Positions 1 to 64,000 of a stretch of 64,000 nt of DNA are shown here, piece by piece. Below the pieces are notes generated by a model. It was not told where the DNA came from and made no database searches. It saw nothing but the letters and a program-made list of their open reading frames with translations. Location: contig NZ_CP009455.1 of assembly GCF_000759535.1 (NCBI RefSeq), positions 3,844,001-3,908,000 on the forward strand. Direction: 5' to 3'. How positions within the stretch are numbered: position 1 is the stretch's first letter; each line of letters begins with the position of its first letter. This DNA is from Pseudomonas cremoricolorata (GTDB taxonomy: Bacteria; Pseudomonadota; Gammaproteobacteria; Pseudomonadales; Pseudomonadaceae). The translations under genes were made by a program, and so were the position numbers.

Positions 1-298
1 AAGATGACAACCGAATGACTGATGGCCATGTGCCTTGACGGATGCGTTTCACAGGCGCTCCTGAGGGGCTGCCGGCTTTTAAACCGGCGCCCTGCGTCTG
101 ACTACGAAACGTGCTGGCTGGTACTCCATACATACCGGTCGCACTGACTTGAACGAAAAATCACAGCAAATCATTAATCACATGCGATAAGCCGTGATTA
201 TTTGATCTTAGAAATAGCTTGTGATCTCCAGATTACGCTTGCAGAATCGGTACGTAATTACGTGGTACATACCATGGTACGAAATAATAGGAGCGGAC
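1..298. other. Left-edge non-coding stretch
   Basis: No supportable gene is visible here. An imperfect hairpin (GCCGG / CCGGC arms at 71-88) could end transcription of a gene lying left of the window. The right part becomes AT-rich and carries the palindromes listed separately, so it probably contains the promoter of the KfrA-like gene at 299. The short motif ACATACC occurs at about 129-135 and again at about 268-274. Confidence 0.4.
252..280 (+). promoter_or_regulatory. Clustered palindromes, candidate autoregulatory operator
   Basis: Directly seen: the perfect 12-bp palindrome ACGTAATTACGT (252-263), then TGGTACATACCA (263-274, palindromic except for its two central bases), overlapping the perfect 10-bp palindrome TACCATGGTA (270-279). 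They end 19 bases before the ATG at 299. Plasmid KfrA is known to repress its own promoter by binding inverted repeats, so an operator for the downstream protein is a reasonable inference. No footprint evidence is available here. Confidence 0.45.
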
Positions 299-1309
299 AT
301 GGCCCGTGGCGGCATCAACAGGGCGGTAGTGCAGCAGGCGCGGCAGGCGCTGATCGCCCGTGGCGAGCACCCGAGCATCGATGCGATACGTATCGAACTC
401 GGCAATACCGGTTCCAAAACCACCATTCACCGCTATCTGAAGGAGCTGGAAGCGCTTGCACCGTCGCCGCAGGCGCAGGGCCCTGCGCTCAGCGAGCAGC
501 TAGGTGCCTTGGTGCAACAGCTCGCCGAGCAGCTCGAAGTCGAAGCCCAAGCGGAGCTGCACGCGGCGCAGAGCGCCTTCGCCGAGCAGCGCCAGCAGCT
601 CGAAACGCAACTGCAAGTGGCTCAGCAGGCCCTTGCCGCAGCGCACCAGCAAGCCGAGGTTCAGGCCAGCGCCTTGGCGGCAGAATCCGAGCGGCTGCAG
701 GCAACTACCGCGTCGCTACAGGCTGAACAGCTGCGCAATGCCAGCCTCAATCAATCCCTCGGCGAACTGCAGGTGCGCCTCACCGACAAGGACGAACATC
801 TGCGTTCGCTGGAAGAAAAGCACCGGCACGCCCGCGATGCTCTCGAGCACTATCGCGCCGCCAGCCGCGAGCAGCGTGAGCAGGAGCAGCGCCGCCATGA
901 AGGCCAGGTGCAGCAGTTGCAGGTCGAGCTGCGGCAGTTACAGCAGAGCCTGGTGGTCAGGCAGGACGAGCTGACCCGGCTGCACCGCGACAACGAGCGG
1001 GCGCAGGGCGAGCAGCGCCATGCGCTCGCGCAATTGGCCCTGCGCGACGAATTGCTTGAGCAGCGTGACGCCCAGATCGAAGGCTTGCGCTCGATGCTGG
1101 CCCAAGTGCAGGGCGCCAGTGACGAGCTGCGCAGGCACACCGCGCAGCAGGCGCAGCGTCTGGAGCAGCGCCAGTCGCTGTGTACTGAGCAGGCCAGGCA
1201 GCTGGAACGTTTACAGAACGAGCTGACCCAACAGCACAACGCCTTGCGCGAAAGTCGAGAGGAGTGTGCGCAGTTGAGAGCGCGAGGGGAGCAGCGAGCG
1301 GAGGAGTAG
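299..1309 (+). CDS. KfrA-like DNA-binding coiled-coil protein
   Basis: Encodes 336 residues from the ATG at 299, preceded by an AGGAG-type site. The reading frame is open 26 codons further upstream, but there is no ribosome site there and that stretch contains the palindromes. The N-terminus (MARGGINRAV onwards, residues about 1-60) resembles the KfrA N-terminal DNA-binding domain, with the typical IRIELGNTGSKTTIHRYL segment. Residues about 75-336 are an almost unbroken Gln/Glu/Leu/Arg-rich coiled coil. KfrA of broad-host-range plasmids is a nucleoid-associated autorepressor; chromosomal relatives in pseudomonads have no settled role. No plasmid partition or replication genes are nearby, so this is a stand-alone chromosomal copy. 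The family is fairly sure; the function is inferred. Confidence 0.75.
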   Translation: MARGGINRAVVQQARQALIARGEHPSIDAIRIELGNTGSKTTIHRYLKELEALAPSPQAQGPALSEQLGALVQQLAEQLEVEAQAELHAAQSAFAEQRQQLETQLQVAQQALAAAHQQAEVQASALAAESERLQATTASLQAEQLRNASLNQSLGELQVRLTDKDEHLRSLEEKHRHARDALEHYRAASREQREQEQRRHEGQVQQLQVELRQLQQSLVVRQDELTRLHRDNERAQGEQRHALAQLALRDELLEQRDAQIEGLRSMLAQVQGASDELRRHTAQQAQRLEQRQSLCTEQARQLERLQNELTQQHNALRESREECAQLRARGEQRAEE

Positions 1310-1313
1310 AAGA

Positions 1314-1343
1314 CCCCCACCTGGTAGGTTTCCGAGGTGGGGG
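1314..1343. terminator. Hairpin between convergent genes
   Basis: Nine-base perfect arms CCCCCACCT (1314-1322) and AGGTGGGGG (1335-1343) with a 12-base loop lie between the convergent genes ending at 1309 and 1351. Neither side has a strong T-run, so termination is inferred from position and stem strength. Confidence 0.5.
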
Positions 1344-1350
1344 CTGGAAA

Positions 1351-1599
1351 TCAGCTTTCGGCTTTCTTCGCCGCGTCGACGCCGGCGCTGGACAACTTGA
1401 TCGGGTACGACAGACTCACCTGATGTTCGTCGATGCTCACCGCGCCGTCGTGGATCAGGCCGTCATCCTGAAGGGTCTTGAGCATCCCGGCGACGGCTTT
1501 CTCGCCCCGGTAGTTGTCGAGAATCTCCTTGCCCAGTCCATGTGGGTGGGCGTGCAAGAGTCGGGTCAGCAGCTCGGCTTGCAGGGCTTGATTGCTCAT
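1351..1599 (-). CDS. Small hypothetical protein, winged-helix-like
   Basis: Encodes 82 residues beginning MSNQALQAELL. The chosen ATG (1599) has AGAGGTAACC just upstream; a longer reading to 1743 lacks a ribosome site. The sequence contains LTRLLHAHPHGLGKEILDNY followed by a GMLKTLQDDGLIHDGAVSID stretch, which looks like a small helix-turn-helix or winged-helix fold that classifies a 'dose' of protein-protein contact, but no catalytic motif is seen. It ends AAKKAES. I recognise it only as a conserved pseudomonad type of small protein and assign no function. Confidence 0.6.
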   Translation of the reverse strand: MSNQALQAELLTRLLHAHPHGLGKEILDNYRGEKAVAGMLKTLQDDGLIHDGAVSIDEHQVSLSYPIKLSSAGVDAAKKAES

Positions 1600-1812
1600 G
1601 TGGTTACCTCTTGATTGATTCATCGGCACAGCGAGTAGCGCCATGTGCATACGGTTGAGCCCTGACGCTGGCAAAGGTTTGATCTTTTTCCCGGCAGCGA
1701 CGCGGGGGAACCCTGACCGACCAAGCTTGTTCGGATGAATCAATGACGCTGCATCAACAGGCGCGGGCAGCTATAGTCAGCGCCGGCAAAAGCTCCAGCA
1801 ACAGGGATTGCA

Positions 1813-3381
1813 ATGCGCTCAGGCACACAACAGGACGATGACGGCCTCTTCACGGCAACCGGCGAAGCGCGGGCGGTGGCGCTGTTCAGGCTGGTGGCGA
1901 GCTTCATGGCGGTGGTCATGCTGACCTTCGTGCTGGTCGAGGGCTGGCGTATCTGGCGTGATTACCGACATGCCCTGACCAACGCTCAGGACGCCGTGAC
2001 CAACCTGGCCCGGGCGACTGCCCAGCATGCCGAAGACGCCATTCGCCAGGTCGACGCCATCACCGCAGCGCTCGCCGAGCGGGTAGAAGGCGATGGCTTG
2101 ACCCACCTCGACCGCAAACGCCTTCACCGTGTGCTACGCCAGCAAGCCGAGATCATGCCGCAACTGCACGGCCTGTTCGTTTACGATGCGCAAGGCTACT
2201 GGCTGGTGACCGACAAGACCTCCGTCCCGCCCAACGCCAACAACGCCGACCGAGACTATTTCGTCTATCACCGCGAACACACCTCGCGTGACGTGCACAT
2301 CGGCTCGGTGATCAAGAGCCGCACCACCAACGAACTGATCATCCCGATCTCGCGGCGTCTCGATCACCCGGATGGCAGTTTTGCCGGCGTCCTGCTGGGC
2401 ACCATCAAGGTCGACTGGTTCGTCCGCTACTACGGCGACTTCAAGATCGATGACCGCGGCGCACTGGTATTGGCCAAGCGTGACGGCACGATCCTGGTGC
2501 GGCGGCCGTTCAGCGAGCGAGTGCTGGGTGTCAGCCTGGCGAGCAGCGAGATCTTCCGTCATCACCTGCCCTATGCCGAGCAAGGCGTGGTCGAGGCCAA
2601 AGCGGTCACCGATGGCACGCAGCGCATTTACGGCTACCAGGCGTTGAGTAATTACCCGCTGGTGGCCGAAGCAGGATTGTCCCGCGAGTCGATCATCGAG
2701 CCGTGGCGCCACGACATGATCAAGAGCGTGGTGGTTCTGCTGCTGTTGATGGTTGGCCTTTCGGCATTCGCCTGGGTGGTGCTGCGTCAGTTGCGCGAAC
2801 GGATCGCCATCGAGCGCGCCTTGCTGCAGGCCCACCAGACGTTACGCTCGCTCGCCTTGACCGATAGCCTTACCGGACTCGGGAATCGCCGGCGCCTGGA
2901 TGGCGTGCTGGAATCGGAACTGGGTAGGGCGCGGCGTCAGGATTACCCGCTGGCGCTGGTGATGATCGACCTGGATTACTTCAAGCGCTACAACGATCGC
3001 TATGGTCACCCAGCCGGCGACCAGTGCCTTCGGCGCCTCGGCGAAGTGCTCCAGGCCGCACTCAAACGCCCGGCCGACCTGGCGGTGCGCTACGGCGGCG
3101 AAGAGTTCACCTTGCTCTTGCCCGACACCGACGCCGAGGGCGCCGGGGCCGTGGTGCATGAGATTCTGCACAACCTGCGCCGGCTGGCCCTCGAGCATAC
3201 TGACAGCCCACTGGGTATCGTCTCGGTCAGTGCCGGTATCGCTATCGGCTACCCAGCACGGGCTGTAGTCAGCGCCGGCGCACTGATCGAGGCGGCAGAC
3301 GCTGCGTTGTACGAAGCCAAGCACCAAGGACGCGACCGCGTGAACCTGGCGCCGCAGGTGGGTGAGTGGCAGACGCCCTGA
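1813..3381 (+). CDS. Membrane diguanylate cyclase with periplasmic Cache-type sensor
   Basis: Encodes 522 residues and would make cyclic di-GMP from two GTP. A first membrane helix lies at about residues 20-45 (LVASFMAVVMLTFVLV). A periplasmic region of about 240 residues with double-Cache (PDC) character follows, then a second helix at about 298-322 (VVVLLLLMVGLSAFAWVVL). The GGDEF domain starts near LTDSLTGLGNRRRL and has an intact active site, RYGGEEF. An RxxD inhibitory site (RPAD) sits five residues before it, so product inhibition is likely. There is no EAL domain. The ligand of the sensor is unknown. The gene stands alone; ACAGGGA precedes the ATG. Confidence 0.9.
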   Translation: MRSGTQQDDDGLFTATGEARAVALFRLVASFMAVVMLTFVLVEGWRIWRDYRHALTNAQDAVTNLARATAQHAEDAIRQVDAITAALAERVEGDGLTHLDRKRLHRVLRQQAEIMPQLHGLFVYDAQGYWLVTDKTSVPPNANNADRDYFVYHREHTSRDVHIGSVIKSRTTNELIIPISRRLDHPDGSFAGVLLGTIKVDWFVRYYGDFKIDDRGALVLAKRDGTILVRRPFSERVLGVSLASSEIFRHHLPYAEQGVVEAKAVTDGTQRIYGYQALSNYPLVAEAGLSRESIIEPWRHDMIKSVVVLLLLMVGLSAFAWVVLRQLRERIAIERALLQAHQTLRSLALTDSLTGLGNRRRLDGVLESELGRARRQDYPLALVMIDLDYFKRYNDRYGHPAGDQCLRRLGEVLQAALKRPADLAVRYGGEEFTLLLPDTDAEGAGAVVHEILHNLRRLALEHTDSPLGIVSVSAGIAIGYPARAVVSAGALIEAADAALYEAKHQGRDRVNLAPQVGEWQTP

Positions 3382-3402
3382 GACGTGCCGGGGCAGGCGC
3401 GC

Positions 3403-4098
3403 TCAGTCGAGCAATTGCCAACGCACGCTGCTCACGCCTTTCTCCAGGCTCACGCGGCTGACCATGCGCTCAAGTTGCAGCGGCGCCTGGGCACTGCCGA
3501 GCAACTCGGCGCGCACCTGCAGCCGCGCACCGGCGTCGAGGTCTTCACTGTGCAGTGATTGCAGGCGCAGCCCGGGGTCACTGAGGTTGTGCAACATCAG
3601 GCTGCGCACCTGAATCTCGTCTTCGGCGCGGCAGATGATGCGCACCTCGAACTGCTGCTCGACCTCACTGGCCGGCACCACTTGCTGGCGGTCCAGACGC
3701 TGGGCCACCTCGCGCAGCAGGATGTTGGCGCACAGCACTACCAAGGTGCCGAGGGCGGCTTCCAGCAACAGGTCGAGGCTGCACAGGACGCCGATCGCGG
3801 CGGTACACCACAGCGTCGCGGCGGTGTTCAGGCCGCGCACGTTGAAGCCGTCACGCATGATCACGCCGCCACCGAGAAAGCCGATGCCCGACACCACATA
3901 GGCGGCGACCCGCGAGGCGTCGCCCGGCTCCATGCCCGGCACCGCCTGGGTGATCAGCATGAACAGGCAGGCGCCGGTGCTGACCAGCGCGTTGGTGCGA
4001 AGGCCGGTCAGGCGCTGGCGCAGTTGTCGTTCCGCACCGATCAGTGCGCCGAGCACCAGCGCGACGCTTACGCGCAGGAGAAATATGTTCCATTCCAT
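3403..4098 (-). CDS. mgtC: MgtC/SapB family inner-membrane protein
   Basis: Encodes 231 residues from MEWNIFLLRVSV. The upstream in-frame ATG at 4143 gives an Arg-rich non-membrane extension and is less likely. The N-terminal 130 residues contain four to five membrane helices with the family signatures GALIGAERQ, GIGFLGGGVIMRDG and NTAATLWCTAAIG. The C-terminal 90 residues form the soluble ACT-like domain of long MgtC proteins. MgtC proteins act in growth at low magnesium and inside host cells, partly by restraining the F-type ATP synthase. Transcription starts in a long GC-rich leader (see 4099-4350), in keeping with magnesium-type control, although no known riboswitch was recognised. Confidence 0.85.
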   Translation of the reverse strand: MEWNIFLLRVSVALVLGALIGAERQLRQRLTGLRTNALVSTGACLFMLITQAVPGMEPGDASRVAAYVVSGIGFLGGGVIMRDGFNVRGLNTAATLWCTAAIGVLCSLDLLLEAALGTLVVLCANILLREVAQRLDRQQVVPASEVEQQFEVRIICRAEDEIQVRSLMLHNLSDPGLRLQSLHSEDLDAGARLQVRAELLGSAQAPLQLERMVSRVSLEKGVSSVRWQLLD

Positions 4099-4350
4099 AG
4101 CAACAACCTCTGTGCGGGGACGTGCCCGCGTAAACGCCGGCAACGCAGCCGGCGGTGGGGATCGAAACCAGAGATGCGTAAGGCCGCAAGGGTGCGTGGA
4201 GCGTTAGGGGGGGCTGGCGTTGAGGCCAGCGAACGCGGTCGGCGGACGCCAGACCGCGGCAGCAGCACTGCCGGACTAGCGCACCCTGAGGGTCTGTCGC
4301 AAGCGACTGGGGCAACTGTCCAATGGTGGTCTCCTGTACCGATGCAGTAG
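4099..4350 (-). promoter_or_regulatory. GC-rich structured leader in front of mgtC
   Basis: About 250-400 bases separate mgtC from the divergent gene at 4507, with no supportable reading frame. Read on the minus strand, the stretch is rich in short inverted pairs, for example CTGGC/GCCAG around 4213-4233 and GCCGGC arms near 4135-4155. mgtC messages in enterobacteria carry long magnesium- and ATP-sensing leaders. I could not match this region to the M-box or other known classes, so this is only a candidate leader. 4351-4506 holds the two divergent promoters; no clear boxes were assigned. Confidence 0.3.
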
Positions 4351-4506
4351 TGCGCGGCGGACCTTACGAGCCACGCCGGCGCAGGTCAACGTAGCAAAGG
4401 CCTGCCGGGTTGAATTCAGATTTGCCCTACACGACGAGTGCATTGGCGAAGCCAGCGGCGGCGGTGGTAATCTTGCCGCCCCAACGCTGTCCTGCGGAAC
4501 GCCTTC

Positions 4507-4971
4507 ATGCTGTACAACTTCGCCGTGCTGTTCGGCACCTTGCTGGCCATGGAAGGTGTCGGCACCCTGGCCCACAAGTACGTCATGCACGGCTGGGGCT
4601 GGTGGCTGCACCGCTCGCACCACGCCCCGCAGCTGGGCGTGCTGGAACTCAACGATGTCTACCTGCTGGCCCTGGCGCTGATCGCCACCGCGTTGGTGGC
4701 GCTCGGCAAAGCCGGGCATGCGCCGTTGCAATGGGTCGGCGCAGGGGTGGCCGGTTATGGGGTACTGTACGTGCTGCTGCACGACGGCCTGTTTCATCGC
4801 CACTGGCCACGGGCTCCGCGACCGGTCAACCGTTATCTGAAGCGTCTGCAACGTGCCCACCGTCTGCACCACGCGGTCAAGGGCCGCAGCGGTAGCGTGT
4901 CGTTCGGGTTCTTCTATGCACCGCCGTTGGCGGTACTCAAGCGCCAGTTGCGCGCACGCCGCCAGCGCTGA
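4507..4971 (+). CDS. CrtZ-like beta-carotene hydroxylase family protein
   Basis: Encodes 154 residues, a small membrane protein of the fatty-acid hydroxylase superfamily. The diiron histidine motifs are present in order: HKYVMHG and HRSHH (about residues 23-40), HDGLFHRHW (about 92-100) and HRLHH (about 117-121), with hydrophobic helices between them. Length and motif spacing match CrtZ, which hydroxylates beta-ionone rings of carotenoids. No other carotenoid genes (crtE, B, I, Y) lie in this window, so the true substrate may be another lipid. The start at 4507 follows a weak ribosome site (GGAACGCCTTC). Confidence 0.75.
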   Translation: MLYNFAVLFGTLLAMEGVGTLAHKYVMHGWGWWLHRSHHAPQLGVLELNDVYLLALALIATALVALGKAGHAPLQWVGAGVAGYGVLYVLLHDGLFHRHWPRAPRPVNRYLKRLQRAHRLHHAVKGRSGSVSFGFFYAPPLAVLKRQLRARRQR

Positions 4972-5078
4972 TCGCAGGCCCCCGCCTGAATTCTTACATC
5001 CAGATACAGAATCCCGATCAAACGTCGGCCTGAGCAACTAGCCTAGGAAGTTTCCGATTTGTGACGGGGAAACTTCCT

Positions 5079-5990
5079 ATGTATGGACGTCGTGATGTCT
5101 TACGCGCTAGCGCCGCCGTGGGCCTGCTTGCCAGCAGTCCCTGGCTCGCCGTCGCCAGCGCTGAGGCAGGGCTGCTCAGCCGGCCGATCCCCAGCACCGG
5201 CGAACAGCTACCGGTCATCGGTGCCGGTACCTCGGGCAGTTTCGAGGTGCAGGCCGATTCTGCGGCCTATGGCCAACTGCAGCAGGCACTCAAAGGGTTC
5301 TTTGCAGGCGGTGGTCGGGTCATCGACACCTCGCCCAACTACGGCGGCGCGGATGCCGTACTGGGACAGTTGCTGGAAGAGGGCGGCTGGCACACGCAGT
5401 GTTTCCTGGCCACCAAGATCGCCGCCGACAGCCGCGAGGCGGCCGAACGGCAGTGGGCCGGCAGCTTGAAAAGCCTGCGTACCGACAAGGTCGACCTGCT
5501 GCAAATCCATAACCTGCGCGACTGGCAGCGGCAACTGGCCTACGCCCGTGAGCTGAAAGCGGCAGGCAAGACCCGCTATATCGGCATCACCCACTACCTC
5601 AACAGCGGTCACGCCGAAGTGGCGGACATCGTGCGCCGCGAGTCGCTGGATTTCGTGCAGATCAACTATTCAGTCAATGCCCCTGAGGCGGCCAGGACGC
5701 TATTCCCGTTGTGCCAGGAAAAACGCGTCGCGGTGCTGGCCAATCGCGCCTTCGACGATGGTCGACTGTTCGCCCGAGTCAAGGATCAGGCGCTGCCTGG
5801 CTGGTGTGCGGAGCTGGGCATCGGCAGTTGGGCGCAGCTGTTTCTCAAGTTCGCCATCAGCCATCCGGCAGTGACCGCAGTGATCCCCGCCACTGGCCGC
5901 CCGGACCGCCAGCTCGATCAGCTCAAGGCCGGTCGCGGCCCGCTGCTCACTGCGCAACAGCGCCAGGCCCTGATCGAGCAGTTCGCCTGA
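5079..5990 (+). CDS. Exported aldo/keto reductase
   Basis: Encodes 303 residues. The ATG at 5079 is preferred because GGGGAA stands seven bases before it; a GTG at 5061 also opens the frame. The N-terminus has a twin-arginine-like signal (GRRDVLRASAAVGLLAS) and a hydrophobic stretch ending near AVASAEA, so export to the periplasm is likely. The aldo/keto reductase tetrad is visible: Asp and Tyr in IDTSPNYGG, Lys in FLATKIA and His in LLQIHN. Members reduce carbonyls with NADPH, but a periplasmic member needs another electron source or folds with cofactor before export. The stop lies two bases before the next gene's ATG, so the two are probably cotranscribed. Confidence 0.8.
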   Translation: MYGRRDVLRASAAVGLLASSPWLAVASAEAGLLSRPIPSTGEQLPVIGAGTSGSFEVQADSAAYGQLQQALKGFFAGGGRVIDTSPNYGGADAVLGQLLEEGGWHTQCFLATKIAADSREAAERQWAGSLKSLRTDKVDLLQIHNLRDWQRQLAYARELKAAGKTRYIGITHYLNSGHAEVADIVRRESLDFVQINYSVNAPEAARTLFPLCQEKRVAVLANRAFDDGRLFARVKDQALPGWCAELGIGSWAQLFLKFAISHPAVTAVIPATGRPDRQLDQLKAGRGPLLTAQQRQALIEQFA

Positions 5991-5992
5991 GC

Positions 5993-7276
5993 ATGGGCCG
6001 GTGGCGGCAGCGTCTGGCCCGCTGGCTCAACCTTGCCCCTGGCGAAGGCCCGGGGGTGCTGGGCGCACTGACGCTGTTCTATCTGTTGTTCACCGGCTAC
6101 TTCATGCTGCGCCCAGTGCGCGAAACCATGGGCGTGGCCGGCGGTATCGATAACCTGCAATGGCTGTTCACCGGCACCTTCATCGCCACTCTGGCGTGCC
6201 TGCCGCTGTTCGGCTGGCTGGTGTCGAAAGTACGGCGCCGGCGCATTCTGCCGTGGACCTATGCCTTCTTCGCCAGCAACCTGGTGCTGTTCGCGGTCTT
6301 GCTGCAGCGCGATCCCGAGGGGTTGTGGCAGGCGCGGGCGTTCTATATCTGGCTGTCGGTATTCAACCTGCTGGCGATTTCCCTGGCCTGGAGCGTGCTC
6401 GCCGATGTGTTCAGCAGCGAGCAGAGCAAGCGGCTGTTCGGCCTGTTCGCCGCTGGCGCCAGCCTCGGTGGGCTGAGCGGGCCGATGCTCGGCACCCTGC
6501 TGGTGGCGCCGCTCGGCCATGCCGGGCTGCTGGTGCTGGCGGCGTTGCTGCTGCTCGGCAGCATCCTGGCGGTGCTCTACCTGCAACGCTGGCGTGCGCA
6601 GCACCCGCTGCCGGGCGACAGCGAGCAAGCCGCCTGCCGACCGGTCGGGGGAAACCCTTGGGCGGGTGCCAGCGCAGTACTGCGCACGCCGTACCTGCTC
6701 GGCATCGCGGTGTTCGTGCTGTTGCTCGCCAGTGTCAGCACGTTCCTGTATTTCGAGCAGGCGCGGCTGGTCAGCGAAACCTTCACCGACCGCACCCGGC
6801 AGACCCAGGTGTTCGGCTTGATCGATACGGTGGTGCAGACCCTGGCGATTCTCACCCAGGTGTTTTTCACCGGACGTCTCGCGCGGCGGCTGGGGGTCGG
6901 GGTGCTGCTGGTGGGTGTACCGCTGGCGATGGCGGTGGGCTTCGTCTGGCTGGCCCTGGCACCGACCTTTGCGCTGTTCGTGGCGGTGATGGTGCTGCGC
7001 CGGGCGGGCGAGTACGCGCTGGTGCGCCCCGGTCGCGAGATGCTCTTCACCGTGCTGCCCAATGAGGCCAAGTACAAGGCCAAGAACTTCATCGATACGG
7101 TGGTCTATCGCGGGGGCGACGCGCTGAGTGGCTGGCTGAAAAGGGCGCTGGATGTGCTCGGCGAGCACCCGCAACTGGCCATGCTGATCGGCGGGGTGCT
7201 GGCGGTGGCATGGGGGGCGACAGGGCATTGGCTGGGCCGGCGGCAGCGGGGGCTGGAGCGCGGGAATGGATGCTGA
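5993..7276 (+). CDS. MFS-type transporter with ATP/ADP-translocase-like N-terminus
   Basis: Encodes 427 residues from the ATG at 5993, two bases after the aldo/keto reductase stop. There are about 12 hydrophobic helices. The N-terminal segment (YFMLRPVRETMGVAGG) and the conserved VFSSEQSKRLFGLFAAGAS stretch recall the bacterial MFS group related to Npt1/Tlc nucleotide carriers. The late RRAGEYALVRPGREMLFTV and KAKNFIDTVVYRGGDA stretches are typical of that same group. The substrate is unknown. Coupling with an exported reductase could mean import or export of its substrate, but that is speculation. Transcription probably ends at the REP repeat that follows. Confidence 0.7.
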   Translation: MGRWRQRLARWLNLAPGEGPGVLGALTLFYLLFTGYFMLRPVRETMGVAGGIDNLQWLFTGTFIATLACLPLFGWLVSKVRRRRILPWTYAFFASNLVLFAVLLQRDPEGLWQARAFYIWLSVFNLLAISLAWSVLADVFSSEQSKRLFGLFAAGASLGGLSGPMLGTLLVAPLGHAGLLVLAALLLLGSILAVLYLQRWRAQHPLPGDSEQAACRPVGGNPWAGASAVLRTPYLLGIAVFVLLLASVSTFLYFEQARLVSETFTDRTRQTQVFGLIDTVVQTLAILTQVFFTGRLARRLGVGVLLVGVPLAMAVGFVWLALAPTFALFVAVMVLRRAGEYALVRPGREMLFTVLPNEAKYKAKNFIDTVVYRGGDALSGWLKRALDVLGEHPQLAMLIGGVLAVAWGATGHWLGRRQRGLERGNGC

Positions 7277-7301
7277 ACGCGGCTAATGCCTGTGGCGGCC
7301 C

Positions 7302-7354
7302 TTCGCGGCTAAAGCCGCTCCCACGGTTGGTGCAGGAGCGGCATTAGCCGCGAA
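7302..7354. repeat. Pseudomonas REP pair (BIME-like)
   Basis: Two nearly identical copies face each other: CGCGGCTAAAGCCGCTCC (7305-7322) and, inverted at 7335-7352, the complement of CGCGGCTAATGCCGCTCC. This is the classical P. putida-type extragenic palindrome. It lies between the convergent genes ending at 7276 and 7383 and could form a strong cruciform or act as a transcription end for both. Confidence 0.8.
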
Positions 7355-7382
7355 TGTCCGGTGAAGCCGGTCTATGCCTGCC

Positions 7383-9383
7383 TCAATGCGGCGCCCGGTG
7401 AATGGTCTTGAGCAAGTCTTCCGGGCTGATGTGCCCGACCACCTGGCCCACCGCGCTGCCCGGGGTGGGCAGGTCGATGATGTGGTTTTTCATCTTGCCG
7501 ATCACGTGCATTTCACACGGCTTGCAATCGAATTTCAGGGTCAGCACTTCATCGCCCTGGATCAGTTGCATCGGCGCCACCTTAGTGCGTACGCCGGTTA
7601 CGCCCTTGGCCTGCTTGGGGCACAGGTTGAACGAGAACCGCAGGCAGTGCTTGGTGATCATCACCGGCACTTCGCCGTGTTCCTCGTGGGCCTCGTAGGC
7701 AGCATCGATCAGCTTGACCCCGTGGCGATGGTAGAAATCGCGGGCCTTCTGGTTGTAGACGTTGGCCAGGAACGACAGGTGCGCCTCCGGGTACACCGGT
7801 GGTGGGCTGGTCTCGGCCTTGCGCGCACCGCGCGGATGGGCCTGCACGCGCGCTTCGGTCAGCGCATCGATGGCTTCGCGGCGCAGCGCTTTGAGCTGTG
7901 AGTTGGGAATGAAGAACGCCTGCGGCGCGTCCAGCTCGATGGCGGTGGCGTGGTACTGGGTGGTGCCCAGCTGGCCGAGCAGGTCGTGCAATTGCTCGAG
8001 CGCCTGTTCAGGCTTGTTGGCAGCGCCGAACGGGCCTGGCAACTGCACCTGAACGCTGACGCCTTCTTCACTGCGCGCGGTCAGCGCCAGGTGCGACTCG
8101 CGCAGTTCGGCGTGCCAGCTCAGGCCCACGCGACGCTCGGCCGAGGTGCGCTGCAGGGCTTGCTGCCAGTTGTGGTCGAGGTTACGCGACAGCGGATGGT
8201 TCGGGCGCAGCTTGTACAGCCCGGCCGGCATCTCGTTGGGCTCGACGCGGTAGCGGTAGCGCGGCTGGCCGTCTCCCTCGAACTGCCCGCGTGGCTCGGC
8301 GATATTGGCGCGAAAACCCAGCACTTCGCGCTTGAGCAGCACGTTGAGGCCATCACCGTTGGTCAACGGCACCTCGGTGACCACCAGCAGGTCGCGCTTG
8401 TTGACCTTCTCGACCACGCCCACCGGCAGGCCGGTGAAGGTCGGCGAGTCGAACGCGCCGATGTCGATCTTGCGGTCGCTGACGAAGTAGTCGGTGCTGC
8501 CGCGGTGGAAGGTCTTGTCCGGGTCAGGAATGAAGAAATGCTCGGTCCGCCCGCTGGAAGCTCGGGCCAGCGCGGGGCGGTCTTCGAGAATGGCGTCGAG
8601 TTCCTTGCGGTAGTGGGCGGTGATGTTCTTCACATAGCCCATGTCCTTGTAGCGGCCCTCGATCTTGAACGAACGCACGCCGGCATCGACCAGATCACGC
8701 AAGTTGGCGGTCTGGTTGTTGTCTTTCATCGACAGCAGGTGTTTCTCGAAGGCCACCACCCGGCCCTGGTCGTCCTTGAGGGTGTAGGGCAGGCGGCAGG
8801 CCTGGGAGCAATCACCCCGGTTGGCGCTGCGCCCGGTCTGTGCGTGGGAGATGTTGCACTGCCCGGAGAACGCCACGCACAGCGCACCGTGGATGAAGAA
8901 CTCGATGGCCGCGTCGGTTTCGCTGGCGATGCTGCGAATCTGCTGCAGGTTCAGCTCACGGGCCAATACCAGTTGCGAGAAGCCGGCCTGGTCGAGAAAA
9001 CGCGCGCGTTCCAGGGTGCGGATGTCGGTCTGGGTGCTGGCGTGCAGCTCGATGGGCGGAATATCCAGCTCCATCACCCCGAGGTCCTGCACGATCAGCG
9101 CGTCGACGCCGGCATCGTACAACTGATGAATCAGCGCACGCGCCGGCTCCAGCTCGTTGTCGTGGAGGATGGTGTTGAGGGTAGTGAACACCCGCGCATG
9201 ATAGCGACGGGCGAAGGTCACCAGCTCGGCGATTTCCTTCACCTCGTTGCAGGCGTTGTGCCGCGCGCCAAAGCTGGGGCCGCCAATATAGATGGCGTCA
9301 GCGCCATGCAGGATCGCTTCGCGGGCAATGCTCACGTCACGGGCGGGGCTGAGCAGTTCGAGGTGGTTCTTGGGCAGGGACAT
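7383..9383 (-). CDS. rlhA: RlhA, U32-family 23S rRNA hydroxylation enzyme
   Basis: Encodes 666 residues from MSLPKNHLELLSPARD; the frame stays open further upstream but that stretch overlaps the TonB receptor gene. It closely follows E. coli RlhA (YdcP, about 650 residues) along its whole length: HGADAIYIGGPSFGARHN at the start, then GDCSQACRLPYTLKDDQG, YKDMGYVKNITAHYRKELD, the DUF3656 middle and a late NLCPKQAKG and CKPCEMHVIGK. RlhA makes 5-hydroxycytidine at C2501 of 23S rRNA using prephenate-linked chemistry. The conserved cysteines of the U32 cluster site (GQC, GDCSQAC) are present. The length separates it from the shorter TrhP/YegQ. Annotation as 'collagenase-like protease' would be out of date. 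Confidence 0.9.
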   Translation of the reverse strand: MSLPKNHLELLSPARDVSIAREAILHGADAIYIGGPSFGARHNACNEVKEIAELVTFARRYHARVFTTLNTILHDNELEPARALIHQLYDAGVDALIVQDLGVMELDIPPIELHASTQTDIRTLERARFLDQAGFSQLVLARELNLQQIRSIASETDAAIEFFIHGALCVAFSGQCNISHAQTGRSANRGDCSQACRLPYTLKDDQGRVVAFEKHLLSMKDNNQTANLRDLVDAGVRSFKIEGRYKDMGYVKNITAHYRKELDAILEDRPALARASSGRTEHFFIPDPDKTFHRGSTDYFVSDRKIDIGAFDSPTFTGLPVGVVEKVNKRDLLVVTEVPLTNGDGLNVLLKREVLGFRANIAEPRGQFEGDGQPRYRYRVEPNEMPAGLYKLRPNHPLSRNLDHNWQQALQRTSAERRVGLSWHAELRESHLALTARSEEGVSVQVQLPGPFGAANKPEQALEQLHDLLGQLGTTQYHATAIELDAPQAFFIPNSQLKALRREAIDALTEARVQAHPRGARKAETSPPPVYPEAHLSFLANVYNQKARDFYHRHGVKLIDAAYEAHEEHGEVPVMITKHCLRFSFNLCPKQAKGVTGVRTKVAPMQLIQGDEVLTLKFDCKPCEMHVIGKMKNHIIDLPTPGSAVGQVVGHISPEDLLKTIHRAPH

Positions 9384-9493
9384 GTCGTTATGGTCAGGCT
9401 TGTCACGGTCGAGGCGGGGGATTGTAGCGGTGAAACGCCGCCCCGGCACCCTCGAGCTGCCCAGTTGCACACCGGGCAGCTCGCGCGCGCAGC

Positions 9494-11596
9494 CTAGAAC
9501 TGATATTCCAGCCCGGCGCCGGCGTACCAACTGCGTCCTGGCGCGGCTTCGTAGTAGCGGCCATTGCCGTCGCCGACGATCACCGAACCGACGTACTGGC
9601 GGTCGAGCAGGTTGTCCAGCCGTACCAGCTCTCGGAAGGTCCATGGGCCCAAGGTCTGCTCGAACTGGGTGCGCCAGTTGAACACGGTGTAAGCGGGCGC
9701 GGCGTGCTGCTGGTTGCTGTCCTCGACATACACCTTGCTGCGGTACTGACCCTCCAGGCCCATGCTGATGCCCTCGCGCGGCGTCCACACCAGCTCGGCG
9801 AACAGGCTGCTGCGCGGTACGCCCGGCAGCTGGTTGCCTTTATCGACGGTCTGGCCGCTCTTGCTGAAGTCCTGGGCGTAGGTGGCGTCGAGCCAGGTGT
9901 AGGCGAGGTTGGCCTGCCACTGCGGGCTGAACTCGCGCTGCACGCTCAGCTCCAGGCCACGGCGCAGGGTCTTGCCGGCGTTCTGGTAGCTGGTGCGACC
10001 GGCTTCGGAGGCGTACACCACCACCTCGTCATCGGTACGGATCTCGAACAGCGCGGCGTTGATGCGGGTGTTGGCATCGGGTCGCGCTTTAAGGCCCAGT
10101 TCGACCTGGGTGCTGGTCGCAGGGGAAAGACCGAAGTTGAATGCACCGCCAGCGCCCGGCGCGTAGGCCATTTCGGCCTGGGTCGGGGTTTCCACCGCCT
10201 TGCCGGCGCTGATGTAGCCTTGCAGCTCGGGGGTGAAGGCGTACATCAGTGCCAGGCTCGGCAGGGTGCGCTGGTAGGTGCGCGAACCGCTGGAGTCGCC
10301 ATCGTCCAGGTAGTGGTCGTCGACCTTCATGCGCAAGCTGCTGCGGCGCAGGCCGGCCTCGAAGGTCCAGTGCTCGATCTCCCAGTGCGCCTGCACATAG
10401 GGGTCAAGGCTGGTGGCGGTGTCAATCTCGTCACGGCGCAGTTCGCCTTTGACGCCCAAGGTATCGCCGCTGAAGTTCTGGAAGCCGCGCCGATCGTCCT
10501 GGCTGCGGTCGTAGTCGGCGCCGACGGTGACTTTCAGATCCCCCGGCGCCGCACTGATCGGCTGAATCCAGCGCAGCGTGCCGCCGTGGAACTCGCGGTC
10601 GAAGTCGACCACGCCGCCACCGCGCAGATTGGGTAGCGCACCTTTGGGGATCGACAGGTACTGGATCACGCTGCGCTTGCCGCCATACAGGTTGAACTGC
10701 AAGGTGGCGTCGCCAAAGGCGCGTTCGTAGTTCATGCCCAGCTGCTGGTGGTGGATGCTCTTGCGTGTGTCGTAGCTCAAGGCGTTGGCCGACACCGACC
10801 GCGGGTCATCCTTGTAGCCTTGCCAGGTCTGGCCGAGCGGGTCTTGCGTGCCGTTCTGCTCGAGGCTGCTGAAGATCAGCGCCAGGCGGCTGTCCTGGTC
10901 AGGGTTGACGTGGACCTTGGCGAAGGTCTGGTCGCGGCGCGCGGCGCTGTGGTCGCGGTAGCCGTCGGTATCCATGCGCGAAGCGTCGACGATGAACCCG
11001 GCATCGTCATTGCCGCCCTCGCCATACACCCGCTGCTTGCTGAAACCGTCGCTGCCGTAGGTGGTGGCTGCGCCGACCTTGGGCGGGCCGCTGCCATCAC
11101 GGGAAAACATCTGGATCACCCCGCCTGCGTTGCTGCCGTAGATGGCCGAGGCCGGGCCGCGCAGCACTTCGACGCGATCGGCCACATCGAGGTTGAGCGT
11201 TGCCGCCTGGCCCTGACCATCGGGTGTGCTGGCGGGAATGCCATCGCTGATCAGCTTCAGGCCACGAATGCCGAAGGCCGAACGCGCGCCGTAGCCGCGC
11301 GAGGAAATCTGCAAGTCTTGGGCATAGTTCTGACGGTTCTGCACCACCAGGCCAGGCACACGGTTGAGCGCCTCGGACAGATTGACGCCCAGTTGGCCAT
11401 CGGCGAACTGGCTGCGCTCGACGGTATCGACCGAGAACGGCAGGTCGAAACTGGCGCTGGGGGCGTAGCTGCCGGTCACCACCAGCGGTTCGAGCAGGGT
11501 GAACGAGGCGGGCGGCTGGGCCCAGGCGACGCCGCACAGGCCAAGGCCCGGGAGCAGGGCGGTGAACGGGCGGCACCAGGAAAAAGCGTGGGTCAT
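9494..11596 (-). CDS. TonB-dependent outer-membrane receptor
   Basis: Encodes 700 residues. A signal peptide (about residues 1-26, ending GVAWA) is followed by a TonB-box-like LEPLVVTGSY. The plug domain holds FDLPFSVDTVERSQF, VPGLVVQNRQNYAQD and the RGPASAIYGSNAGGVIQ signature. A beta-barrel follows, ending in the aromatic C-terminus GAGLEYQF. Energy comes from TonB-ExbBD. The substrate cannot be read from sequence; iron chelates, copper or vitamins are possible. A terminator from ridA lies immediately upstream (11614-11653), so the gene must have its own promoter within about 60 bases or be read through from ridA. No regulator or Fur box was identified. Confidence 0.85.
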   Translation of the reverse strand: MTHAFSWCRPFTALLPGLGLCGVAWAQPPASFTLLEPLVVTGSYAPSASFDLPFSVDTVERSQFADGQLGVNLSEALNRVPGLVVQNRQNYAQDLQISSRGYGARSAFGIRGLKLISDGIPASTPDGQGQAATLNLDVADRVEVLRGPASAIYGSNAGGVIQMFSRDGSGPPKVGAATTYGSDGFSKQRVYGEGGNDDAGFIVDASRMDTDGYRDHSAARRDQTFAKVHVNPDQDSRLALIFSSLEQNGTQDPLGQTWQGYKDDPRSVSANALSYDTRKSIHHQQLGMNYERAFGDATLQFNLYGGKRSVIQYLSIPKGALPNLRGGGVVDFDREFHGGTLRWIQPISAAPGDLKVTVGADYDRSQDDRRGFQNFSGDTLGVKGELRRDEIDTATSLDPYVQAHWEIEHWTFEAGLRRSSLRMKVDDHYLDDGDSSGSRTYQRTLPSLALMYAFTPELQGYISAGKAVETPTQAEMAYAPGAGGAFNFGLSPATSTQVELGLKARPDANTRINAALFEIRTDDEVVVYASEAGRTSYQNAGKTLRRGLELSVQREFSPQWQANLAYTWLDATYAQDFSKSGQTVDKGNQLPGVPRSSLFAELVWTPREGISMGLEGQYRSKVYVEDSNQQHAAPAYTVFNWRTQFEQTLGPWTFRELVRLDNLLDRQYVGSVIVGDGNGRYYEAAPGRSWYAGAGLEYQF

Positions 11597-11613
11597 GCGG
11601 GGCAGGTTCCTGC

Positions 11614-11653
11614 AAAAAAAGCGAGGACGCGGCCGGCATACGCCAGCCGCGTC
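11614..11653 (-). terminator. Rho-independent terminator of the RidA gene
   Basis: On the minus strand GACGCGGC (11653-11646) and GCCGCGTC (11633-11626) form an 8-bp stem with a 12-base loop. A short CTCGC and then a run of seven T (11620-11614) follow. It lies seven bases after the RidA-family stop codon. Confidence 0.8.
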
Positions 11654-11659
11654 GGTGAA

Positions 11660-12040
11660 TCAGCCTTGGGCGGCCATGGCGGTGACTTCCACGCGCATGC
11701 CGTCGAAGGCCAGCGACGCCACACCGACGGCGGCCCGCACGGGCCAGGGTTTGGCGAAGAAGCGCTGATAGACCTCGTTGAACACGGCGCGGTCGGCCAT
11801 GTCGGTGAGGTAGATGGTCAGGTGCAGCACACGATCCATGCCGCTGCCGGCACGCTCGAGGGCCTCCTTGAGCGCCTGCAAGGTGCATTCGCACTGGGTG
11901 ACGATATCGCCCAGCTCAAGGCTGCCGTCGGCGCGCACGGGAATTTGCGTGGTCACCAGCAGGCCGTTGAACAGCGCCACGTCGGAGGAAATCGACTCGG
12001 CGTCGCTGTCGGGGATGAAGGTGATGTCCTGAGTGCTCAT
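11660..12040 (-). CDS. RidA family protein
   Basis: Encodes 126 residues of the YjgF/YER057c/UK114 (RidA) fold. The central DIVTQCECTLQALKEAL, the HLTIYLTDMADRAVFNEVY stretch and the terminal FDGMRVEVTAMAA are typical of the family. RidA proteins hydrolyse reactive enamine/imine intermediates made by PLP enzymes; the archetype needs an arginine near residue 105. Here R in WPVRAAVGV occupies the expected position, so deaminase activity is plausible. It forms a trimer in known relatives. Divergent from trmK at 12194. Confidence 0.85.
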   Translation of the reverse strand: MSTQDITFIPDSDAESISSDVALFNGLLVTTQIPVRADGSLELGDIVTQCECTLQALKEALERAGSGMDRVLHLTIYLTDMADRAVFNEVYQRFFAKPWPVRAAVGVASLAFDGMRVEVTAMAAQG

Positions 12041-12193
12041 GGGAAATCGCTACCTGGGCAGTGGGAAAGCCTGGAAGCCTACTTGAGCACTGCGTCGGGG
12101 TCGAGCCGCGTGGCCGGCAATGATTGTATTGCCCGCCCTGGCCCGGCAGAATCACGCCCCTTTCAATTTGCCACGCCGCAACGAGGTCAAGGC

Positions 12194-12886
12194 TTGAACG
12201 AACAGACTCTGTCGCTGCGCCTGGAACGGGTAGCGGCCAACATTCCCCAGGGCGCACGCCTGGCCGACATCGGCTCGGACCACGGCTACCTGCCCATCGC
12301 CTTGTACCTGCGCGGGGTGATCGAGGCGGGGGTCGCCGGGGAAGTCGCCTTGGCACCGTTTCACTCGGCCCAAGGCAAAGTGCGCAAGAACGGCCTGCAG
12401 GCGCACATCACCGTGCGCCACGCCAGTGGCCTTGCGGCCATCGAGGCGCACGACCGCATCACCGCCATCAGCTTGTGCGGTATGGGTGGCGAGACGATTC
12501 GCGACATTCTCGAAGCCGGCCGCGAGCGTTTGCGCGGTGATGAGCTGCTGGTGCTGCAACCGAACGTGCGCGAATGGGTGGCCCGTGGTTGGCTGGCGGC
12601 CAACGGTTACCAAATCCTCCACGAGGAAATCCTCGAGGAAAATCAGTTCACCTACGAAATCATCGTCGCCCAGCGCGGCGAGGCGGTCAGCTACAGCCCT
12701 GAACAGTTGTACTTTGGCCCGCTGCTCATGGCTCAGCGCAGCCCGCTGTTCCTCGCCAAGTGGCGGTTGAACCTGCAACGCAAGGAGCGGGTGGTGGCGC
12801 GTTTCGAACGGGCTCGGGAAGTGCCTGCGGCCAAGCGTGAGGAAGTGGGCGAGCAACTGCGCATGATTCGCCAGTTGCTCGCCTGA
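12194..12886 (+). CDS. trmK: TrmK-family tRNA (adenine-22-N1) methyltransferase
   Basis: Encodes 230 residues from a TTG at 12194, chosen because GAGG stands seven bases before it and LNEQTLSLRLERVA matches the family start. Much longer upstream readings run antisense to RidA and the receptor and are artefacts. The SAM-binding motif is LADIGSDHGYLPIAL; the TrmK signature CGMGGETIRDIL and the late LVLQPNVREWVARGWL follow. The family methylates N1 of A22 in tRNAs. The gene converges with ybhN, and their stops are three bases apart. Confidence 0.85.
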   Translation: MNEQTLSLRLERVAANIPQGARLADIGSDHGYLPIALYLRGVIEAGVAGEVALAPFHSAQGKVRKNGLQAHITVRHASGLAAIEAHDRITAISLCGMGGETIRDILEAGRERLRGDELLVLQPNVREWVARGWLAANGYQILHEEILEENQFTYEIIVAQRGEAVSYSPEQLYFGPLLMAQRSPLFLAKWRLNLQRKERVVARFERAREVPAAKREEVGEQLRMIRQLLA

Positions 12887-12888
12887 GT

Positions 12889-13851
12889 TCAGCGTTGTGG
12901 CGCGTCGCTGGCGCGCTGTTGGCGCATGGATTTGGCGCGCTTTTCCAGCACCAGGTAGGTAATCACCGCAGCCATCAACGGAATCAGGTAGTACAGCGTG
13001 CGGTAGCCCAATAGCGCCGCCACCAGGCTGCCCTGGCTCAATTGCCCGCTGAGCAGGGCCAGGAACACCGTCTCCAGCACGCCAAGCCCGGCCGGAATGT
13101 GCGCCACCACCCCGGCCACGCAGCTGATCATCAGCACGCCGAATACCGATGGGTAGAACACATCCCCAGGCATCAGCCACCAGATCAACGCCGCCATCAA
13201 CAGCCAGTTGCTGCCACCGAGCGCCACCTGACACAGGGCCAGACGCAGCGATGGCAAGGTCAGTTCGTGGCCGCGGATGGACCAGGTGCGTCGCGTGGCC
13301 AGGCCGCAGGCGAGTAGATAGCCCGCCACGACCGCCAGCATCAGCACGCCGATCAGTTGCAGACCGGTCACGCCCACGGCCCAGTCATCGGGCAGCTTGA
13401 CCTGACGCAAGGCGAACACCACACCAGCCACCAGCAGGTACCCCATCCAGTTGGTCAGCAGGCCAAGGGTCAGAATCCGCGTGATGGTGCCGTTATCCAG
13501 GCCAAGCCGCCCGTAGAGTCGGTAACGCAGCGCCACGCCACCGACCCAGGTGGTGAAGTTGAGGTTGAACGCGTAGCAGACGAATGCAATCGGCAGCACC
13601 TGCCGCGCTGGCAGGTTATGCCCGGTGTAGGCGCGGGCCAGCAGGTCGTAGCTGGCGAACACCACATAGCTGCACGCCGCGATACCCAGGCCGATCAGCA
13701 GCGTGCTGAGCTTGTAGGCCTGCAACGACTCCCGCACCTCGTTCCAGTCCAGATTGCGTGCCAGTGAGTACAGCAGGGCCGGAATCAACACGATGAACAA
13801 CACGGTGAACAGGCGCTTGCCCCATTTCATCCAGTTTTGCTTGGCTGGCAT
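12889..13851 (-). CDS. ybhN: YbhN family inner-membrane protein (UPF0104)
   Basis: Encodes 320 residues with about eight membrane helices and the lysylphosphatidylglycerol-synthase/flippase-like fold. FNLNFTTWVGGVALRYRLY and AHIPAGLGVLETVFLALL are the family signatures. Its ATG shares one base with the clsB stop (TGATG), so translation is coupled. The order ybhP-clsB-ybhN is that of E. coli ybhP-ybhO-ybhN. A role in moving or shaping phospholipids beside cardiolipin synthase is likely but unproven. The C-terminus is basic and cytoplasmic. Confidence 0.85.
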   Translation of the reverse strand: MPAKQNWMKWGKRLFTVLFIVLIPALLYSLARNLDWNEVRESLQAYKLSTLLIGLGIAACSYVVFASYDLLARAYTGHNLPARQVLPIAFVCYAFNLNFTTWVGGVALRYRLYGRLGLDNGTITRILTLGLLTNWMGYLLVAGVVFALRQVKLPDDWAVGVTGLQLIGVLMLAVVAGYLLACGLATRRTWSIRGHELTLPSLRLALCQVALGGSNWLLMAALIWWLMPGDVFYPSVFGVLMISCVAGVVAHIPAGLGVLETVFLALLSGQLSQGSLVAALLGYRTLYYLIPLMAAVITYLVLEKRAKSMRQQRASDAPQR

Positions 13852-15053
13852 CAGGCTTGCCCCTCATGGATATCGGCCGTGGTGGGTGCTTCAGGTTGCA
13901 GCGATTGCAGGCGCTGGCGGTGCGCGGGCAGCCAGCCGGCGATGCGTGGGAAGAAGCGGGTGATGTGAAAGCCGAGGAAGATCAGCGGTGCACGCCACCA
14001 GTAACCGCGGATCATGCGCTCCAGGGTCACGGTCTTGCAGTGCTGTTCGGCCAGGCCGCTGAGGTGCTCGTAGAGCCGCTGGTTGAACGCCCGATCACGG
14101 ATCAGCAGGTTCGCTTCCAGGTTCAGCGACAGGCTCAGCGGGTCGAGGTTGCTGGAACCGACCGTCGACCACAGGTCGTCGATCAGCGCGACCTTGCCGT
14201 GCAGTGGCCGCTGGCAATACTCATAGATGCGCACGTTGTCGCGCAGCAGGTAGTTGTACAGCAGCCGCGACAAGGCCCGCACCCAGCGCATGTCGGGCTG
14301 GCCTTGCAGAATCAGTGTCACCTCCACGCCACGGCGGGCGGCATTGCGCAGTTCGCGCAGCAGTCGGTAACCGGGGAAGAAGTACGCGTTGGCCACCACG
14401 ATGCGCTGGCGGGCCATGCGAAAGCCTTCCAGGTAATAGGCTTCGATCTCGGTGCGGTGGCGGCCGTTGTCGCGCTCGGCCAGCACCGCGGTGACAGTGC
14501 CGGCCGGCTCGGTCAACGGGCGCACTTGGCTAGCCGGTTCGAGCACACCGCTCATCAGCCGTTTGCTGGAGGCATGCAACTGCGCCACCACCGGACCGGT
14601 GACCTCCACCGCGTAATCCTGCTTGGCCATCGCGCCGAAATCGCCCAAGTGGTCAGCGCTGTAATTGATGCCGCCAATGAACGCCCGCTCACCATCGACG
14701 ACCACGATCTTGCGGTGCAGGCGGCGGAACAGGTTGGTGCGCATGCCAGCCACGCGCGGCTGCGGGTCGAAGACGTGGAAGCCGACGCCCACCTGGGTCA
14801 TCGAGCAGACGAACTCATCGCTCAGTGACGCCGTGCCGTAGCCATCGACCGCCACCTCCACTCGCACCCCACGCGTAGCGGCTTCGATCAACACTTGACG
14901 CAACTGCTGACCGACCTTGTCGTCGAAAATGATGAAGGTTTCCAGCAGTACTTCTTCGCGGGCCTGGGCGATGGCCTCGAACACCCGCGGGTAGTACTCC
15001 TCGCCATTGATCAGCAACTCGACCTGGTTGCCTTCGACCCATGGGCGCTTCAC
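13851..15053 (-). CDS. clsB: Cardiolipin synthase B
   Basis: Encodes 400 residues from a GTG at 15053 that overlaps the ybhP stop as GTGA, with AGGTGAG just before it. It is a phospholipase D superfamily protein with two HKD motifs: HRKIVVVDGERAFIGGIN and HGKVALIDDLWSTVGSSN. ClsB makes cardiolipin from phosphatidylglycerol and can use other head groups. Near the end a short hydrophobic segment (APLIFLGFHITRFFP) may touch the membrane. The length is typical of ClsB, without the N-terminal membrane helices of ClsA. It is the middle gene of a tightly overlapping three-gene operon. Confidence 0.9.
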   Translation of the reverse strand: MKRPWVEGNQVELLINGEEYYPRVFEAIAQAREEVLLETFIIFDDKVGQQLRQVLIEAATRGVRVEVAVDGYGTASLSDEFVCSMTQVGVGFHVFDPQPRVAGMRTNLFRRLHRKIVVVDGERAFIGGINYSADHLGDFGAMAKQDYAVEVTGPVVAQLHASSKRLMSGVLEPASQVRPLTEPAGTVTAVLAERDNGRHRTEIEAYYLEGFRMARQRIVVANAYFFPGYRLLRELRNAARRGVEVTLILQGQPDMRWVRALSRLLYNYLLRDNVRIYEYCQRPLHGKVALIDDLWSTVGSSNLDPLSLSLNLEANLLIRDRAFNQRLYEHLSGLAEQHCKTVTLERMIRGYWWRAPLIFLGFHITRFFPRIAGWLPAHRQRLQSLQPEAPTTADIHEGQA

Positions 15054-15835
15054 AAACTCACCTGCGCCACCAGCGGAGCATGATCGGAAAGGTGCGACCA
15101 CGGGTACTTGGACAAGACCTGTGCACCGCTGGGCATGGCATTGCGTAAGTAAATGCGGTCGAGTCGCAGCAGCGGCAGGCGCGCCGGAAAGCTGCGCGCC
15201 GGGGTACCGAAGCGCTCGCCAAAGGCTTCCACCAGGTGCTGAGAGAGCACGGCGTCGGCCTTGAGCCGCCAGTCGTTGAAATCGCCGGCGATGATCACCG
15301 GTGCCCTCGCCGGCAGACGTTCGAGCAGATCCAGCAGCAAACGCACCTGGCTCTGCCGGTGCGCTTCCCTCAGGCCCAGGTGCACGCAGATGGCGTGCAC
15401 CTCATCGTGCCCCGGCACCTCCAGGCGGCAATGCAACAGGCCGCGTTGTTCGTTGCCCTCGACGCTGACGTCGAGGTTGTTGTGCTCAGCGATGGCGAAT
15501 TTCGACAGCAGGGCATTGCCATGATCGCCATGGGGATAGACCGCGTTGCGCCCGTAGGCGAACTGCGGCCACATGCTGTCGGCGAGGAATTCGTACTGCG
15601 GCGTTTCCGGCCACAACGGGTGGCGTTCGGCGTGCTCACGGTGGCTGCCGTGCACCTCTTGCAGGAACACCAGGTCAGCCCCGGTGGCGCGCACCGCATC
15701 GCGCAGTTCAGGCAGGATGAAGCGCCGGTTCAGGGCAGTGAAGCCCTTGTGCACGTTGAGCGTCAGCACGTTGAGGCGACTGACCTGGATGCCACTGCTG
15801 GCGACGACGCTGGGCTGGGCGAGGATCGACGTCAT
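15050..15835 (-). CDS. ybhP: YbhP-type endonuclease/exonuclease/phosphatase family protein
   Basis: Encodes 261 residues from the ATG at 15835, five bases after AAGGAG; a GTG two codons earlier is less well placed. The EEP fold is shown by LNVLTLNVHKGF, LVFLQEVHG, the catalytic VIIAGDFNDW and the closing LSDHAPLVAQV. The substrate is unknown; relatives act on phospho-head groups or nucleic acids. It leads the ybhP-clsB-ybhN operon and lacks an obvious signal peptide, so it should be cytoplasmic. Its ribosome site lies inside a small perfect hairpin (15838-15853). Confidence 0.85.
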   Translation of the reverse strand: MTSILAQPSVVASSGIQVSRLNVLTLNVHKGFTALNRRFILPELRDAVRATGADLVFLQEVHGSHREHAERHPLWPETPQYEFLADSMWPQFAYGRNAVYPHGDHGNALLSKFAIAEHNNLDVSVEGNEQRGLLHCRLEVPGHDEVHAICVHLGLREAHRQSQVRLLLDLLERLPARAPVIIAGDFNDWRLKADAVLSQHLVEAFGERFGTPARSFPARLPLLRLDRIYLRNAMPSGAQVLSKYPWSHLSDHAPLVAQVSL

Positions 15836-15837
15836 GC

Positions 15838-15853
15838 GCACTCCTTGGAGTGC
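15838..15853 (-). promoter_or_regulatory. Hairpin enclosing the ybhP ribosome-binding site
   Basis: On the minus strand the sequence GCACTCCAAGGAGTGC is a self-complementary element with seven-base arms around a two-base centre, and it contains the AAGGAG ribosome site two bases before the ybhP start region. If formed in the message it would hide the site and lower operon translation. The hairpin is seen directly; the effect is inferred. Confidence 0.35.
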
Positions 15854-16107
15854 AACGCAGGCAGCGCTGGCAAGGCGGGCAGGGCGCAGGGCCAGCCGGT
15901 CGGGTCGAGGCAGGTAAGGCTCACGCGCAAGTTCTCCGAAAAGTCGTTAGGCAATCGACCTGCGTGAGCTCGATGAGGTTCACCCGTCTGGCGCAATCCG
16001 CAATCAATGTGCCATGAGCGCTCCGTGCAGCGGCGACGATGCTGGGAACTTTGCTTGCCCAGCGCGCCTCCACCGAAGACCGCGCACCTGCACCTGACGG
16101 AGGGCAC

Positions 16108-16659
16108 ATGGCCAGGCACATCATTCATTACACCGGGCCGATCAACTCATCGACCTGCGGCAACCTCATCAATACCTGCGCCAAGGCGATCAATCAGGGT
16201 GCCAGTGAGCTCCAAGTCAACGTTGCCACCATGGGCGGGGAATGCAGCTACGGTTTCACCCTGTACAACTTCTTGCGCTCGTTACCCGTACCACTGCACA
16301 CCCATAACCTCGGCACCGTCGAATCGATGGGCAATATCCTGTTTCTTGCCGGCGAGCAGCGTACGGCCTGCCGCTACAGCAAGTTTCTGTTCCATCCGTT
16401 TCACTGGACGCTGCATGGCTCGGTCGACCACGCGCGCATGACCGAATACGCCATGAGCCTGGACTACGACCTCGAGTTGTACGCCAAGATCGTCGCCGAA
16501 CGCACCGCCGGTGCTGCACAGGTGCTCGACGTGCCGCGCTACCTGACGGCCTACCCGCGAATTCTCGGCCCGCAAGAAGCGCTCGACTGCGGCATGATCA
16601 CCGCCATCGACGAGCGGCGCATCGACACCGACGCCGTGCAGTGGAGCGTGCATGCCTGA
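16108..16659 (+). CDS. ClpP-like serine protease fold protein
   Basis: Encodes 183 residues from the ATG at 16108 with GGAGG seven bases before it. It has the ClpP/crotonase fold. The catalytic Ser is probably S73 in TVESMGNILFLAG, the His H96 in KFLFHPFHW, and an Asp near the end (CGMITAIDERR) may complete a triad. It is distant from housekeeping ClpP, has no propeptide, and is not next to clpX or clpA. Pseudomonads carry such solitary 'ATP-dependent Clp protease proteolytic subunit' relatives; partners and substrates are unknown. About 270 bases divide it from the divergent ybhP. Confidence 0.7.
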   Translation: MARHIIHYTGPINSSTCGNLINTCAKAINQGASELQVNVATMGGECSYGFTLYNFLRSLPVPLHTHNLGTVESMGNILFLAGEQRTACRYSKFLFHPFHWTLHGSVDHARMTEYAMSLDYDLELYAKIVAERTAGAAQVLDVPRYLTAYPRILGPQEALDCGMITAIDERRIDTDAVQWSVHA

Positions 16660-16685
16660 GCTACCGGCATGCAGCGCTCGACGGG

Positions 16686-19600
16686 TCAATACGGCTGAGT
16701 GCCGCTTAGCGCCTCGATTGCGTCGATCAGGTCGTCATAGCTGACCGGTTTATTGAGATGGCGGTCGAAGCCCGATTGCTTGGACTTGTACTGGTCAGCA
16801 CTGGCACCGTAGCCAGTCAAGGCGATGGCGGGCGTGTAGCGAAGATGGGCCAAGCTACGCAGGGCCTTGATCAGTTCATGACCGTCCATGCCTGGCATGC
16901 CGATGTCCGAAAGAATCACCTCGTAACGACCTTCCCCTGCGGCAGCCAGCGCGCGCCGTGGATCGCTGAAGGCCGTGACTTCGGCATTTTCCATTTCCAG
17001 CAATTGCTGCATCACATCCAGTACATCGGGTGAGTCATCCACCAGCAGCACGTGGATGCCACTGAGGCGGCCCTGGACACTGACATCCGTACCCAGCGCC
17101 GAGGTTGGTTGGTTACCGTCGCAGCGCGGCAGACGCACAGTGAAGGTGCAACCCTGGCCCAGCCCCGGCGAGCTGGCGCGCACGCTGCCGCCGTGGGCTT
17201 CGACCAGTTGGCGCACCAGCGACAGACCGATGCCCAGGCCTTCGCGGTTGGGTGAAGCCTGGGTGGGCGCGGCCTGGCTGAACAGCTCGAAGATGTTCTC
17301 CAGGCTTTCCGGGTCCAGACCCACGCCGTGGTCGATCACCTGCAATTGTGCCCAGCCATCCTCGCTGCTCAGCTCCAGGCGAATTTCGCTGTCGGCCGGG
17401 CTGAACTTCAGTGCGTTGTTCAGCAGGTTCCAGACGATCTGCTCGAGCCGCGTGCTGTCGCCTTCGATATACAGCGAGGTTTCGTCCTGTGGCAGGCCGA
17501 GGGTCACCGTGCAGCCACGCTGCTCGCTGACCACCACGTTGTGGATGCCGCGCAGGGCGGCGGCCAGATCGACTGGCTGGGTCTTGAGCTTGAGCTTGCC
17601 GGTACGAATGCGCGCAACATCGAGCAGGTCATCGATGATCCGCGCCTGGCTGGCCACCGCATCACAAATGATGCTCACGGCCTTGTTTGCTGCGCTGCTG
17701 CTTTTGACCAGCGGCGAACGGCGGAGAATTTCCGCGTTGAGCTGAATCAGGTTGAGCGGGTGCTTGAGTTCGTGGGACATGATGGCGAAGAACTCGTCCT
17801 TCATGTGGCTGGTGCTCTGCGACTCGGCCAGTTGCTTGGTCTGCTCGTCGTGCAGGCGCTTGTGCCCGGTGAGGTCACGGGCGATCTTGACGAAGCCGCG
17901 CAGGCTGCCGGCCAGACGCGTGACTTCGCCGCTGCAGTAGAAGCGGCTGCCGTCCTTGCGTACGTGCCAACGCTCGTCCTGACCTCGACCACGCAACTGG
18001 GCGTCGTGCAACTCCTGCTCGGGCACCCCGGCGCGGCGGTCGTCCTGGGTGAAGATCAGCCCATAGTGACGGCCGATCACTTCTTCCTTGGCATGGCCGA
18101 AGATCAATCCGGCGCCGGTGTTCCAGTCCGTGATGGTGCCGTTCTCGTCGAGCAGGATGATGGCGAAGTCGTGGGTGCTTTCAGCGACCAGGCGCATGCG
18201 TTCTTCGCCTAAGCGCAGGCTTTCTTCGGCAGCGCGGCTCTGGCTGATGTCGATGAAGGTCAGCACTGTGCCGTCGATGTGCTGCTCGCTGGAGCGGTAG
18301 GGCAGCAATCGCGCCAGGTACCAGCGCTGATTGCGCCCGCCGACCTCACGCTCGATGGTGGCTTCGCGCTCGACCACGGCGCGCGCGTCGTCAGCCAGCT
18401 CGGGGTATTCGAGGCGGTGGGTGATGTCGAGCAGTGAGCGGCCGGTATCCACTGGCAGCATGCTGAAGATGTCGGTCGCGCGCGGGGTGAACCAGCGTAT
18501 ATGCAGGTTGCGGTCGACGAACACCGTGGCGATGTCGGTTGAGGCGATCAGGTTGCTCAGGTAGTCGTTGACCTTGTCGGTTTCCTCAACCTTGGTCTTG
18601 AGTTCGTAATTGACCGTGAGCAGTTCTTCGTTGATCGACTGCAGCTCTTCCTTGCTGGTTTCCAGCTCTTCGCTGGCCGAGCGCAGTTCCTCGTTGATCG
18701 CCTGCATTTCCTCGTTGGAGGCGGTGAGCTCTTCGCTGGAGATTTCCGACTGCTCGATGGTTTCCTGCAACTGCAGGCGCGTACGCTGCAGTTCGCTTTC
18801 CAGGTTGGCGAGGATCATGTCGTCGGTCTGCTGGATGCCGGTGGCCACCGGCACCGGGCGATCCGGCTCGCGCTCTTCGAACACCACCAGCAGGCATTCG
18901 CTGCCGCTGGGTTCGTCCAGGTGTGGCTGGGCGAGGATATCGATCTGGCTGCTGTCCAGGGTCACCGAGCGCGAGGTGATCGCCTGGCCGCTGTGCTGGG
19001 CGTGCAGCAGGGTGCTGCGCAGCGCCGGGCGCAGCGGCGGCAAGACCAGGTTGAGCAGGTTGCGGCTCAGCTCTCCTCCGATGTGCCGCAGGAAACGCCC
19101 GACACCTTCGCTCATGTGCAGGATGTTGCCATCGACATCGACGATCAGGCTGGGCGGAGTGCGGCGGGCGAGGGCGCGGTGGTGGATTTCCGCGTACGAC
19201 AGTTTGCGCCCAGGGCGGGCCTTGGCCTTGGCCGGCTCTGCCGTGGTTAGGGTGTCGTTGGGGGCCTGCAACTGGCTGGAGCGCCGCCCGCGGCTTTCCA
19301 CCTGCAGCGCGCGGAAGATGCGGTTGCGTTTGTCGACCGCGGTGAACAGTTCGCTGGCGACATCGGCCGATTCCGAGCTGCCCAGGAACAGGTAACCGCC
19401 CGGACGCAGCGCGAAGTGGAACATGCGCAGGATTTCCCGCTGTACGTCGCGATCCAGGTAGATCAGCAGGTTGCGGCACACCACCAGATCGAGCTGCGAG
19501 AATGGCGGGTCGGACAGCAGGTTGTGGCGGGCGAACAGCACCTTCTCGCGCACCTCCTTGCGCACCCGCAGGTGGTGGTCTTCCTTGACGAAGAACTGCC

Positions 19601-20813
19601 GCACCCTTGCCGGGGCCACGTCGGTAACGATCGCTTCCTGGTACAGACCGGCGCGGCCCATGGCGATGGCGCGCTCGTCGAGGTCGGTGGCGAACACCTG
19701 CAGTTTCGCGCTGCGTTGCTCCAGCGCCAGCTGCTCGATCATCAGCATGGCCAGGCTGTAGGCTTCTTCGCCTGACGAGCAGCCTGCCGACCAGATGCGT
19801 ACTTCGCGCTGGGTACGCTCGTCGCCGGTATCGCTGACCAACGCTGGCAGCACATGGCGTTCCAGCGCCTCGAAGGCATCACGGTCACGGAAGAAATTGG
19901 TCACGCCAATCAGCATGTCGGCCAGCAGCGCTTGGGACTCCTCAGGGTGGCTTTCCAGATAGGCGAGGTAGGCGGCCAGGTCGATCTGCCCGGTGACATG
20001 CAGGCGCCGCTCAAGGCGACGCAATACCGTGGCGCGCTTGTAGTGCTGAAAGTCGTGGCCGGTGCTGTTGTGCAACTGCGCAAGGATGGCATCGAGCTGC
20101 GGCTCGGCGCGCTCCGGGTCGCCGGCTTCATGACCTAGCGGCGGTGGCCGCAGGTCGTCGTCGATTTCCGGCAGGCGCACGTTGCGTGCGGTTTGCCAGA
20201 TTTCCACCAGGCGCGCGGGTAATTGCGCTACCGGCAGCACGACATCGACCATGCCGGTTTCCAGGGCCGCGCGGGGCATGGCGTCGTATTCGGCATCGTC
20301 CGGGGCCTGGACGAAGGTCACACCGCCTTGCTCCTTGACCCGGGTCAGGCCCACGGCGCCATCGCCGCCGGTGCCGGACAGCACCACGCAGAATGCGTGC
20401 TCTTGATGGACGTCAGCCAGTTCGCGGAAGAACAGATCGATGGCCACGCGCTCGCCATTGCGCCGCTGCGCAGGGCGCACGCGCAGGTAACCATCGTTGG
20501 TCGACAGGCGGTTGGCCGGTGAGATGACGTAGACGTGGTTGGCCTGGATCGGCACCGACTCGCTGACCTGCAGCACTTTCATCGAGGTGTGCGCCTGAAT
20601 CAGCCGGTCTGCTTCGCTTTCATGGGTAGGTGACAGGTGCAGGACGACGACGAAGGCCATGCCTGTGTTGTCGGGCATGTGCTTGAAGAACGTGCTCAGC
20701 GCCCCCAGGCCACCGGCCGAGGCGCCGATGCCCACCACGGGGAAGTCCAAGTGGCTGGGGAGCAGCTCAGGATTCTTGGGACCCGCGACAGCCGGTTTCG
20801 AAGTGGACGTCAT
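16686..20813 (-). CDS. CheB-CheR-PAS-histidine kinase-receiver hybrid protein
   Basis: Encodes 1375 residues, with domains in this order. A CheB methylesterase-like domain (about 20-200) has Ser in GIGASAGGLGAL, His in LHLSPTHES and Asp in SGTGGDGAVGL. A CheR methyltransferase domain (about 235-500) has IWSAGCSSGEEAYSLAML and VVCRNLLIYLD. A long Glu/Ser coiled coil (about 665-745, ASNEEMQAINEEL) is followed by two PAS domains (about 750-990). A HisKA domain (phospho-His in MSHELKHPLN) and a HATPase domain (GLGIGLSLVRQLVEAHGG) lead to a C-terminal receiver (VLLVDDSPDV, phospho-Asp in VILSDIGMPGMDG). All the catalytic residues look intact. There is no membrane helix and no chemoreceptor nearby. 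Such fusions are thought to act in signalling outside classical chemotaxis. Confidence 0.9.
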   Translation of the reverse strand: MTSTSKPAVAGPKNPELLPSHLDFPVVGIGASAGGLGALSTFFKHMPDNTGMAFVVVLHLSPTHESEADRLIQAHTSMKVLQVSESVPIQANHVYVISPANRLSTNDGYLRVRPAQRRNGERVAIDLFFRELADVHQEHAFCVVLSGTGGDGAVGLTRVKEQGGVTFVQAPDDAEYDAMPRAALETGMVDVVLPVAQLPARLVEIWQTARNVRLPEIDDDLRPPPLGHEAGDPERAEPQLDAILAQLHNSTGHDFQHYKRATVLRRLERRLHVTGQIDLAAYLAYLESHPEESQALLADMLIGVTNFFRDRDAFEALERHVLPALVSDTGDERTQREVRIWSAGCSSGEEAYSLAMLMIEQLALEQRSAKLQVFATDLDERAIAMGRAGLYQEAIVTDVAPARVRQFFVKEDHHLRVRKEVREKVLFARHNLLSDPPFSQLDLVVCRNLLIYLDRDVQREILRMFHFALRPGGYLFLGSSESADVASELFTAVDKRNRIFRALQVESRGRRSSQLQAPNDTLTTAEPAKAKARPGRKLSYAEIHHRALARRTPPSLIVDVDGNILHMSEGVGRFLRHIGGELSRNLLNLVLPPLRPALRSTLLHAQHSGQAITSRSVTLDSSQIDILAQPHLDEPSGSECLLVVFEEREPDRPVPVATGIQQTDDMILANLESELQRTRLQLQETIEQSEISSEELTASNEEMQAINEELRSASEELETSKEELQSINEELLTVNYELKTKVEETDKVNDYLSNLIASTDIATVFVDRNLHIRWFTPRATDIFSMLPVDTGRSLLDITHRLEYPELADDARAVVEREATIEREVGGRNQRWYLARLLPYRSSEQHIDGTVLTFIDISQSRAAEESLRLGEERMRLVAESTHDFAIILLDENGTITDWNTGAGLIFGHAKEEVIGRHYGLIFTQDDRRAGVPEQELHDAQLRGRGQDERWHVRKDGSRFYCSGEVTRLAGSLRGFVKIARDLTGHKRLHDEQTKQLAESQSTSHMKDEFFAIMSHELKHPLNLIQLNAEILRRSPLVKSSSAANKAVSIICDAVASQARIIDDLLDVARIRTGKLKLKTQPVDLAAALRGIHNVVVSEQRGCTVTLGLPQDETSLYIEGDSTRLEQIVWNLLNNALKFSPADSEIRLELSSEDGWAQLQVIDHGVGLDPESLENIFELFSQAAPTQASPNREGLGIGLSLVRQLVEAHGGSVRASSPGLGQGCTFTVRLPRCDGNQPTSALGTDVSVQGRLSGIHVLLVDDSPDVLDVMQQLLEMENAEVTAFSDPRRALAAAGEGRYEVILSDIGMPGMDGHELIKALRSLAHLRYTPAIALTGYGASADQYKSKQSGFDRHLNKPVSYDDLIDAIEALSGTQPY

Positions 20814-20874
20814 CTACTGCGCCTTGTGCAAACCTGAGTGGCCCATGGAAACGTTGCCGGGCAGTGGGACCGGA

Positions 20875-20903
20875 ATTATAAGCTGCTACCGGGCCAGCGA
20901 CGA
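20875..20903 (-). promoter_or_regulatory. Candidate promoter of the hybrid kinase gene
   Basis: On the minus strand a perfect TATAAT -10 element (20880-20875) lies about 60 bases before the kinase ATG at 20813. The -35 side (TCGTCG at 20903-20898, 17-base spacer) is poor, so an activator or an extended -10 may be needed. Confidence 0.35.
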
Positions 20904-21137
20904 GAGGCAACGACAGGTGTTGAGCATTATTGTTCAACCGCGTATGGCCACGGCCCGTTGGTCGGTTCAGCCCCTGCGGCGCTCAGACTATGTACGGGGT
21001 TCCTTCACCTGGGCCATCAACATCCACCCTCGAACGCGCAGCGCGGGCCGGGCAGAAGGGTGGGCGCAGCAGCCACCGTCGCGTACGTGAACAGTAACCG
21101 AGCACGCAATTCCCAGGCCTTTGCTAGGCTGAGTCAA
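20904..21137. other. Divergent intergenic stretch
   Basis: Part of the 383-base gap between the hybrid kinase and the alcohol dehydrogenase. I see no supportable reading frame, RNA gene or strong repeat beyond the elements listed separately. Confidence 0.4.
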
Positions 21138-21177
21138 GGCCCCATGAGGTATCTGCATGCAGGGGTCTTTTCTTTTT
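21138..21177 (+). terminator. Weak hairpin with T-tract in the adh leader
   Basis: GGCCCC (21138-21143) can pair with GGGGTC (21162-21167, one G-U pair) around a TGCATGCA-containing loop, followed by TTTTCTTTTT. It ends about 20 bases before the ATG of the dehydrogenase, so it could be an attenuator or the end of an upstream short transcript. The stem is short. Confidence 0.3.
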
Positions 21178-21196
21178 CGCCTGAAGGAGAAGCACC

Positions 21197-22369
21197 ATGC
21201 TTGCATTGACGTATCAGGGGGCTGGAGAGGTGAAAGTGCTGTCGGTGCCCGACCCGGTCATCGAACAGGATGACGATGTGCTGGTACGGGTCAGACTCAG
21301 CGGCATCTGCGGATCGGACCTGCATCTGTACCACGACAAGATTCCCAGCGTGCGCAAGGGCGATATCCTCGGTCACGAATTCATGGGGACGGTGGTCAAG
21401 GTCGGCAGCGCAGTGACGGCGGTCGCCGAGGGCGACCGCGTGGTGGTGCCGTTCATCATTGCCTGTGGCGAGTGCTTTTTCTGCAAGCAAGAACAATACG
21501 CCGCCTGCGAAACCACTAATCCCACCTCAGCGGTAATCTCCGGCGAGCACGCTACCCGCAGCGGCGCAGCGCTGTTTGGCTACGGACACCTGTACGGTGG
21601 CGTACCGGGCGGCCAGGCCGAATACGTACGCGTGCCAAAAGGCAACATAAATGCCTTCAAAGTGCCAGACGACATCAGTGATGAAGCCGCGTTGCTGCTC
21701 TCGGACACCCTGCCCACCGCCTGGCAGGCGATCAAGAACGCCAAGGTCGACAAGGGCAGTTCAGTTGCGATCTTCGGGGCCGGTCCGGTAGGCCTGCTGG
21801 CTGCGGAAATAGCGCAGATGCTAGGCGCCACGCAGATTTTCCTGGTCGATGAGTACAGTTACCGCCTGAAGTTCGCGGCTGAGACCTATGGCGTTATTCC
21901 CGTGAATTTCTACCACGATAACGACCCCGCGCGGACCATCGTCAACGCCACTGTCGACCAGCGCGGCGTCGATGCCGTGATTGACGCGGTTGGATTCGAG
22001 GCCAGCGGCACCACGGTCGAAGCAGTAATGAACATGTTCGGGTTCGAAGGCAGCAGCGGTAAAGCCTTGCGCCAGTGCATCGAAGCCGTACGGCGCGGCG
22101 GGGTGGTCAGCGTGGCGGGCATGTACTCAGGGCTGATGCACAGTTTGCAACTGGGCGCTGCATTCGACAAAGGCTTGTCGTTCCACATGGGCAAGACCCA
22201 TGTGCATGCCTACCTGCCCGAACTCTGTAAGCATCTGCAGGCAGGCAGCCTGCGTCCAGAGCGACTGATCACCCATCGGCTATCTCTGAACGAGGCAGTA
22301 CAAGGCTACGAAATGTACGACGAAAAACGCCCAGGATGCTGCAAGGTCATCCTCACACTGGATAGCTGA
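21197..22369 (+). CDS. Zinc-dependent alcohol dehydrogenase (FdhA-like)
   Basis: Encodes 390 residues of the medium-chain dehydrogenase family. Catalytic zinc ligands are seen in GICGSDLHLYHD and GHEFMGTV, the structural zinc loop is CGECFFCKQEQYAAC, and the NAD-binding fold is marked by VAIFGAGPVGLLAAEIAQ. The length and the insert around GGVPGGQAEYVRVP are closest to glutathione-independent formaldehyde-type dehydrogenases of pseudomonads, but substrate choice cannot be read from sequence. AAGGAGAAGCACC precedes the ATG. It is transcribed alone. Confidence 0.85.
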   Translation: MLALTYQGAGEVKVLSVPDPVIEQDDDVLVRVRLSGICGSDLHLYHDKIPSVRKGDILGHEFMGTVVKVGSAVTAVAEGDRVVVPFIIACGECFFCKQEQYAACETTNPTSAVISGEHATRSGAALFGYGHLYGGVPGGQAEYVRVPKGNINAFKVPDDISDEAALLLSDTLPTAWQAIKNAKVDKGSSVAIFGAGPVGLLAAEIAQMLGATQIFLVDEYSYRLKFAAETYGVIPVNFYHDNDPARTIVNATVDQRGVDAVIDAVGFEASGTTVEAVMNMFGFEGSSGKALRQCIEAVRRGGVVSVAGMYSGLMHSLQLGAAFDKGLSFHMGKTHVHAYLPELCKHLQAGSLRPERLITHRLSLNEAVQGYEMYDEKRPGCCKVILTLDS

Positions 22370-22509
22370 CTACCTACAACGATTACCCGGCGGCTCGCTT
22401 GGCCAACTGCCAACGGGCCGCTCGCGCCAGTACGTCGATAATCTTTTGAATTTTCCTGCCCCCGATCACTCAACCCTTAGTCATCCATGGAGAAGAGGAG
22501 GGCCTTTCG

Positions 22510-22833
22510 ATGCCAGCTCCACAGCTTTACATCATCGATTACCGCCTGCACGACCAACTGCGCAGCTTCATTATCCGTCTGGAGCGCATGGACAATGCCG
22601 AAGCCTGGCATTGGGCCAGTTGCGATGCCGGTATCGGCATCATTCCCAAGTTCGGACGCGAAAAGATCAGGAAGGTCAGTCGGCCCATGGCCGAGCGCTA
22701 CGGCATCACCGATGTACGCTGGAGGCTATCTGGCACTCGGGAAAACCCAGTCGGCCCGACAGGGCAGACCCAGCACGGACGCAGCGGTGGTGAAGATGTG
22801 TCGAATGCCGGTGAAACAGCGGTGATCGCCTGA
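22510..22833 (+). CDS. Small pseudomonad protein, DUF6555-like
   Basis: Encodes 107 residues. The core (FIIRLERMDNAEAWHWASC, then IGIIPKFGREKI and SRPMAERYGITDVRW) matches a small conserved Pseudomonas family that I recall as DUF6555; the label is from memory. About 30 polar residues after the core may be a variable tail. GAGGAGG stands eight bases before the ATG. No function is known. A strong terminator follows at 22896. Confidence 0.65.
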   Translation: MPAPQLYIIDYRLHDQLRSFIIRLERMDNAEAWHWASCDAGIGIIPKFGREKIRKVSRPMAERYGITDVRWRLSGTRENPVGPTGQTQHGRSGGEDVSNAGETAVIA

Positions 22834-22895
22834 ACCAGAAGTCTGCGCAACAAACCGCAGCAGTACCCCAATTCAGATGATCTATCAACAACCCT

Positions 22896-22947
22896 TAAGT
22901 TAACTCGACTAAATATTCATTTAGTCGAGTTAACTTATTGTTTTTAT
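22896..22947 (+). terminator. Long perfect rho-independent terminator
   Basis: A 19-bp perfect stem (arms 22896-22914 and 22919-22937, containing GTTAACTCGACTAAAT) closes a four-base loop ATTC and is followed by TTGTTTTTATT. It is strikingly AT-rich for this genome. It ends the DUF6555-like gene and would also work partly in reverse. Confidence 0.85.
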
Positions 22948-23078
22948 TATGGTTTAAGAAGTAGGGCGCTCAAGCCCTGATTCTGACCAGACTTTCATCA
23001 CCCATCAACCTCATGGCTTGCCGGCCGTAGAACGGTTCGGCCACTATGGGCTCCTCACTCAGCGTAAGGAACCTTCCC

Positions 23079-23483
23079 ATGCCCATCTACCTGGCCGCCG
23101 AGAGTGAATGGCTCCCCGGCACCGAACTGGTCATCGAAGGCCCCGCAGCCCAAGGCCCGTATGCAGCCGTATTCGAAGATGACGGTGAAACTGGCTACTT
23201 CTACGCCCTGGACAGCAGCAAAGACGACAACCCTATTCAGGACGCCTTGCACGTGTATAACGTGCAAGACATTTCCGACCGCGAAAAAGCCTCGACGGTA
23301 CGCATCGGCTGGTCCCAGGACCACCTCAAAGCCGTTCTGCTGATCAACGACTATCCCCACGCCGTATTCGATTTCCACAGCAAGCGCGGCTACTGCCGCA
23401 GCAGCTTTCCACGGGCGACCGGTAATGGGTGGTCTAAAGAAGGCCATGACTGGAGCGACGAAGCCTTGCAATTGTTCGCCTGA
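23079..23483 (+). CDS. DUF2251-like protein
   Basis: Encodes 134 residues beginning MPIYLAAESEWLPG; AAGGAA lies nine bases before this ATG, and an earlier ATG at 23046 lacks a site. GPYAAVFEDDGETGYFYALD and AVLLINDYPHAVFDF resemble the DUF2251 family of immunity-like or stress-linked small proteins. No signal peptide or membrane segment is seen. The function is unknown. A 10-bp GC hairpin follows its stop (23498-23529). Confidence 0.65.
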   Translation: MPIYLAAESEWLPGTELVIEGPAAQGPYAAVFEDDGETGYFYALDSSKDDNPIQDALHVYNVQDISDREKASTVRIGWSQDHLKAVLLINDYPHAVFDFHSKRGYCRSSFPRATGNGWSKEGHDWSDEALQLFA

Positions 23484-23497
23484 ACCCCCGTCAAACA

Positions 23498-23529
23498 GCG
23501 CCGGGCGCCACCAGCCCAACGCCCGGCGC
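23498..23529. terminator. GC-rich hairpin after the DUF2251-like gene
   Basis: Perfect arms GCGCCGGGCG (23498-23507) and CGCCCGGCGC (23520-23529) with a 12-base loop. No T-run follows, so it may be a weak terminator or a message-stabilising stem in front of the next gene. Confidence 0.45.
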
Positions 23530-23552
23530 ACTGATTTCAAGGCAACCCACGT

Positions 23553-23918
23553 ATGGATACGGACATCAAACGCCAGCTCCTGAACCTGGAACGCGAACTG
23601 CTTCAACCGCAAACCCGCCGCGACCCACGCAAACTCGATCAACTCCTGGCTGACACTTTCATCGAGTTCACAGCCAGCGGATCGACCTGCAACAAACCCC
23701 AAGCCATCAACGCGCTACACAGCGAAACCCCCAACGAACGCATTCTTGAAAACTTCCACCTGCAAGTGCTTACGCCTGACGTTGCCGTTGCGACGTATCG
23801 CTGTGTTCAGCGCGATGAGCACGGTGCGATGGTGACGTCGCTGCGCAGTTCGGTTTGGCGGTTGGGGGTGGTCGGGTGGCAGATGGTGTTTCATCAGGGG
23901 ACGCGGGTTGATCGATGA
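23553..23918 (+). CDS. DUF4440 / NTF2-like protein
   Basis: Encodes 121 residues with the cystatin/NTF2-like fold of DUF4440 proteins: LLNLERELL, LDQLLADTFIEFTASG, LQVLTPDVAVATYRC and the closing VWRLGVVGWQMVFHQGTRV. No catalytic residues can be assigned. The last gene before the dif site; codons near its 3' end are unusually G-rich. Confidence 0.7.
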   Translation: MDTDIKRQLLNLERELLQPQTRRDPRKLDQLLADTFIEFTASGSTCNKPQAINALHSETPNERILENFHLQVLTPDVAVATYRCVQRDEHGAMVTSLRSSVWRLGVVGWQMVFHQGTRVDR

Positions 23919-23992
23919 TGGTTTGGGGGGATGGGATTGCGAGCTGGGGGTGTTTCGATGTCTGGGAGTTGGGTGAGTTGGGATTATGTGAG

Positions 23993-24020
23993 GGTGCGCA
24001 TAATGTGTATTATGTTAAAT
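23993..24020 (+). other. dif: Chromosome dimer resolution site dif
   Basis: Twenty-eight bases match E. coli dif except for one. The XerC arm is GGTGCGCATAA (23993-24003), the central region TGTGTA (24004-24009; TGTATA in E. coli), and the XerD arm TTATGTTAAAT (24010-24020), both arms identical to E. coli. XerCD recombines this site under FtsK control to split chromosome dimers, so the window probably contains the replication terminus. The sequence just to the left is strongly G-rich on the plus strand. A dif-like site used by an integrating element is the alternative; I saw no second copy in the window. Confidence 0.88.
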
Positions 24021-24139
24021 ATGGTGTAAGTGTCAGACTCTTCGTGCTCGATCGTTAATGGCCTTCTGCCCAGCAGGCCATGTGTAACCCCCACTGGTTA
24101 ATCGGAAAACATTCCACACTAACCAGTTAGGTAGCTTAC
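24021..24139. other. Non-coding stretch next to dif with inverted repeats
   Basis: Holds two inverted repeats: ATGGCCT / AGGCCAT (24058-24064 and 24075-24081) and ACTGGTTA / TAACCAGT (24093-24100 and 24120-24127). They may be remnants of insertion-sequence ends. No gene is seen. Confidence 0.4.
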
Positions 24140-24280
24140 ATGACGACAGCGTTGGCCGAGCAGGACATCGGCCGTTACCTCATGCTGCCGTACAACTGGT
24201 CAGGGCCACATCAGCACAACGGCTTCGTGCGACCGGCGTTGGCGGAAGAAAAACTCAATTCTGTGTCCGGGAATTGTTGA
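24140..24280 (+). pseudogene. IS3-family transposase C-terminal remnant
   Basis: A 46-codon frame whose end, DIGRYLMLPYNWSGPHQHNG followed by ALAEEKLNSVSGNC, resembles the closing residues of IS3-family OrfB transposases (YN..RPH..NG...P..AEE.L). Only this tail survives; the catalytic DDE region is absent. It lies about 120 bases right of dif. Confidence 0.55.
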
Positions 24281-24547
24281 GCACTACATTGCTCCGTCAC
24301 TGCGAGAATTTCAGCGCAGCATCAGGAGACAATCGGTAAGACCGCAGGTTGGAGGACGCACTGCAAGCATTGGCGGAAGCGCTACGCATTCATTTGGCTA
24401 CCAATCCCGACTAGATCACCCTCACCTCCTGTCTGCATTAGCAAATCAACTGAGCTCAAAACCTGATTCCGCTCCCACTCAATGCCGGCGTCAAAGTGCG
24501 CTCGACCTGCTTCGAGTGGGCTACGGAAAGTAGAGCCTATTGATTCA
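24281..24547. other. Unassigned debris between two gene remnants
   Basis: On the plus strand a short frame DRRLEDALQALAEALRIHL ending NPD and a stop (24414) looks like the helical tail of a lost gene, but is too short to name. No other gene is supported. Confidence 0.3.
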
Positions 24548-24733
24548 TCATTCGCTGGAACGACCAATCGCAACCATCGCCAGGAAGTCGGACTCACCAA
24601 CGATCCGGATCTCCTGCCCAGCCTCATTCAGTTCCTCGGCTTTCAGATGCTTGCTGCTTTTCTCTTTGCCCCCAAGCCGACTGATATCTTGACCACCGAC
24701 GACCAGTATCGTGGTCTTTCGGCTCACCGTGTT
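24548..24733 (-). pseudogene. C-terminal BRCT-domain fragment
   Basis: The minus strand encodes VSRKTTILVVGGQDISRLGG, KSSKHLKAEELNEAG and IRIVGESDFLAM before a stop at 24548. This is the second half of a BRCT domain (strand, Lys-rich helix, then the GESDF end) as found at the C-terminus of bacterial exonuclease-like or ligase-like proteins. Homology begins abruptly at about 24733. Everything upstream of it is missing and is replaced by the beginning of a helicase fragment on the other strand. Confidence 0.6.
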
Positions 24734-24748
24734 GGAAGAGTGGTTTTG

Positions 24749-25894
24749 GGATGCCCACCCTCTGTAGCCAGCCTGCGACAAAGGCTCGGAAGATCGGGAC
24801 GGCGTGCGGGCGAGCCTGCCATCCTGAGAGGCTACTGCCGGGAGCGCCTGCTCACGGATCAGTCCAATCTTTCAGATCAGTTGCGCGAAGTGTTGGTACA
24901 AACCGTTGCCATGATTCGCTTGCTGGTGGCCGGTTGGTTTGAGCCCCCTCGTTCGCAGGGAATGCATGCCTCCACGCTGGTTCAGCAATGCCTATCGACC
25001 ATTGCCCAAATGGGAGGTGCCAGCGCTGCCCAACTGTGGAACGATCTCATTGCCAGCGGCAGCTTCGCGAGCGTAACGAAGGGCGATCTGATGTTGCTGG
25101 TCAAAGGTATGGGTGAAAAGGAGCTGATTGTCCAAGACAGTTCTGGTCTGCTCCTGCCAGGTGAGCTGGGTGAGCGCCTGATCAATCACTATGAGTTCAA
25201 CACCGCTTTTACCAGCGATGAAGAGTTCCGACTGCTCAGAGATGGCAAGCTACTGGGGTCTCTAGCCGTCAGTCGACCACTCTCCAAGGGCCAGAGGATC
25301 ATCTTTGGTGGTAGACGCTGGCAGGTTCAGGATGTAGATCTTGAGGCCAAAGTCATCGTGGTCACCCCAACGCGCGGCGGCGAGCCACCCCAGTTTGATG
25401 GCTTGGGTGCTCAGATCCATGACCGCGTTCGAATGGAGATGCGGTGTGTTCTTTCGGAAACATCACCCTGCCCTTTCCTGGACAAGCAGGCCCAATCGTT
25501 GCTCCAGGAAGCGCGGCAAACATTTCATGCCCTAGGGCTCGGGGAAAAGTCGATCGTGGGATCGGCTAGCGCCAGCCATCTTGTAACCTGGCAAGGCGAC
25601 TACACCAATGATGCCTTGGCTTTGCTGCTGAGGCATGCGGGCATCCAGTGTGAGAACTCGGGACTTTTTCTGGACATCGCATTTGGTGCGGAAGATTCAC
25701 TGAAAGCATTGCATACCGTTGCTCAGCTAGATATCTCTAACCTAGAGCCCATTCTCGAGAACGTGGAAAACATGATCCGGGAGAAATGGGACTGGGCTCT
25801 TCCTCGACCGCTTCTGATGAGGTCGTTTGCCTCAAGTCACTTAGACCTGCAAGGGGCGGTGGAAATAGCTCGAAAAATCACTGAAAACCAGTAG
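24749..25894 (+). pseudogene. Lhr-like DEAD/DEAH helicase, N-terminal half deleted
   Basis: The frame is open from 24482, but only from about CPPSVASLRQRLGRSGRR (24752 on) does it look like protein; the front part is the complement of the BRCT fragment. QRLGRSGRR is helicase motif VI. The remaining 380 residues match the winged-helix and C-terminal parts of Lhr-Core-type helicases (LVAGWFEPP, LMLLVKGMGEKELIV, FIFGGRRW-like IIFGGRRWQV, RPLLMRSF). Motifs I to V (Walker A, DEAD/DEAH) are absent, so it cannot be an active helicase. Codon and GC content are lower than in the flanks. Confidence 0.7.
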
Positions 25895-25943
25895 CACTGG
25901 AGTGCGCTTAGGCGTGTCCAGTAGCAATAGCGTTTCTCGTACT

Positions 25944-26213
25944 TTACTGGAGACAGCTGCATAGCACTGCTATGTCGACGCTTGGGTTATAAAATATCTC
26001 GATGTAATCGAAAATATCACTTCGGGTTTCGCTAAGTGTTGCGTAGATCCTTCGTCGGATTCGCTCCCGCTTCAAAAGCTGGAAAAAGCTCTCGGCTACG
26101 GCATTGTCATGGCAGTTTCCCCGTCGGCTCATGCTGCTGATCACATTGTTGGCCTTGAGGGAGCTTTGCCAATCTGAGCTACCGAACTCACTGCCTTGCT
26201 CTGAGTGAATCAT
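25944..26213 (-). pseudogene. IS3-family OrfB transposase fragment
   Basis: Eighty-nine codons open with MIHSEQGSEFGSSDW and continue with SSMSRRGNCHDNAVAESFF and IEIFYNP. This is the second D and final E region of an IS3-family DDE transposase. Homology stops after FYNP (about 25983), where unrelated sequence runs to a stop, and the 5' half is missing at 26213. Confidence 0.8.
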
Positions 26214-26300
26214 TTGCTACTGTGGCTTGCGTCGCCACACGGTAAGCGTCTGGCCGACACACCTTGCGGATAGCAAAACTTTTGCCTTCCGCTTGGGTGA

Positions 26301-26328
26301 TGGAGCCTACTTACCCGGGTAGGCTCCA
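26301..26328. terminator. Hairpin after the SnoaL-like gene
   Basis: Ten-base perfect arms TGGAGCCTAC (26301-26310) and GTAGGCTCCA (26319-26328) lie 14 bases beyond the stop of the minus-strand gene ending at 26342. There is no T-run, so the terminator role is inferred from position. Confidence 0.45.
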
Positions 26329-26341
26329 CCCTCTTGATATC

Positions 26342-26752
26342 CTACGATTCGACATCGCTATCCAGTAGCGTCGTTCCGTAGGAGTTGTCCACCACGCATA
26401 GCCACTTTTCTGAAAATTGACGAAACACGTAGGTCGCCCTACGCAAAATCTCAGTTTTCACTCCCGTCTTGTCCGTGGCTTGTAGCCGGGTCTCCATGAT
26501 AACGAGAGCTACATCACCCCCTTGTATAACCTGCATCTCCCCCTGTGTGACAACGATGCTGTTATTGAAATGCTCCGCAATGGCGACAAATGCTCGGCGG
26601 ATGCTTTCTTTGCCTGCAACGGTCAATCCTGGTCTGACCACGAGACTGGCATCATCCGCATAAAACTTCATTAGCTCGTCGAAGTCTTCGGCTGTGATGG
26701 CTCGATCAGCGGCCTCGATTGTCTCTTTGAGGGCTCGGGTAAGTGCGTCCAT
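26342..26752 (-). CDS. SnoaL-like / ketosteroid-isomerase-fold protein
   Basis: Encodes 136 residues of the NTF2-like superfamily: AADRAITAEDFDELMKFYADD at the start (read in two pieces), LVVRPGLTVAGKESIRRAF, and the closing WLCVVDNSYGTTLL. Such proteins isomerise or bind small hydrophobic molecules; no catalytic residue can be assigned. It is an intact gene surrounded by broken mobile elements, so it may have come in with them. A hairpin with a T-run on the minus strand just upstream (26788-26814) would stop transcripts entering from the right. Confidence 0.7.
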   Translation of the reverse strand: MDALTRALKETIEAADRAITAEDFDELMKFYADDASLVVRPGLTVAGKESIRRAFVAIAEHFNNSIVVTQGEMQVIQGGDVALVIMETRLQATDKTGVKTEILRRATYVFRQFSEKWLCVVDNSYGTTLLDSDVES

Positions 26753-26785
26753 TCCTGCGCTCCTGAAGTAGCCTCAGAGGAGGAA

Positions 26786-26814
26786 TGAAAAACCCCGCTG
26801 CTGAGGCGGGGTTT
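26786..26814 (-). terminator. Rho-independent terminator, minus strand
   Basis: Minus-strand AAACCCCGC (26814-26806) pairs with GCGGGGTTT (26798-26790) and is followed by further T residues (five in all). It lies between the IS66 remnant and the SnoaL-like gene and would end leftward transcripts. Confidence 0.75.
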
Positions 26815-26960
26815 GGCAAATCGTGCGCAGTCCCACCGCCTAGGTGAAGGTGGTAATAATTGAATTTGCGCACAGGAAACGGTAACTGTTCATGGCATGA
26901 ATCTGCCGCATAAAGACAAGAAAATCAACTGATACGATGCTGTGTTGACACCGTTCACCA

Positions 26961-27899
26961 CTATGCTGGTCGCCACTGATCGGGTAACAATTGATCAATC
27001 TCACTGGCTCGCTGTGTCGGTAGGCGCGTCAGCACATCTTTGAGGTAGGCATACGGATCATGCCCATTCATACGCGCCGATTGGATCAAACTCATGATTG
27101 CAGCCGCCCGTTTACCACTGCGCAGCGACCCAGCGAACAGCCAGTTCAAGCGACCGAGTGCCCATGGCCGTATCTGATTCTCGACTTGGTTGTTGTCGAT
27201 GGGCACAGCCCCATCCTCCAGTTAGCGCGTCAGCGCTACCCAGCGTTTCAGGCTGTAATCGAGGGCCTTGGCCGTGGCTGATCCGTTGGGCACCAGATTG
27301 CGCTGGGCCAACATCCAGTCATGCAGTGTTTTGCTGATCGGTACCGCCAGTTCCTGACGTATTCGCCAACGGTCTTCGCTGCTCATATCCCGAGCCTGGC
27401 GTTCAACCTCGTACAAACCGCCAATCGAGTGCAGCGCCTGTTCGGCCAGCTGACTTTTGCTCGCGACATGCAGATCGAAAAACTTGCGACGCGCGTGAGC
27501 CATGTAGCCGATTTCAGTCATGCCCTGCTCAAAACCGGCTTTGTATCCGGCGAAGTCATCGCAGACCAACTTGCCGTTCCAGTCGCCCAGGAAATTGCGC
27601 GCATGTTCGCCCGCACGGCTTGGACTGAAGTCGTATACCACGGCTTTGAGCGCCGAAAACGGCGTCGTGCTGTACGCCCAGACATAGGCTCGGTGAGTTT
27701 TCTTCTCGCCTGGGGCAAGCATTTGCACCGGTGTTTCATCGGCGTGGATCACGCCTTGGTTCAGCACCGCTTCACGCAGTGCATCGACCAGCGGCTGGAG
27801 CCGCACGCCGGTTTGTCCGACCCACTGGGCCAAGGTCGAGCGAGCAATTGCCAGCCCGGCGCGACCAAAGATCTTTTCCTGCCGGTACAGCGGCATGTG
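26961..27899 (-). pseudogene. IS66-family transposase (tnpC), truncated and with a nonsense codon
   Basis: Reads from MPLYRQEKIFGRAGLAIAR through IHADETPVQML, VCDDFAGYKAGFEQG and HARRKFFDLH to RWVALTR, then a TAA stop (27224-27222), and resumes in the same frame with LEDGAVPIDNNQVENQIRP to DQLLPDQWRPA. Intact IS66 proteins have Tyr where the stop stands (TAC to TAA), so one base change broke it. The N-terminal third is gone: at 27897-27900 the frame runs into an unrelated IS5-type end. tnpA and tnpB are absent. Confidence 0.85.
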
Positions 27900-27920
27900 C
27901 TGACTTGATCGGAGAATCCT
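27897..27920 (-). repeat. Orphan IS5-type terminal repeat
   Basis: The 24 bases here are the inverted copy of 31743-31766, the left end of the deleted IS5 element: GGATTCTCCGATCAAGTC plus AGCACA read on the minus strand. Only the terminal sequence remains, joined directly to the broken IS66 gene, which marks a recombination or deletion joint. Confidence 0.7.
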
Positions 27921-28001
27921 TAGGCTTCCATGCCATAAAGGAAGACCTCATCACTCCCGGCATATGCCAGGTGGCTTGGGTCTTCCGGTCCATCTACGAC
28001 A

Positions 28002-28310
28002 TCAGTCCTTAGAGATGATGGCGAGCGCCTCATAAAGGATCTCCAGTGCGCGGTATACCAGGTCCGCGGTGACGATGCATGGTGGTACGACATGGAGTTG
28101 GCTGCGTTCTCCACAACCTTCGATTCGCGCATGGCATCGATCGTCGCGACGATGGATGCCATGGCCATTGGGTGCCCCCAATAGGTCAAGCCACTTGGGA
28201 AGAATGCCGTGTCGAAATGCTTGCAGATCTCGTCGGAAATGACGATACCGCCCGCAGGCACTTAACCGGATTTCACGGCCTTGGCGACGGTAATCAGCGA
28301 CCAGTGTCCA
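28002..28310 (-). pseudogene. Class III aminotransferase remnant
   Basis: The minus strand reads LITVAKAVKSG, then a TAA stop (28264-28262) where Tyr is usual, then VPAGGIVISDEICKHFD and FPSGLTYWGHPMAMASIVAT up to KVVENA (about 28103). Here it shifts frame and jumps to SQLHVVPPCIVTADLVYRA and the C-terminus AIISKD (stop 28002). This is a PLP-dependent class III omega-aminotransferase with the N-terminal two thirds missing, one nonsense codon, and an internal deletion of roughly 100-130 residues. The PLP lysine VAK survives. Confidence 0.7.
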
Positions 28311-28352
28311 TTCTACGTCCGTCAAGCAACTGGGGTAGCGCTGTTTAGGCAT
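28310..28352 (-). pseudogene. IS5-family transposase N-terminal stub
   Basis: Begins MPKQRYPSCLTDVEWTLVA, the usual start of IS5-family OrfA proteins (MPKQRYPSDLTD...W), and fuses after about 18 codons to the aminotransferase remnant. Confidence 0.55.
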
Positions 28353-28365
28353 GGCGCGATGCTGT

Positions 28366-28413
28366 GTAGACAAGGGGCCAGCAGCTTACTTTATTTTGTC
28401 TACGTGCCCCTTC
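28366..28413. mobile_element. Inverted repeats at the stub's left end
   Basis: GTAGACAA (28366-28373) and TTGTCTAC (28396-28403) form an inverted repeat, with GGGGC and GCCCC next to them. A CTAG overlapping the autotransporter stop (28413-28416 region) fits the YTAR target of IS5-group elements. The insertion seems to have landed exactly at the end of the autotransporter gene without damaging it. Confidence 0.35.
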
Positions 28414-31400
28414 CTAGAACGTCCATGCGGCCGTGGCTGATGCGCTCTCATCATGAAAGCGCTGGCCTATTTCTCCTGTGTATCGCAAGCCTATGGAAAA
28501 GGATGGCGTCAGGTCCAAGCTAGCGCTAAGCGCGAACTGGGCCGTATCTTTCTGCACAGGCAAACCAGAGATGTTGACGAAGCTTCCTTGGGACCGCAGT
28601 TTCAGTCGGGACTCTGTAGTTTGTTTGGTAAGGGCATGTTGCAGCCCTGCGCTGCCATTCAGGCGGAGGGTCATGCCATGGGTAAGAGGATGGATGGCGT
28701 TTGCGCGTGCACCGAGTCGGCCAGAGGTCATGTCCATGCGGCTTTTTTTGCCACTGATGGCGAATAGGTTTTCCCTCTCGGAAAAGGCTTCGGTTTCAAG
28801 ATGGGTGTAGTTGAGCCCGACGAAGGGTTCTAGAGTCCAGAAGTTGAAGTTGATGGGCTTGGACAGCTCGGCAAAGACCTGACGGATGCTGCCGCCGTAA
28901 CTCCCTTTAAGCCGCGTGGTGCCATTCTTATGAGTTACATCGCGTTTACTGTCGATTTCATGCCGGTTATAGCCCGCTCCGAGGCGTAGTGTAAAGCTGT
29001 CCAACTGTTTGCTGGCATAGGCGGCAAGGCTGTAGGTTTCGATATCGGCCGAAGCACTCTGCGTGGAGAGCGAGGCAGAACTACTTTGGTAGCTAGCGGC
29101 GATACCGGCTATCAAACCGCTGACTTCGTCCTGCTGATCAAGCCCCCAGATGACCCCGTGAGTCGAACGATTGAGCTTGGCCGCATCATCTTGGCGATTT
29201 TGTTTTCCTTTAGAGTCGAAGACATATCCCCAGGCGCCCAGAGCGCGCGGATTCTGCTCTGTTTCATAAATACGATCAAGCGTTGCGTTGCGCAAGTAGC
29301 TTGAATTCTGCAACAGCGCACTCTTAAGCGAGGCGTGCAGCTCTCCGGGCATGGATTGCATGATTTGCTTGAACTCGTCACTTGAGAGCCCGATCAAGGC
29401 ATTGGTTTCTTTTTCAGCCCAGGTCAGAGGCACCGCTGTCGAAGCGTCCGGGGGTGCGTTGACAGAGGCCTCGTTCAGAAGCTGGGTAGCCAGGGCTTTT
29501 TCGTTTGCGTTTTCCACTAGTGCTTGGGGGCTGACATCATTACGCACCAAGTTTAGGTTCACTTGGTTTGTTTCATAAGTCAGGCTAGGCGTGAGGAAGG
29601 CCAGATTGGATGTGACGTTGGCAAATTGGCCGCTGACACCTTTTTGCGCCTGGATAATAGCCAGATTGGTATTGGGCTTGTAATCGCCTGTTTGCGCCTG
29701 GACATCGACCCGACCACCTCGTAGGTCAACAGAACCGGCCACGTCCAACTGGTCGGCACGCCCAGTCGCATCGACCTCGACGCGGTAAATCGACCCGGGC
29801 CTGAAAGTTAGGTTTTGGGTTATGCGTAAGGTACCGATCGAATTGCCAGGGGCGATGATCCCGCCTTTGTTGACGGTGACCGAGCCAACCTCGCCGATGC
29901 CTTGCAATTGAGCATCGGAGTCGACGTAAAGCATTGCGTTGCTCAGGGAGCCATTGGCCCTTAGCATGCCTTTGTTGATATCGATGCGTCCGGCAAAGTC
30001 GCTGATACCCGTCAGGTTGAGTTGGCCTGCACCGTCTTTTTTTATGTTACCGTCACCTCTGATGTTGCTGCTAAAGGTAATGTTATCGTTGCGGTTGAAG
30101 ATCAGCGTGCCATTATTGATGATATTGCTCGCCACTGAGCCTTTTGTCCCGCCATTACCGACTTGCAAGGTGCCCTGATTTATCTCAATGCCGCCTCTGA
30201 AGGTGTTGTTACCTGTGAGGATTAGCGTTCCGCTGCCATTTTTGATCAAACTGCCAGGGCCGCCAATATCCTCCTTCCAGGTATCGGTCTGAGAAAAGCC
30301 GGCCAGATCCATATCCGACGCTGGATTCTGGTTGACTGTGAAGTCCTCATAAAAATAGGTGGGGCCGCTAAAAGCGCGGGGCAGGTTGATTAGGCCCCAG
30401 TTGGCATCAGGGTTATTGGTGTCGAAGGTCCAGCCTGCCAGCGAGTTGCTGGGGTAAGCCGTGCTAGCCAGAATCTGCTGCCATTCGGGTGATTTCAAAT
30501 AGGGGAAGCGAAATCGCAACAATGCGCCGGATTGTTGCGGAATATGTTTAGGGGTGAGTACTACAGCAGGGCGTTTGAACATTTGGTTGTAGTAGCCGAT
30601 GCTGTAGTTTTCGTTGGCTTGAGTCTTGGCCAAGGGCGAGTCTTGAGCCTCAAGACAGCTACGCAAAGAGCCTGAGCAAAGATTTGATGCTTCTGCCTGT
30701 GTCCGAATATCCTTGCTCAGTTCAAAAAAGGTCATTGCCAGCGTGTCATCTGCCAGTATTTTTGACAGGTAGAAATAGTTACCAATACGGGAAGCGATAG
30801 TATCGGTAGGAAAGTGCGCGTCCAAGACGACACGGCTTTCGCCGTACTGAATGGCACGGGAAAGGATTTCGTTACCACGCTCTGGGAATATCAGGCTCAT
30901 GGGCAGTGCCGTTGCGTAACCGTCCCAAGTGTGGCCGCTGGGGTAGGATGAGCCATTTATGGATAAGTAGTCTTTTATATATCTTCCGTTCTCCAGGACA
31001 TCTCTGGGGCGACCACGAAGAAACTTATCTTTTAATATAAAATCTGCGGTTCTTTCCCTTTTCTTGTCGGCATCATACGAGTAGGCTGAAAGTTCATATA
31101 GGTCTACCAGCCTGTCGTAAGAGTCGAAATTTGAAAGATCTAGCGGCGTGTGGGGTGTTTCTGTCGGAGCAAGCGATCCTAGTGCTGACAGCGTCATGGT
31201 CGATAGCCTATAAGCGGTATTTTGGGCCCTGTCGCTGTTGGCTAGCTTGTATCTGGCGCCACTGTCTTGTGAATAAGCGATGGACCCTTCTCGGTCAAGG
31301 TCTGCTGCTTCTGACCCTGGCAGTGGATAGCTAGCGATGATGTTGCTTTGGAGTTCCTCGAACCAGCTATATCTTTTAGAGTCAATCAGCGCTTCAGCGT

Positions 31401-31521
31401 TGTGGGTTTCAATTTCTGCTAATACATCTGTCGCTGGAGCTAACAAGAGGAAAAACGCGTGCTTTACCGCTTTGTATTTGCCAGGCGGTCTAATATTTGA
31501 GGCTTTAACTGTTGATGGCAT
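28414..31521 (-). CDS. Autotransporter with class A acid phosphatase passenger
   Basis: Encodes 1035 residues with GGAAG before the ATG. A signal peptide (about 1-35) is followed by a PAP2/class A acid phosphatase domain (about 40-260) with the complete signature: K164 to R171-P172 (KDKFLRGRP), PSGH (194-197) and SR..H..D (S229, R230, H236, D240). Residues about 430-640 are beta-helix repeats with autotransporter GSLIKNGSGTLILTGNNTF and GTLQVGNGG motifs. Residues about 760-1035 are the type V barrel, ending SATAAWTF. The enzyme should be shown on, or released from, the cell surface and free phosphate or alcohols from organic phosphates. The gene is clearly AT-richer than its neighbours and is flanked by mobile debris, so it was probably acquired. 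Confidence 0.88.
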   Translation of the reverse strand: MPSTVKASNIRPPGKYKAVKHAFFLLLAPATDVLAEIETHNAEALIDSKRYSWFEELQSNIIASYPLPGSEAADLDREGSIAYSQDSGARYKLANSDRAQNTAYRLSTMTLSALGSLAPTETPHTPLDLSNFDSYDRLVDLYELSAYSYDADKKRERTADFILKDKFLRGRPRDVLENGRYIKDYLSINGSSYPSGHTWDGYATALPMSLIFPERGNEILSRAIQYGESRVVLDAHFPTDTIASRIGNYFYLSKILADDTLAMTFFELSKDIRTQAEASNLCSGSLRSCLEAQDSPLAKTQANENYSIGYYNQMFKRPAVVLTPKHIPQQSGALLRFRFPYLKSPEWQQILASTAYPSNSLAGWTFDTNNPDANWGLINLPRAFSGPTYFYEDFTVNQNPASDMDLAGFSQTDTWKEDIGGPGSLIKNGSGTLILTGNNTFRGGIEINQGTLQVGNGGTKGSVASNIINNGTLIFNRNDNITFSSNIRGDGNIKKDGAGQLNLTGISDFAGRIDINKGMLRANGSLSNAMLYVDSDAQLQGIGEVGSVTVNKGGIIAPGNSIGTLRITQNLTFRPGSIYRVEVDATGRADQLDVAGSVDLRGGRVDVQAQTGDYKPNTNLAIIQAQKGVSGQFANVTSNLAFLTPSLTYETNQVNLNLVRNDVSPQALVENANEKALATQLLNEASVNAPPDASTAVPLTWAEKETNALIGLSSDEFKQIMQSMPGELHASLKSALLQNSSYLRNATLDRIYETEQNPRALGAWGYVFDSKGKQNRQDDAAKLNRSTHGVIWGLDQQDEVSGLIAGIAASYQSSSASLSTQSASADIETYSLAAYASKQLDSFTLRLGAGYNRHEIDSKRDVTHKNGTTRLKGSYGGSIRQVFAELSKPINFNFWTLEPFVGLNYTHLETEAFSERENLFAISGKKSRMDMTSGRLGARANAIHPLTHGMTLRLNGSAGLQHALTKQTTESRLKLRSQGSFVNISGLPVQKDTAQFALSASLDLTPSFSIGLRYTGEIGQRFHDESASATAAWTF

Positions 31522-31741
31522 GATTCTTCCAGAGGTGTATGGATTATTAAGAGGGTGTCATTATTCGGGGCTTTCTTTTCGGTTTTGTTACTGCGCTACT
31601 AATCCGCCAAAAAATATTTCATAAGAATCATTTTGCCGAAAACCTAATTTCCGAATTATTTAGGATTACTCTTATTGAAAGTTTTCTAATTTCATGAACA
31701 TAGGCCGTATTTTGATTTGGCGGTATTTTTCTGTGAAATTA
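31522..31741. other. AT-rich promoter region of the autotransporter
   Basis: About 220 AT-rich bases between the autotransporter ATG and the IS5 end. Several TA-rich -10-like stretches exist on the minus strand, but I cannot choose one; no PhoB box was recognised with certainty. Confidence 0.35.
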
Positions 31742-32296
31742 GGGATTCTCCGATCAAGTCAGCACAGGCCGTCTGACCTGTGCTGAAATAGCCTTCCGTC
31801 CAACTACCCTCTACAAGCCCGCCATTCCATGAGTCAGATGAGATTTTCCGATTTCGAGTACGCCGGTAAGCGCAAGCAAACCCGACGCGAGCGTTTCCTG
31901 GCCGAGATGGGCATGAAGGAAGGCCGGTGATCTGGCAGATTGCGGCTCGTCGGAGCACCCATAAACACTTGAGCAAACGAAGCGTGCTCTACAAGGCCAG
32001 ACGCAAGATCGAGAAGGTCAAAGCGCAGGTGCGAGCGAAAGTCGAACATCCATTCCGTGTGATCAAGCGCCAATTCGGCTATGTGAAAACCCGTTTCCGT
32101 GGCTTGGCCAAGAACACGGCGCAACTGACCACGCTGTTTGCCCTGTCGAATCTGTGGAGGGTGCGCCGGCAATTATTGCCGGCCGCGGGAGAGGTGCACC
32201 CGTGAGGGCAGAAAACCAAGGCTATCCTTGGTTTTCCAATAATCAGCGGCTGAAAATCGGGCTTTCCGGCTGATGGCAACTTGTTCGGAGTTTCCC
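31742..32296 (+). mobile_element. Internally deleted IS5-family element
   Basis: Terminal repeats GGGATTCTCCGATCAAGT (31742-31759) and, inverted at 32279-32296, GGGAAACTCCGAACAAGT agree at 15 of 18 bases and are flanked by TA on both sides (31740-31741, 32297-32298). Inside, a transposase start (MSQMRFSDFEYAGKRKQTRR, 31829) breaks after about 27 codons. A second frame carries only the C-terminus (SVLYKARRKIEKVKAQVRAK, HPFRVIKRQFGYVKTRFRG, to 32205). Most of the DDE domain is missing. The element cannot move by itself but could be moved in trans. Confidence 0.8.
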
Positions 32297-32299
32297 TAG

Positions 32300-32438
32300 G
32301 CTCTGTCTGAAAAGCCCTGATACTTGATGATCCTGCGTTGAAAACAGCCTCGGAATGCTCATTTACAACCAGTAAACTCCGCTTCCTCGGCTGTTTTCGC
32401 CTTGTCTCCCCGGCGTCTCAGAACTTTTCAGACAGAGC
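32300..32438. mobile_element. 139-bp MITE with CTAG target duplication
   Basis: Perfect terminal inverted repeats GCTCTGTCTGAAAAG (32300-32314) and CTTTTCAGACAGAGC (32424-32438), flanked by CTAG on each side (32296-32299 and 32439-32442). Internal arms GAAAACAGCC and GGCTGTTTTC give further fold-back. There is no coding capacity. CTAG fits the YTAR target of IS5-group transposases. It inserted exactly at the right end of the deleted IS5 copy. Confidence 0.85.
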
Positions 32439-32506
32439 CTAGGCACACCATGATTTCACCAGATCGTTCTGGTGACCCGATCTGGATACAAGCAACACCC
32501 AAAGCC

Positions 32507-33025
32507 CTATTTCACCCACTTGAGGCAGGCAAATCCAGTCTCGATTCGCAGCGGCTGAACAGGCTCAATGCTTTCCTGATCGCCAACTTTTTTGATGACG
32601 TTCACGCCACAAAAGTACTGGTCTGGACTGATCGCGGAGAGAAAGCCTTTCCGGTCCTCGCTCCAAGAGCCGTTAACGACGGTATACGTAGCCCCTTTCT
32701 CAGGTGTGAAAGAGAACGGAACCTTGCATGCCATACCTCCGACTGCGCTCTGGTAAGTCATGATCAGCTCTTTATCAACAGCCACTGGGGACTCGACGAA
32801 ACCGCCGCTGCCAAGCAGCGTCGTGTAACCCGCGTAGCACCCCTTGTCATTAAAAGTCATGATATCCAGTCGAGCGTCGCGGTCGTACTTCATACGTACG
32901 GTCGCTGAAGGCTCACCCGGCTGAGGAACAGCGTATTGCTTGCCGTACAGGATCGAATTGCAGCCAGTCATGGCAACGGTTCCTGCCAGCGCCACGCACC
33001 AACCATACTTTTGTAGCTTGTACAT
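32507..33025 (-). CDS. Putative lipoprotein
   Basis: Encodes 172 residues from MYKLQKYGWCVALAG; GGGAGCG lies before this ATG, and the longer reading to 33184 has none. The N-terminus is a lipoprotein signal with the probable lipidated Cys in VAMTGCNS (about residue 23). The mature part contains ATVRMKYDRDARLDIMTFND and a repeated Gly/Val-rich beta pattern with four further cysteines. I do not recognise a named domain. It starts just right of the mobile debris and has normal GC content. Confidence 0.65.
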   Translation of the reverse strand: MYKLQKYGWCVALAGTVAMTGCNSILYGKQYAVPQPGEPSATVRMKYDRDARLDIMTFNDKGCYAGYTTLLGSGGFVESPVAVDKELIMTYQSAVGGMACKVPFSFTPEKGATYTVVNGSWSEDRKGFLSAISPDQYFCGVNVIKKVGDQESIEPVQPLRIETGFACLKWVK

Positions 33026-33208
33026 TGATCGCTCCCTGATTTTCTGGCGGCCCTTGGGCTCGTGGGACTGCCGAACGGCTATCTGATGCGCGTGTGCGCG
33101 GTGAAGTTCCGACATGGCATGCCTGTTAAGCTCTGGAGCAATGCGGCAGAAAACCGAACCCTGGCCTGCCTGGAGCACGGGCAAGAGAAAGCAGATTCAG
33201 CATTATCG

Positions 33209-34423
33209 TCAAATCTCCACCCCCCGCTCCACCCACCAAACCAACGGCAACGTCACCAACAAAACCCCCGCCAACCCCACCACCGCCCAAGCGACCCCTA
33301 CAGCATCCCCAAGCCCACCAAACACCACCGGCGCCACCGCCCCGCCGCCAATGGTGCCGGTATAGAACAGCGCAAAAGCCCGTTCACGCTTGCCCGCCCC
33401 GGCGAGGTCCGGCACTGCGCCATAGAGCACCGACGAGGTGCCGTTGAGCACCACCCCCAGCAATGGCAGCATCACCATCAAGCCTGCATAGGGCAGAAAA
33501 ACTGCGAGCACGATCAGGCTGGCGGTGGTGAGTTCGGTGATCCAGACGGTTTTCATCAGGCCGATGCGGGCGCCGAGGTAGCCGCACAGTAGCTTGCCGA
33601 ACGCGCCGCCGACGAACAGCAGGGTAAGTGCCAGGCCGATGCCGGCGGTGCCGGCGCCTTTGCTCCTGAGCAGGAACGGCAGGAAGGTCAGGAAGCCCAT
33701 GCGGGCTGCGCTGTCCAGGGCGCCGGTGAGGATCAGGGCCCGCAGGCCCCCGAACGAGCCGTGGCCGTTGGCGGTTTTGGGGGCTTTTTGCTGCATGGCC
33801 TGGGTCGCTGCGTGGGAGGGGATCAGCCACCACAGCGCCAGCGCGGCAGCCAGGCCGAGCAGGCCGATCAGCGTCGCGCTGGTGCGCCAGCTGATCACGG
33901 TCAGTAGCAGGCCGACCAATGCGGGAATCAGGGTCTTGCCGATGTCACCAGCGAAGTTGTACTGCGACAGCGCCTGTTTGACCCCGTCGCCGGCCTCGTG
34001 GGTGTCGGTGATGATCGAGGACGCCAGCGGGTGCTGGGTACTGGCCCCCAGGCCGCCCAACAGCAGCGCCACAAGCAGCACCCCTAGCCCGCCGGCCTGT
34101 CCGGCCAGCAGGTACGCCAGGCCGGCCAAGGCAGTACCGCCCACCAGCAGGCGCTCGCGACCCCAGCGCCTGGCGCCGCGGCTGGCCAGCAACTGGAAGC
34201 CGGCCATCATCCCGGAATAGGCGCCGCGCAGCAGGCCGATCTGCGCGTAGCTCAGGGCGAACTGTGATTGCCAGATCGGCAGCAGCACATAGATCACGTC
34301 GGTCAGGCCATCATGCACGGCGTGGGCACCGCACCCGGCGACCAGGGAACGGCGGCGAACCGACACGTCGGCTGCCGGTAAAGCCCTGGGTGACACGGGT
34401 TGTTTCAGTTCATTGGTGGTCAA
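33209..34423 (-). CDS. MFS transporter, fosmidomycin-resistance-like
   Basis: Encodes 404 residues with 12 predicted helices. HAVHDGLTDVIYVLLPIWQ near the start and GLGASTQHPLASSIITDTHE are typical of the FsR-like MFS group of efflux proteins. The tail ends in a short polar segment. The next gene upstream on the same strand is another MFS carrier 31 bases away, so the two may be cotranscribed. The natural substrate is unknown. Confidence 0.8.
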   Translation of the reverse strand: MTTNELKQPVSPRALPAADVSVRRRSLVAGCGAHAVHDGLTDVIYVLLPIWQSQFALSYAQIGLLRGAYSGMMAGFQLLASRGARRWGRERLLVGGTALAGLAYLLAGQAGGLGVLLVALLLGGLGASTQHPLASSIITDTHEAGDGVKQALSQYNFAGDIGKTLIPALVGLLLTVISWRTSATLIGLLGLAAALALWWLIPSHAATQAMQQKAPKTANGHGSFGGLRALILTGALDSAARMGFLTFLPFLLRSKGAGTAGIGLALTLLFVGGAFGKLLCGYLGARIGLMKTVWITELTTASLIVLAVFLPYAGLMVMLPLLGVVLNGTSSVLYGAVPDLAGAGKRERAFALFYTGTIGGGAVAPVVFGGLGDAVGVAWAVVGLAGVLLVTLPLVWWVERGVEI

Positions 34424-34454
34424 GGCAGACTGCTCAGAGAATTGGATGAAGATG

Positions 34455-35645
34455 CTAAGGGTTGGCCCGTTGCGTAGCCGCGCCCGGCGTTTGCAGCTTC
34501 GCAGGCTTCCAGCCGGCCCAGCCGATCAGCAACGACAGCAGTTGGAACAGCACGATCAGCACCACGCAGCCCTGCCAGCCCCACGGGTTCCAGAGCAACC
34601 CCGGGACCACCGCGCCGAGGCTGCCGCCCAGGTAATAGCAGGTCAGGTACAGGCCCACGGCGCCGGCCTTGTTATGGCCGGCCGTGGCCGTCGTGAAGGC
34701 GTTGGCGGCAGCCTGGGTCAGGAACACCCCGGTGCAACTCAAGGCCAAGCCCAGCACGATCAGCCATAGCGACGGCAGCAACGTCAGGGCCGAACCGCAG
34801 ACCCCGAGCAGCGCCGCGACCAACAGCAGTTGGGCCTGCGGCCGCGACTTGCTCAGGCGTCCGGCGACCGGCGTGACCACCAGGGCCACCAGGAACACAC
34901 TGTAGAGCGCACCCAGGGCGGCGCTGCCCAGATCGAACGGCGCCTGACTCAGGTACAGGCCTGCGTAGGTGAACATCGCCACTTGCGCGAACAGCACGCA
35001 GAAGCCCACGCCATAAGCCGCGAGCAAGGGCCATCGGCACAGCTCGCGCAGCGCGCTGGGGCTGCTGGCCGGTGGCGCGCAGAGCGGCGAGTTGGTCGGA
35101 AGTAGCCGATGAATCGCCACGCCGATCAGCAGGCCGAGGCCGGCGAGCACCACGAAGGCTTCCCGCCAGCCCACATATTCGGTCATGAGTCCGGTGATGA
35201 AGCGTCCCGCAAAGCCGCCCAACACGGTCCCGGCAACATACAGACTGGTCACTTCGGTCACGCTGCCACCGCGCCAGCGATCGCCGATATAGGCCACGCT
35301 GGTGGCGAACACCACAGGAATCAGCACGCCTGCAAGCAGACGCCAGAGCAGCAGTTGGCTGAAACTCGTGGCGCAAGCGGCAAGGGCTGCTGGCAACGCC
35401 AGCAACAGCGCGGCCAGCGCAATCACCTGGCGCTGGTCGAAACGCGTGGTAAGGCGGCTGACGAAGGGCGCGGTGGCAGCCACCGCGAGCGTCGTGACGG
35501 TGATGCTCCAGCCGGCTTGCTGAATGCTCACCTGAAAACTGCGGGCCAATTCGTTGAGAATGCCTTGGGTTGCATACAGGTTGAGAAAGGCCGCACAGCC
35601 ACATAGAAACAGGGCGATGCGCGCACACAGTTGACGCGAATTCAT
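34455..35645 (-). CDS. MFS transporter, YnfM-like
   Basis: Encodes 396 residues with 12 helices. LYATQGILNELARSFQVSIQ and TLAVAATAPFVSRLTTRFD mark the YnfM/YdhP-type arabinose-efflux MFS group. It diverges from a LysR regulator (35741) across 95 bases, the classical layout for a regulator and its target carrier. The substrate is unknown. Confidence 0.8.
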   Translation of the reverse strand: MNSRQLCARIALFLCGCAAFLNLYATQGILNELARSFQVSIQQAGWSITVTTLAVAATAPFVSRLTTRFDQRQVIALAALLLALPAALAACATSFSQLLLWRLLAGVLIPVVFATSVAYIGDRWRGGSVTEVTSLYVAGTVLGGFAGRFITGLMTEYVGWREAFVVLAGLGLLIGVAIHRLLPTNSPLCAPPASSPSALRELCRWPLLAAYGVGFCVLFAQVAMFTYAGLYLSQAPFDLGSAALGALYSVFLVALVVTPVAGRLSKSRPQAQLLLVAALLGVCGSALTLLPSLWLIVLGLALSCTGVFLTQAAANAFTTATAGHNKAGAVGLYLTCYYLGGSLGAVVPGLLWNPWGWQGCVVLIVLFQLLSLLIGWAGWKPAKLQTPGAATQRANP

Positions 35646-35740
35646 GCAACATCTCGTTTTGTGCCCGACGACCTTTATAAGATGCGTCGCCAGCCCAACA
35701 CCAATACCGAATTCCGACCGATCAATACCCAGGGAACAGG

Positions 35741-36661
35741 ATGCTCGATCTACGCAGGTTGCGTTATTTTCTGACGGTTGCCGAAGAGCTACATTTCGGT
35801 CGCGCTTCCGTGCGCCTGCACCTGGCGCAACCGCCGCTGACGCGGCAGATTTCGGCGCTGGAGGCCGAGCTGGGGTTTCGCCTGTTCGATCGCACCAGCC
35901 GCAGCGTCACCCTTACCCCTCAGGGCCGGCATTTCCTGCCGTACGCCCGCGCCGTGCTGGAGCAAGTCGAGCTGGCCCAGGTCATGGCCGGCAAGCTGGC
36001 GGCGGGAACCGCCGGGCAACTGGCCGTGGGCTATGCCAGCTCCATCGCCCTGTCCGACCTGTTCAGCCAGGCCCTCCAGGCCTTCGCCCAGCGCTTCCCC
36101 GACGTGCAATTGACCCTGGTGGAAGGCGCCTCGGTCAGCCAGTGGTCGCAGATCGTCGACGGGCGCATCGACATCGGCCTCGGCCGTCTGCAGCCGCCGA
36201 GCGAGCGCAGCGATATACAGACGCTCTCCCTGGCGGACGAACCGCTGGTGGCGGCGATCGCCTGCGACAGCCCACTGGCTGCGCAGGCGCAGGTGAGCTT
36301 GGCCGAGCTCAGCGAGCATCCACTGATTCTGTTTCCCGCCGACTACGGCTCAGGCCTCAACGAAGCCATCGAGCAGCTTTACCGACGCAACGCCCTACCC
36401 TTGCGCCCCGGGCCCAGCGGACGGCAGATCACCTCGATCATCGCCCTGGTCGCCGCCGGTCAAGGCATCGCCTTGGTGCCGAGCTGCGCCCAGGCCCTGG
36501 CGAAAAAAGGCGTCACCTATCGCCCCCTGGCCGACCCCAGTGCCAGCGCGCCGTTGCTGGTACTGACCCGCAAGCAAGGCCGCAGCCAGTTGGTCGATGC
36601 CTTCATGGGAGTGCTCGAGCACGTGCTGCAGGCTCACGCCACGAGCGAACAGTCATCCTGA
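35741..36661 (+). CDS. LysR family transcriptional regulator
   Basis: Encodes 306 residues. The N-terminal winged helix is MLDLRRLRYFLTVAEELHFG with the recognition part LHLAQPPLTRQISALEAELG; the effector domain covers about residues 90-295. This is the CatR/BenM-like subgroup by its start. AGGGAACAGG stands directly before the ATG. It probably controls the divergent MFS gene through the shared 95-base gap; no effector can be named. Confidence 0.88.
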   Translation: MLDLRRLRYFLTVAEELHFGRASVRLHLAQPPLTRQISALEAELGFRLFDRTSRSVTLTPQGRHFLPYARAVLEQVELAQVMAGKLAAGTAGQLAVGYASSIALSDLFSQALQAFAQRFPDVQLTLVEGASVSQWSQIVDGRIDIGLGRLQPPSERSDIQTLSLADEPLVAAIACDSPLAAQAQVSLAELSEHPLILFPADYGSGLNEAIEQLYRRNALPLRPGPSGRQITSIIALVAAGQGIALVPSCAQALAKKGVTYRPLADPSASAPLLVLTRKQGRSQLVDAFMGVLEHVLQAHATSEQSS

Positions 36662-36812
36662 CCCCCCTGCCCGGCCGACAAGCACCCGTGATCATACAGC
36701 GCTTCTCCAATACCCCTTGGAACGTGTCCTTCCATCGAACTCAATTTATCTGTTGACTACCCCCGGCGCCCTTACTCATTATCCGACACTCATTCTTCGC
36801 AACGGCTCTGCC
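36662..36812. other. Non-coding start of the lyase leader
   Basis: Part of the 372-base gap between the LysR gene and the DapA-family gene. A TTGACT at about 36753 followed at a near-suitable distance by CATTAT (about 36776) is a possible promoter for the leader. Nothing else is seen. Confidence 0.3.
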
Positions 36813-36917
36813 ATGATCCGCCCTACCGACTCCATGCCAACTGCCCAGGGCCTTGCCGCCCAGGTAGACGCATGCGTGTCCGTTGCCAAGAAATCCAAGA
36901 AACAGTCGCTCATTTGA
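36813..36917 (+). CDS. Possible 34-residue leader ORF
   Basis: A short frame MIRPTDSMPTAQGLAAQ ending in VAKKSKKQSLI, basic at its end, directly followed five bases later by a strong hairpin. No good ribosome site is seen. It could be a leader peptide or chance; conservation would decide. Confidence 0.2.
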   Translation: MIRPTDSMPTAQGLAAQVDACVSVAKKSKKQSLI

Positions 36918-36921
36918 CCGG

Positions 36922-36962
36922 GGCGCTGTCCCGTCAGATGAGCTGACAGGACAGATAGCGCC
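36922..36962 (+). promoter_or_regulatory. Long hairpin in the leader of the DapA-family gene
   Basis: Three consecutive paired blocks, GGCGCT/AGCGCC, GTCC/GGAC and GTCAG/CTGAC, form a 15-bp interrupted stem with a five-base loop about 70 bases before the ATG at 37034. There is no T-run. It may regulate or terminate. Confidence 0.4.
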
Positions 36963-37033
36963 AGGCCTACTCCCCGCTTGATTCCCTACTTCTCCTCTGA
37001 CGTCGACTAATCGGTCTACCTGAGGAGTTATGC

Positions 37034-37909
37034 ATGTCTGATTTTCGCGGTATCTGGGTTGCACTGGTCACACCTTTCCGTTCAGGTCAGGTCGATTTCG
37101 AGGCGCTTGAAAACCTGGCCGGTCAGTTGCTCGCTGACGGTGTGCGCGGTTTGGTGGTCTGTGGCACTACCGGGGAAGCGGCAGCCCTGAGCGAGGAAGA
37201 AAGGCTCGCGGTTCTGGATGCCGTGTTGCAAGTGGCCCGGCCTGATCAGGTGGTCATGGGGCTGTCGGGGAATAACTTGCAGGACCTTCTGGGCTTCCAG
37301 CGATTGATCCAGAGCCGTGACATCGCCGGCGTCCTGGTTCCAGCGCCCTATTACATTCGGCCTTCGCAGCAAGGCCTCGAGCGGTTTTTCCAGACAGTCG
37401 CAGATGCGTCGTCAGTTCCCGTGGTTCTCTATGACATCCCCTACCGAACAGGCGTGAGGATTGAGCCAGAGACGCTGAGAAGGATCGTGCGTCACCCGCG
37501 AATCGCTGCGGTGAAAGATTGCAGCGGCGATCTCGAAACCACCTTGGCGCTGATCGCCGATGGCAACGCGCAAATACTGACTGGCGAAGATCTGCAGATC
37601 TTCAGCCATCTTACCTTGGGCGGCAGCGGTGCAATGTCGGCTTCAGCACATATCACCCCCAAACTGTACGTGCAGATGATGCAGCAGCTTGACGGCGGCG
37701 ACCTGGTCTCGGCCCGGGCCACGTTCTACCGGCTGTTGCCTTGGATCAAAATGGCCTTCAGCGAACCCAACCCGGCTGTCATCAAAGCCGCTCTGAGCTT
37801 GCAAGGCGTGATCAGCCAAGAACTTCGCGAGCCGATGCAACCGTGTTCGTCAGTGACGCTGGAACGCCTGCGGCCTGTGCTTTCGCAGTTGCTCTGCCAG
37901 AGCCAGTAG
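37034..37909 (+). CDS. DapA-family lyase/synthase
   Basis: Encodes 291 residues, (beta/alpha)8 barrel of the dihydrodipicolinate synthase / N-acetylneuraminate lyase family. The pyruvate-binding GTTGE motif (44-48), Y133 in LYDIPYRTG and the Schiff-base K161 in AAVKDCSGD sit at exactly the DapA numbering. A housekeeping dapA in Pseudomonas lies elsewhere next to an nlpB-like gene, so this copy may be a paralog for another 2-oxo acid; that is inference. GAGGAG stands six bases before the ATG. It converges with the MFS gene ending at 37951. Confidence 0.8.
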   Translation: MSDFRGIWVALVTPFRSGQVDFEALENLAGQLLADGVRGLVVCGTTGEAAALSEEERLAVLDAVLQVARPDQVVMGLSGNNLQDLLGFQRLIQSRDIAGVLVPAPYYIRPSQQGLERFFQTVADASSVPVVLYDIPYRTGVRIEPETLRRIVRHPRIAAVKDCSGDLETTLALIADGNAQILTGEDLQIFSHLTLGGSGAMSASAHITPKLYVQMMQQLDGGDLVSARATFYRLLPWIKMAFSEPNPAVIKAALSLQGVISQELREPMQPCSSVTLERLRPVLSQLLCQSQ

Positions 37910-37950
37910 GTCGCCGTGCAGCGGGCCGGTGCTTGGGTGAAGCTGCGCGG

Positions 37951-39264
37951 CTAGCGGTTGACCAGCTTCGCCGGCAGGGCTATGACCAGAAAGCAGCTGA
38001 GGATCAGGCAGCCGGCAAATGCCCACAGCGCCGCATGGGCGGTGCCGGTCAGGTCGGTGACCAGGCCCATGAGCGAGTTGCTGACCAGGCCTGCGATGTT
38101 GGCCAGCGAACAGGCCAGGGCAAAGCCGGTCGCGGCGGCCGTTCCCTTGAGGAAGGTCGCCGGCAGGCTGAAGAACACCGGCACCGCGCCGATGATCGCT
38201 GCCGAGGCGATGGCGAACAGCACCACCGTCATCACCAGGCTCTGGCTGAACAAGGTACTGCTGGCCATGGCGATCGCACCGATGATGAACGGCACGATGA
38301 TGTGCCAGCGGCGCTCGCGATGGCGATCGGAACTGGCGCCGATGATCAGCATGCCGGCCAGCGCGGCCAGGCTTGGAATGGCCGTCAGCAGGCCGATATA
38401 CAAGGTGTCGCTGACTCCGGCATCGCGGATGAAGGTTGGCATCCAGAAGCCCATGGCATAGGCGCTGAGCAGGATCGAGAAGTCGATGCCGCCCAGCATC
38501 CACACCTTCAGGTTGAACAACCCATCGCCAAAGCTGTGCCTGCTGTCCTTGCCCTCGGCATCGTCAGCGGCCAGGTCCTTTGCCAGTTGTGACTTGTCTT
38601 CGACCGACAGCCATTTGGCCTGCTGGAAGTGGTTGGGCAGGACCCAGAAGGTGAGGATGCCGAGCAGCACACTGGGAATCGCCTCCAGCAGAAACAGCCA
38701 CTGCCAGCCGCGCATGCCATGCACTTGGTCGAAGTGCGCCATGATCCAGCCGGAAAGCGGCCCGCCGATCACGCTCGACAACGGCAGCCCGATCATGAAC
38801 AGCGCAATGATGCGCCCGCGCCGGTAGGTGGGGTACCACAGGGTCAGGTAGTACAGCACCCCCGGCAGGAAGCCGGCCTCGGCAACACCGAGCAGAAAGC
38901 GCAGGATATAGAACTGCGTGGTGGTGCTGACGAACATCGTGCAGGCCGACAGCAGGCCCCAGGTGATCATGATGCGGGCAATCCACAGCTTGGCGCCGAC
39001 GCGCTGCAGGATCAGATTGCTCGGCACTTCGAAGAGGATATAGCCGACGAAGAACAGCCCGGCACCCAGGCCATAGGCGGCGGTGCTGAACTGCAGGTCT
39101 TCGAGCATTTGCAGCTTGGCGAAGCCGACGTTGATGCGGTCCAGATACGCGGCGAGGTAGCAAAAGCACAGGAAGGGAATGAGCCTCCAGGTGATCTTGC
39201 CGTACAGCGCGCTAGTGCCAGGGTCGGTGTGAGTGCTGGCCGGGGTTGCATTCGCAATGGGCAT
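37951..39264 (-). CDS. MFS transporter, anion:cation symporter (ACS) family
   Basis: Encodes 437 residues with 12 helices. The N-terminal RLIPFLCFCYLAAYLDRINV and GYILFEVPSNLILQRVG signatures place it in the ACS family that imports organic anions such as tartrate, phthalate, gluconate or 4-HPA. It lies downstream of a LuxR-type regulator on the same strand. It is about the same length as HpaX at 55510 and shares its signatures, so it is a paralog. The substrate is unknown; aromatic acids or dicarboxylates are plausible. Confidence 0.85.
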   Translation of the reverse strand: MPIANATPASTHTDPGTSALYGKITWRLIPFLCFCYLAAYLDRINVGFAKLQMLEDLQFSTAAYGLGAGLFFVGYILFEVPSNLILQRVGAKLWIARIMITWGLLSACTMFVSTTTQFYILRFLLGVAEAGFLPGVLYYLTLWYPTYRRGRIIALFMIGLPLSSVIGGPLSGWIMAHFDQVHGMRGWQWLFLLEAIPSVLLGILTFWVLPNHFQQAKWLSVEDKSQLAKDLAADDAEGKDSRHSFGDGLFNLKVWMLGGIDFSILLSAYAMGFWMPTFIRDAGVSDTLYIGLLTAIPSLAALAGMLIIGASSDRHRERRWHIIVPFIIGAIAMASSTLFSQSLVMTVVLFAIASAAIIGAVPVFFSLPATFLKGTAAATGFALACSLANIAGLVSNSLMGLVTDLTGTAHAALWAFAGCLILSCFLVIALPAKLVNR

Positions 39265-39326
39265 TTACTGTCTCTTGGCGGGCGACGGTGTAGTGGTTTC
39301 AAGGCCAGGCGTTTTCGACGTGCCAG

Positions 39327-39349
39327 CCCCGCGCATTATATGCGCGGGG
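39327..39349. promoter_or_regulatory. Perfect 10-bp palindrome between regulator and carrier
   Basis: CCCCGCGCAT (39327-39336), three bases TAT, then ATGCGCGGGG (39340-39349). It lies between the LuxR stop and the ACS carrier start on the minus strand. It may be a terminator stem lacking T-run or an operator of the carrier. Confidence 0.4.
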
Positions 39350-39390
39350 TGAGTGACGCCAGAAAGGCCGCGCGTGTCGCCAGCGGCTCA

Positions 39391-40170
39391 TCACCCCTGC
39401 CCGCGCAAGAACAACGCAAACAACTCCGACTGCGACTTGATATTCAACTTGCTGTAGATGTGCTTGCGGTGCACCCGCACGGTCTCCGAGGAGATGGCCA
39501 GTTTGCGTGCGATCTCCTTGCTCGAACAGCCACTGAGCATCATCCGCCCCACTTCCAGCTCCCGTGCGGTGAGCGGTGTTTCCAGTCGTTCGACGGCCTG
39601 CTCCAGCCGGTCCTGCCACTTTGGCGCAGGTACGGCCTGGGCGGTGATGGTTTCAAAGTGCAGGCGCTGGCGCATCAGCGCCGAGACCCAGGGCTGGACC
39701 AGGTCCAGCATCGCCAGCTGCGTAACGCTGTAACGAATGCGACTGCCCAAAGAAAGGCACAACGTGCGCTCTGCATCGAGTTGCACGTTGTACTGGATTT
39801 CATCGGCCACGACGTTGAGGCGGAAGTAATGCTGGTAGTAATCGGTCTGCTCGAAGCATTCAGGCGCGACGAAGGCCAGTTGCTGCAGGCCGGTCGCAGG
39901 CGCTTCGCGGCTGGCGATGTAGAACGGATCGAGCAGGTACAGGCCTTTGAGGTAATCCTCGAACAAAGGGTCTGGCCCCCCGTCCTCGCCGGGGCATGCG
40001 GCGAACACTTCCGGGCGGCCGTTGCTGAAAAGCAGCGCCACCCAGCTGTCGAACTCCACGTAATGTTCGAGCAGGCGTACCAGGCGCAGCCAGAAGTGGG
40101 GTTGGTCGAGGGTTTCGATCAGTTGGCCTACCGAGCGATGCCAGGCGATGTCTTGTAACGTCAGGGTCAT
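39391..40170 (-). CDS. LuxR-family transcriptional regulator
   Basis: Encodes 259 residues. The C-terminal helix-turn-helix (about 192-255) is typical: LTARELEVGRMMLSGCSSKE and SETVRVHRKHIYSKL. The N-terminal 190 residues form an unassigned sensor (FDSWVALLFSNGRPEVFAAC, YYQHYFRLNVVADEIQYNV). There is no receiver phospho-Asp and no acyl-homoserine-lactone domain signature. It is divergent from the nitrilase-fold gene (40341) and upstream of the ACS carrier, so it may control either. Confidence 0.85.
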   Translation of the reverse strand: MTLTLQDIAWHRSVGQLIETLDQPHFWLRLVRLLEHYVEFDSWVALLFSNGRPEVFAACPGEDGGPDPLFEDYLKGLYLLDPFYIASREAPATGLQQLAFVAPECFEQTDYYQHYFRLNVVADEIQYNVQLDAERTLCLSLGSRIRYSVTQLAMLDLVQPWVSALMRQRLHFETITAQAVPAPKWQDRLEQAVERLETPLTARELEVGRMMLSGCSSKEIARKLAISSETVRVHRKHIYSKLNIKSQSELFALFLRGQG

Positions 40171-40340
40171 GACTACCTCATTAGGGGTACCTCAAGGGCG
40201 TGATTACCCCTACTGGCAACGTGACGGCATACTCGGGTCAGCCGGGTCGGCCCGCTGCGCAGCCTCGCCACTTTACCTCAAGTACCCACTGCATCGGTTT
40301 GGTCAGCCGCTCGACCCCTTGCGTATCGTCAGGAGCCTTC

Positions 40341-41165
40341 ATGAAAGTAGAACTCGTTCAATTGGCAGGTCGCGACGGCGACACGGCCTACAACCTGGAG
40401 CGCACGCTCCAGGCGATCCACGCCAGTGCGCCGGACACGGACCTGCTGGTATTTCCGGAAACCCAATTGATGGGCTTTCCCACCGAGCAGAACATTTCGC
40501 GCATCGCCGAGCCGCTCGACGGCCCTGCCGTCAGTGCGGTGATCGAGGCCGCCAGAGCGAAGAACGTCGGTGTGGGGGTGGGGCTCGCCGAGGCAGGCGA
40601 AGACGGCCAGTTCTACAACACCACCGTCTTGATCACCGCCGAGGGCATCGCCCTGAAGTACCGCAAAACGCATTTGTGGGCTTCCGACAAGGGCATCTTC
40701 ACCCCGGGCGACCGCTACGCCACTGCGCTGTTCAAAGGCGTTCGGGTGGGGCTGTTGATCTGTTTCGATATCGAGTTTCCCGAAAGCGCCCGCGCCCTGG
40801 GCCAGCTGGGCGCCGAGTTGCTGCTGGTCACCAACGGCAATATGGACCCCTACGGCCCCACCCACCGCACTGCCATCGGCGGACGCGCCATGGAAAACCA
40901 GGCCTATGCGGTGATGGTCAACCGCGTCGGCGCCGGGGACGGCGAGCTGGTGTTCGCCGGTGGAAGCACGGTCGTTGACCCGTATGGGCAGGTGCTCTGC
41001 GAGGCAGGCCGTGAGCCGTGCCGGATGCACATGGAGCTGGACCTGGCCCGTGTGCAGGAAGCGCGCCGCGACTACAGCTACCTCGACGAACGCCGCTTCG
41101 AACTGCCAGGCCAACTCATCGAACACGCTGACGGGCTACGGGAGTTTCTGATCAACCGACGTTGA
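40341..41165 (+). CDS. Nitrilase-superfamily carbon-nitrogen hydrolase
   Basis: Encodes 274 residues from the ATG at 40341, with AGGAG six bases before it; an upstream in-frame start is antisense-like and unlikely. The Glu-Lys-Cys triad is seen: LLVFPETQL, LKYRKTHLW and VGLLICFDIEFPE. Such enzymes hydrolyse amides or carbamoyl groups. The permease gene following 100 bases later suggests use of an imported amide or amino acid derivative. Confidence 0.85.
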   Translation: MKVELVQLAGRDGDTAYNLERTLQAIHASAPDTDLLVFPETQLMGFPTEQNISRIAEPLDGPAVSAVIEAARAKNVGVGVGLAEAGEDGQFYNTTVLITAEGIALKYRKTHLWASDKGIFTPGDRYATALFKGVRVGLLICFDIEFPESARALGQLGAELLLVTNGNMDPYGPTHRTAIGGRAMENQAYAVMVNRVGAGDGELVFAGGSTVVDPYGQVLCEAGREPCRMHMELDLARVQEARRDYSYLDERRFELPGQLIEHADGLREFLINRR

Positions 41166-41264
41166 ATCGTCAGCAGCACCCTTGCCCCTACTTTCTATGC
41201 CAGGGCCATGGCTCGGCCTTGGCAGATCAACTCCATAAAAAACACAAACCGGAGTACACACAAC

Positions 41265-42587
41265 ATGGCCCAATTGAAGCGGACCCTTTCGCTGGGAGCG
41301 GTCACGCTCTTCGGTATCGCCTACATGACACCGATCATTGTGCTCGGCACCTTCGGCATTCTTGCCGATGCCACAGGTGGCGCGGTGCCTTCCGCCTATG
41401 TGGCAGCCTCCATCGCGATGCTGTTCACTGCATTGAGTTACGCAAAGATGGCCAAGGCGTTTCCCGTTGCCGGCTCTGCCTACACCTATGTACGCAAGTC
41501 CATCAGCCCGAAACTGGGCTTTCTGGCCGGCTGGGGGGTGTTGCTCGATTATCTGTTCCTGCCCATGGCCATCTGGCTGATCGGCGCGGCGTATCTGCAT
41601 TCAGCCTTCCCGAACGTGCCGCAGCCGGTGTGGGTGCTGACCTTCATTGTCATCACCACGCTGATCAACATCATCGGGTTGCAGGTGGCGAAAACCGTCA
41701 ACGGCTTGCTGATGTTGCTGCAGTTTCTGGTATTGGCCGCGTTCGTCGGCCTGGCGGCGCATTACGCCACCGGCGAGTTGAATCAGCCGCTGTTCTCGCT
41801 GGCCCCGTTCTATCAGGACAGTTTCCAGTTGCCGCTGGTGATGAGCGGCGCGGCGATCGCCTGTTACTCGTTCCTGGGGTTCGACGCCGTCAGTACCTTG
41901 ACCGAAGAAACCCACGAACCGCGCAAGACCATTCCCCGAGCGATTCTGCTGATTACCCTGCTGGGCGGCGCCCTCTTCATCGTCGCCAGCTACTTCGTGC
42001 AACTCGCTCACCCTTCCACAGAGTTTGCCAGCGCCGATTCGGCAGCCTCGGAAATCGCCAAGACCATCGGCGGCGATATCTTCGTCAGCTTGTTCCTGAT
42101 CGGCCTGATCGTGGGCCAGTTCACCTCCGGGTTGTCTGCCCAGGCGAGCGCCTCGCGATTGCTGTTCGCCATGGGCCGCGACGGCGTGCTGCCCAAACGC
42201 GTGTTCGGCCGCTTGAGCGAACGCTTTGGCACGCCAGTGAGCAGCATCATCCTCTGCGGCATCGTTGCGTTGCTGGCGCTGCGCATGGATGTCACCACCT
42301 CGACGTCATTCATCAACTTCGGCGCATTTCTGGCCTTCAGCCTGGTGAACCTGTCAGTGATCTTTCACTACTGGATAGCCCAGCGCGAACGGGGCGCGAA
42401 GGCGCTGATGGCATATGTGCTGTTCCCGCTGATGGGCTTGATCGCCGACCTGTGGCTGATGGCGAGTCTTGATCACCTGGCGATCTATCTGGGGCTTGGC
42501 TGGCTGGCGATTGGGCTTGTGTATCTGTTCTTCATGACCGGCGGTTTGCGCCGGCAGCCACCGGAAATGCACTTCGACGAAGCGTGA
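41265..42587 (+). CDS. APC-family amino acid permease
   Basis: Encodes 440 residues from MAQLKRTLSLGAVTLFGIAY. There are 12 predicted helices, with TPIIVLGTFGI, MAKAFPVAGSAYTYVRK and SFLGFDAVSTLTEET, typical of the putrescine/amino-acid branch of the APC family. It probably works with the hydrolase before it. A GC hairpin with a T-run (42675-42700) ends the transcript. Confidence 0.85.
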   Translation: MAQLKRTLSLGAVTLFGIAYMTPIIVLGTFGILADATGGAVPSAYVAASIAMLFTALSYAKMAKAFPVAGSAYTYVRKSISPKLGFLAGWGVLLDYLFLPMAIWLIGAAYLHSAFPNVPQPVWVLTFIVITTLINIIGLQVAKTVNGLLMLLQFLVLAAFVGLAAHYATGELNQPLFSLAPFYQDSFQLPLVMSGAAIACYSFLGFDAVSTLTEETHEPRKTIPRAILLITLLGGALFIVASYFVQLAHPSTEFASADSAASEIAKTIGGDIFVSLFLIGLIVGQFTSGLSAQASASRLLFAMGRDGVLPKRVFGRLSERFGTPVSSIILCGIVALLALRMDVTTSTSFINFGAFLAFSLVNLSVIFHYWIAQRERGAKALMAYVLFPLMGLIADLWLMASLDHLAIYLGLGWLAIGLVYLFFMTGGLRRQPPEMHFDEA

Positions 42588-42674
42588 GAACGGATAACAC
42601 GCTTTCGACGTGGGATTGACTTAATTTTCACGGAAGGGGGCGCAGTATCACCCTATCCCTACGTGATGGACTTG

Positions 42675-42700
42675 GCCCGCCTAGCAGCGGGCTTTCTTTT
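42675..42700 (+). terminator. Rho-independent terminator of the permease gene
   Basis: GCCCGC (42675-42680), loop CTAGCA, GCGGGC (42687-42692), then TTTCTTTT. Confidence 0.85.
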
Positions 42701-42893
42701 GCCTGCACGAAATGTCCAGGCTAGCCATCAGCGTGGTGTCGTCAGCCACAAGCACTCCGGCGACAGCTGGGCAACCGATCTGCACCCCCCATTCGCCAAC
42801 GTCCGATTCATAGGCGTTCAAGGCGAAGTACGCACCGCCCGATCCGAATGCAAGGCAATGGCCGTCACTCCAACGACTCGACCCCCAACTCAT
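42681..42893 (-). CDS. Doubtful 70-residue ORF after pcaC
   Basis: Opens inside the pcaC 3' end and reads MSWGSSRWSDGHCLAFG, then YFALNAYESDVGEWGVQIG, and stops inside the permease terminator. The composition is protein-like, but the 29-base overlap and end inside a terminator argue against it. Confidence 0.2.
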   Translation of the reverse strand: MSWGSSRWSDGHCLAFGSGGAYFALNAYESDVGEWGVQIGCPAVAGVLVADDTTLMASLDISCRQKKARC

Positions 42894-43257
42894 CCCACAC
42901 GTCCTCGGCCAGATGAAACGTGGCGTTGGCCGCCGGAATGCCGCAATAGATCGCGCTCTGCATCAGCACTTCCTTGATTTCGTCGCGGGTCACGCCGTTG
43001 TTCTTCGCCGCGCGCAGGTGCAGTTTGAGTTCGCCTTCGCGGTTCATGCCGATGAGCATGGCGATGGTAATCAAACTGCGCGTGTGGCGTGGCAGGCCTG
43101 GGCGGGTCCAGATGTCGCCCCAGGCGTGACGGGTGATCATGTCCTGGAATTCCTGGTTGAACGGCGTCAGTTTCTGCAGGCTGCGCTCGACGTGGGCATC
43201 GCCCAGTACTGCGCGGCGAACCTGCATGCCTTGCTCGTAGCGTTGTTGTTCGTCCAT
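42865..43257 (-). CDS. pcaC: 4-carboxymuconolactone decarboxylase
   Basis: Encodes 130 residues. It removes CO2 from gamma-carboxymuconolactone to give beta-ketoadipate enol-lactone. Family marks are the start MDEQQRYEQGMQVRRAVLG, ITRHAWGDIWTRPGL and IKEVLMQSAIYCGIPAAN (CMD domain, with the conserved Cys and His region). Its ATG shares a base with the pcaB stop (TGATG). It is the last gene of pcaHGBC; the next enzyme, PcaD, is not fused to it and not present nearby. Confidence 0.93.
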   Translation of the reverse strand: MDEQQRYEQGMQVRRAVLGDAHVERSLQKLTPFNQEFQDMITRHAWGDIWTRPGLPRHTRSLITIAMLIGMNREGELKLHLRAAKNNGVTRDEIKEVLMQSAIYCGIPAANATFHLAEDVWDELGVESLE

Positions 43258-44630
43258 CAGTGATTCTCCTGGGCGCTGAAAGTGGAATGTTCGGCAATGG
43301 CCCGCCTGACCCAGTGGGTGGCCTGCCCCAGGTAGTGGGCAGGGTCTAGCAGGCGGTCAAGCTCATCGGCCGAGAGCTGGGCGCTGACCGCGCTGTTGGC
43401 ACCCAGCACGCTGCGCAGCTGCGCGTGTTCCTCGACTGCCTGGCGGCAGCACTGCTCGATCAGGTGGTGCGCGGCGTCGCGGCCAATCCGTTGCGCCAGG
43501 GCGATGCTGACCGCCTCGGCCAGCACCAGGCCCTGGGTGAGTTGCAGGTTGCGTTCGATTCGTGCGGGGTCGACCTGCATGCCGGTCACCACCGACAACG
43601 CCTGGTGCAAGGCCCCGGAGACCAGGCAGCACAGCTCGGGCAGGGTTTCCCACTCGGCATGCCACAGGCCTAGGCTGCGCTCATGTTCCTGGGGCATGGC
43701 GGCGAACAGGGTCGAGAGCAGGCCTGGAGCGCGGGTCGCGGCGCTGATCATCACCGCAGCGCCGACCGGGTTGCGCTTGTGCGGCATGGTCGACGAGCCG
43801 CCCTTGCCCGGAGCCGACGGCTCGAATACCTCGCCGACTTCGGTTTGCATCAGCAGGCTGATATCACGGCCGAACTTGCCCAGGCTGCCGGCAATCAGCC
43901 CCAGCACGCTGGCGAACTCCACCAGTCGGTCGCGCTGGGTGTGCCAGGGCTGTTCCGGCAGGTGCAGGTGTAGCTCGACAGCCAGCGCCTCGCTCACCGG
44001 CCAGGCATTCTCGCCCAGCGCTGCCAGGCTGCCGGAAGCGCCGCCCAATTGCAGGCACAGCAAGCGCGGCTTGAGTTCGCTCAAGCGCTGGCGATGGCGA
44101 GTCAGCGCGCCCAGCAGACCGGCAAGCTTCATACCCAGGGTCACCGGCGTGGCCTGCTGCAACCAGGTTCGTCCTGCCAGCGGCAACGCGGCGTAGCGCT
44201 CGGCTTGCATGGCCAGGGCATCGCCCAGCGCCGCCAGGTCGCGCTCGAGCAAGGCGATGGCGGCACGGGCTTGCAGCACCAGGCCGCTGTCCATGACGTC
44301 TTGGCTGGTGGCACCCAGATGCACGAAGCGCTCGGCCTCAACGCTCTGCGCTGCCACCTTCCTGCCCAGCGCCTTGACCAGCGGGATCGCCGAGTTACCG
44401 GCACGGGTGATGGCCTCGGCCAGCTCGGCGAAGTCGTAGTCTTCAGCGTGGCAGGCAGCAGCGATGGGCTCCAGCACGTCTGCAGGGATCAAGCCGACCT
44501 GCACCTGCGCGCGTGCCAGGGCCAGCTCGAAGTCCAGCATGCCCTGCACCCGGCCGCGGTCGCTGAACACCTCGCGCATGTCCTGATGGGTGAAATAGGC
44601 ATCGAACAGTTGGTTGCTTGGACGACTCAA
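43257..44630 (-). CDS. pcaB: 3-carboxy-cis,cis-muconate cycloisomerase
   Basis: Encodes 457 residues from a TTG at 44630 with GGAG seven bases before it; the residues after it (SRPSNQLFDAYFTH) match the family start. It belongs to the fumarase/aspartase superfamily; the signature near GKGGSSTMPHKRNPVGA holds the catalytic Ser loop. It turns beta-carboxymuconate into gamma-carboxymuconolactone. Length is typical. It lies 44 bases after pcaG in the same operon. Confidence 0.93.
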   Translation of the reverse strand: MSRPSNQLFDAYFTHQDMREVFSDRGRVQGMLDFELALARAQVQVGLIPADVLEPIAAACHAEDYDFAELAEAITRAGNSAIPLVKALGRKVAAQSVEAERFVHLGATSQDVMDSGLVLQARAAIALLERDLAALGDALAMQAERYAALPLAGRTWLQQATPVTLGMKLAGLLGALTRHRQRLSELKPRLLCLQLGGASGSLAALGENAWPVSEALAVELHLHLPEQPWHTQRDRLVEFASVLGLIAGSLGKFGRDISLLMQTEVGEVFEPSAPGKGGSSTMPHKRNPVGAAVMISAATRAPGLLSTLFAAMPQEHERSLGLWHAEWETLPELCCLVSGALHQALSVVTGMQVDPARIERNLQLTQGLVLAEAVSIALAQRIGRDAAHHLIEQCCRQAVEEHAQLRSVLGANSAVSAQLSADELDRLLDPAHYLGQATHWVRRAIAEHSTFSAQENH

Positions 44631-44674
44631 AGCGCTACTCCGTGATTGCCGTGGATGATTGCCTGGGCGCTGGC

Positions 44675-45280
44675 TCAGAAGTCGAAGAACACCGTCTCGC
44701 CCTGCCCCTGAATACGAATATCGAAGCGGTAGGCCAGCTTGCCGTCCACTTCGCAGCGCTTGGCGATCAGGGTTTCGCGGCGCTGCGGTTGTTCGATCAG
44801 GTTGAGCACCGGATCGCGGGCGTTGGCCTGGGCTTCGTCATCGAAGTACAGGCGCGTCTGCAGGTGGATATTGATGCCCCGGGCGAACAGCGACAGGTTG
44901 ATGTGCGGCGCCATCGGCACGCCAGCGGCGTTGTTGACCACGCCGGGCTTGACGGTTTTGACCGTCCACTCGCCGGCATCGAAGGTGGTCGCGGTGCGGC
45001 CGAAGCTGTTGAACGGTTTTTCCACATCGAAGGCGCGGTCGTACTGGCCTTCATGGTTGGCCTGCCAGAGCTCCAGGAACGAGTCGCGCACCAGATGGCC
45101 GTTGCCATCGTAGACGCTACCGATCAGCAGAATGTGTTCGCCCGGCGCGTCTGGCTTGGCCAGTTCACTCCAGATTTCCTGCGGGCGCGGCGGATTGCCT
45201 GCAGCCTCCAGGGCCAGGCCGATGTGTACGAACGGGCCGGCGGTTTGCGAAGGGGTTTCGGGCAGCAATTCAATAGCCAT
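44675..45280 (-). CDS. pcaG: Protocatechuate 3,4-dioxygenase alpha chain
   Basis: Encodes 201 residues (typical length). It starts MAIELLPETPSQTAGPFVHI, as usual for PcaG, and ends FDIRIQGQGETVFFDF. It forms the (alpha-beta)12 Fe(III) enzyme with PcaH; iron ligands are in PcaH. GAGG precedes the ATG, and only ten bases separate it from the pcaH stop. Confidence 0.95.
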   Translation of the reverse strand: MAIELLPETPSQTAGPFVHIGLALEAAGNPPRPQEIWSELAKPDAPGEHILLIGSVYDGNGHLVRDSFLELWQANHEGQYDRAFDVEKPFNSFGRTATTFDAGEWTVKTVKPGVVNNAAGVPMAPHINLSLFARGINIHLQTRLYFDDEAQANARDPVLNLIEQPQRRETLIAKRCEVDGKLAYRFDIRIQGQGETVFFDF

Positions 45281-45290
45281 GGCGCAATCC

Positions 45291-46010
45291 TCAGCAGTTT
45301 TCGAAGTGGGTCTTGCGCTGGCCGCGCAGCACGATGTCGAAGCGATAGGCCAGGCAATCCATGGGGTTGGCCGTGCTCATGTCGAGCCTGGCGATCAGGC
45401 TCTGCACCGCGTCGGGGTTGGCGATCGATTTGACGATCGGGCAACGCGGGATCAGCGGGTCGCCTTCGAAATACAGCTGGGTGATCAGCTTGGTGGCAAT
45501 CGATGGGCCGCTGATGGAGAAGTGGATATGCGCTGGCCGCCAATCGTTCGGGCCGTTGCGCCATGGATAAGGCCCTGGCTTGATGGTGCGGAACAGGTAG
45601 TTGCCGTCGGCATCGGTCAAGACGCGGCCGACCCCGCCGAAGTTGGGGTCCAGCGGCGCCAGGTAGCGGTCGTTCTTGTGCCGGTAACGGCCACCGGCGT
45701 TGGCTTGCCACATTTCCACCAGGGTATGCGGGATCGGCTTGCCGTACTGATCCATGACCCGCCCGGCAACGAGGATGCGTTCGCCGATCGGCAGGCTGCC
45801 GGTGTTGAAATTCAGCAGCAAGTCATCGTCGTGCTTGCCCATTTTCAGGTGCGAGAAATCCGGGCCAGTGGTTTCCGAGATCGACTGGGGAATGCTGACC
45901 AGCGCCTGCTGCGGCGAGCGGGCGATGGAGGTTTTGTAGTCCGGGGTCAGCGCTTTGGGGTGCCAGTTGCGATCACGGATGACGAAACGGCTGGTGTCCA
46001 GTTCGGACAT
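45291..46010 (-). CDS. pcaH: Protocatechuate 3,4-dioxygenase beta chain
   Basis: Encodes 239 residues. The four iron ligands of the family are present: Y109 (RYRHKND), Y148 (GPYPWRN), H161 and H163 (RPAHIHFS), equal to Tyr408, Tyr447, His460 and His462 of the P. putida enzyme. It performs intradiol cleavage of protocatechuate to beta-carboxymuconate. AAGGAG precedes the ATG. It is the first gene of pcaHGBC; a perfect PcaQ box lies 107-122 bases upstream. Confidence 0.96.
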
Positions 46011-46116
46011 GGCGGTCTCCTTTATTGGAGTTATAGGAGCCTGTAGAGCATCAGGCGATGCGCCGCAGTGTCCGCCAGTTACTCAGCGATGAAAATTGAA
46101 AAGGGGTGGCACATCA

Positions 46117-46132
46117 TTAACCAAGTGGTTAT
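46117..46132 (-). promoter_or_regulatory. PcaQ binding site
   Basis: The minus strand reads ATAACC-ACTT-GGTTAA, an exact match to the ATAACC-N4-GGTTAA PcaQ consensus known from Sinorhizobium. It overlaps the last codons of pcaQ and lies upstream of pcaH on the same strand. Confidence 0.85.
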
Positions 46133-47058
46133 GGATAGACCCCGTCACGGTACTCTGCACCCACTTCGCGAAACACCGCCTGGCAACGTTCGGCACTCAA
46201 CGACAGCGGCAACGTGGTGTTGCTGCAAATCCCCACCGAACCGCCCGCCTCGCGCAACTGGGGGGCCAGCTCGACCAGCTCGCCGCTGGCCAGTGCCATG
46301 CGTACCGCGTCGATGGGCGCCACCCAGAGCGCATCGCTGTCGTCGACATAGCGCCGGCCCAGACTCAGGGACAGCGTCTCCAGCCGTCGTTGTGGAAGAT
46401 GTAGGCCCTGCTCGATGAACAGGCTGTCGATGCGCTTGCGGATGGTCGTACCGGCAATGGGCAATACCAACGGGTAGCGGGCCAGCGCCGAGGGGTCGAA
46501 CGGTTCATCGAGCAACGGGTGAGCGGCGCGCACCACCAGGGTCAACGGCTCGTTGTACAGGTGCTCGAAGGTCAGCCCCTGGATATCCGGGCTGTCGGCC
46601 ATGCGCCCGACCACCAGGTCGAGCTCGCCGAGGCGCAGTTGCGAGAGCAGGTACGAACTGGGCCCGGTCACTACGCTCAGGATCAGCGCGGCATGCCGCT
46701 CGTGCAGGCGCCGCACCACCTCGGGAAGAAAGCCGCCTTCGGCGGTGGACAACACCCCCAGCCGGACGCTGCTGGTGCGCGCTTCGGCATCGTGCAGGCG
46801 CTCGACCCCCTCGCGCAGCGCCTGCACACAGGGCCCGGCGTAGCGCTGGAAGTCGCGCCCGGCGGCGGTCAGCTCAGCGCCGCCCTTGCTGCGCGCGAAC
46901 AGCTGGGTACCAAGCACGTCCTCCAGTTCCTTGAGGGTCTTGGATACCGCTGGCGGGCTGACCGCCAAGCGGTTCGCCGCCCGCGCCAGGCTGCCCAGCC
47001 GCGCCACCTCCAGAAAGCACTGCAAGTGACGAAACTTGATGCGGTTGTCGATACTCAT
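46129..47058 (-). CDS. pcaQ: LysR regulator PcaQ
   Basis: Encodes 309 residues. The start MSIDNRIKFRHLQCFLEVAR, recognition helix LAVSPPAVSKTLKELEDVLG and RRYVDDSDALWVAPIDAVR match PcaQ of the pca operon. PcaQ activates pca genes in response to protocatechuate or beta-carboxymuconate. It reads in the same direction as pcaH, 118 bases away, with a PcaQ box at its end. P. putida is known instead for the IclR-type PcaR, so this operon is controlled differently. Confidence 0.88.
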   Translation of the reverse strand: MSIDNRIKFRHLQCFLEVARLGSLARAANRLAVSPPAVSKTLKELEDVLGTQLFARSKGGAELTAAGRDFQRYAGPCVQALREGVERLHDAEARTSSVRLGVLSTAEGGFLPEVVRRLHERHAALILSVVTGPSSYLLSQLRLGELDLVVGRMADSPDIQGLTFEHLYNEPLTLVVRAAHPLLDEPFDPSALARYPLVLPIAGTTIRKRIDSLFIEQGLHLPQRRLETLSLSLGRRYVDDSDALWVAPIDAVRMALASGELVELAPQLREAGGSVGICSNTTLPLSLSAERCQAVFREVGAEYRDGVYP

Positions 47059-47358
47059 CGGGGCTCCTGGAACAAGTTGACCGGGCCGATCTTCAGCAGC
47101 CGTGTTCTCATCGTTCGATCATGAAGTGCCAACCCGTGCGACGGTCCTGGCACCCGTTCGGCGGCGGCCACGCTAGCACACCTGTCGGGCTTTGCGCATG
47201 CCGCGCAACGCAGGCGACGGCGCTGCACTGCCCATGGGGTCAGAATGGGCTGGCAGCAATGAAACTCTGCCCCCGGAAAACGACTCAATCGAGCAATGAC
47301 CCCGGCAGGCCGCGCCCTGCCGTCCAACCACGCTTTAATCACCGCAAGGTCTTCCAGG
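47059..47358. other. Divergent intergenic stretch
   Basis: About 300 bases between pcaQ and the DUF2254 gene. No supportable gene, repeat or clear promoter was recognised. Confidence 0.4.
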
Positions 47359-48645
47359 ATGATCGCTCGCTGGCGCTGGCTTCTGTCGCAAACCACCAAA
47401 CGCCTGTGGTTCCGCGCCACGCTGTTTTCTCTGGCCGGGGTGCTGACGGCGTTGCTGGCCATCGCCCTGCGCGACTTCGTGCCGCCTTCGCTGCCAGCCA
47501 AGGTCGGTGCCGATTCGGTGGACAAGATCCTCAGCATCATCGCCTCGAGCATGCTGGCGGTCACCACCTTCTCGCTGAGCACCATGGTGTCGGCCTACAG
47601 CGCGGCGAGTAACGGCGTGACGCCAAGGGCAACGCCCCTGGTGATGGAGGACTCGACCACGCAGAACGCGCTGGCGACCTTCATTGGCTCGTTCCTGTTC
47701 AGCCTGGTCGGCATCATCGCCTTGAGCACCGGTGCCTACGGCGCACAAGGCCGTGTGGTGCTGTTCGCAGTGACCATCGTCATGGTGATGCTGATCGTCT
47801 ACACCCTGCTGCGCTGGATCGACCACTTGTCCAAGCTCGGGCGCGTTGGCGAAACCATCGACCGGGTCGAGACCGCCGCCCTTGCCGCCCTGGAGCGACG
47901 TGGCAAATGGCCGTTTCTCGGTGCTGCGCCCTACCCCGCAGATCTGAAGCTTCCCGCCAGTGCCGCTACCCTGCTCAGCCGTGACACCGGCTATGTCCAG
48001 CACATCGATGTCAGTGCCCTGGGCGCGGTCACCGAACAGCATGGCCTGGCGATCTACCTGGAGGTGCTGCCCGGCAGCTTCCTGCACGAGGGCGCGCCGC
48101 TGGCGCGGGTCGTCTGGCACAACGACGGCGCGGGCGGCGCCGAGGCTCAGGTCGACGTTGAAACCAAACTGCTCGCGGCCATCACCATTGGCCTGCGCCG
48201 TACCTTCGACCAGGACCCGCGCTTTGGCTTGTCGGTACTGGCCGAGATCGCCTCCCGGGCGCTGTCGCCTGCCACCAACGACTCCGGCACGGTGATCGAT
48301 GTCATTGGCCGGGGGGTGCGCTGCTTTGCCCAGTGGTCGAAGCAGGCGCCCGAACCGCTCGATGAAGACGACCGCTGCCGGCAGGTGCATGTGCGTGCCA
48401 TCGCAGTCGAGGACCTGTTCGATGACTTCTTCACCCTCATCGCCCGCGATGGCGCCGGGTTGCTTGAGATCGACATCCGCTTCATGAAGGCCTTGCAGAG
48501 CCTGGCGCAGATCGACCCGGCGCTGTTCGGTGAGCAGTGCCGGCTGCACGCCAGACTGCTGCTCAAACGCGCCGACCTGGCGCTGCAACTGGAAGAAGAC
48601 AAGCAGCGGCTGCGGGCGGTGGCGGGCGATCTCCCGAGTGCTTAG
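47359..48645 (+). CDS. DUF2254 membrane protein
   Basis: Encodes 428 residues from MIARWRWLLSQTT, with an AAGG nine bases before it. Four helices occupy about the first 160 residues (AGVLTALLAIAL, SSMLAVTTFSLSTMVSAYSAA, IGSFLFSLVGIIALSTG, VTIVMVMLIVYTLL). A soluble C-terminal part follows, with FGLSVLAEIASRALSPATND, the family signature. DUF2254 proteins are conserved but without assigned function. The 3' end overlaps the convergent Bcr-type gene by four bases. Confidence 0.8.
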   Translation: MIARWRWLLSQTTKRLWFRATLFSLAGVLTALLAIALRDFVPPSLPAKVGADSVDKILSIIASSMLAVTTFSLSTMVSAYSAASNGVTPRATPLVMEDSTTQNALATFIGSFLFSLVGIIALSTGAYGAQGRVVLFAVTIVMVMLIVYTLLRWIDHLSKLGRVGETIDRVETAALAALERRGKWPFLGAAPYPADLKLPASAATLLSRDTGYVQHIDVSALGAVTEQHGLAIYLEVLPGSFLHEGAPLARVVWHNDGAGGAEAQVDVETKLLAAITIGLRRTFDQDPRFGLSVLAEIASRALSPATNDSGTVIDVIGRGVRCFAQWSKQAPEPLDEDDRCRQVHVRAIAVEDLFDDFFTLIARDGAGLLEIDIRFMKALQSLAQIDPALFGEQCRLHARLLLKRADLALQLEEDKQRLRAVAGDLPSA

Positions 48646-49835
48646 CGCGACGCGCCAGCCCACCAGCCGCGGCGCAGCCCCAGGTAGCACAGCGCCGAGC
48701 CTGCCCCTGCCGCAGCGATCACCCAGCACATGGGGCGTGGCGAGCCGTCGGCCAGTGCGGCGACCAGCACGCTGAACGCAGCGCCAAGGGCAAACTGGCT
48801 GGCCACTGCAAGTGCCGCTGCGGCGCCAGCGTTGGCTGGGAACAAACGCAATAGGCTGGCCACGCAGTTGGCACCCATCAGGCCGGTGACGCTTACATAG
48901 ATCACTATCAGCGCCACCACCACGGGCAAGCTCGGTGTTGCCAGGCTGCCGACGATCCCCAGGCCCAACGCTGCGACACTGACCAGCGCCGCCCCGGCAC
49001 CGAGCATGGCCAGTGGGCCATGTCGCCCGACCAGGCGCGCGTTGACCAAGGTCACCACGATCACCCCGAGGATGTTCAGCGCGAATAGCCAGGCATACCC
49101 CTGCGGCGACACCTGGAAGTAGTCGATGTAGACGTACGGTGAGGCGGTGATGAAGGCGAACATACCGCCGAACGACAGGCCCATGCAGAGGATGTAGGCC
49201 AGCGCCTCAGCACTGCGGGCAATCTGCCCGTACGCCAGCAGTGCGCTGACCAGCGAACCGGCTCGGCGCTCGAGCGGATGGGTCTCGGGGATGTAGCGCA
49301 CACTGGCCAGCAGGCATACCGCTGCGAAAACCAACAGCCCGACGAAGATGCTGCGCCAACTGGGCCACTGCATCAGAACGCTGCCGATCAGCGGTGCCAC
49401 CAGCGTTGCCAGCATCGTCACCAGGTGCATCAGCGACAGCGTGCGCGCCGCTTCGCCGAGCGAGAACAGGTCGCGCACGATGGTCCTGGCCAGCACCGCC
49501 GCGGCAGCACCGCCCAGTCCTTGCAGCAGACGCCAGACGATCAATGCCTCGACGCTTTGTGCCAGCAGACAACCGACCGTGGCCAACAGGTACAAGGCCA
49601 TGCCCCAGAGCAACACCGGACGCCTGCCAAAACGATCCGAGCACGGACCGTGCACCAGCATGCCGACGCACAAGCCGACGAGAAATATACCGATGGTCAA
49701 CTGCACACGGCTGGGGTCGGCGGCCAGGTCGCTGGCGATCATCGGCAGGCTTGGCAGGTAGGTGTCGATCGACAACGGCGCGAACGCCACCAACGCAGCG
49801 AGCAGAACGATAAGACGGTTGGGGTGGATCGACAT
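48642..49835 (-). CDS. Bcr/CflA family drug efflux MFS transporter
   Basis: Encodes 397 residues from MSIHPNRLIVLLAAL; GGAGC precedes it. There are 12 helices with the family signatures APLSIDTYLPSLPMI, GPCSDRFGRRPVLLWG and RLLQGLGGAAAAVLARTIVRD. Known members export sulfonamides, bicyclomycin or chloramphenicol. It is not part of the 4-HPA pathway, although it adjoins hpaA. Confidence 0.85.
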   Translation of the reverse strand: MSIHPNRLIVLLAALVAFAPLSIDTYLPSLPMIASDLAADPSRVQLTIGIFLVGLCVGMLVHGPCSDRFGRRPVLLWGMALYLLATVGCLLAQSVEALIVWRLLQGLGGAAAAVLARTIVRDLFSLGEAARTLSLMHLVTMLATLVAPLIGSVLMQWPSWRSIFVGLLVFAAVCLLASVRYIPETHPLERRAGSLVSALLAYGQIARSAEALAYILCMGLSFGGMFAFITASPYVYIDYFQVSPQGYAWLFALNILGVIVVTLVNARLVGRHGPLAMLGAGAALVSVAALGLGIVGSLATPSLPVVVALIVIYVSVTGLMGANCVASLLRLFPANAGAAAALAVASQFALGAAFSVLVAALADGSPRPMCWVIAAAGAGSALCYLGLRRGWWAGASR

Positions 49836-50006
49836 GGATGCTCCGGCCGGGCTATTTCGATAACTTATTAACATTCACCACGAATGACGCCAAGGGCCAC
49901 CCATGGAAAGTGCAAGCGCTTCCACGGAAAACCCATTCATGGCGGGCCGGTAAGCTGCGAGCATCGATGACAAACAACGATGACTCCACCTCGGTATCGC
50001 CCTATG

Positions 50007-50912
50007 TCACTGCCCTTGCGCCTGCCGCTGCCGATACTCACCTGGGGTGAGGCCTGCATAGCGGCTGAAGAACCGGCTGAAATATGCCGGATCCTTGAAG
50101 CCGAGCTGGTAGCAGATTTCGTTGACCGAGCTGGAGGAAAACAGCAGCAGGCGCCGGGCCTCCTGCATCAGCCGTTCCAGCACCAGGCGTTTGGATGGCA
50201 GGTCGGCGATACGCCGGCAGATGTCGTTCAGGCGAGCCTCGGTCACGCCCATCTGCGCCGCATACGCAGCCAGCGGCTGATGCGCCAGGTAATGCTCTTC
50301 AATCAACGCGTTGAAGCGGTTGAAGATTTTCAGGTCTTCATGCCGGGCCGCAGAGGCCTCGCGAGAATTGGGGCACAGGCGCAACAGGCTGATCACGATC
50401 AGCCGCGTGAGCGACTGCAACGCTGCTTCGCGTCCCGGACGCGAAGCGAGGAACTCCTCACTGAGCGCATCCAGACACCACTCCAGACGCCTCGCCTCGG
50501 CCTGCGCCGCCTCCGGCAGCTTGCTCAGCGCCACGCACGCCGGGCTGACCTGCAGACCGGCCGGCAGCAAGCTGGCATCTGCCTCGATCAATTGCCACAC
50601 CAGTTGCTGGCGCACGGTCAGCACATGGCCGTCGCTCTCGGCCTCGGTAACGAAGGCATGGGTCACCGTCGGCGGGGTGAGGAAAAACAGCGGGCCGGAT
50701 TCGATGAATTGCTGGTCATCGAGGTACACCCGCACCGTTCCAGACTTGACGTAATGCACCTGAAAGAAACGGTCGTGGCGGTGCGCCGGCATGTTGCGAC
50801 CGAAGAAGCCGGCAAGGTTGCCGAGCTTGTCATGGTGCACCTCGCTATCGCTGTAGCGCTGATCGTAGACCTGCCCAATGTTGATGTTGGGGATCGGATG
50901 GCGGTTGCTCAT
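50007..50912 (-). CDS. hpaA: AraC-family activator HpaA
   Basis: Encodes 301 residues from MSNRHPIPNINIGQVYDQRY. The N-terminal cupin (FFGRNMPAHRHDRFFQVHYV) binds the inducer; the C-terminal AraC helix-turn-helix pair ends SVNEICYQLGFKDPAYFSRF and FSRYAGLTPGEYRQ. The whole fits HpaA, which activates the 4-HPA hydroxylase genes on 4-HPA. It is divergent from hpaG1. An earlier ATG (50963) is less likely. Confidence 0.88.
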   Translation of the reverse strand: MSNRHPIPNINIGQVYDQRYSDSEVHHDKLGNLAGFFGRNMPAHRHDRFFQVHYVKSGTVRVYLDDQQFIESGPLFFLTPPTVTHAFVTEAESDGHVLTVRQQLVWQLIEADASLLPAGLQVSPACVALSKLPEAAQAEARRLEWCLDALSEEFLASRPGREAALQSLTRLIVISLLRLCPNSREASAARHEDLKIFNRFNALIEEHYLAHQPLAAYAAQMGVTEARLNDICRRIADLPSKRLVLERLMQEARRLLLFSSSSVNEICYQLGFKDPAYFSRFFSRYAGLTPGEYRQRQAQGQ

Positions 50913-50993
50913 GGCAGGGTATCCAGCGGTGGGTCGAGCACGATGTCGAGGCTCATGGTGCATCGGTCAGGCGAGTGCCACAAGCCGTGCGTG

Positions 50994-51022
50994 TTGACCA
51001 TTGTTAACATATTAACTATAAC
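50994..51022 (+). promoter_or_regulatory. Sigma-70 promoter of the hpaG operon
   Basis: TTGACC (50994-50999), a 17-base spacer, TATAAC (51017-51022). The calculated start would be near 51029, about 50 bases before the hpaG1 ATG. Confidence 0.75.
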
Positions 51023-51035
51023 ATTAACAAATTAA
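51004..51035 (+). promoter_or_regulatory. Two candidate HpaR operators
   Basis: TTAACATATTAA (51004-51015) fills the spacer between -35 and -10; TTAACAAATTAA (51024-51035) covers the likely transcription start. Both fit TTAA-N4-TTAA and are 20 bases apart, two helical turns. The same pattern (TTAATACATTAA) stands in front of hpaR at 62034. HpaR is known to repress the meta-cleavage operon, so these are the expected targets. Confidence 0.65.
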
Positions 51036-51080
51036 CGAAATGAGGGTGCGGACCCCGCCCTTCACTGCCAGGAGAGAAGC

Positions 51081-51752
51081 ATGAGCCATGCCTTGCATGA
51101 CGCTGCCAACGGCACCTTGTTCGGCGTCGCGCTGAACTACAACGGCCTGCTGCAGCAGCGTCTGGCCGAGTTCGAGCAGCCGCCGTACAAACAGGCGCCG
51201 ATCAAGCCGGTGCTGTTCATCAAGACCCCTAATACCCGCAACGTCCACGGTGGCGAGGTGATTCACCCCGCCGGCGAGCGTCTGCAACCCGGCCCGGCAC
51301 TGGGCGTGGTGATCGGCAAGGATGCCACCCGCGTCAGCGTCGCCGAGGCGATGCAGCATGTGGCCGGCTACACCATCGTCAATGAATACAGCCTGCCCGA
51401 AGACAGCTATTACCGCCCTGCGGTCAAGGCCAAGTGCCGCGACGGCTTCTGCGCCATCGGTCCAGACCTGGTGGCGGCTTCGGCAATCGATGATCCCCAC
51501 ACCCTCACCCTCAAGCTCTACGTCAATGGCGCCGTGGTGCAGGAAAACAGCACCGCCAACCTGCATCGCAGCATCGCGCAACTGATCGCCGAACTCAGTG
51601 AGTTCATGACCCTGCATGCCGGCGACGTACTGATTACCGGTACCCCGGAAGGCCGTGTCGATGTCCACCCGGGGGATCACGTGGAAGTCGAGATCACCGG
51701 CCTGGGTCGCCTGGCCAATACCATCGTCGCCGGGCCGGAGGAGCAGGCATGA
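51081..51752 (+). CDS. hpaG1: 4-HPA degradation isomerase/decarboxylase, N-terminal half-protein
   Basis: Encodes 223 residues of the fumarylacetoacetate hydrolase fold. GEVIHPAGERLQPGPALGVV, EYSLPEDSYYRPAVKAKCRDG and ITGTPEGRVDVHPGD match the first half of E. coli HpaG. With HpaG2 it decarboxylates and isomerises OPET to 2-hydroxyhepta-2,4-dienedioate (HHDD). AGGAGAG precedes the ATG. The stop overlaps the hpaG2 ATG (ATGA). Confidence 0.93.
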   Translation: MSHALHDAANGTLFGVALNYNGLLQQRLAEFEQPPYKQAPIKPVLFIKTPNTRNVHGGEVIHPAGERLQPGPALGVVIGKDATRVSVAEAMQHVAGYTIVNEYSLPEDSYYRPAVKAKCRDGFCAIGPDLVAASAIDDPHTLTLKLYVNGAVVQENSTANLHRSIAQLIAELSEFMTLHAGDVLITGTPEGRVDVHPGDHVEVEITGLGRLANTIVAGPEEQA

Positions 51753-52512
51753 AACACGCACGTATCCGTTATCAGGGCAGTGTTCACGCCGTCACCGTCG
51801 AAGCCGACAACGCAGTGCGCCTGGCCGATGGCCAACTGCTTGGTGAGGCCCAGGTCGAGTGGCTGCCGCCGGCCAGCGGCAACATGTTCGCGCTGGGTCT
51901 GAACTACGCCGACCACGCCCGCGAACTGGCCTTCACCCCGCCCACCGAGCCGCTGGCCTTCATCAAGTCGCCCGGCACCTACACCGGGCACAACCAGGTG
52001 ACCTGGCGCCCCGATAACGTCGAGTACATGCACTACGAGTGCGAGTTGGTGGCGGTGATCGGCAAGCCGGCGAAGAACGTTCGCCGTGAGGATGCCCTGG
52101 CCTATGTCGCCGGCTACACGGTGTGCAACGACTACGCCATTCGTGACTTCCTGGAGAACTACTACCGGCCCAACCTGCGGGTGAAGAACCGCGACGCCAC
52201 CACCCCGGTCGGCCCGTGGATCGTCGACGCCGGCGATGTGCCGGATGTCAGCAACCTGAGGCTGCGCACCTGGATCAACGGTGAGCTCAAGCAGGAAGGC
52301 ACCACCGCGGACATGATCTTCGACATCCCCTACCTGATCGAATACTTCTCAAGCTTCATGACCCTGCAACCGGGCGACATGATCGCCACCGGCACCCCCG
52401 AGGGTCTGGCCGATGTGGTGCCGGGCGATGAGGTGGTGGTGGAGGTCGAAGGCGTCGGCCGCCTGGTCAATCGCATCGTCAGCGAAGCTGACTTCTTCAA
52501 GAACAACAAGGC

Positions 52513-52516
<4 letters not shown>
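51749..52516 (+). CDS. hpaG2: 4-HPA degradation isomerase/decarboxylase, C-terminal half-protein
   Basis: Encodes 255 residues, second FAH-fold half of HpaG. Metal-binding Glu residues are in EYMHYECELVAVIGK; DFLENYYRPNLRVKNRD and MIATGTPEGLADVVPGDEV are typical. In E. coli both halves are one fused chain; here they are separate genes overlapping by four bases. It also overlaps hpaE (ATGA at 52513). Confidence 0.93.
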
Positions 52517-53982
<1,466 letters not shown>

Positions 53983-54000
53983 CCCAAGCGCTGAAGCGCC

Positions 54001-54037
54001 GGGCGCGGCGGGGTCGGCAAGACCGACCGCTGCGCCC
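54001..54037 (+). promoter_or_regulatory. Intercistronic hairpin between hpaE and hpaD
   Basis: GGGCGC...GCGCCC, GCGG...CCGC and GTCGG...CCGAC pair to a long interrupted stem in the 93-base gap, the largest inside the operon's front half. There is no T-run. It may stabilise the upstream message. Confidence 0.45.
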
Positions 54038-54075
54038 GACACCCCAGCCTGATGACAACAACAAGGAGTCTGATC

Positions 54076-54999
54076 ATGGGTAAAGTCGCCCTGGCAGCAA
54101 AGATCACTCACGTGCCCAGCATGTACCTGTCGGAGTTGCCTGGCCCGCGCCAGGGCTTTCGCCAGGCGGCCATCGACGGGCATCACACCATCAGCCGCCG
54201 CTGCCGTGAGCTGGGCGTCGACACCATCGTGGTGTTCGATACCCACTGGCTGGTCAATGCCAACTACCACATTCTTTGCGGCGAGCATTTCGAGGGGGTG
54301 TACACCTCCAACGAGCTGCCGCACTTCATCAGCAACATGCCTTATGCCTTCCCTGGCAACAAAGAGCTGGGGTTGATCCTGGCCGACGCGTGCAATGGGT
54401 TCGGCGTAGAAACCATGGCCCACCACGCCACCACGCTCGGGCCGGAATACGGCACCCTGGTGCCGATGCGCTACATGAATCAGGACCAGCACTTCAAGGT
54501 GATTTCGGTCTCGGCGCTGTGCACTTCTCACTACCTGGCCGACAGCGCGCGCCTGGGCTGGGCCATGCGCAAGGCGGTCGAGGATCACTACGACGGCACC
54601 GTGGCGTTCCTCGCCAGTGGCTCGCTGTCCCACCGCTTCGCCCAGAACGGTCAGGCGCCAGCGTTCGCCACCAAGGTCTGGAGCCCATTTCTGGAAACCC
54701 TCGATCACCGTGTGGTGAAGATGTGGGAGAACGCCGAATGGGAGGAATTCTGCGGGATGCTCCCCGAGTACGCCGCCAAAGGCCATGGCGAGGGCTTCAT
54801 GCACGACACCGCGATGCTGATGGGCGTGCTGGGCTGGTCGGACTACGACGGCCATGCCGAGGTGGTCACGCCCTACTTCGGCTCCTCGGGCACCGGCCAG
54901 ATCAACGCCATCTTCCCGGTTACGCCCCAGGACGGTTCGGCGATCCCGCCGGCCCAGGCCGCCCACCCTGAAGCGGTGGTTTTCACCAGCCGCCTGTGA
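54076..54999 (+). CDS. hpaD: 3,4-dihydroxyphenylacetate 2,3-dioxygenase
   Basis: Encodes 307 residues from MGKVALAAKITHVPSMYLSE; AAGGAG precedes it. It is a class III extradiol dioxygenase (LigB type). H12 in KITHVPS, VVFDTHWLVN, HFEGVYTSNELPHF and ASGSLSHRFAQ are the conserved active-site regions, matching E. coli HpaD from end to end. It cleaves homoprotocatechuate to the semialdehyde used by HpaE. Confidence 0.94.
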   Translation: MGKVALAAKITHVPSMYLSELPGPRQGFRQAAIDGHHTISRRCRELGVDTIVVFDTHWLVNANYHILCGEHFEGVYTSNELPHFISNMPYAFPGNKELGLILADACNGFGVETMAHHATTLGPEYGTLVPMRYMNQDQHFKVISVSALCTSHYLADSARLGWAMRKAVEDHYDGTVAFLASGSLSHRFAQNGQAPAFATKVWSPFLETLDHRVVKMWENAEWEEFCGMLPEYAAKGHGEGFMHDTAMLMGVLGWSDYDGHAEVVTPYFGSSGTGQINAIFPVTPQDGSAIPPAQAAHPEAVVFTSRL

Positions 55000-55054
55000 T
55001 GCGCTCGCCGAGCCCAAAGCGGTGGCTCGGCGTTTATGCCAAGACGAGGTCGAT

Positions 55055-55465
55055 ATGCCACATCTGGTTCTGCTCTATACCCCTGACCTGGAACACGACG
55101 CCGATATACCCGGGCTGTGCCGCGCGCTGGCCGACCGCATGCTGGAACAGCGCGACGCAGCCGGCAAGGCAGTCTTCCCCACCGGTGGCACACGGGTGCT
55201 GGCCTATCCGGCGGCGCATTGCGCGGTCGCCGATGGCCAGGGCGACTACGGTTTTCTCTACGCCAACCTGCGCATGGGTAGCGGCCGTAGCCCGGCGGTG
55301 CACAAAGCCGTCGGCGACAGCCTGCTGCAGGTACTGACCCAGTGCCTCGACCCACTGCTGCAACGCCGCCCGGTGGGCATCACCCTGCAGATCGATGAAA
55401 GCACCCAGCAGGTCTACGACGCCAAGCACAGCACCCTGCACCCGCTGTTCAACCGCCCGGTCTGA
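55055..55465 (+). CDS. hpaF: 5-carboxymethyl-2-hydroxymuconate delta-isomerase
   Basis: Encodes 136 residues. After Met the catalytic Pro is in place (MPHLVLLYTPDLE), as in the tautomerase superfamily. YANLRMGSGRSPAVHKAVGD and the length fit HpaF (CHMI), which isomerises the HpaE product to OPET. GAGG stands seven bases before the ATG. Confidence 0.93.
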   Translation: MPHLVLLYTPDLEHDADIPGLCRALADRMLEQRDAAGKAVFPTGGTRVLAYPAAHCAVADGQGDYGFLYANLRMGSGRSPAVHKAVGDSLLQVLTQCLDPLLQRRPVGITLQIDESTQQVYDAKHSTLHPLFNRPV

Positions 55466-55509
55466 GTCCGGCCCTGTCACCGCTTGCCTCCAGAATAAGT
55501 ACAAAAATC

Positions 55510-56817
55510 ATGAGCAAACTCCAACACGCTGCACCCGCCCCTGCCCAGGCGCAACTGGCCGAGGCCACCCACCGTGCAGTGACCTGGCGACTGATGCCGT
55601 TGCTGCTGATCTGTTACCTGTTCGCCCACCTCGACCGCATCAACATCGGCTTTGCCAAGATGCAGATGAGCCAGGACCTGCACTTGTCGGACACGGTCTA
55701 CGGCCTGGGCGCCGGGCTGTTCTTCATCGCCTACGCGCTGTTTGGCGTACCCAGCAACCTGATGCTCGAGCGAGTAGGCCCCAGGCGCTGGATCGCCACG
55801 CTCATGGTGGTCTGGGGCACGCTTTCGACCAGCATGCTGCTGGTGGAAAGCAGCAGCGGTTTCTACCTGCTGCGCTTTGCCCTGGGCGCTGCCGAAGCAG
55901 GCTTTTTCCCAGGGATTCTGGTGTACCTCAACCGCTGGTACCCGGCGCGCAGACGCGCACAGATCACCGCGCTGTTCGCCATCGCCGTGCCGTTGGCAGG
56001 CGTGGTCGGTGGACCGCTGTCCGGCGCCATTCTGACCTTCATGCACGAGGTCGGTGGGCTGCGCGGCTGGCAGTGGATGTTCCTGCTCGAAGGGGCGCCG
56101 GTGGTGCTGCTCGGGCTGGTGGTGCTGCGCGCGTTGCCGGAACACTTCGAGCGGGTCAGCTGGCTGACCGAGCCACAGAAGGCCGGGCTGCGCGCCCAGC
56201 TTGGCCAGGAGGAACAGCGCAAGACCGTGACCTCACTGGGTGGCATCGTCAGCAGTCCGGCGATCTGGTTGCTGGTGGCGGTGTATTGCGCGGTGATGCT
56301 GGCGGTGAACACCCTGGCCTTCTGGATGCCCAGCCTGATTCATGGCGCCGGGATCGGCAGTGATGCCAACGTCGGCCTGCTCAGCGCCCTGCCGTACCTG
56401 GCCGGCTGCGCCTTCATGCTGGCCTGCGGGCGCTCCAGCGACCGTCGGCGTGAACGCCGCTGGCACCTGAGCGTGCCAATGCTGATGTCTGCCGCCGGCA
56501 TCGCCATCACCGCGGTCGCGCCGCACAACCCAGGTTCTGTGCTGGCTGGGCTGGTGCTGGCAGGCATGGGTGCCAGCGCGGCGCTGCCGATGTTCTGGCA
56601 GCTGCCGCCGGCGTTCCTCAATGCCCGCACCCAGGCAGCCGGCATCGCCCTGATCAGCTCGCTGGGCAGTGTCGCCTCGTTCGCCGCGCCGTATTTCATC
56701 GGCTGGGTCCGCGACACCACGCAGAGCGCCAGTCTGGCGCTCTACGCCCTTGCCGTCTTCATCACCCTCGGTGCCCTGCTGGTGCTGCGCACCCAGGCCG
56801 CCATCGTCAATCCTTGA
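55510..56817 (+). CDS. hpaX: 4-hydroxyphenylacetate permease
   Basis: Encodes 435 residues, MFS of the ACS family, 12 helices. [20 protein letters not shown] and [20 protein letters not shown] are the family signatures. Its place between hpaF and hpaH identifies it as HpaX. No strong ribosome site is seen, so translation may rely on coupling or be weak. Confidence 0.9.
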
Positions 56818-56834
56818 ACGCCGAGACCTTTACC

Positions 56835-57638
56835 ATGCTAGATACCGTTTCCATCCAACAGGCCGCCGAGCGCCTCGACCAGGCCGAGCGCCAGCGTGAG
56901 CAGGTCCGTCAGTTTTCCCTCGAGCATCCAGCCATCACCATCGAGGATGCCTATGGGATTCAGCGCGCCTGGGTGGCGAAGAAGATCGCCTCAGGGCGCA
57001 AACTGGTGGGCCACAAGATCGGCCTGACCTCTCGCGCCATGCAGGTGTCGTCGAATATCACCGAGCCGGACTACGGCGCGCTGCTCGACGACATGCTGTT
57101 CGAAGAAGGCAGCGACATCCCCTTCGAGCGCTTCATCGTGCCGAGAGTCGAGGTGGAGCTGGCGTTCATTCTCGGCAAGCCACTCAAAGGCCCGAACGTG
57201 ACGCTGTTCGATGTGCTGGAGGCCACCGAATGGGTGATCCCGGCGCTGGAGATCATCGATGCACGTATTCAGCAGATCGATCCGCAGACCCAGGTCACCC
57301 GCAAGGTGTTCGATACCATTTCCGACAACGCCGCCAACGCCGGCGTGGTGATGGGTGGCCGCGCCGTTCGCCCCAGCGATATCGACTTGCGCAAGGTGCC
57401 TGCCGTGCTCTACCGCAATGGCGTGATCGAGGAGTCAGGGGTCAGCGCGGCGGTGCTCAACCACCCGGCCAAGGGCGTCGCGTGGCTGGCCAACAAGCTG
57501 GCCGCGTATGACGTCACTCTCGAACCTGGACAGATCATTCTCGGTGGCTCGTTCACCCGTCCGGTGGCCGCGCGTCCTGGCGACACGTTCCATGTCGACT
57601 ACGACCTGCTCGGCTCCATCGCCTGCCGCTTCGTCTGA
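56835..57638 (+). CDS. hpaH: 2-oxo-hept-4-ene-1,7-dioate hydratase
   Basis: Encodes 267 residues from [14 protein letters not shown], the same length as E. coli HpaH; the upstream ATG at 56814 overlaps the hpaX stop. It has the FAH-like hydratase fold; [26 protein letters not shown] and [14 protein letters not shown] are conserved, with Mg-binding Glu residues in VEVELAF. It adds water to the HpaG product. Confidence 0.93.
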
Positions 57639-57648
57639 GGAGTTGACC

Positions 57649-58452
57649 ATGAACCTGCCCATCAACCATTTCAAACAGCGCCTGCGCAGCGGCGAGGCGC
57701 AGATTGGCCTGTGGCTCGGCCTGGCCGATGCCTACTGCGCGGAGCTTGCAGCCAACGCAGGCTTCGACTGGCTGCTGATCGACGGCGAACACGCTCCCAA
57801 TGATCTGCGCGGCATGCTCGCGCAGCTTCAGGCGGTGGCTCCCTACCCCAGCCAGGCGGTGATTCGTCCGGTGATCGGCGATACCGCGCTGATCAAGCAA
57901 GTGCTGGATATCGGTGCGCAGACCCTGCTGGTGCCGATGGTCGAGACTGCCGAGCAGGCGCGCCAGCTGGTCCGCGCCGTGCGCTACCCACCCAGCGGGG
58001 TGCGGGGTGTCGGCAGCGCCCTGGCGCGGGCATCGCGCTGGAACAGCATTGCCGGCTATCTGGATCATGCCGACGAACAGATGTGCCTGCTGGTGCAGAT
58101 CGAAAACCAGCAAGGCGTGGCCAACCTCGATGAGATCCTCGCCGTCGATGGCGTCGACGGCGTGTTCATCGGCCCGGCCGATCTCAGTGCGGCGTTGGGT
58201 CATCGCGGCAATCCGGGGCATCCGCAGGTCCAGGCGGTCATCGAAGACGCCATCGTGCGCATCGCCAGGGCCGGCAAGGCCGCGGGCATTCTCAGCGCCG
58301 ACCAGACGCTCGCTCGCCGCTACATCGAACTGGGGGCGGCGTTCGTCGCCGTGGGCGTCGACACCACCGTGCTGATGCGTGGGTTGCGCGAGCTAGCCGG
58401 CGCGTTCAAGGACACACCCGTGCCTGCCGGCAGCAGCGGCAGCGTGTACTGA
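57649..58452 (+). CDS. hpaI: 4-hydroxy-2-oxoheptanedioate aldolase
   Basis: Encodes 267 residues; GAGGAG precedes the ATG. It is a class II metal aldolase of the HpcH/HpaI family: [14 protein letters not shown], the metal ligand Glu in [18 protein letters not shown] and [14 protein letters not shown]. It splits the last intermediate into pyruvate and succinic semialdehyde. No succinate-semialdehyde dehydrogenase follows. It is the last gene of the operon. Confidence 0.94.
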
Positions 58453-58471
58453 GCGTTTCACGCACACATGA

Positions 58472-58500
58472 AAACGGCGCCCACTGGGCGCCGTTTTTGT
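58472..58500. terminator. Bidirectional terminator between hpaI and the C1 reductase gene
   Basis: An 11-bp perfect stem, AAACGGCGCCC (58472-58482) and GGGCGCCGTTT (58486-58496), with a three-base loop and T-runs on both strands. Confidence 0.92.
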
Positions 58501-58512
58501 ATCCCGTCAGGC

Positions 58513-59454
58513 TCACATCTGGATGATGGCCTTGAGCACGGTCTTGAAGGTATCGAGCTGGTCTTGGCTGAACTGGGCAAAGACCTTGTCCTGCTGCTCT
58601 TTGGCGATGCCCCACAGCGCTTCGGTTTCATCCACACCCTTGGTCGACAGACGCACCCTGCCCTCGTCATCGGCGATCAGGCCTTTACGGGTCAGGTTGG
58701 CCACAGCCTCTTCGATCTCCCGCGCCGGCATCGCCACTTCGTACTGCAGTTGGTTGAGGCTCAACCCGGCATCGTTCTCCAGCACCATCAGCATGCGCGC
58801 CTCGCTGGTGCGCAGGCCGGTGCACAACTGGCGCGGCTGGTAGTCGGCCTGGTAGGCGCGCAGGGCCTGGGTCATCAGGTAGTAGAGGTTGTGTTGCAGG
58901 CGGCCCTGAAAGTGGCTGCTCGGCGCCTGACCTTCAGCCCGCGGGGTCATACGCGTGTGCGGCAGCACCATCGAGTAGGCGCCTTGGTGGTACAGCAGTG
59001 GCGAGCGGCCGAAATCATCGAAAGCCACCACCTTGCCAACCAGAATCCAGTGATCGCCACCGTCCAGTTGCTGGAATTTCTGACACTGAAAACGTGCCGA
59101 GCAGTCTGGGAACAGCGGCGCGCCACCGATACCCGCTTCGTGTTCGATGCCGGCGAAACGGTCATCCTTGGGCCTGGCGAAGGTGTTGGAGAGGTCGATC
59201 TGGTCAGCGGCCAGGATGTTCACGGCAAAGTGCGACGCTTCTTCGAACACCTCATGGCTGGTGGAGCGCTTGTCGATGCTCCAGAGGATCAGCGCCGGGT
59301 CGAGCGACACTGAGTTGAAGCTGTTGGCGGTCACACCCACCTTGCGTCCACTGGGACCGGCGGCAGTGACGACGGTGACGCCAGTGGCGAAATTGCCCAG
59401 GGCGCGGCGAAAGGCACGGGTGTCGAAATCGGTGACTGGGGTAGAAACGGACAT
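58513..59454 (-). CDS. 4-HPA 3-hydroxylase reductase component, C1 type
   Basis: Encodes 313 residues from MSVSTPVTDFDTRAFRRALG with GGGAG before it. The N-terminal 170 residues are a flavin reductase domain (FATGVTVVTAAG, GVTANSFNSVSLDPALILW). The C-terminal part (about 190-313) is a MarR-like winged helix (TSEARMLMVLENDAGLSLNQ, IADDEGRVRLSTKG). This is the layout of C1 of Acinetobacter baumannii 4-HPA hydroxylase, where the MarR-like domain binds 4-HPA and relieves autoinhibition. It supplies FMNH2 to C2. Confidence 0.9.
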   Translation of the reverse strand: MSVSTPVTDFDTRAFRRALGNFATGVTVVTAAGPSGRKVGVTANSFNSVSLDPALILWSIDKRSTSHEVFEEASHFAVNILAADQIDLSNTFARPKDDRFAGIEHEAGIGGAPLFPDCSARFQCQKFQQLDGGDHWILVGKVVAFDDFGRSPLLYHQGAYSMVLPHTRMTPRAEGQAPSSHFQGRLQHNLYYLMTQALRAYQADYQPRQLCTGLRTSEARMLMVLENDAGLSLNQLQYEVAMPAREIEEAVANLTRKGLIADDEGRVRLSTKGVDETEALWGIAKEQQDKVFAQFSQDQLDTFKTVLKAIIQM

Positions 59455-59526
59455 GCAAGACTCCCAGGCAGGCCGCAATGGCCTGCCCTGTTCATTGTTG
59501 TGGTTGTCAGGACGGTGCGGGTCTGC

Positions 59527-60696
59527 TCAGACCATCGTCGGGTCCGGCTCCAGACCCATCAGCTCACGGCCAAGAATCTGCGCACAGACGTCGTAGTCGG
59601 TGTAGGCATGCGCGCCGGTCATGTGCGAGTCGCGGAACAGCCGCTGCAGCTCGTTGCTTTCGAACCAGGCGCCGCCGCCTGCGGCTTGCATCAGCCGATC
59701 GACTGCCTCGATACACATCTTCACCGCATAGCCTTGGTTGGTGCGCCAGAACGCCAGGGTGCCGCGGGATGGGTACTGATGCTGCTCGCTGTGCTCGGCA
59801 ATGTCGTTCCAGCTCTGTTCGAGCAGCGCACGGGCGGCAGCCACCTGGTGCGTCGACTCGGCCAGGCGCATCAGCGCTGGCGTCGCCGCACCGACCGCGG
59901 CACCGGTGTAGGCACGCACACGGTTGCGGGTCTTGTCGCGGAAGACCTCGAGCATGCGCTCGGCCACACCCAGGCTGATGGTCGAGAAACCGCTGGCGAA
60001 ATACGGTCGATAAGGAGCGAAGTAGATCCTGCTGTCCGGGTACAGACCAAAGCCTGCGGACTTGCCTTCCATCATGTCCTTGGCTTTCTGAATACGGTGC
60101 TCGGGAACGAAGGCGTCGCGCACGATGAGGGTCTTGCTGCCGCTGCCACGCATACCGATGGCGTACCAGTCGTCACGGATCTCGTAGTCACTGCGCGGCA
60201 GGACCGCGAAGCAGTAATCCTGGGTGCCTTCGGCATTGGCCCGACGAAAGCCCATGATCGCCCACTCGGCATGGTCGCAGCCCGAACTCCAGCCCATCTC
60301 GCCGCTGAAGCTGACGCCGCCTTCGACCTCGACGGTGCGACCGAACGGGGCGATGCTGCTGCTGGCCGTGGCATCCGGGTCGTCGCCCCAGACTTCCTCC
60401 TGCAGCCTGGCCGGGAACATCGCCAACTGGTGGCTGTGGGTACACAGCAGGCTCATCGCCCAGGCCGTGCTGGCACAGGCGCCGGCCAGTACGGCGATGC
60501 ACTGGGCGAACTGCGGCAGCGACAGCTCCATGCCGCCAAAGCGCTTGGGCAGGAACACGCGGTGCATGCCGATGCTCTTGAGCAGCGCGATATTTTCGGC
60601 CGGGACACTGCGCGCCTGCTCGGCGGCGCTGGCATTGGCGGCAATGGCAGGGAGAATGGCCTTGAGGTCTTCCAGCAAGGGGTTTGGCTTTTTCAT
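59527..60696 (-). CDS. 4-HPA 3-hydroxylase oxygenase component, C2 type
   Basis: Encodes 389 residues from MKKPNPLLEDLKAILP. It has an acyl-CoA-dehydrogenase fold and uses reduced FMN and O2 to make homoprotocatechuate. Nearly all conserved blocks of the A. baumannii C2 enzyme are visible: AGACASTAWAMSLLCTHSHQ, SSIAPFG, GWSSGCDHAEWAI, AKDMMEGKSAGFGLYPDS and the end MGLEPDPTMV. The start is about 30 residues shorter than in that enzyme. It is cotranscribed with C1 (72 bases apart) and replaces the HpaB of enterobacteria. HpaA is the likely activator. Confidence 0.92.
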   Translation of the reverse strand: MKKPNPLLEDLKAILPAIAANASAAEQARSVPAENIALLKSIGMHRVFLPKRFGGMELSLPQFAQCIAVLAGACASTAWAMSLLCTHSHQLAMFPARLQEEVWGDDPDATASSSIAPFGRTVEVEGGVSFSGEMGWSSGCDHAEWAIMGFRRANAEGTQDYCFAVLPRSDYEIRDDWYAIGMRGSGSKTLIVRDAFVPEHRIQKAKDMMEGKSAGFGLYPDSRIYFAPYRPYFASGFSTISLGVAERMLEVFRDKTRNRVRAYTGAAVGAATPALMRLAESTHQVAAARALLEQSWNDIAEHSEQHQYPSRGTLAFWRTNQGYAVKMCIEAVDRLMQAAGGGAWFESNELQRLFRDSHMTGAHAYTDYDVCAQILGRELMGLEPDPTMV

Positions 60697-60947
60697 GAAC
60701 GGTCTCTTTATTATTGGATGACCAGCAAGCCGCCTGGATGCAGCACAGGAAGGCCGTCTGATCTCGATGACGCGTTCAGTATGTGGCGCTGGCAGATGCC
60801 GAGAAATGCACGTTACGCGGGGAAGATTGCACTTTTCATGGGCCTGGCATCGAGCCTGGACGCAAGCCGTTGACCGCTGCCGCCACGGCCACCACAATCG
60901 CCCCCCCACCCTGCGCGCCCGCTCGCGCTCATCAAGGAGTGACACTG
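60697..60947. other. Divergent control region of C2 and the TetR gene
   Basis: About 250 bases between the C2 ATG and the TetR start. It presumably holds both promoters. I saw no TTAA-N4-TTAA motif and could not assign an HpaA site. Confidence 0.4.
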
Positions 60948-61541
60948 TTGAAAGCGCTTTCCCCCTCGGCGGCACGGGTGTGCGACGCCGCTATCGGCCA
61001 TTTCGCGGCCAATGGCTACGACGCCTCCTCGCTGAATGAAATCGCCCAGCTGGCTGGCATGCGCAAGGCCTCGCTGTATGCGCACTTCGTCAACAAGGAT
61101 GCGTTGTTCGTCGCCGCGTTCCAGCGGGCACTGGCCAGCGAGACCACCTTCGTCGAGCGAATGTTCGAGCAAGAGGCGGTCAATGCGCTGGCCCCCGGAC
61201 ACTGGTTGGTGCTGCAGCTGGCCGAGCGCTATCAGCAGTCCGAGCACCTGCGGCTGATCCTGCGCAGCGCATTCCTGCCCCCGGCGGAGGTCAAGGCACA
61301 GGTAACCTCAGGGTTCGAGCACTACCTGGAGGGTGTGCGCAAAGGCTTTTGCGACGCCCTGAGCGCTCGCTTCGCCTGGGCGGCCAACGCCGGCACTCGG
61401 GTAGAACTGTATGCCGATGCCTACCTCGGCATCATCGACAGCCTGCATGTAGAGCTGATGTACGCCGACCCGGCGGTATATACCCGGCGTGCGGCCTCGC
61501 TGCTGAAAATCCTTGACGACTCGCTGTCGCTGAACCAATGA
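60948..61541 (+). CDS. TetR-family regulator
   Basis: Encodes 197 residues from a TTG at 60948, eight bases after AAGGAG; the longer reading to 60783 adds an unlikely Pro/Ala-rich segment. The N-terminal helix-turn-helix is AIGHFAANGYDASSLNEIAQ and GMRKASLYAHFVNKDALF. The ligand domain is unassigned. It is divergent from the hydroxylase genes and convergent with hpaR, so it may add another layer of control to this cluster. Confidence 0.82.
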   Translation: MKALSPSAARVCDAAIGHFAANGYDASSLNEIAQLAGMRKASLYAHFVNKDALFVAAFQRALASETTFVERMFEQEAVNALAPGHWLVLQLAERYQQSEHLRLILRSAFLPPAEVKAQVTSGFEHYLEGVRKGFCDALSARFAWAANAGTRVELYADAYLGIIDSLHVELMYADPAVYTRRAASLLKILDDSLSLNQ

Positions 61542-61553
61542 GCGCGGGCCGGC

Positions 61554-61976
61554 TCAGGGTTTGATCTTCTTCATTTCTTCCAGCAGTTGCATCAGTTGTT
61601 GCAGCTTGTCTTCGCCAAACTGCGCAAGGATTTTGTCGTAGTTGCGACCCATCTCTTCGCTCATGGCCAAAAACGCCTGCTGGCCTTTGACCGTGAGGTT
61701 GATGAACACTCGCCGCTGATCTTCTGGCGACTTGCGCCTGGCGACGATGCCATCACGCTCCAGACGTTTGAGCACCCCGCTCATGCTGGGCTTGAGGATG
61801 CATGCCAGTTCGGCCAGCTGATGGCTTTCCAGCTCGCCCTGCTGACGCAGGATACGGATCACCCGCCACTGTTGTTCGGTCAGATCGTGGGCGTTCAGAG
61901 CCGGGCGAAAGAACGCCATGGTGGCTTCGCGGGCTTGCAGCAGCGTGAGGGTCAGGGAGGGTCTGGGCTGGGTCAT
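61554..61976 (-). CDS. hpaR: MarR-family repressor HpaR
   Basis: Encodes 140 residues. The winged helix region (LTEQQWRVIRILRQQGELES, CILKPSMSGVLKRLERDG, RRKSPEDQRRVFINLT) and the ARPALNAHDLT-like start fit HpaR, the repressor of the homoprotocatechuate meta-cleavage operon. A TTAA-N4-TTAA motif lies 58 bases upstream, which suggests autoregulation through the same motif as in the hpaG promoter. Confidence 0.88.
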   Translation of the reverse strand: MTQPRPSLTLTLLQAREATMAFFRPALNAHDLTEQQWRVIRILRQQGELESHQLAELACILKPSMSGVLKRLERDGIVARRKSPEDQRRVFINLTVKGQQAFLAMSEEMGRNYDKILAQFGEDKLQQLMQLLEEMKKIKP

Positions 61977-62033
61977 TCTTACCTGGAACGTGATCGATGA
62001 GGAGCGTGCGGCGAGTATGCCAGCACGCGCTCA

Positions 62034-62045
62034 TTAATACATTAA
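62034..62045 (-). promoter_or_regulatory. Candidate HpaR operator upstream of hpaR
   Basis: TTAATACATTAA on the plus strand fits the TTAA-N4-TTAA pattern of the two sites at 51004 and 51024. It lies in the 73-base gap between tyrS and hpaR. Confidence 0.55.
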
Positions 62046-62049
62046 CCAG

Positions 62050-63279
62050 TCAGTCGATGGTCAACCGGTAGTGACGCTTCTTGCCCAGGCTAAGCCGCCA
62101 CTGCAACGTGCCAGCCGGTAGCGGCGCGTCGACATCGTGCACCAGCTCGCCGTCCAGGCGCAGGCCGCCGCCTTCGGCCAGGCGCCGCACCGCGCCGCGC
62201 GAGGGCTGCACGCCAGCCTGCACCAAGGCCTGTGCCAGGGTCGCCGGCTGCAGCACAGCGCGGCTTAGCGTCAAGCTCTGCAAACCGCTGTCTTCACCTG
62301 CACCGTACACCCCGCTGGCCGCTTCCCGCGCTAGCTGCGCGGCCTCCAGGCCATGCGCCAACGTGGTCACCTGGTCGGCCAACAGCACCTTGGCCTGATT
62401 CAGCGCCGCGCCGCCGTCACGGGTCAGCTCGGCGATCTGCGACATCGGCAGTTCAGTGAACAACGCCAGGAAGCGCGCCACATCGCGGTCATCGCAATTG
62501 CGCCAGAACTGCCAGAAGTCGAAGCTCGACAAGCGCTGTTCGTCGAGCCACACGGCACCGTTGACCGATTTGCCCATCTTCTTGCCATCACTGCTGGTCA
62601 ACAGCGGCATGGTCAGCCCGAACAGTGCGCGCTGGTCGCGGCGCCTGCCCAGTTCCACGCCATTGATGATGTTGGCCCACTGATCGGCCCCGCCCAGTTG
62701 CACCGTGCAGTCGTGCTGGCGCGCCAGCTCGGTGAAGTCGTGCGCCTGCAACAGCGTGTAGCCGAACTCCAGGAATGACAGCGAGTGCTCGCGCTCCAGG
62801 CGCTGGCGCACCGAGTCGAAAGTCAGCAGGCGGTTGATGGAGAAATAGCGGCCAACCTGATCGAGAAACTGCAGGTAGCCAATGCCGTCGAGCCACTGGG
62901 CGTTATCGACGACCAATCCGGCGCCCTCGCCCAGCTGCAGGTAACGGCCGAAGGTGCGCGTGATGCCAGCGATATTGGCCTGGATCTGCGCTTGATCGAG
63001 AATGGGCCGGCTTTCGTCACGAAAGCTCGGGTCGCCGATTCGGGTAGTCGCGCCGCCGATCAGCAGGATCGGCCGATGGCCCGCCTGCTGCAGCCAGCGC
63101 ATCAGCATCAGCCCTTGCAGGTGACCGACGTGCAGGCTGTCGGCAGTGGCGTCGAAGCCCAGGTAGAAGGTACGCGGCCGCTCCTGCAAATGCGCGCGCA
63201 GGCCTTCGAGGTCGGTGCTCTGGTGGATGAATCCCCTGGCGTGCAGGTGGTCGATCAGGTCGAATTGAGCTTCGCTCAT
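62050..63279 (-). CDS. tyrS: Tyrosyl-tRNA synthetase
   Basis: Encodes 409 residues; GAGGAG precedes the ATG. It is class I: DSLHVGH is the HIGH motif, [11 protein letters not shown] the KMSKS loop. [32 protein letters not shown] and [12 protein letters not shown] form the tyrosine pocket. A C-terminal S4-like RNA-binding domain follows ([20 protein letters not shown]). It belongs with the E. coli-type TyrRS but is divergent, and may be a second copy in the genome. It lies beside a 4-HPA (tyrosine-derived) cluster and upstream of hpaR on the same strand. Confidence 0.9.
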
Positions 63280-63599
63280 GACAGCTCCTCAGGTTGTGGC
63301 CCAAGGCGCAAGACCCACGTCAGGCCGCCTTGGGCGGATGACGTGCACGTAGCTACGACCGCCTCAGAACGAGGAAGCGTAGTAACGGTAACGAAGTGAT
63401 TTAGTTAACATGTTCATGGGCCGCATCATCCAAAAGTTTGCCGGCGAGGTCAAGTAGCGGCTTTTATCCCCACCTGGCAGGCTGGTTAAACTCACTGGCA
63501 GGCGTAATCAAGACACCTACCTTTCGTTAGGTGCCCAATGGCGTCATAGAGCCGCCGGCGGCGACGGACCTTCACAATCCCAATTCGACAGGCTGCGTC
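63280..63599. other. Divergent intergenic stretch
   Basis: About 320 bases between tyrS and the oxidoreductase. A short hairpin CACCTA / TAGGTG lies at about 63514-63534, and the perfect palindrome GCCGCCGGCGGC at about 63551-63562. No gene is seen; promoters for both flanking genes should be here. Confidence 0.4.
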
Positions 63600-64000
63600 A
63601 TGATCAACATCGAGACCCCGACCTATTACACCGCAACCCGCAAGTACAACCTCAGCTTCCCGATCCTGGAAAGCGACATCGATGCAGATGTGGTGGTCAT
63701 CGGCGGCGGGTTTTCCGGTATCAACACCGCCCTGGAGCTGGCCGAACAAGGTGTCAACAATGTGGTGGTGCTGGAGGCGCGCTACCTGGGGTTTGGCGGA
63801 ACGGGGCGTAACGGAGGGCAGATCATGGCCGGCATTGGCCACGACCTGGAGAAGATCAAGAACAGCGTCGGCGAACAGGGCCTGCGGCAGATCTTCGAAA
63901 TCAGCGAGCTGGGGGCCGGCATCATCAAGGCGCGCATCGCCCGCTACGCTATCGATGCCGACTTCCGTCACGGTTACGGCTACCTGGGCTTCAATGAGCG
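63600..64000 (+). CDS. FAD-dependent oxidoreductase, PuuB/OrdL-like (5' part)
   Basis: The window cuts the gene after about 133 codons. From the ATG at 63600 it reads MINIETPTYYTATRKYNLSF, the FAD-binding VVIGGGFSGINTALELAEQG and YLGFGGTGRNGGQIMAGIGH, as in DAO-family gamma-glutamylputrescine oxidase and related amine oxidases. The substrate is probably a gamma-glutamylated or free amine. The ribosome site is weak. Confidence 0.8.
   Translation, partial: MINIETPTYYTATRKYNLSFPILESDIDADVVVIGGGFSGINTALELAEQGVNNVVVLEARYLGFGGTGRNGGQIMAGIGHDLEKIKNSVGEQGLRQIFEISELGAGIIKARIARYAIDADFRHGYGYLGFNE

Follow-up and report, generated by a model that had tools for sequence, protein, structure and literature searches.

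At the replication terminus of this Pseudomonas chromosome, a small gene cassette adjoins the dif site; filamentous phages that integrate at dif seem to have left it there, and it seems to be exchanged between species. It lies in a 64-kb window, the whole stretch of DNA analysed here (3,844,001-3,908,000 of a single 4,780,403-bp contig), and is bounded by a palindrome on its left and by dif on its right. The clearer dif-linked mobile structure of the window is this left (XerC-arm) side of dif, at 22.9-24.0 kb, which comprises:

22901..22932, no strand: 32-bp palindrome, TAACTCGACTAAA-TATTCA-TTTAGTCGAGTTA, left boundary of the cassette; its arms extend to 22896-22937
23046..23483, + strand: cargo gene 1, DUF2251 (PF10008, 2.3e-38); related ORFs in 4 further palindrome-dif cassettes
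23553..23918, + strand: cargo gene 2, DUF4440 (PF14534, 8.7e-16); related ORF also in locus L283
23993..24020, + strand: dif site, GGTGCGCATAA (XerC arm)-TGTGTA-TTATGTTAAAT (XerD arm)

The dif site at the replication terminus

The 28-mer that the original prediction had named as dif is present at 23993-24020 on the + strand, with both arms and the TGTGTA centre as claimed; we take its XerC and XerD arms to be identical to those of E. coli dif. The site is 28 bp long with an 11-6-11 architecture and a G+C of 0.32, the XerC and XerD arms flanking the 6-bp centre and the XerD arm being conserved. With the centre left free, the arms matched once in the window when up to 3 mismatches were allowed, and never in 100 dinucleotide shuffles (0/100). 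A search of the whole 4,780,403-bp chromosome found no second copy of the 28-mer; the 21-nt dif core matched once at up to 3 mismatches with 0 matches on the other strand, and its reversed control gave 0 and 0. No convincing gene runs over the site, the flanking called ORFs (at least 80 aa) stopping at 23918 and starting at 24382, and neither RNA families nor tRNA genes were found within the 64-kb window. The exact 28-mer also occurs in 4 genome_contigs records, from P. fulva, P. guariconensis, P. cichorii and Tenebrionibacter. Dif-like cores were found in 98 of the 115 genomes of the relatives set (45 genera, one genome each except Pseudomonas) and in 381 of 398 genus genomes, the source genome being counted in both. 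In the portion available of PMC2731167, the dif of P. aeruginosa PAO1 is given as GATTCGCATAATGTATATTATGTTAAAT. The source genome encodes one XerD above the cut-off, and another strong relative scores 279 bits, which is below that for XerD; recombination of the window dif by XerC/XerD is putative. We conclude that the 28-mer is a genuine, ordinary chromosome-dimer-resolution (dif) site of a Pseudomonas chromosome.

That the window sits at the replication terminus is supported by the distance from the origin, the GC skew, the polarity of KOPS and the single copy of dif. The dnaA gene is at 1,449,162, and its distance to dif is 2.419 Mb or 50.6% of the 4,780,403-bp circle, so that dif lies opposite the origin. 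Within the 400-kb tile around dif, supplemented by 20 spot samples elsewhere, cumulative GC skew reaches its maximum at 3,876,290, only 8.3 kb from dif and in agreement with the turning point predicted there; the median distance between dif and the GC-skew extremum in 161 chromosomes is 7,277 bp according to the available part of PMC2731167. The KOPS-type motif GGGNAGGG, putatively read by the host FtsK, flips its polarity at dif: within 200 kb, 31 forward and 2 reverse copies were counted on the left and 7 forward and 36 reverse on the right, and these candidate FtsK-orienting sequences converge on dif. Genome-wide the motif was counted 374/367 times, versus 150/143 for the reversed control. 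The window alone has 3/1 left of dif and 2/9 right, a number that is unremarkable (15 versus 10.2 expected, reached by 9 of 100 shuffles), the polarity alone being unusual.

The palindrome and the probable exchange of cassettes

The palindrome at 22896-22937 came to light when the 1.3 kb surrounding dif were compared with 298 genomes of the genus. Its general form is TAACTNNACTAAA-N6-TTTAGTNNAGTTA, sharply bounded, and by inspection its arms (TAACTNNACTAAA) are unlike those of dif. Alignment of 41 copies gave a 32-bp element with sharp edges, near-invariant arms and unrelated flanks. At up to 1 mismatch, the motif AACTNNACTAAA-N6-TTTAGTNNAGTT was found in 241 of 398 genus genomes and was absent from 157; the reversed motif gave 0 among the matches listed. 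Under a stricter pattern, 24 of the 115 genomes from 45 genera were positive, all of them Pseudomonas. The outer variable positions pair above shuffles (38/54 versus 26.6 and 33/54 versus 25.1) and the centre avoids pairing (14/54 versus 24.9 shuffled), in a test that is weakened by the kinship of the sequences. Such a pattern would suit a hairpin whose loop stays open, or a two-fold protein site whose spacer has an orientation. A plain intrinsic terminator is unlikely on its own, the stem being A+T-rich and near-invariant in the 41 aligned loci; termination may be a part-function of the palindrome.

The palindrome is found on one side of dif. A stretch of ±4.49 kb around dif was scanned in 110 dif-oriented Pseudomonas loci, which are the source genome, all 69 other dif-bearing genus genomes of the relatives set and 40 further genus genomes. 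The palindrome was on the XerC-arm side in 66 of the 110 loci and on the XerD-arm side in none, versus 1 and 0 for the reversed-motif control. The 40 added genomes were taken in listing order, skipping G258 and G128, in which dif is less than 2.4 kb from a contig end; longer stretches were chosen for G390, G426 and G238 (extra palindromes there), and the scan was still of ±4.49 kb. In the other 44 loci the searched stretch is without a palindrome, an absence that is weak in shorter stretches such as L139, L161, L192, L209, L210 and L259; in G024 the palindrome and dif are on separate contigs. The distance between palindrome and dif ranges from 88 to 3,463 bp and is 0.5-1.45 kb in 60 of the 66 loci. 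Among the 75 palindrome places listed, which stem from 67 of the 241 positive genomes, 74 have a dif listed on the same contig and all 74 are on its XerC side, 64 of them at most 2.6 kb from dif and ten at 5-98 kb; the remaining place, in G324, is without a listed dif.

The segment between palindrome and dif carries cargo that differs between genomes, its ORFs not being the same. In the window it is 1.1 kb long, from the palindrome at 22901-22932 to dif, and both of its genes read towards dif. Cargo families were defined by clustering the longest ORFs and running one or two members per cluster against Pfam, and in the 66 loci they are Cupin_5 (13 loci), an SDR cluster (8) and HxlR (7), followed by DUF2251 (5, the window included), a family of up to 192 aa (5) and DUF4019 (4); a methyltransferase occurs in 2 loci and there are many singletons. 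SDR and HxlR occur together, in 1.32-kb cassettes. PADLOC matched 0 of 10 cargo proteins to defence systems and neither of the two window cargo proteins. A relative, L283 (genome G361), shares the cassette and left flank of the window at 88%.

With dif on its right and the palindrome on its left, the window locus does not have the att at each end that marks an IMEX, nor is the cassette bounded by two sites of one recombinase, as integron-like or pdif modules are. Neither a second dif in the window nor an XerC core at 7 of 8 bases within 80 nt left of the window palindrome was found. The source genome (G000) is without a dif-linked prophage, its sole Zot match being marginal and 1.6 Mb from dif. 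The window cassette is described here as IMEX-derived and not itself an IMEX.

Exchange of cassettes was inferred from comparison at the species level. Among the 66 loci, 96 pairs share the cassette only (at least half of the cassette, with the palindrome-adjoining flank not shared), 12 share the flank only (to within 50 bp of the palindrome, with the cassette not shared), 9 share both and 2,028 share neither. Shared cassettes with different flanks, and swapped cassettes with shared flanks, can be read from the alignments. The sharpest case is L168 and L184, whose cassettes match at 98% over 918 bp, while the 9-kb stretches (about 4.5 kb each side) showed no further match of at least 80 bp. 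In the 12 flank-only pairs, which are not independent and come from two clades (L137, L149, L171, L262, L276 and L285; L162, L255 and L260), identity at variable bases is 0.92 in the left arm, 0.50 in the centre and 0.38 in the right arm, versus 0.48, 0.48 and 0.52 in the 2,028 pairs sharing neither. The 96 cassette-only pairs, which are mostly old, show little arm linkage (0.53/0.58/0.59). The left arm tracks the flank, and the centre and right arm track the cargo; therefore the breakpoints lie inside the palindrome. L164 and L184 have the same left arm but a different centre and right arm, with a flank at 83%; their shared flank stops 45 and 83 bp short of the palindrome, outside the 50-bp filter. 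With L164/L184 counted, there are three clades, two with three cassettes each and one with two, which implies a minimum of about five replacements and no more; exchange events are few.

Filamentous phages and the probable origin of the cassettes

The exact palindrome motif was found in 34 IMG/VR viral-contig stretches, 22 of the 34 contigs being 6-10 kb long, and where annotated these contigs are of filamentous-phage type. In 31 of the 34 (all except L215, L223 and L228), a long ORF of 364-452 aa reads towards a palindrome, whose position relative to the ORF end varies from 16 nt inside to 212 nt past it; this gene encodes a pIV secretin in L199 and L213, and Zot in L217. Nine of the 34 have a dif with an intact XerD arm 80-84 nt from the palindrome (L217, L219, L220, L222, L225, L226, L231, L238 and L241), a spacing that is an empty cargo slot, and six have opposed dif-like sites 90 nt apart (L213, L221, L223, L227, L232 and L239). 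In INPHARED, two palindrome variants were compared, so that other variants may be missed, and these matched at full length only weakly, in two Lactobacillus phage records.

Genome G058 has three tandem 9.63-kb phages on the XerC side of dif, encoding a G2P-type Rep, an HTH protein, Zot and a pIV secretin; no integrase match was found among 8 proteins of this phage run against PHROGs. Each copy has its own palindrome and a 329-aa gene adjoining att. The repeat unit starts inside dif, and the two inner junctions keep 11/11 and 9/11 XerC-arm bases, the other half being degenerate. An XerC arm kept at the junctions together with a regenerated dif, as in an IMEX, was found for this array only. Past the array, a fourth palindrome bounds an SDR/HxlR cassette with 79% identity over 1,222 columns to that of L178. 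Such an order, with the resident cassette followed by the phage, the new cassette and dif, is what an intermediate would be expected to show. Where G058, G238 and G426 have extra palindromes, they have phage copies too.

A second conserved hairpin, GTGGGGGTGCTGTTACACCCCCAC (GTGGGGGTG...CACCCCCAC), is present in 29 of the 34 viral stretches (L212-L245) and lies upstream of a G2P-type rep in L213 and L217. It was found in 2 of the 110 dif loci, both with phage copies (L278 and L280), and was not found in the cassettes. This hairpin is a better candidate than the palindrome for the replication origin of dif-type Pseudomonas filamentous phages, and its presence in the phage stretches weakens the case for the palindrome as origin.

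We consider it probable, at about 0.6, that filamentous phages integrate at dif through XerCD and deliver cargo, and that a crossover inside the palindrome swaps this cargo. The identity of dif, the one-sided palindrome with its phage context and the XerC-arm junctions of one tandem prophage can be read directly from the sequence; catalysis of integration by XerCD, the deletion step, recognition of the palindrome and the crossover mechanism are putative. Filamentous phages of the CTXphi/IMEX kind, with no integrase of their own, would integrate at dif by means of the host XerCD. Given a phage order of morphogenesis genes, palindrome, cargo gene or nothing, and attP, integration would regenerate dif and bring a palindrome and new cargo immediately beside its XerC arm. 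A crossover inside the palindrome, between the resident and the incoming copy, would delete the old cargo and the phage body, and the product would be the old flank and left arm followed by the centre and right arm, the new cargo and dif. Over many rounds, much of the genus would come to have a single slot at dif in which cargo can be exchanged. The crossover may be the work of RecA-type recombination, or its breakpoints may fall by chance at a short conserved palindrome. A natural form of recombinase-mediated cassette exchange is a possible but tentative reading, in which the palindrome and dif would bound a one-gene slot, phages with both sites would swap the gene, and a dedicated, putative crossover activity would act on the palindrome.

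It is rather doubtful that the palindrome is only a packaging signal or terminator hairpin, with no exchange by design, phage bodies decaying, the dif-adjoining part happening to survive and ordinary homologous recombination at the terminus producing the mosaicism. The packaging hairpin of Ff phages sits behind a gene, as the palindrome does behind the long gene in 31 of 34 viral contigs (secretin or Zot where annotated); the covariation of the outer variable pairs (38/54 versus 26.6, 33/54 versus 25.1) is hairpin-like as well, and since 29 of 34 phage stretches have a second hairpin, the origin may lie elsewhere than in the palindrome. Decay does not explain, however, why the left boundary falls at the palindrome in unrelated loci (L137/L166, L149/L166 and L168/L184), or why in 12 pairs the shared flanks stop at most about 50 bp from the palindrome with different cargo behind. 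The small size of the cassettes (0.5-1.45 kb in 60 of 66 loci) and the pair L168/L184, 98% identical in the cassette with no other match of at least 80 bp in about 4.5 kb on either side, would suit self-mobile minimal satellites of filamentous phages, made up of the palindrome as origin or packaging signal, cargo and attP, packaged by a helper and integrating at dif alone. We regard such satellites as improbable: integration of a circle would leave an XerC half-site left of the palindrome, whereas an XerC core at 7/8 bases within 80 nt upstream was found in 2 of 66 loci and at 8/8 in none, and none of the cassettes showed the phages' second conserved hairpin.

It is very improbable that the palindrome is a chromosomal terminus element, bound by a protein to organise the terminus and copied by phages. 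The nearly invariant inner arms and the occurrence in 241 of 398 genus genomes, mostly as one copy near dif among the places listed, are consistent with such an element, but the palindrome is missing in 157 of the 398 genomes and keeps to one side of dif, its extra copies go with phage copies (G058, G238 and G426), and it is present in viral contigs.

Comparison with known systems is made here with the portions available of the papers cited. Already known are dif, IMEX phages and accessory genes beside att (PMC2731167, PMC3089051, PMC7307601, PMC5357621). The window dif shares with dif/XerCD of Proteobacteria the 11-6-11 structure, conserved XerD arm, low G+C, single copy, skew and KOPS (criteria from PMC2731167), and differs in its TGTGTA centre only. 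As in the CTXphi-type IMEX phages of Vibrio cholerae, the phage is filamentous and integrase-less with its prophage at dif (PMC3089051, PMC5357621), and the opposed dif-like sites resemble CTXphi attP1/attP2, about 90 nt apart (PMC3089051); in Pseudomonas, however, a palindrome present in much of the genus separates the phage body from the cargo, and cargo and palindrome persist without the phage. Integrating filamentous phages carry accessory genes around a core (PMC7307601). The UPphi phages of Enterobacteriales are likewise in tandem at dif with variable accessory ORFs adjoining it, but their accessory genes are inside prophages and the available text describes no boundary palindrome for them (PMC7307601). 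The pdif modules of Acinetobacter plasmids are also gene modules bounded by Xer sites (PMC6449649, PMC7399989), whereas the Pseudomonas cassette has an unrelated palindrome at one boundary. In the open-licence PMC literature, neither a palindrome shared by phages and phage-free chromosomes nor an exchange of palindrome-dif cargo appeared in a title or abstract opening among the matches listed.

As a dif site this one is routine. Its cassette suggests that integrase-less filamentous phages use the terminus of many Pseudomonas chromosomes as a port, leaving single genes there. The identifiable frame of palindrome, gene and dif makes phage-borne cargo findable after loss of the phage, and cargo exchange by dif-integrated filamentous phages becomes directly testable in laboratory Pseudomonas.

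Palindromes in other settings and the right side of dif

In G010 and G050, two palindromes enclose islands of 37-38 kb without an evident filamentous phage. These islands (L195-L198) have a lower G+C, and their last genes, by the far palindrome, resemble TniA/TniB/TniQ by eye; from this reading of ORFs by eye, the islands may be Tn7/Tn5053-like. Extra palindrome copies were also found in G390, G399, G409, G442 and G267. Three Pseudomonas megaplasmids (L286-L288) carry the palindrome. The first has a degenerate dif-like site 0.79 kb off, with the palindrome on its XerC side, and the megaplasmid of P. mandelii has one 0.53 kb off, with the palindrome on its XerD side; in the third no dif-like site was found within 3 kb of the palindrome at the threshold used.

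On the XerD side, dif is variable too, without a palindrome, and shared cassettes often lose their match at +22 to +36 of dif (L137/L149, L166/L178). The original prediction had taken dif both as a mark of the terminus and as the reason for the mobile-element debris on its right; the former is supported, and the latter may hold. The following features are located there:

24071..32442, no strand: extra DNA with lower G+C, absent from L283 (G361); left edge uncertain within 24021-24070
24482-25894, + strand: fragment like the C-terminal half of SngC/BrxH helicases
25944-26213, - strand: IS3 fragment
27222-27896, - strand: IS66 fragment
28414-31521, - strand: PAP2-domain autotransporter

The window and L283 are alike up to dif and weakly so on to about 24070 (34 identities in 51 columns), the latter similarity being no better than the best of 200 shuffles, and homology resumes at 32443. 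About 8.4 kb was gained in the source genome or lost in G361, starting 0-50 bp right of dif. No repeats of at least 9 nt joining the ends of this stretch were found between 24041-24200 and 32331-32480. With no such repeats in the parts compared, and no second dif in the window, insertion of the 8.4-kb stretch by XerCD is not shown. The stretch 22000-34000 of the window matches mainly Pseudomonas plasmids (66 of 69 records), which, together with the Pseudomonas records holding the exact 28-mer, points to a Pseudomonas as the source. The ORF at 24482-25894 is close to SngC (PADLOC 2.9e-126, profile positions 342-719 of 720) and is a fragment of a defence system. The autotransporter at 28414-31521 is 1035 aa long, and its passenger has a PAP2 phosphatase domain and a passenger-associated repeat.
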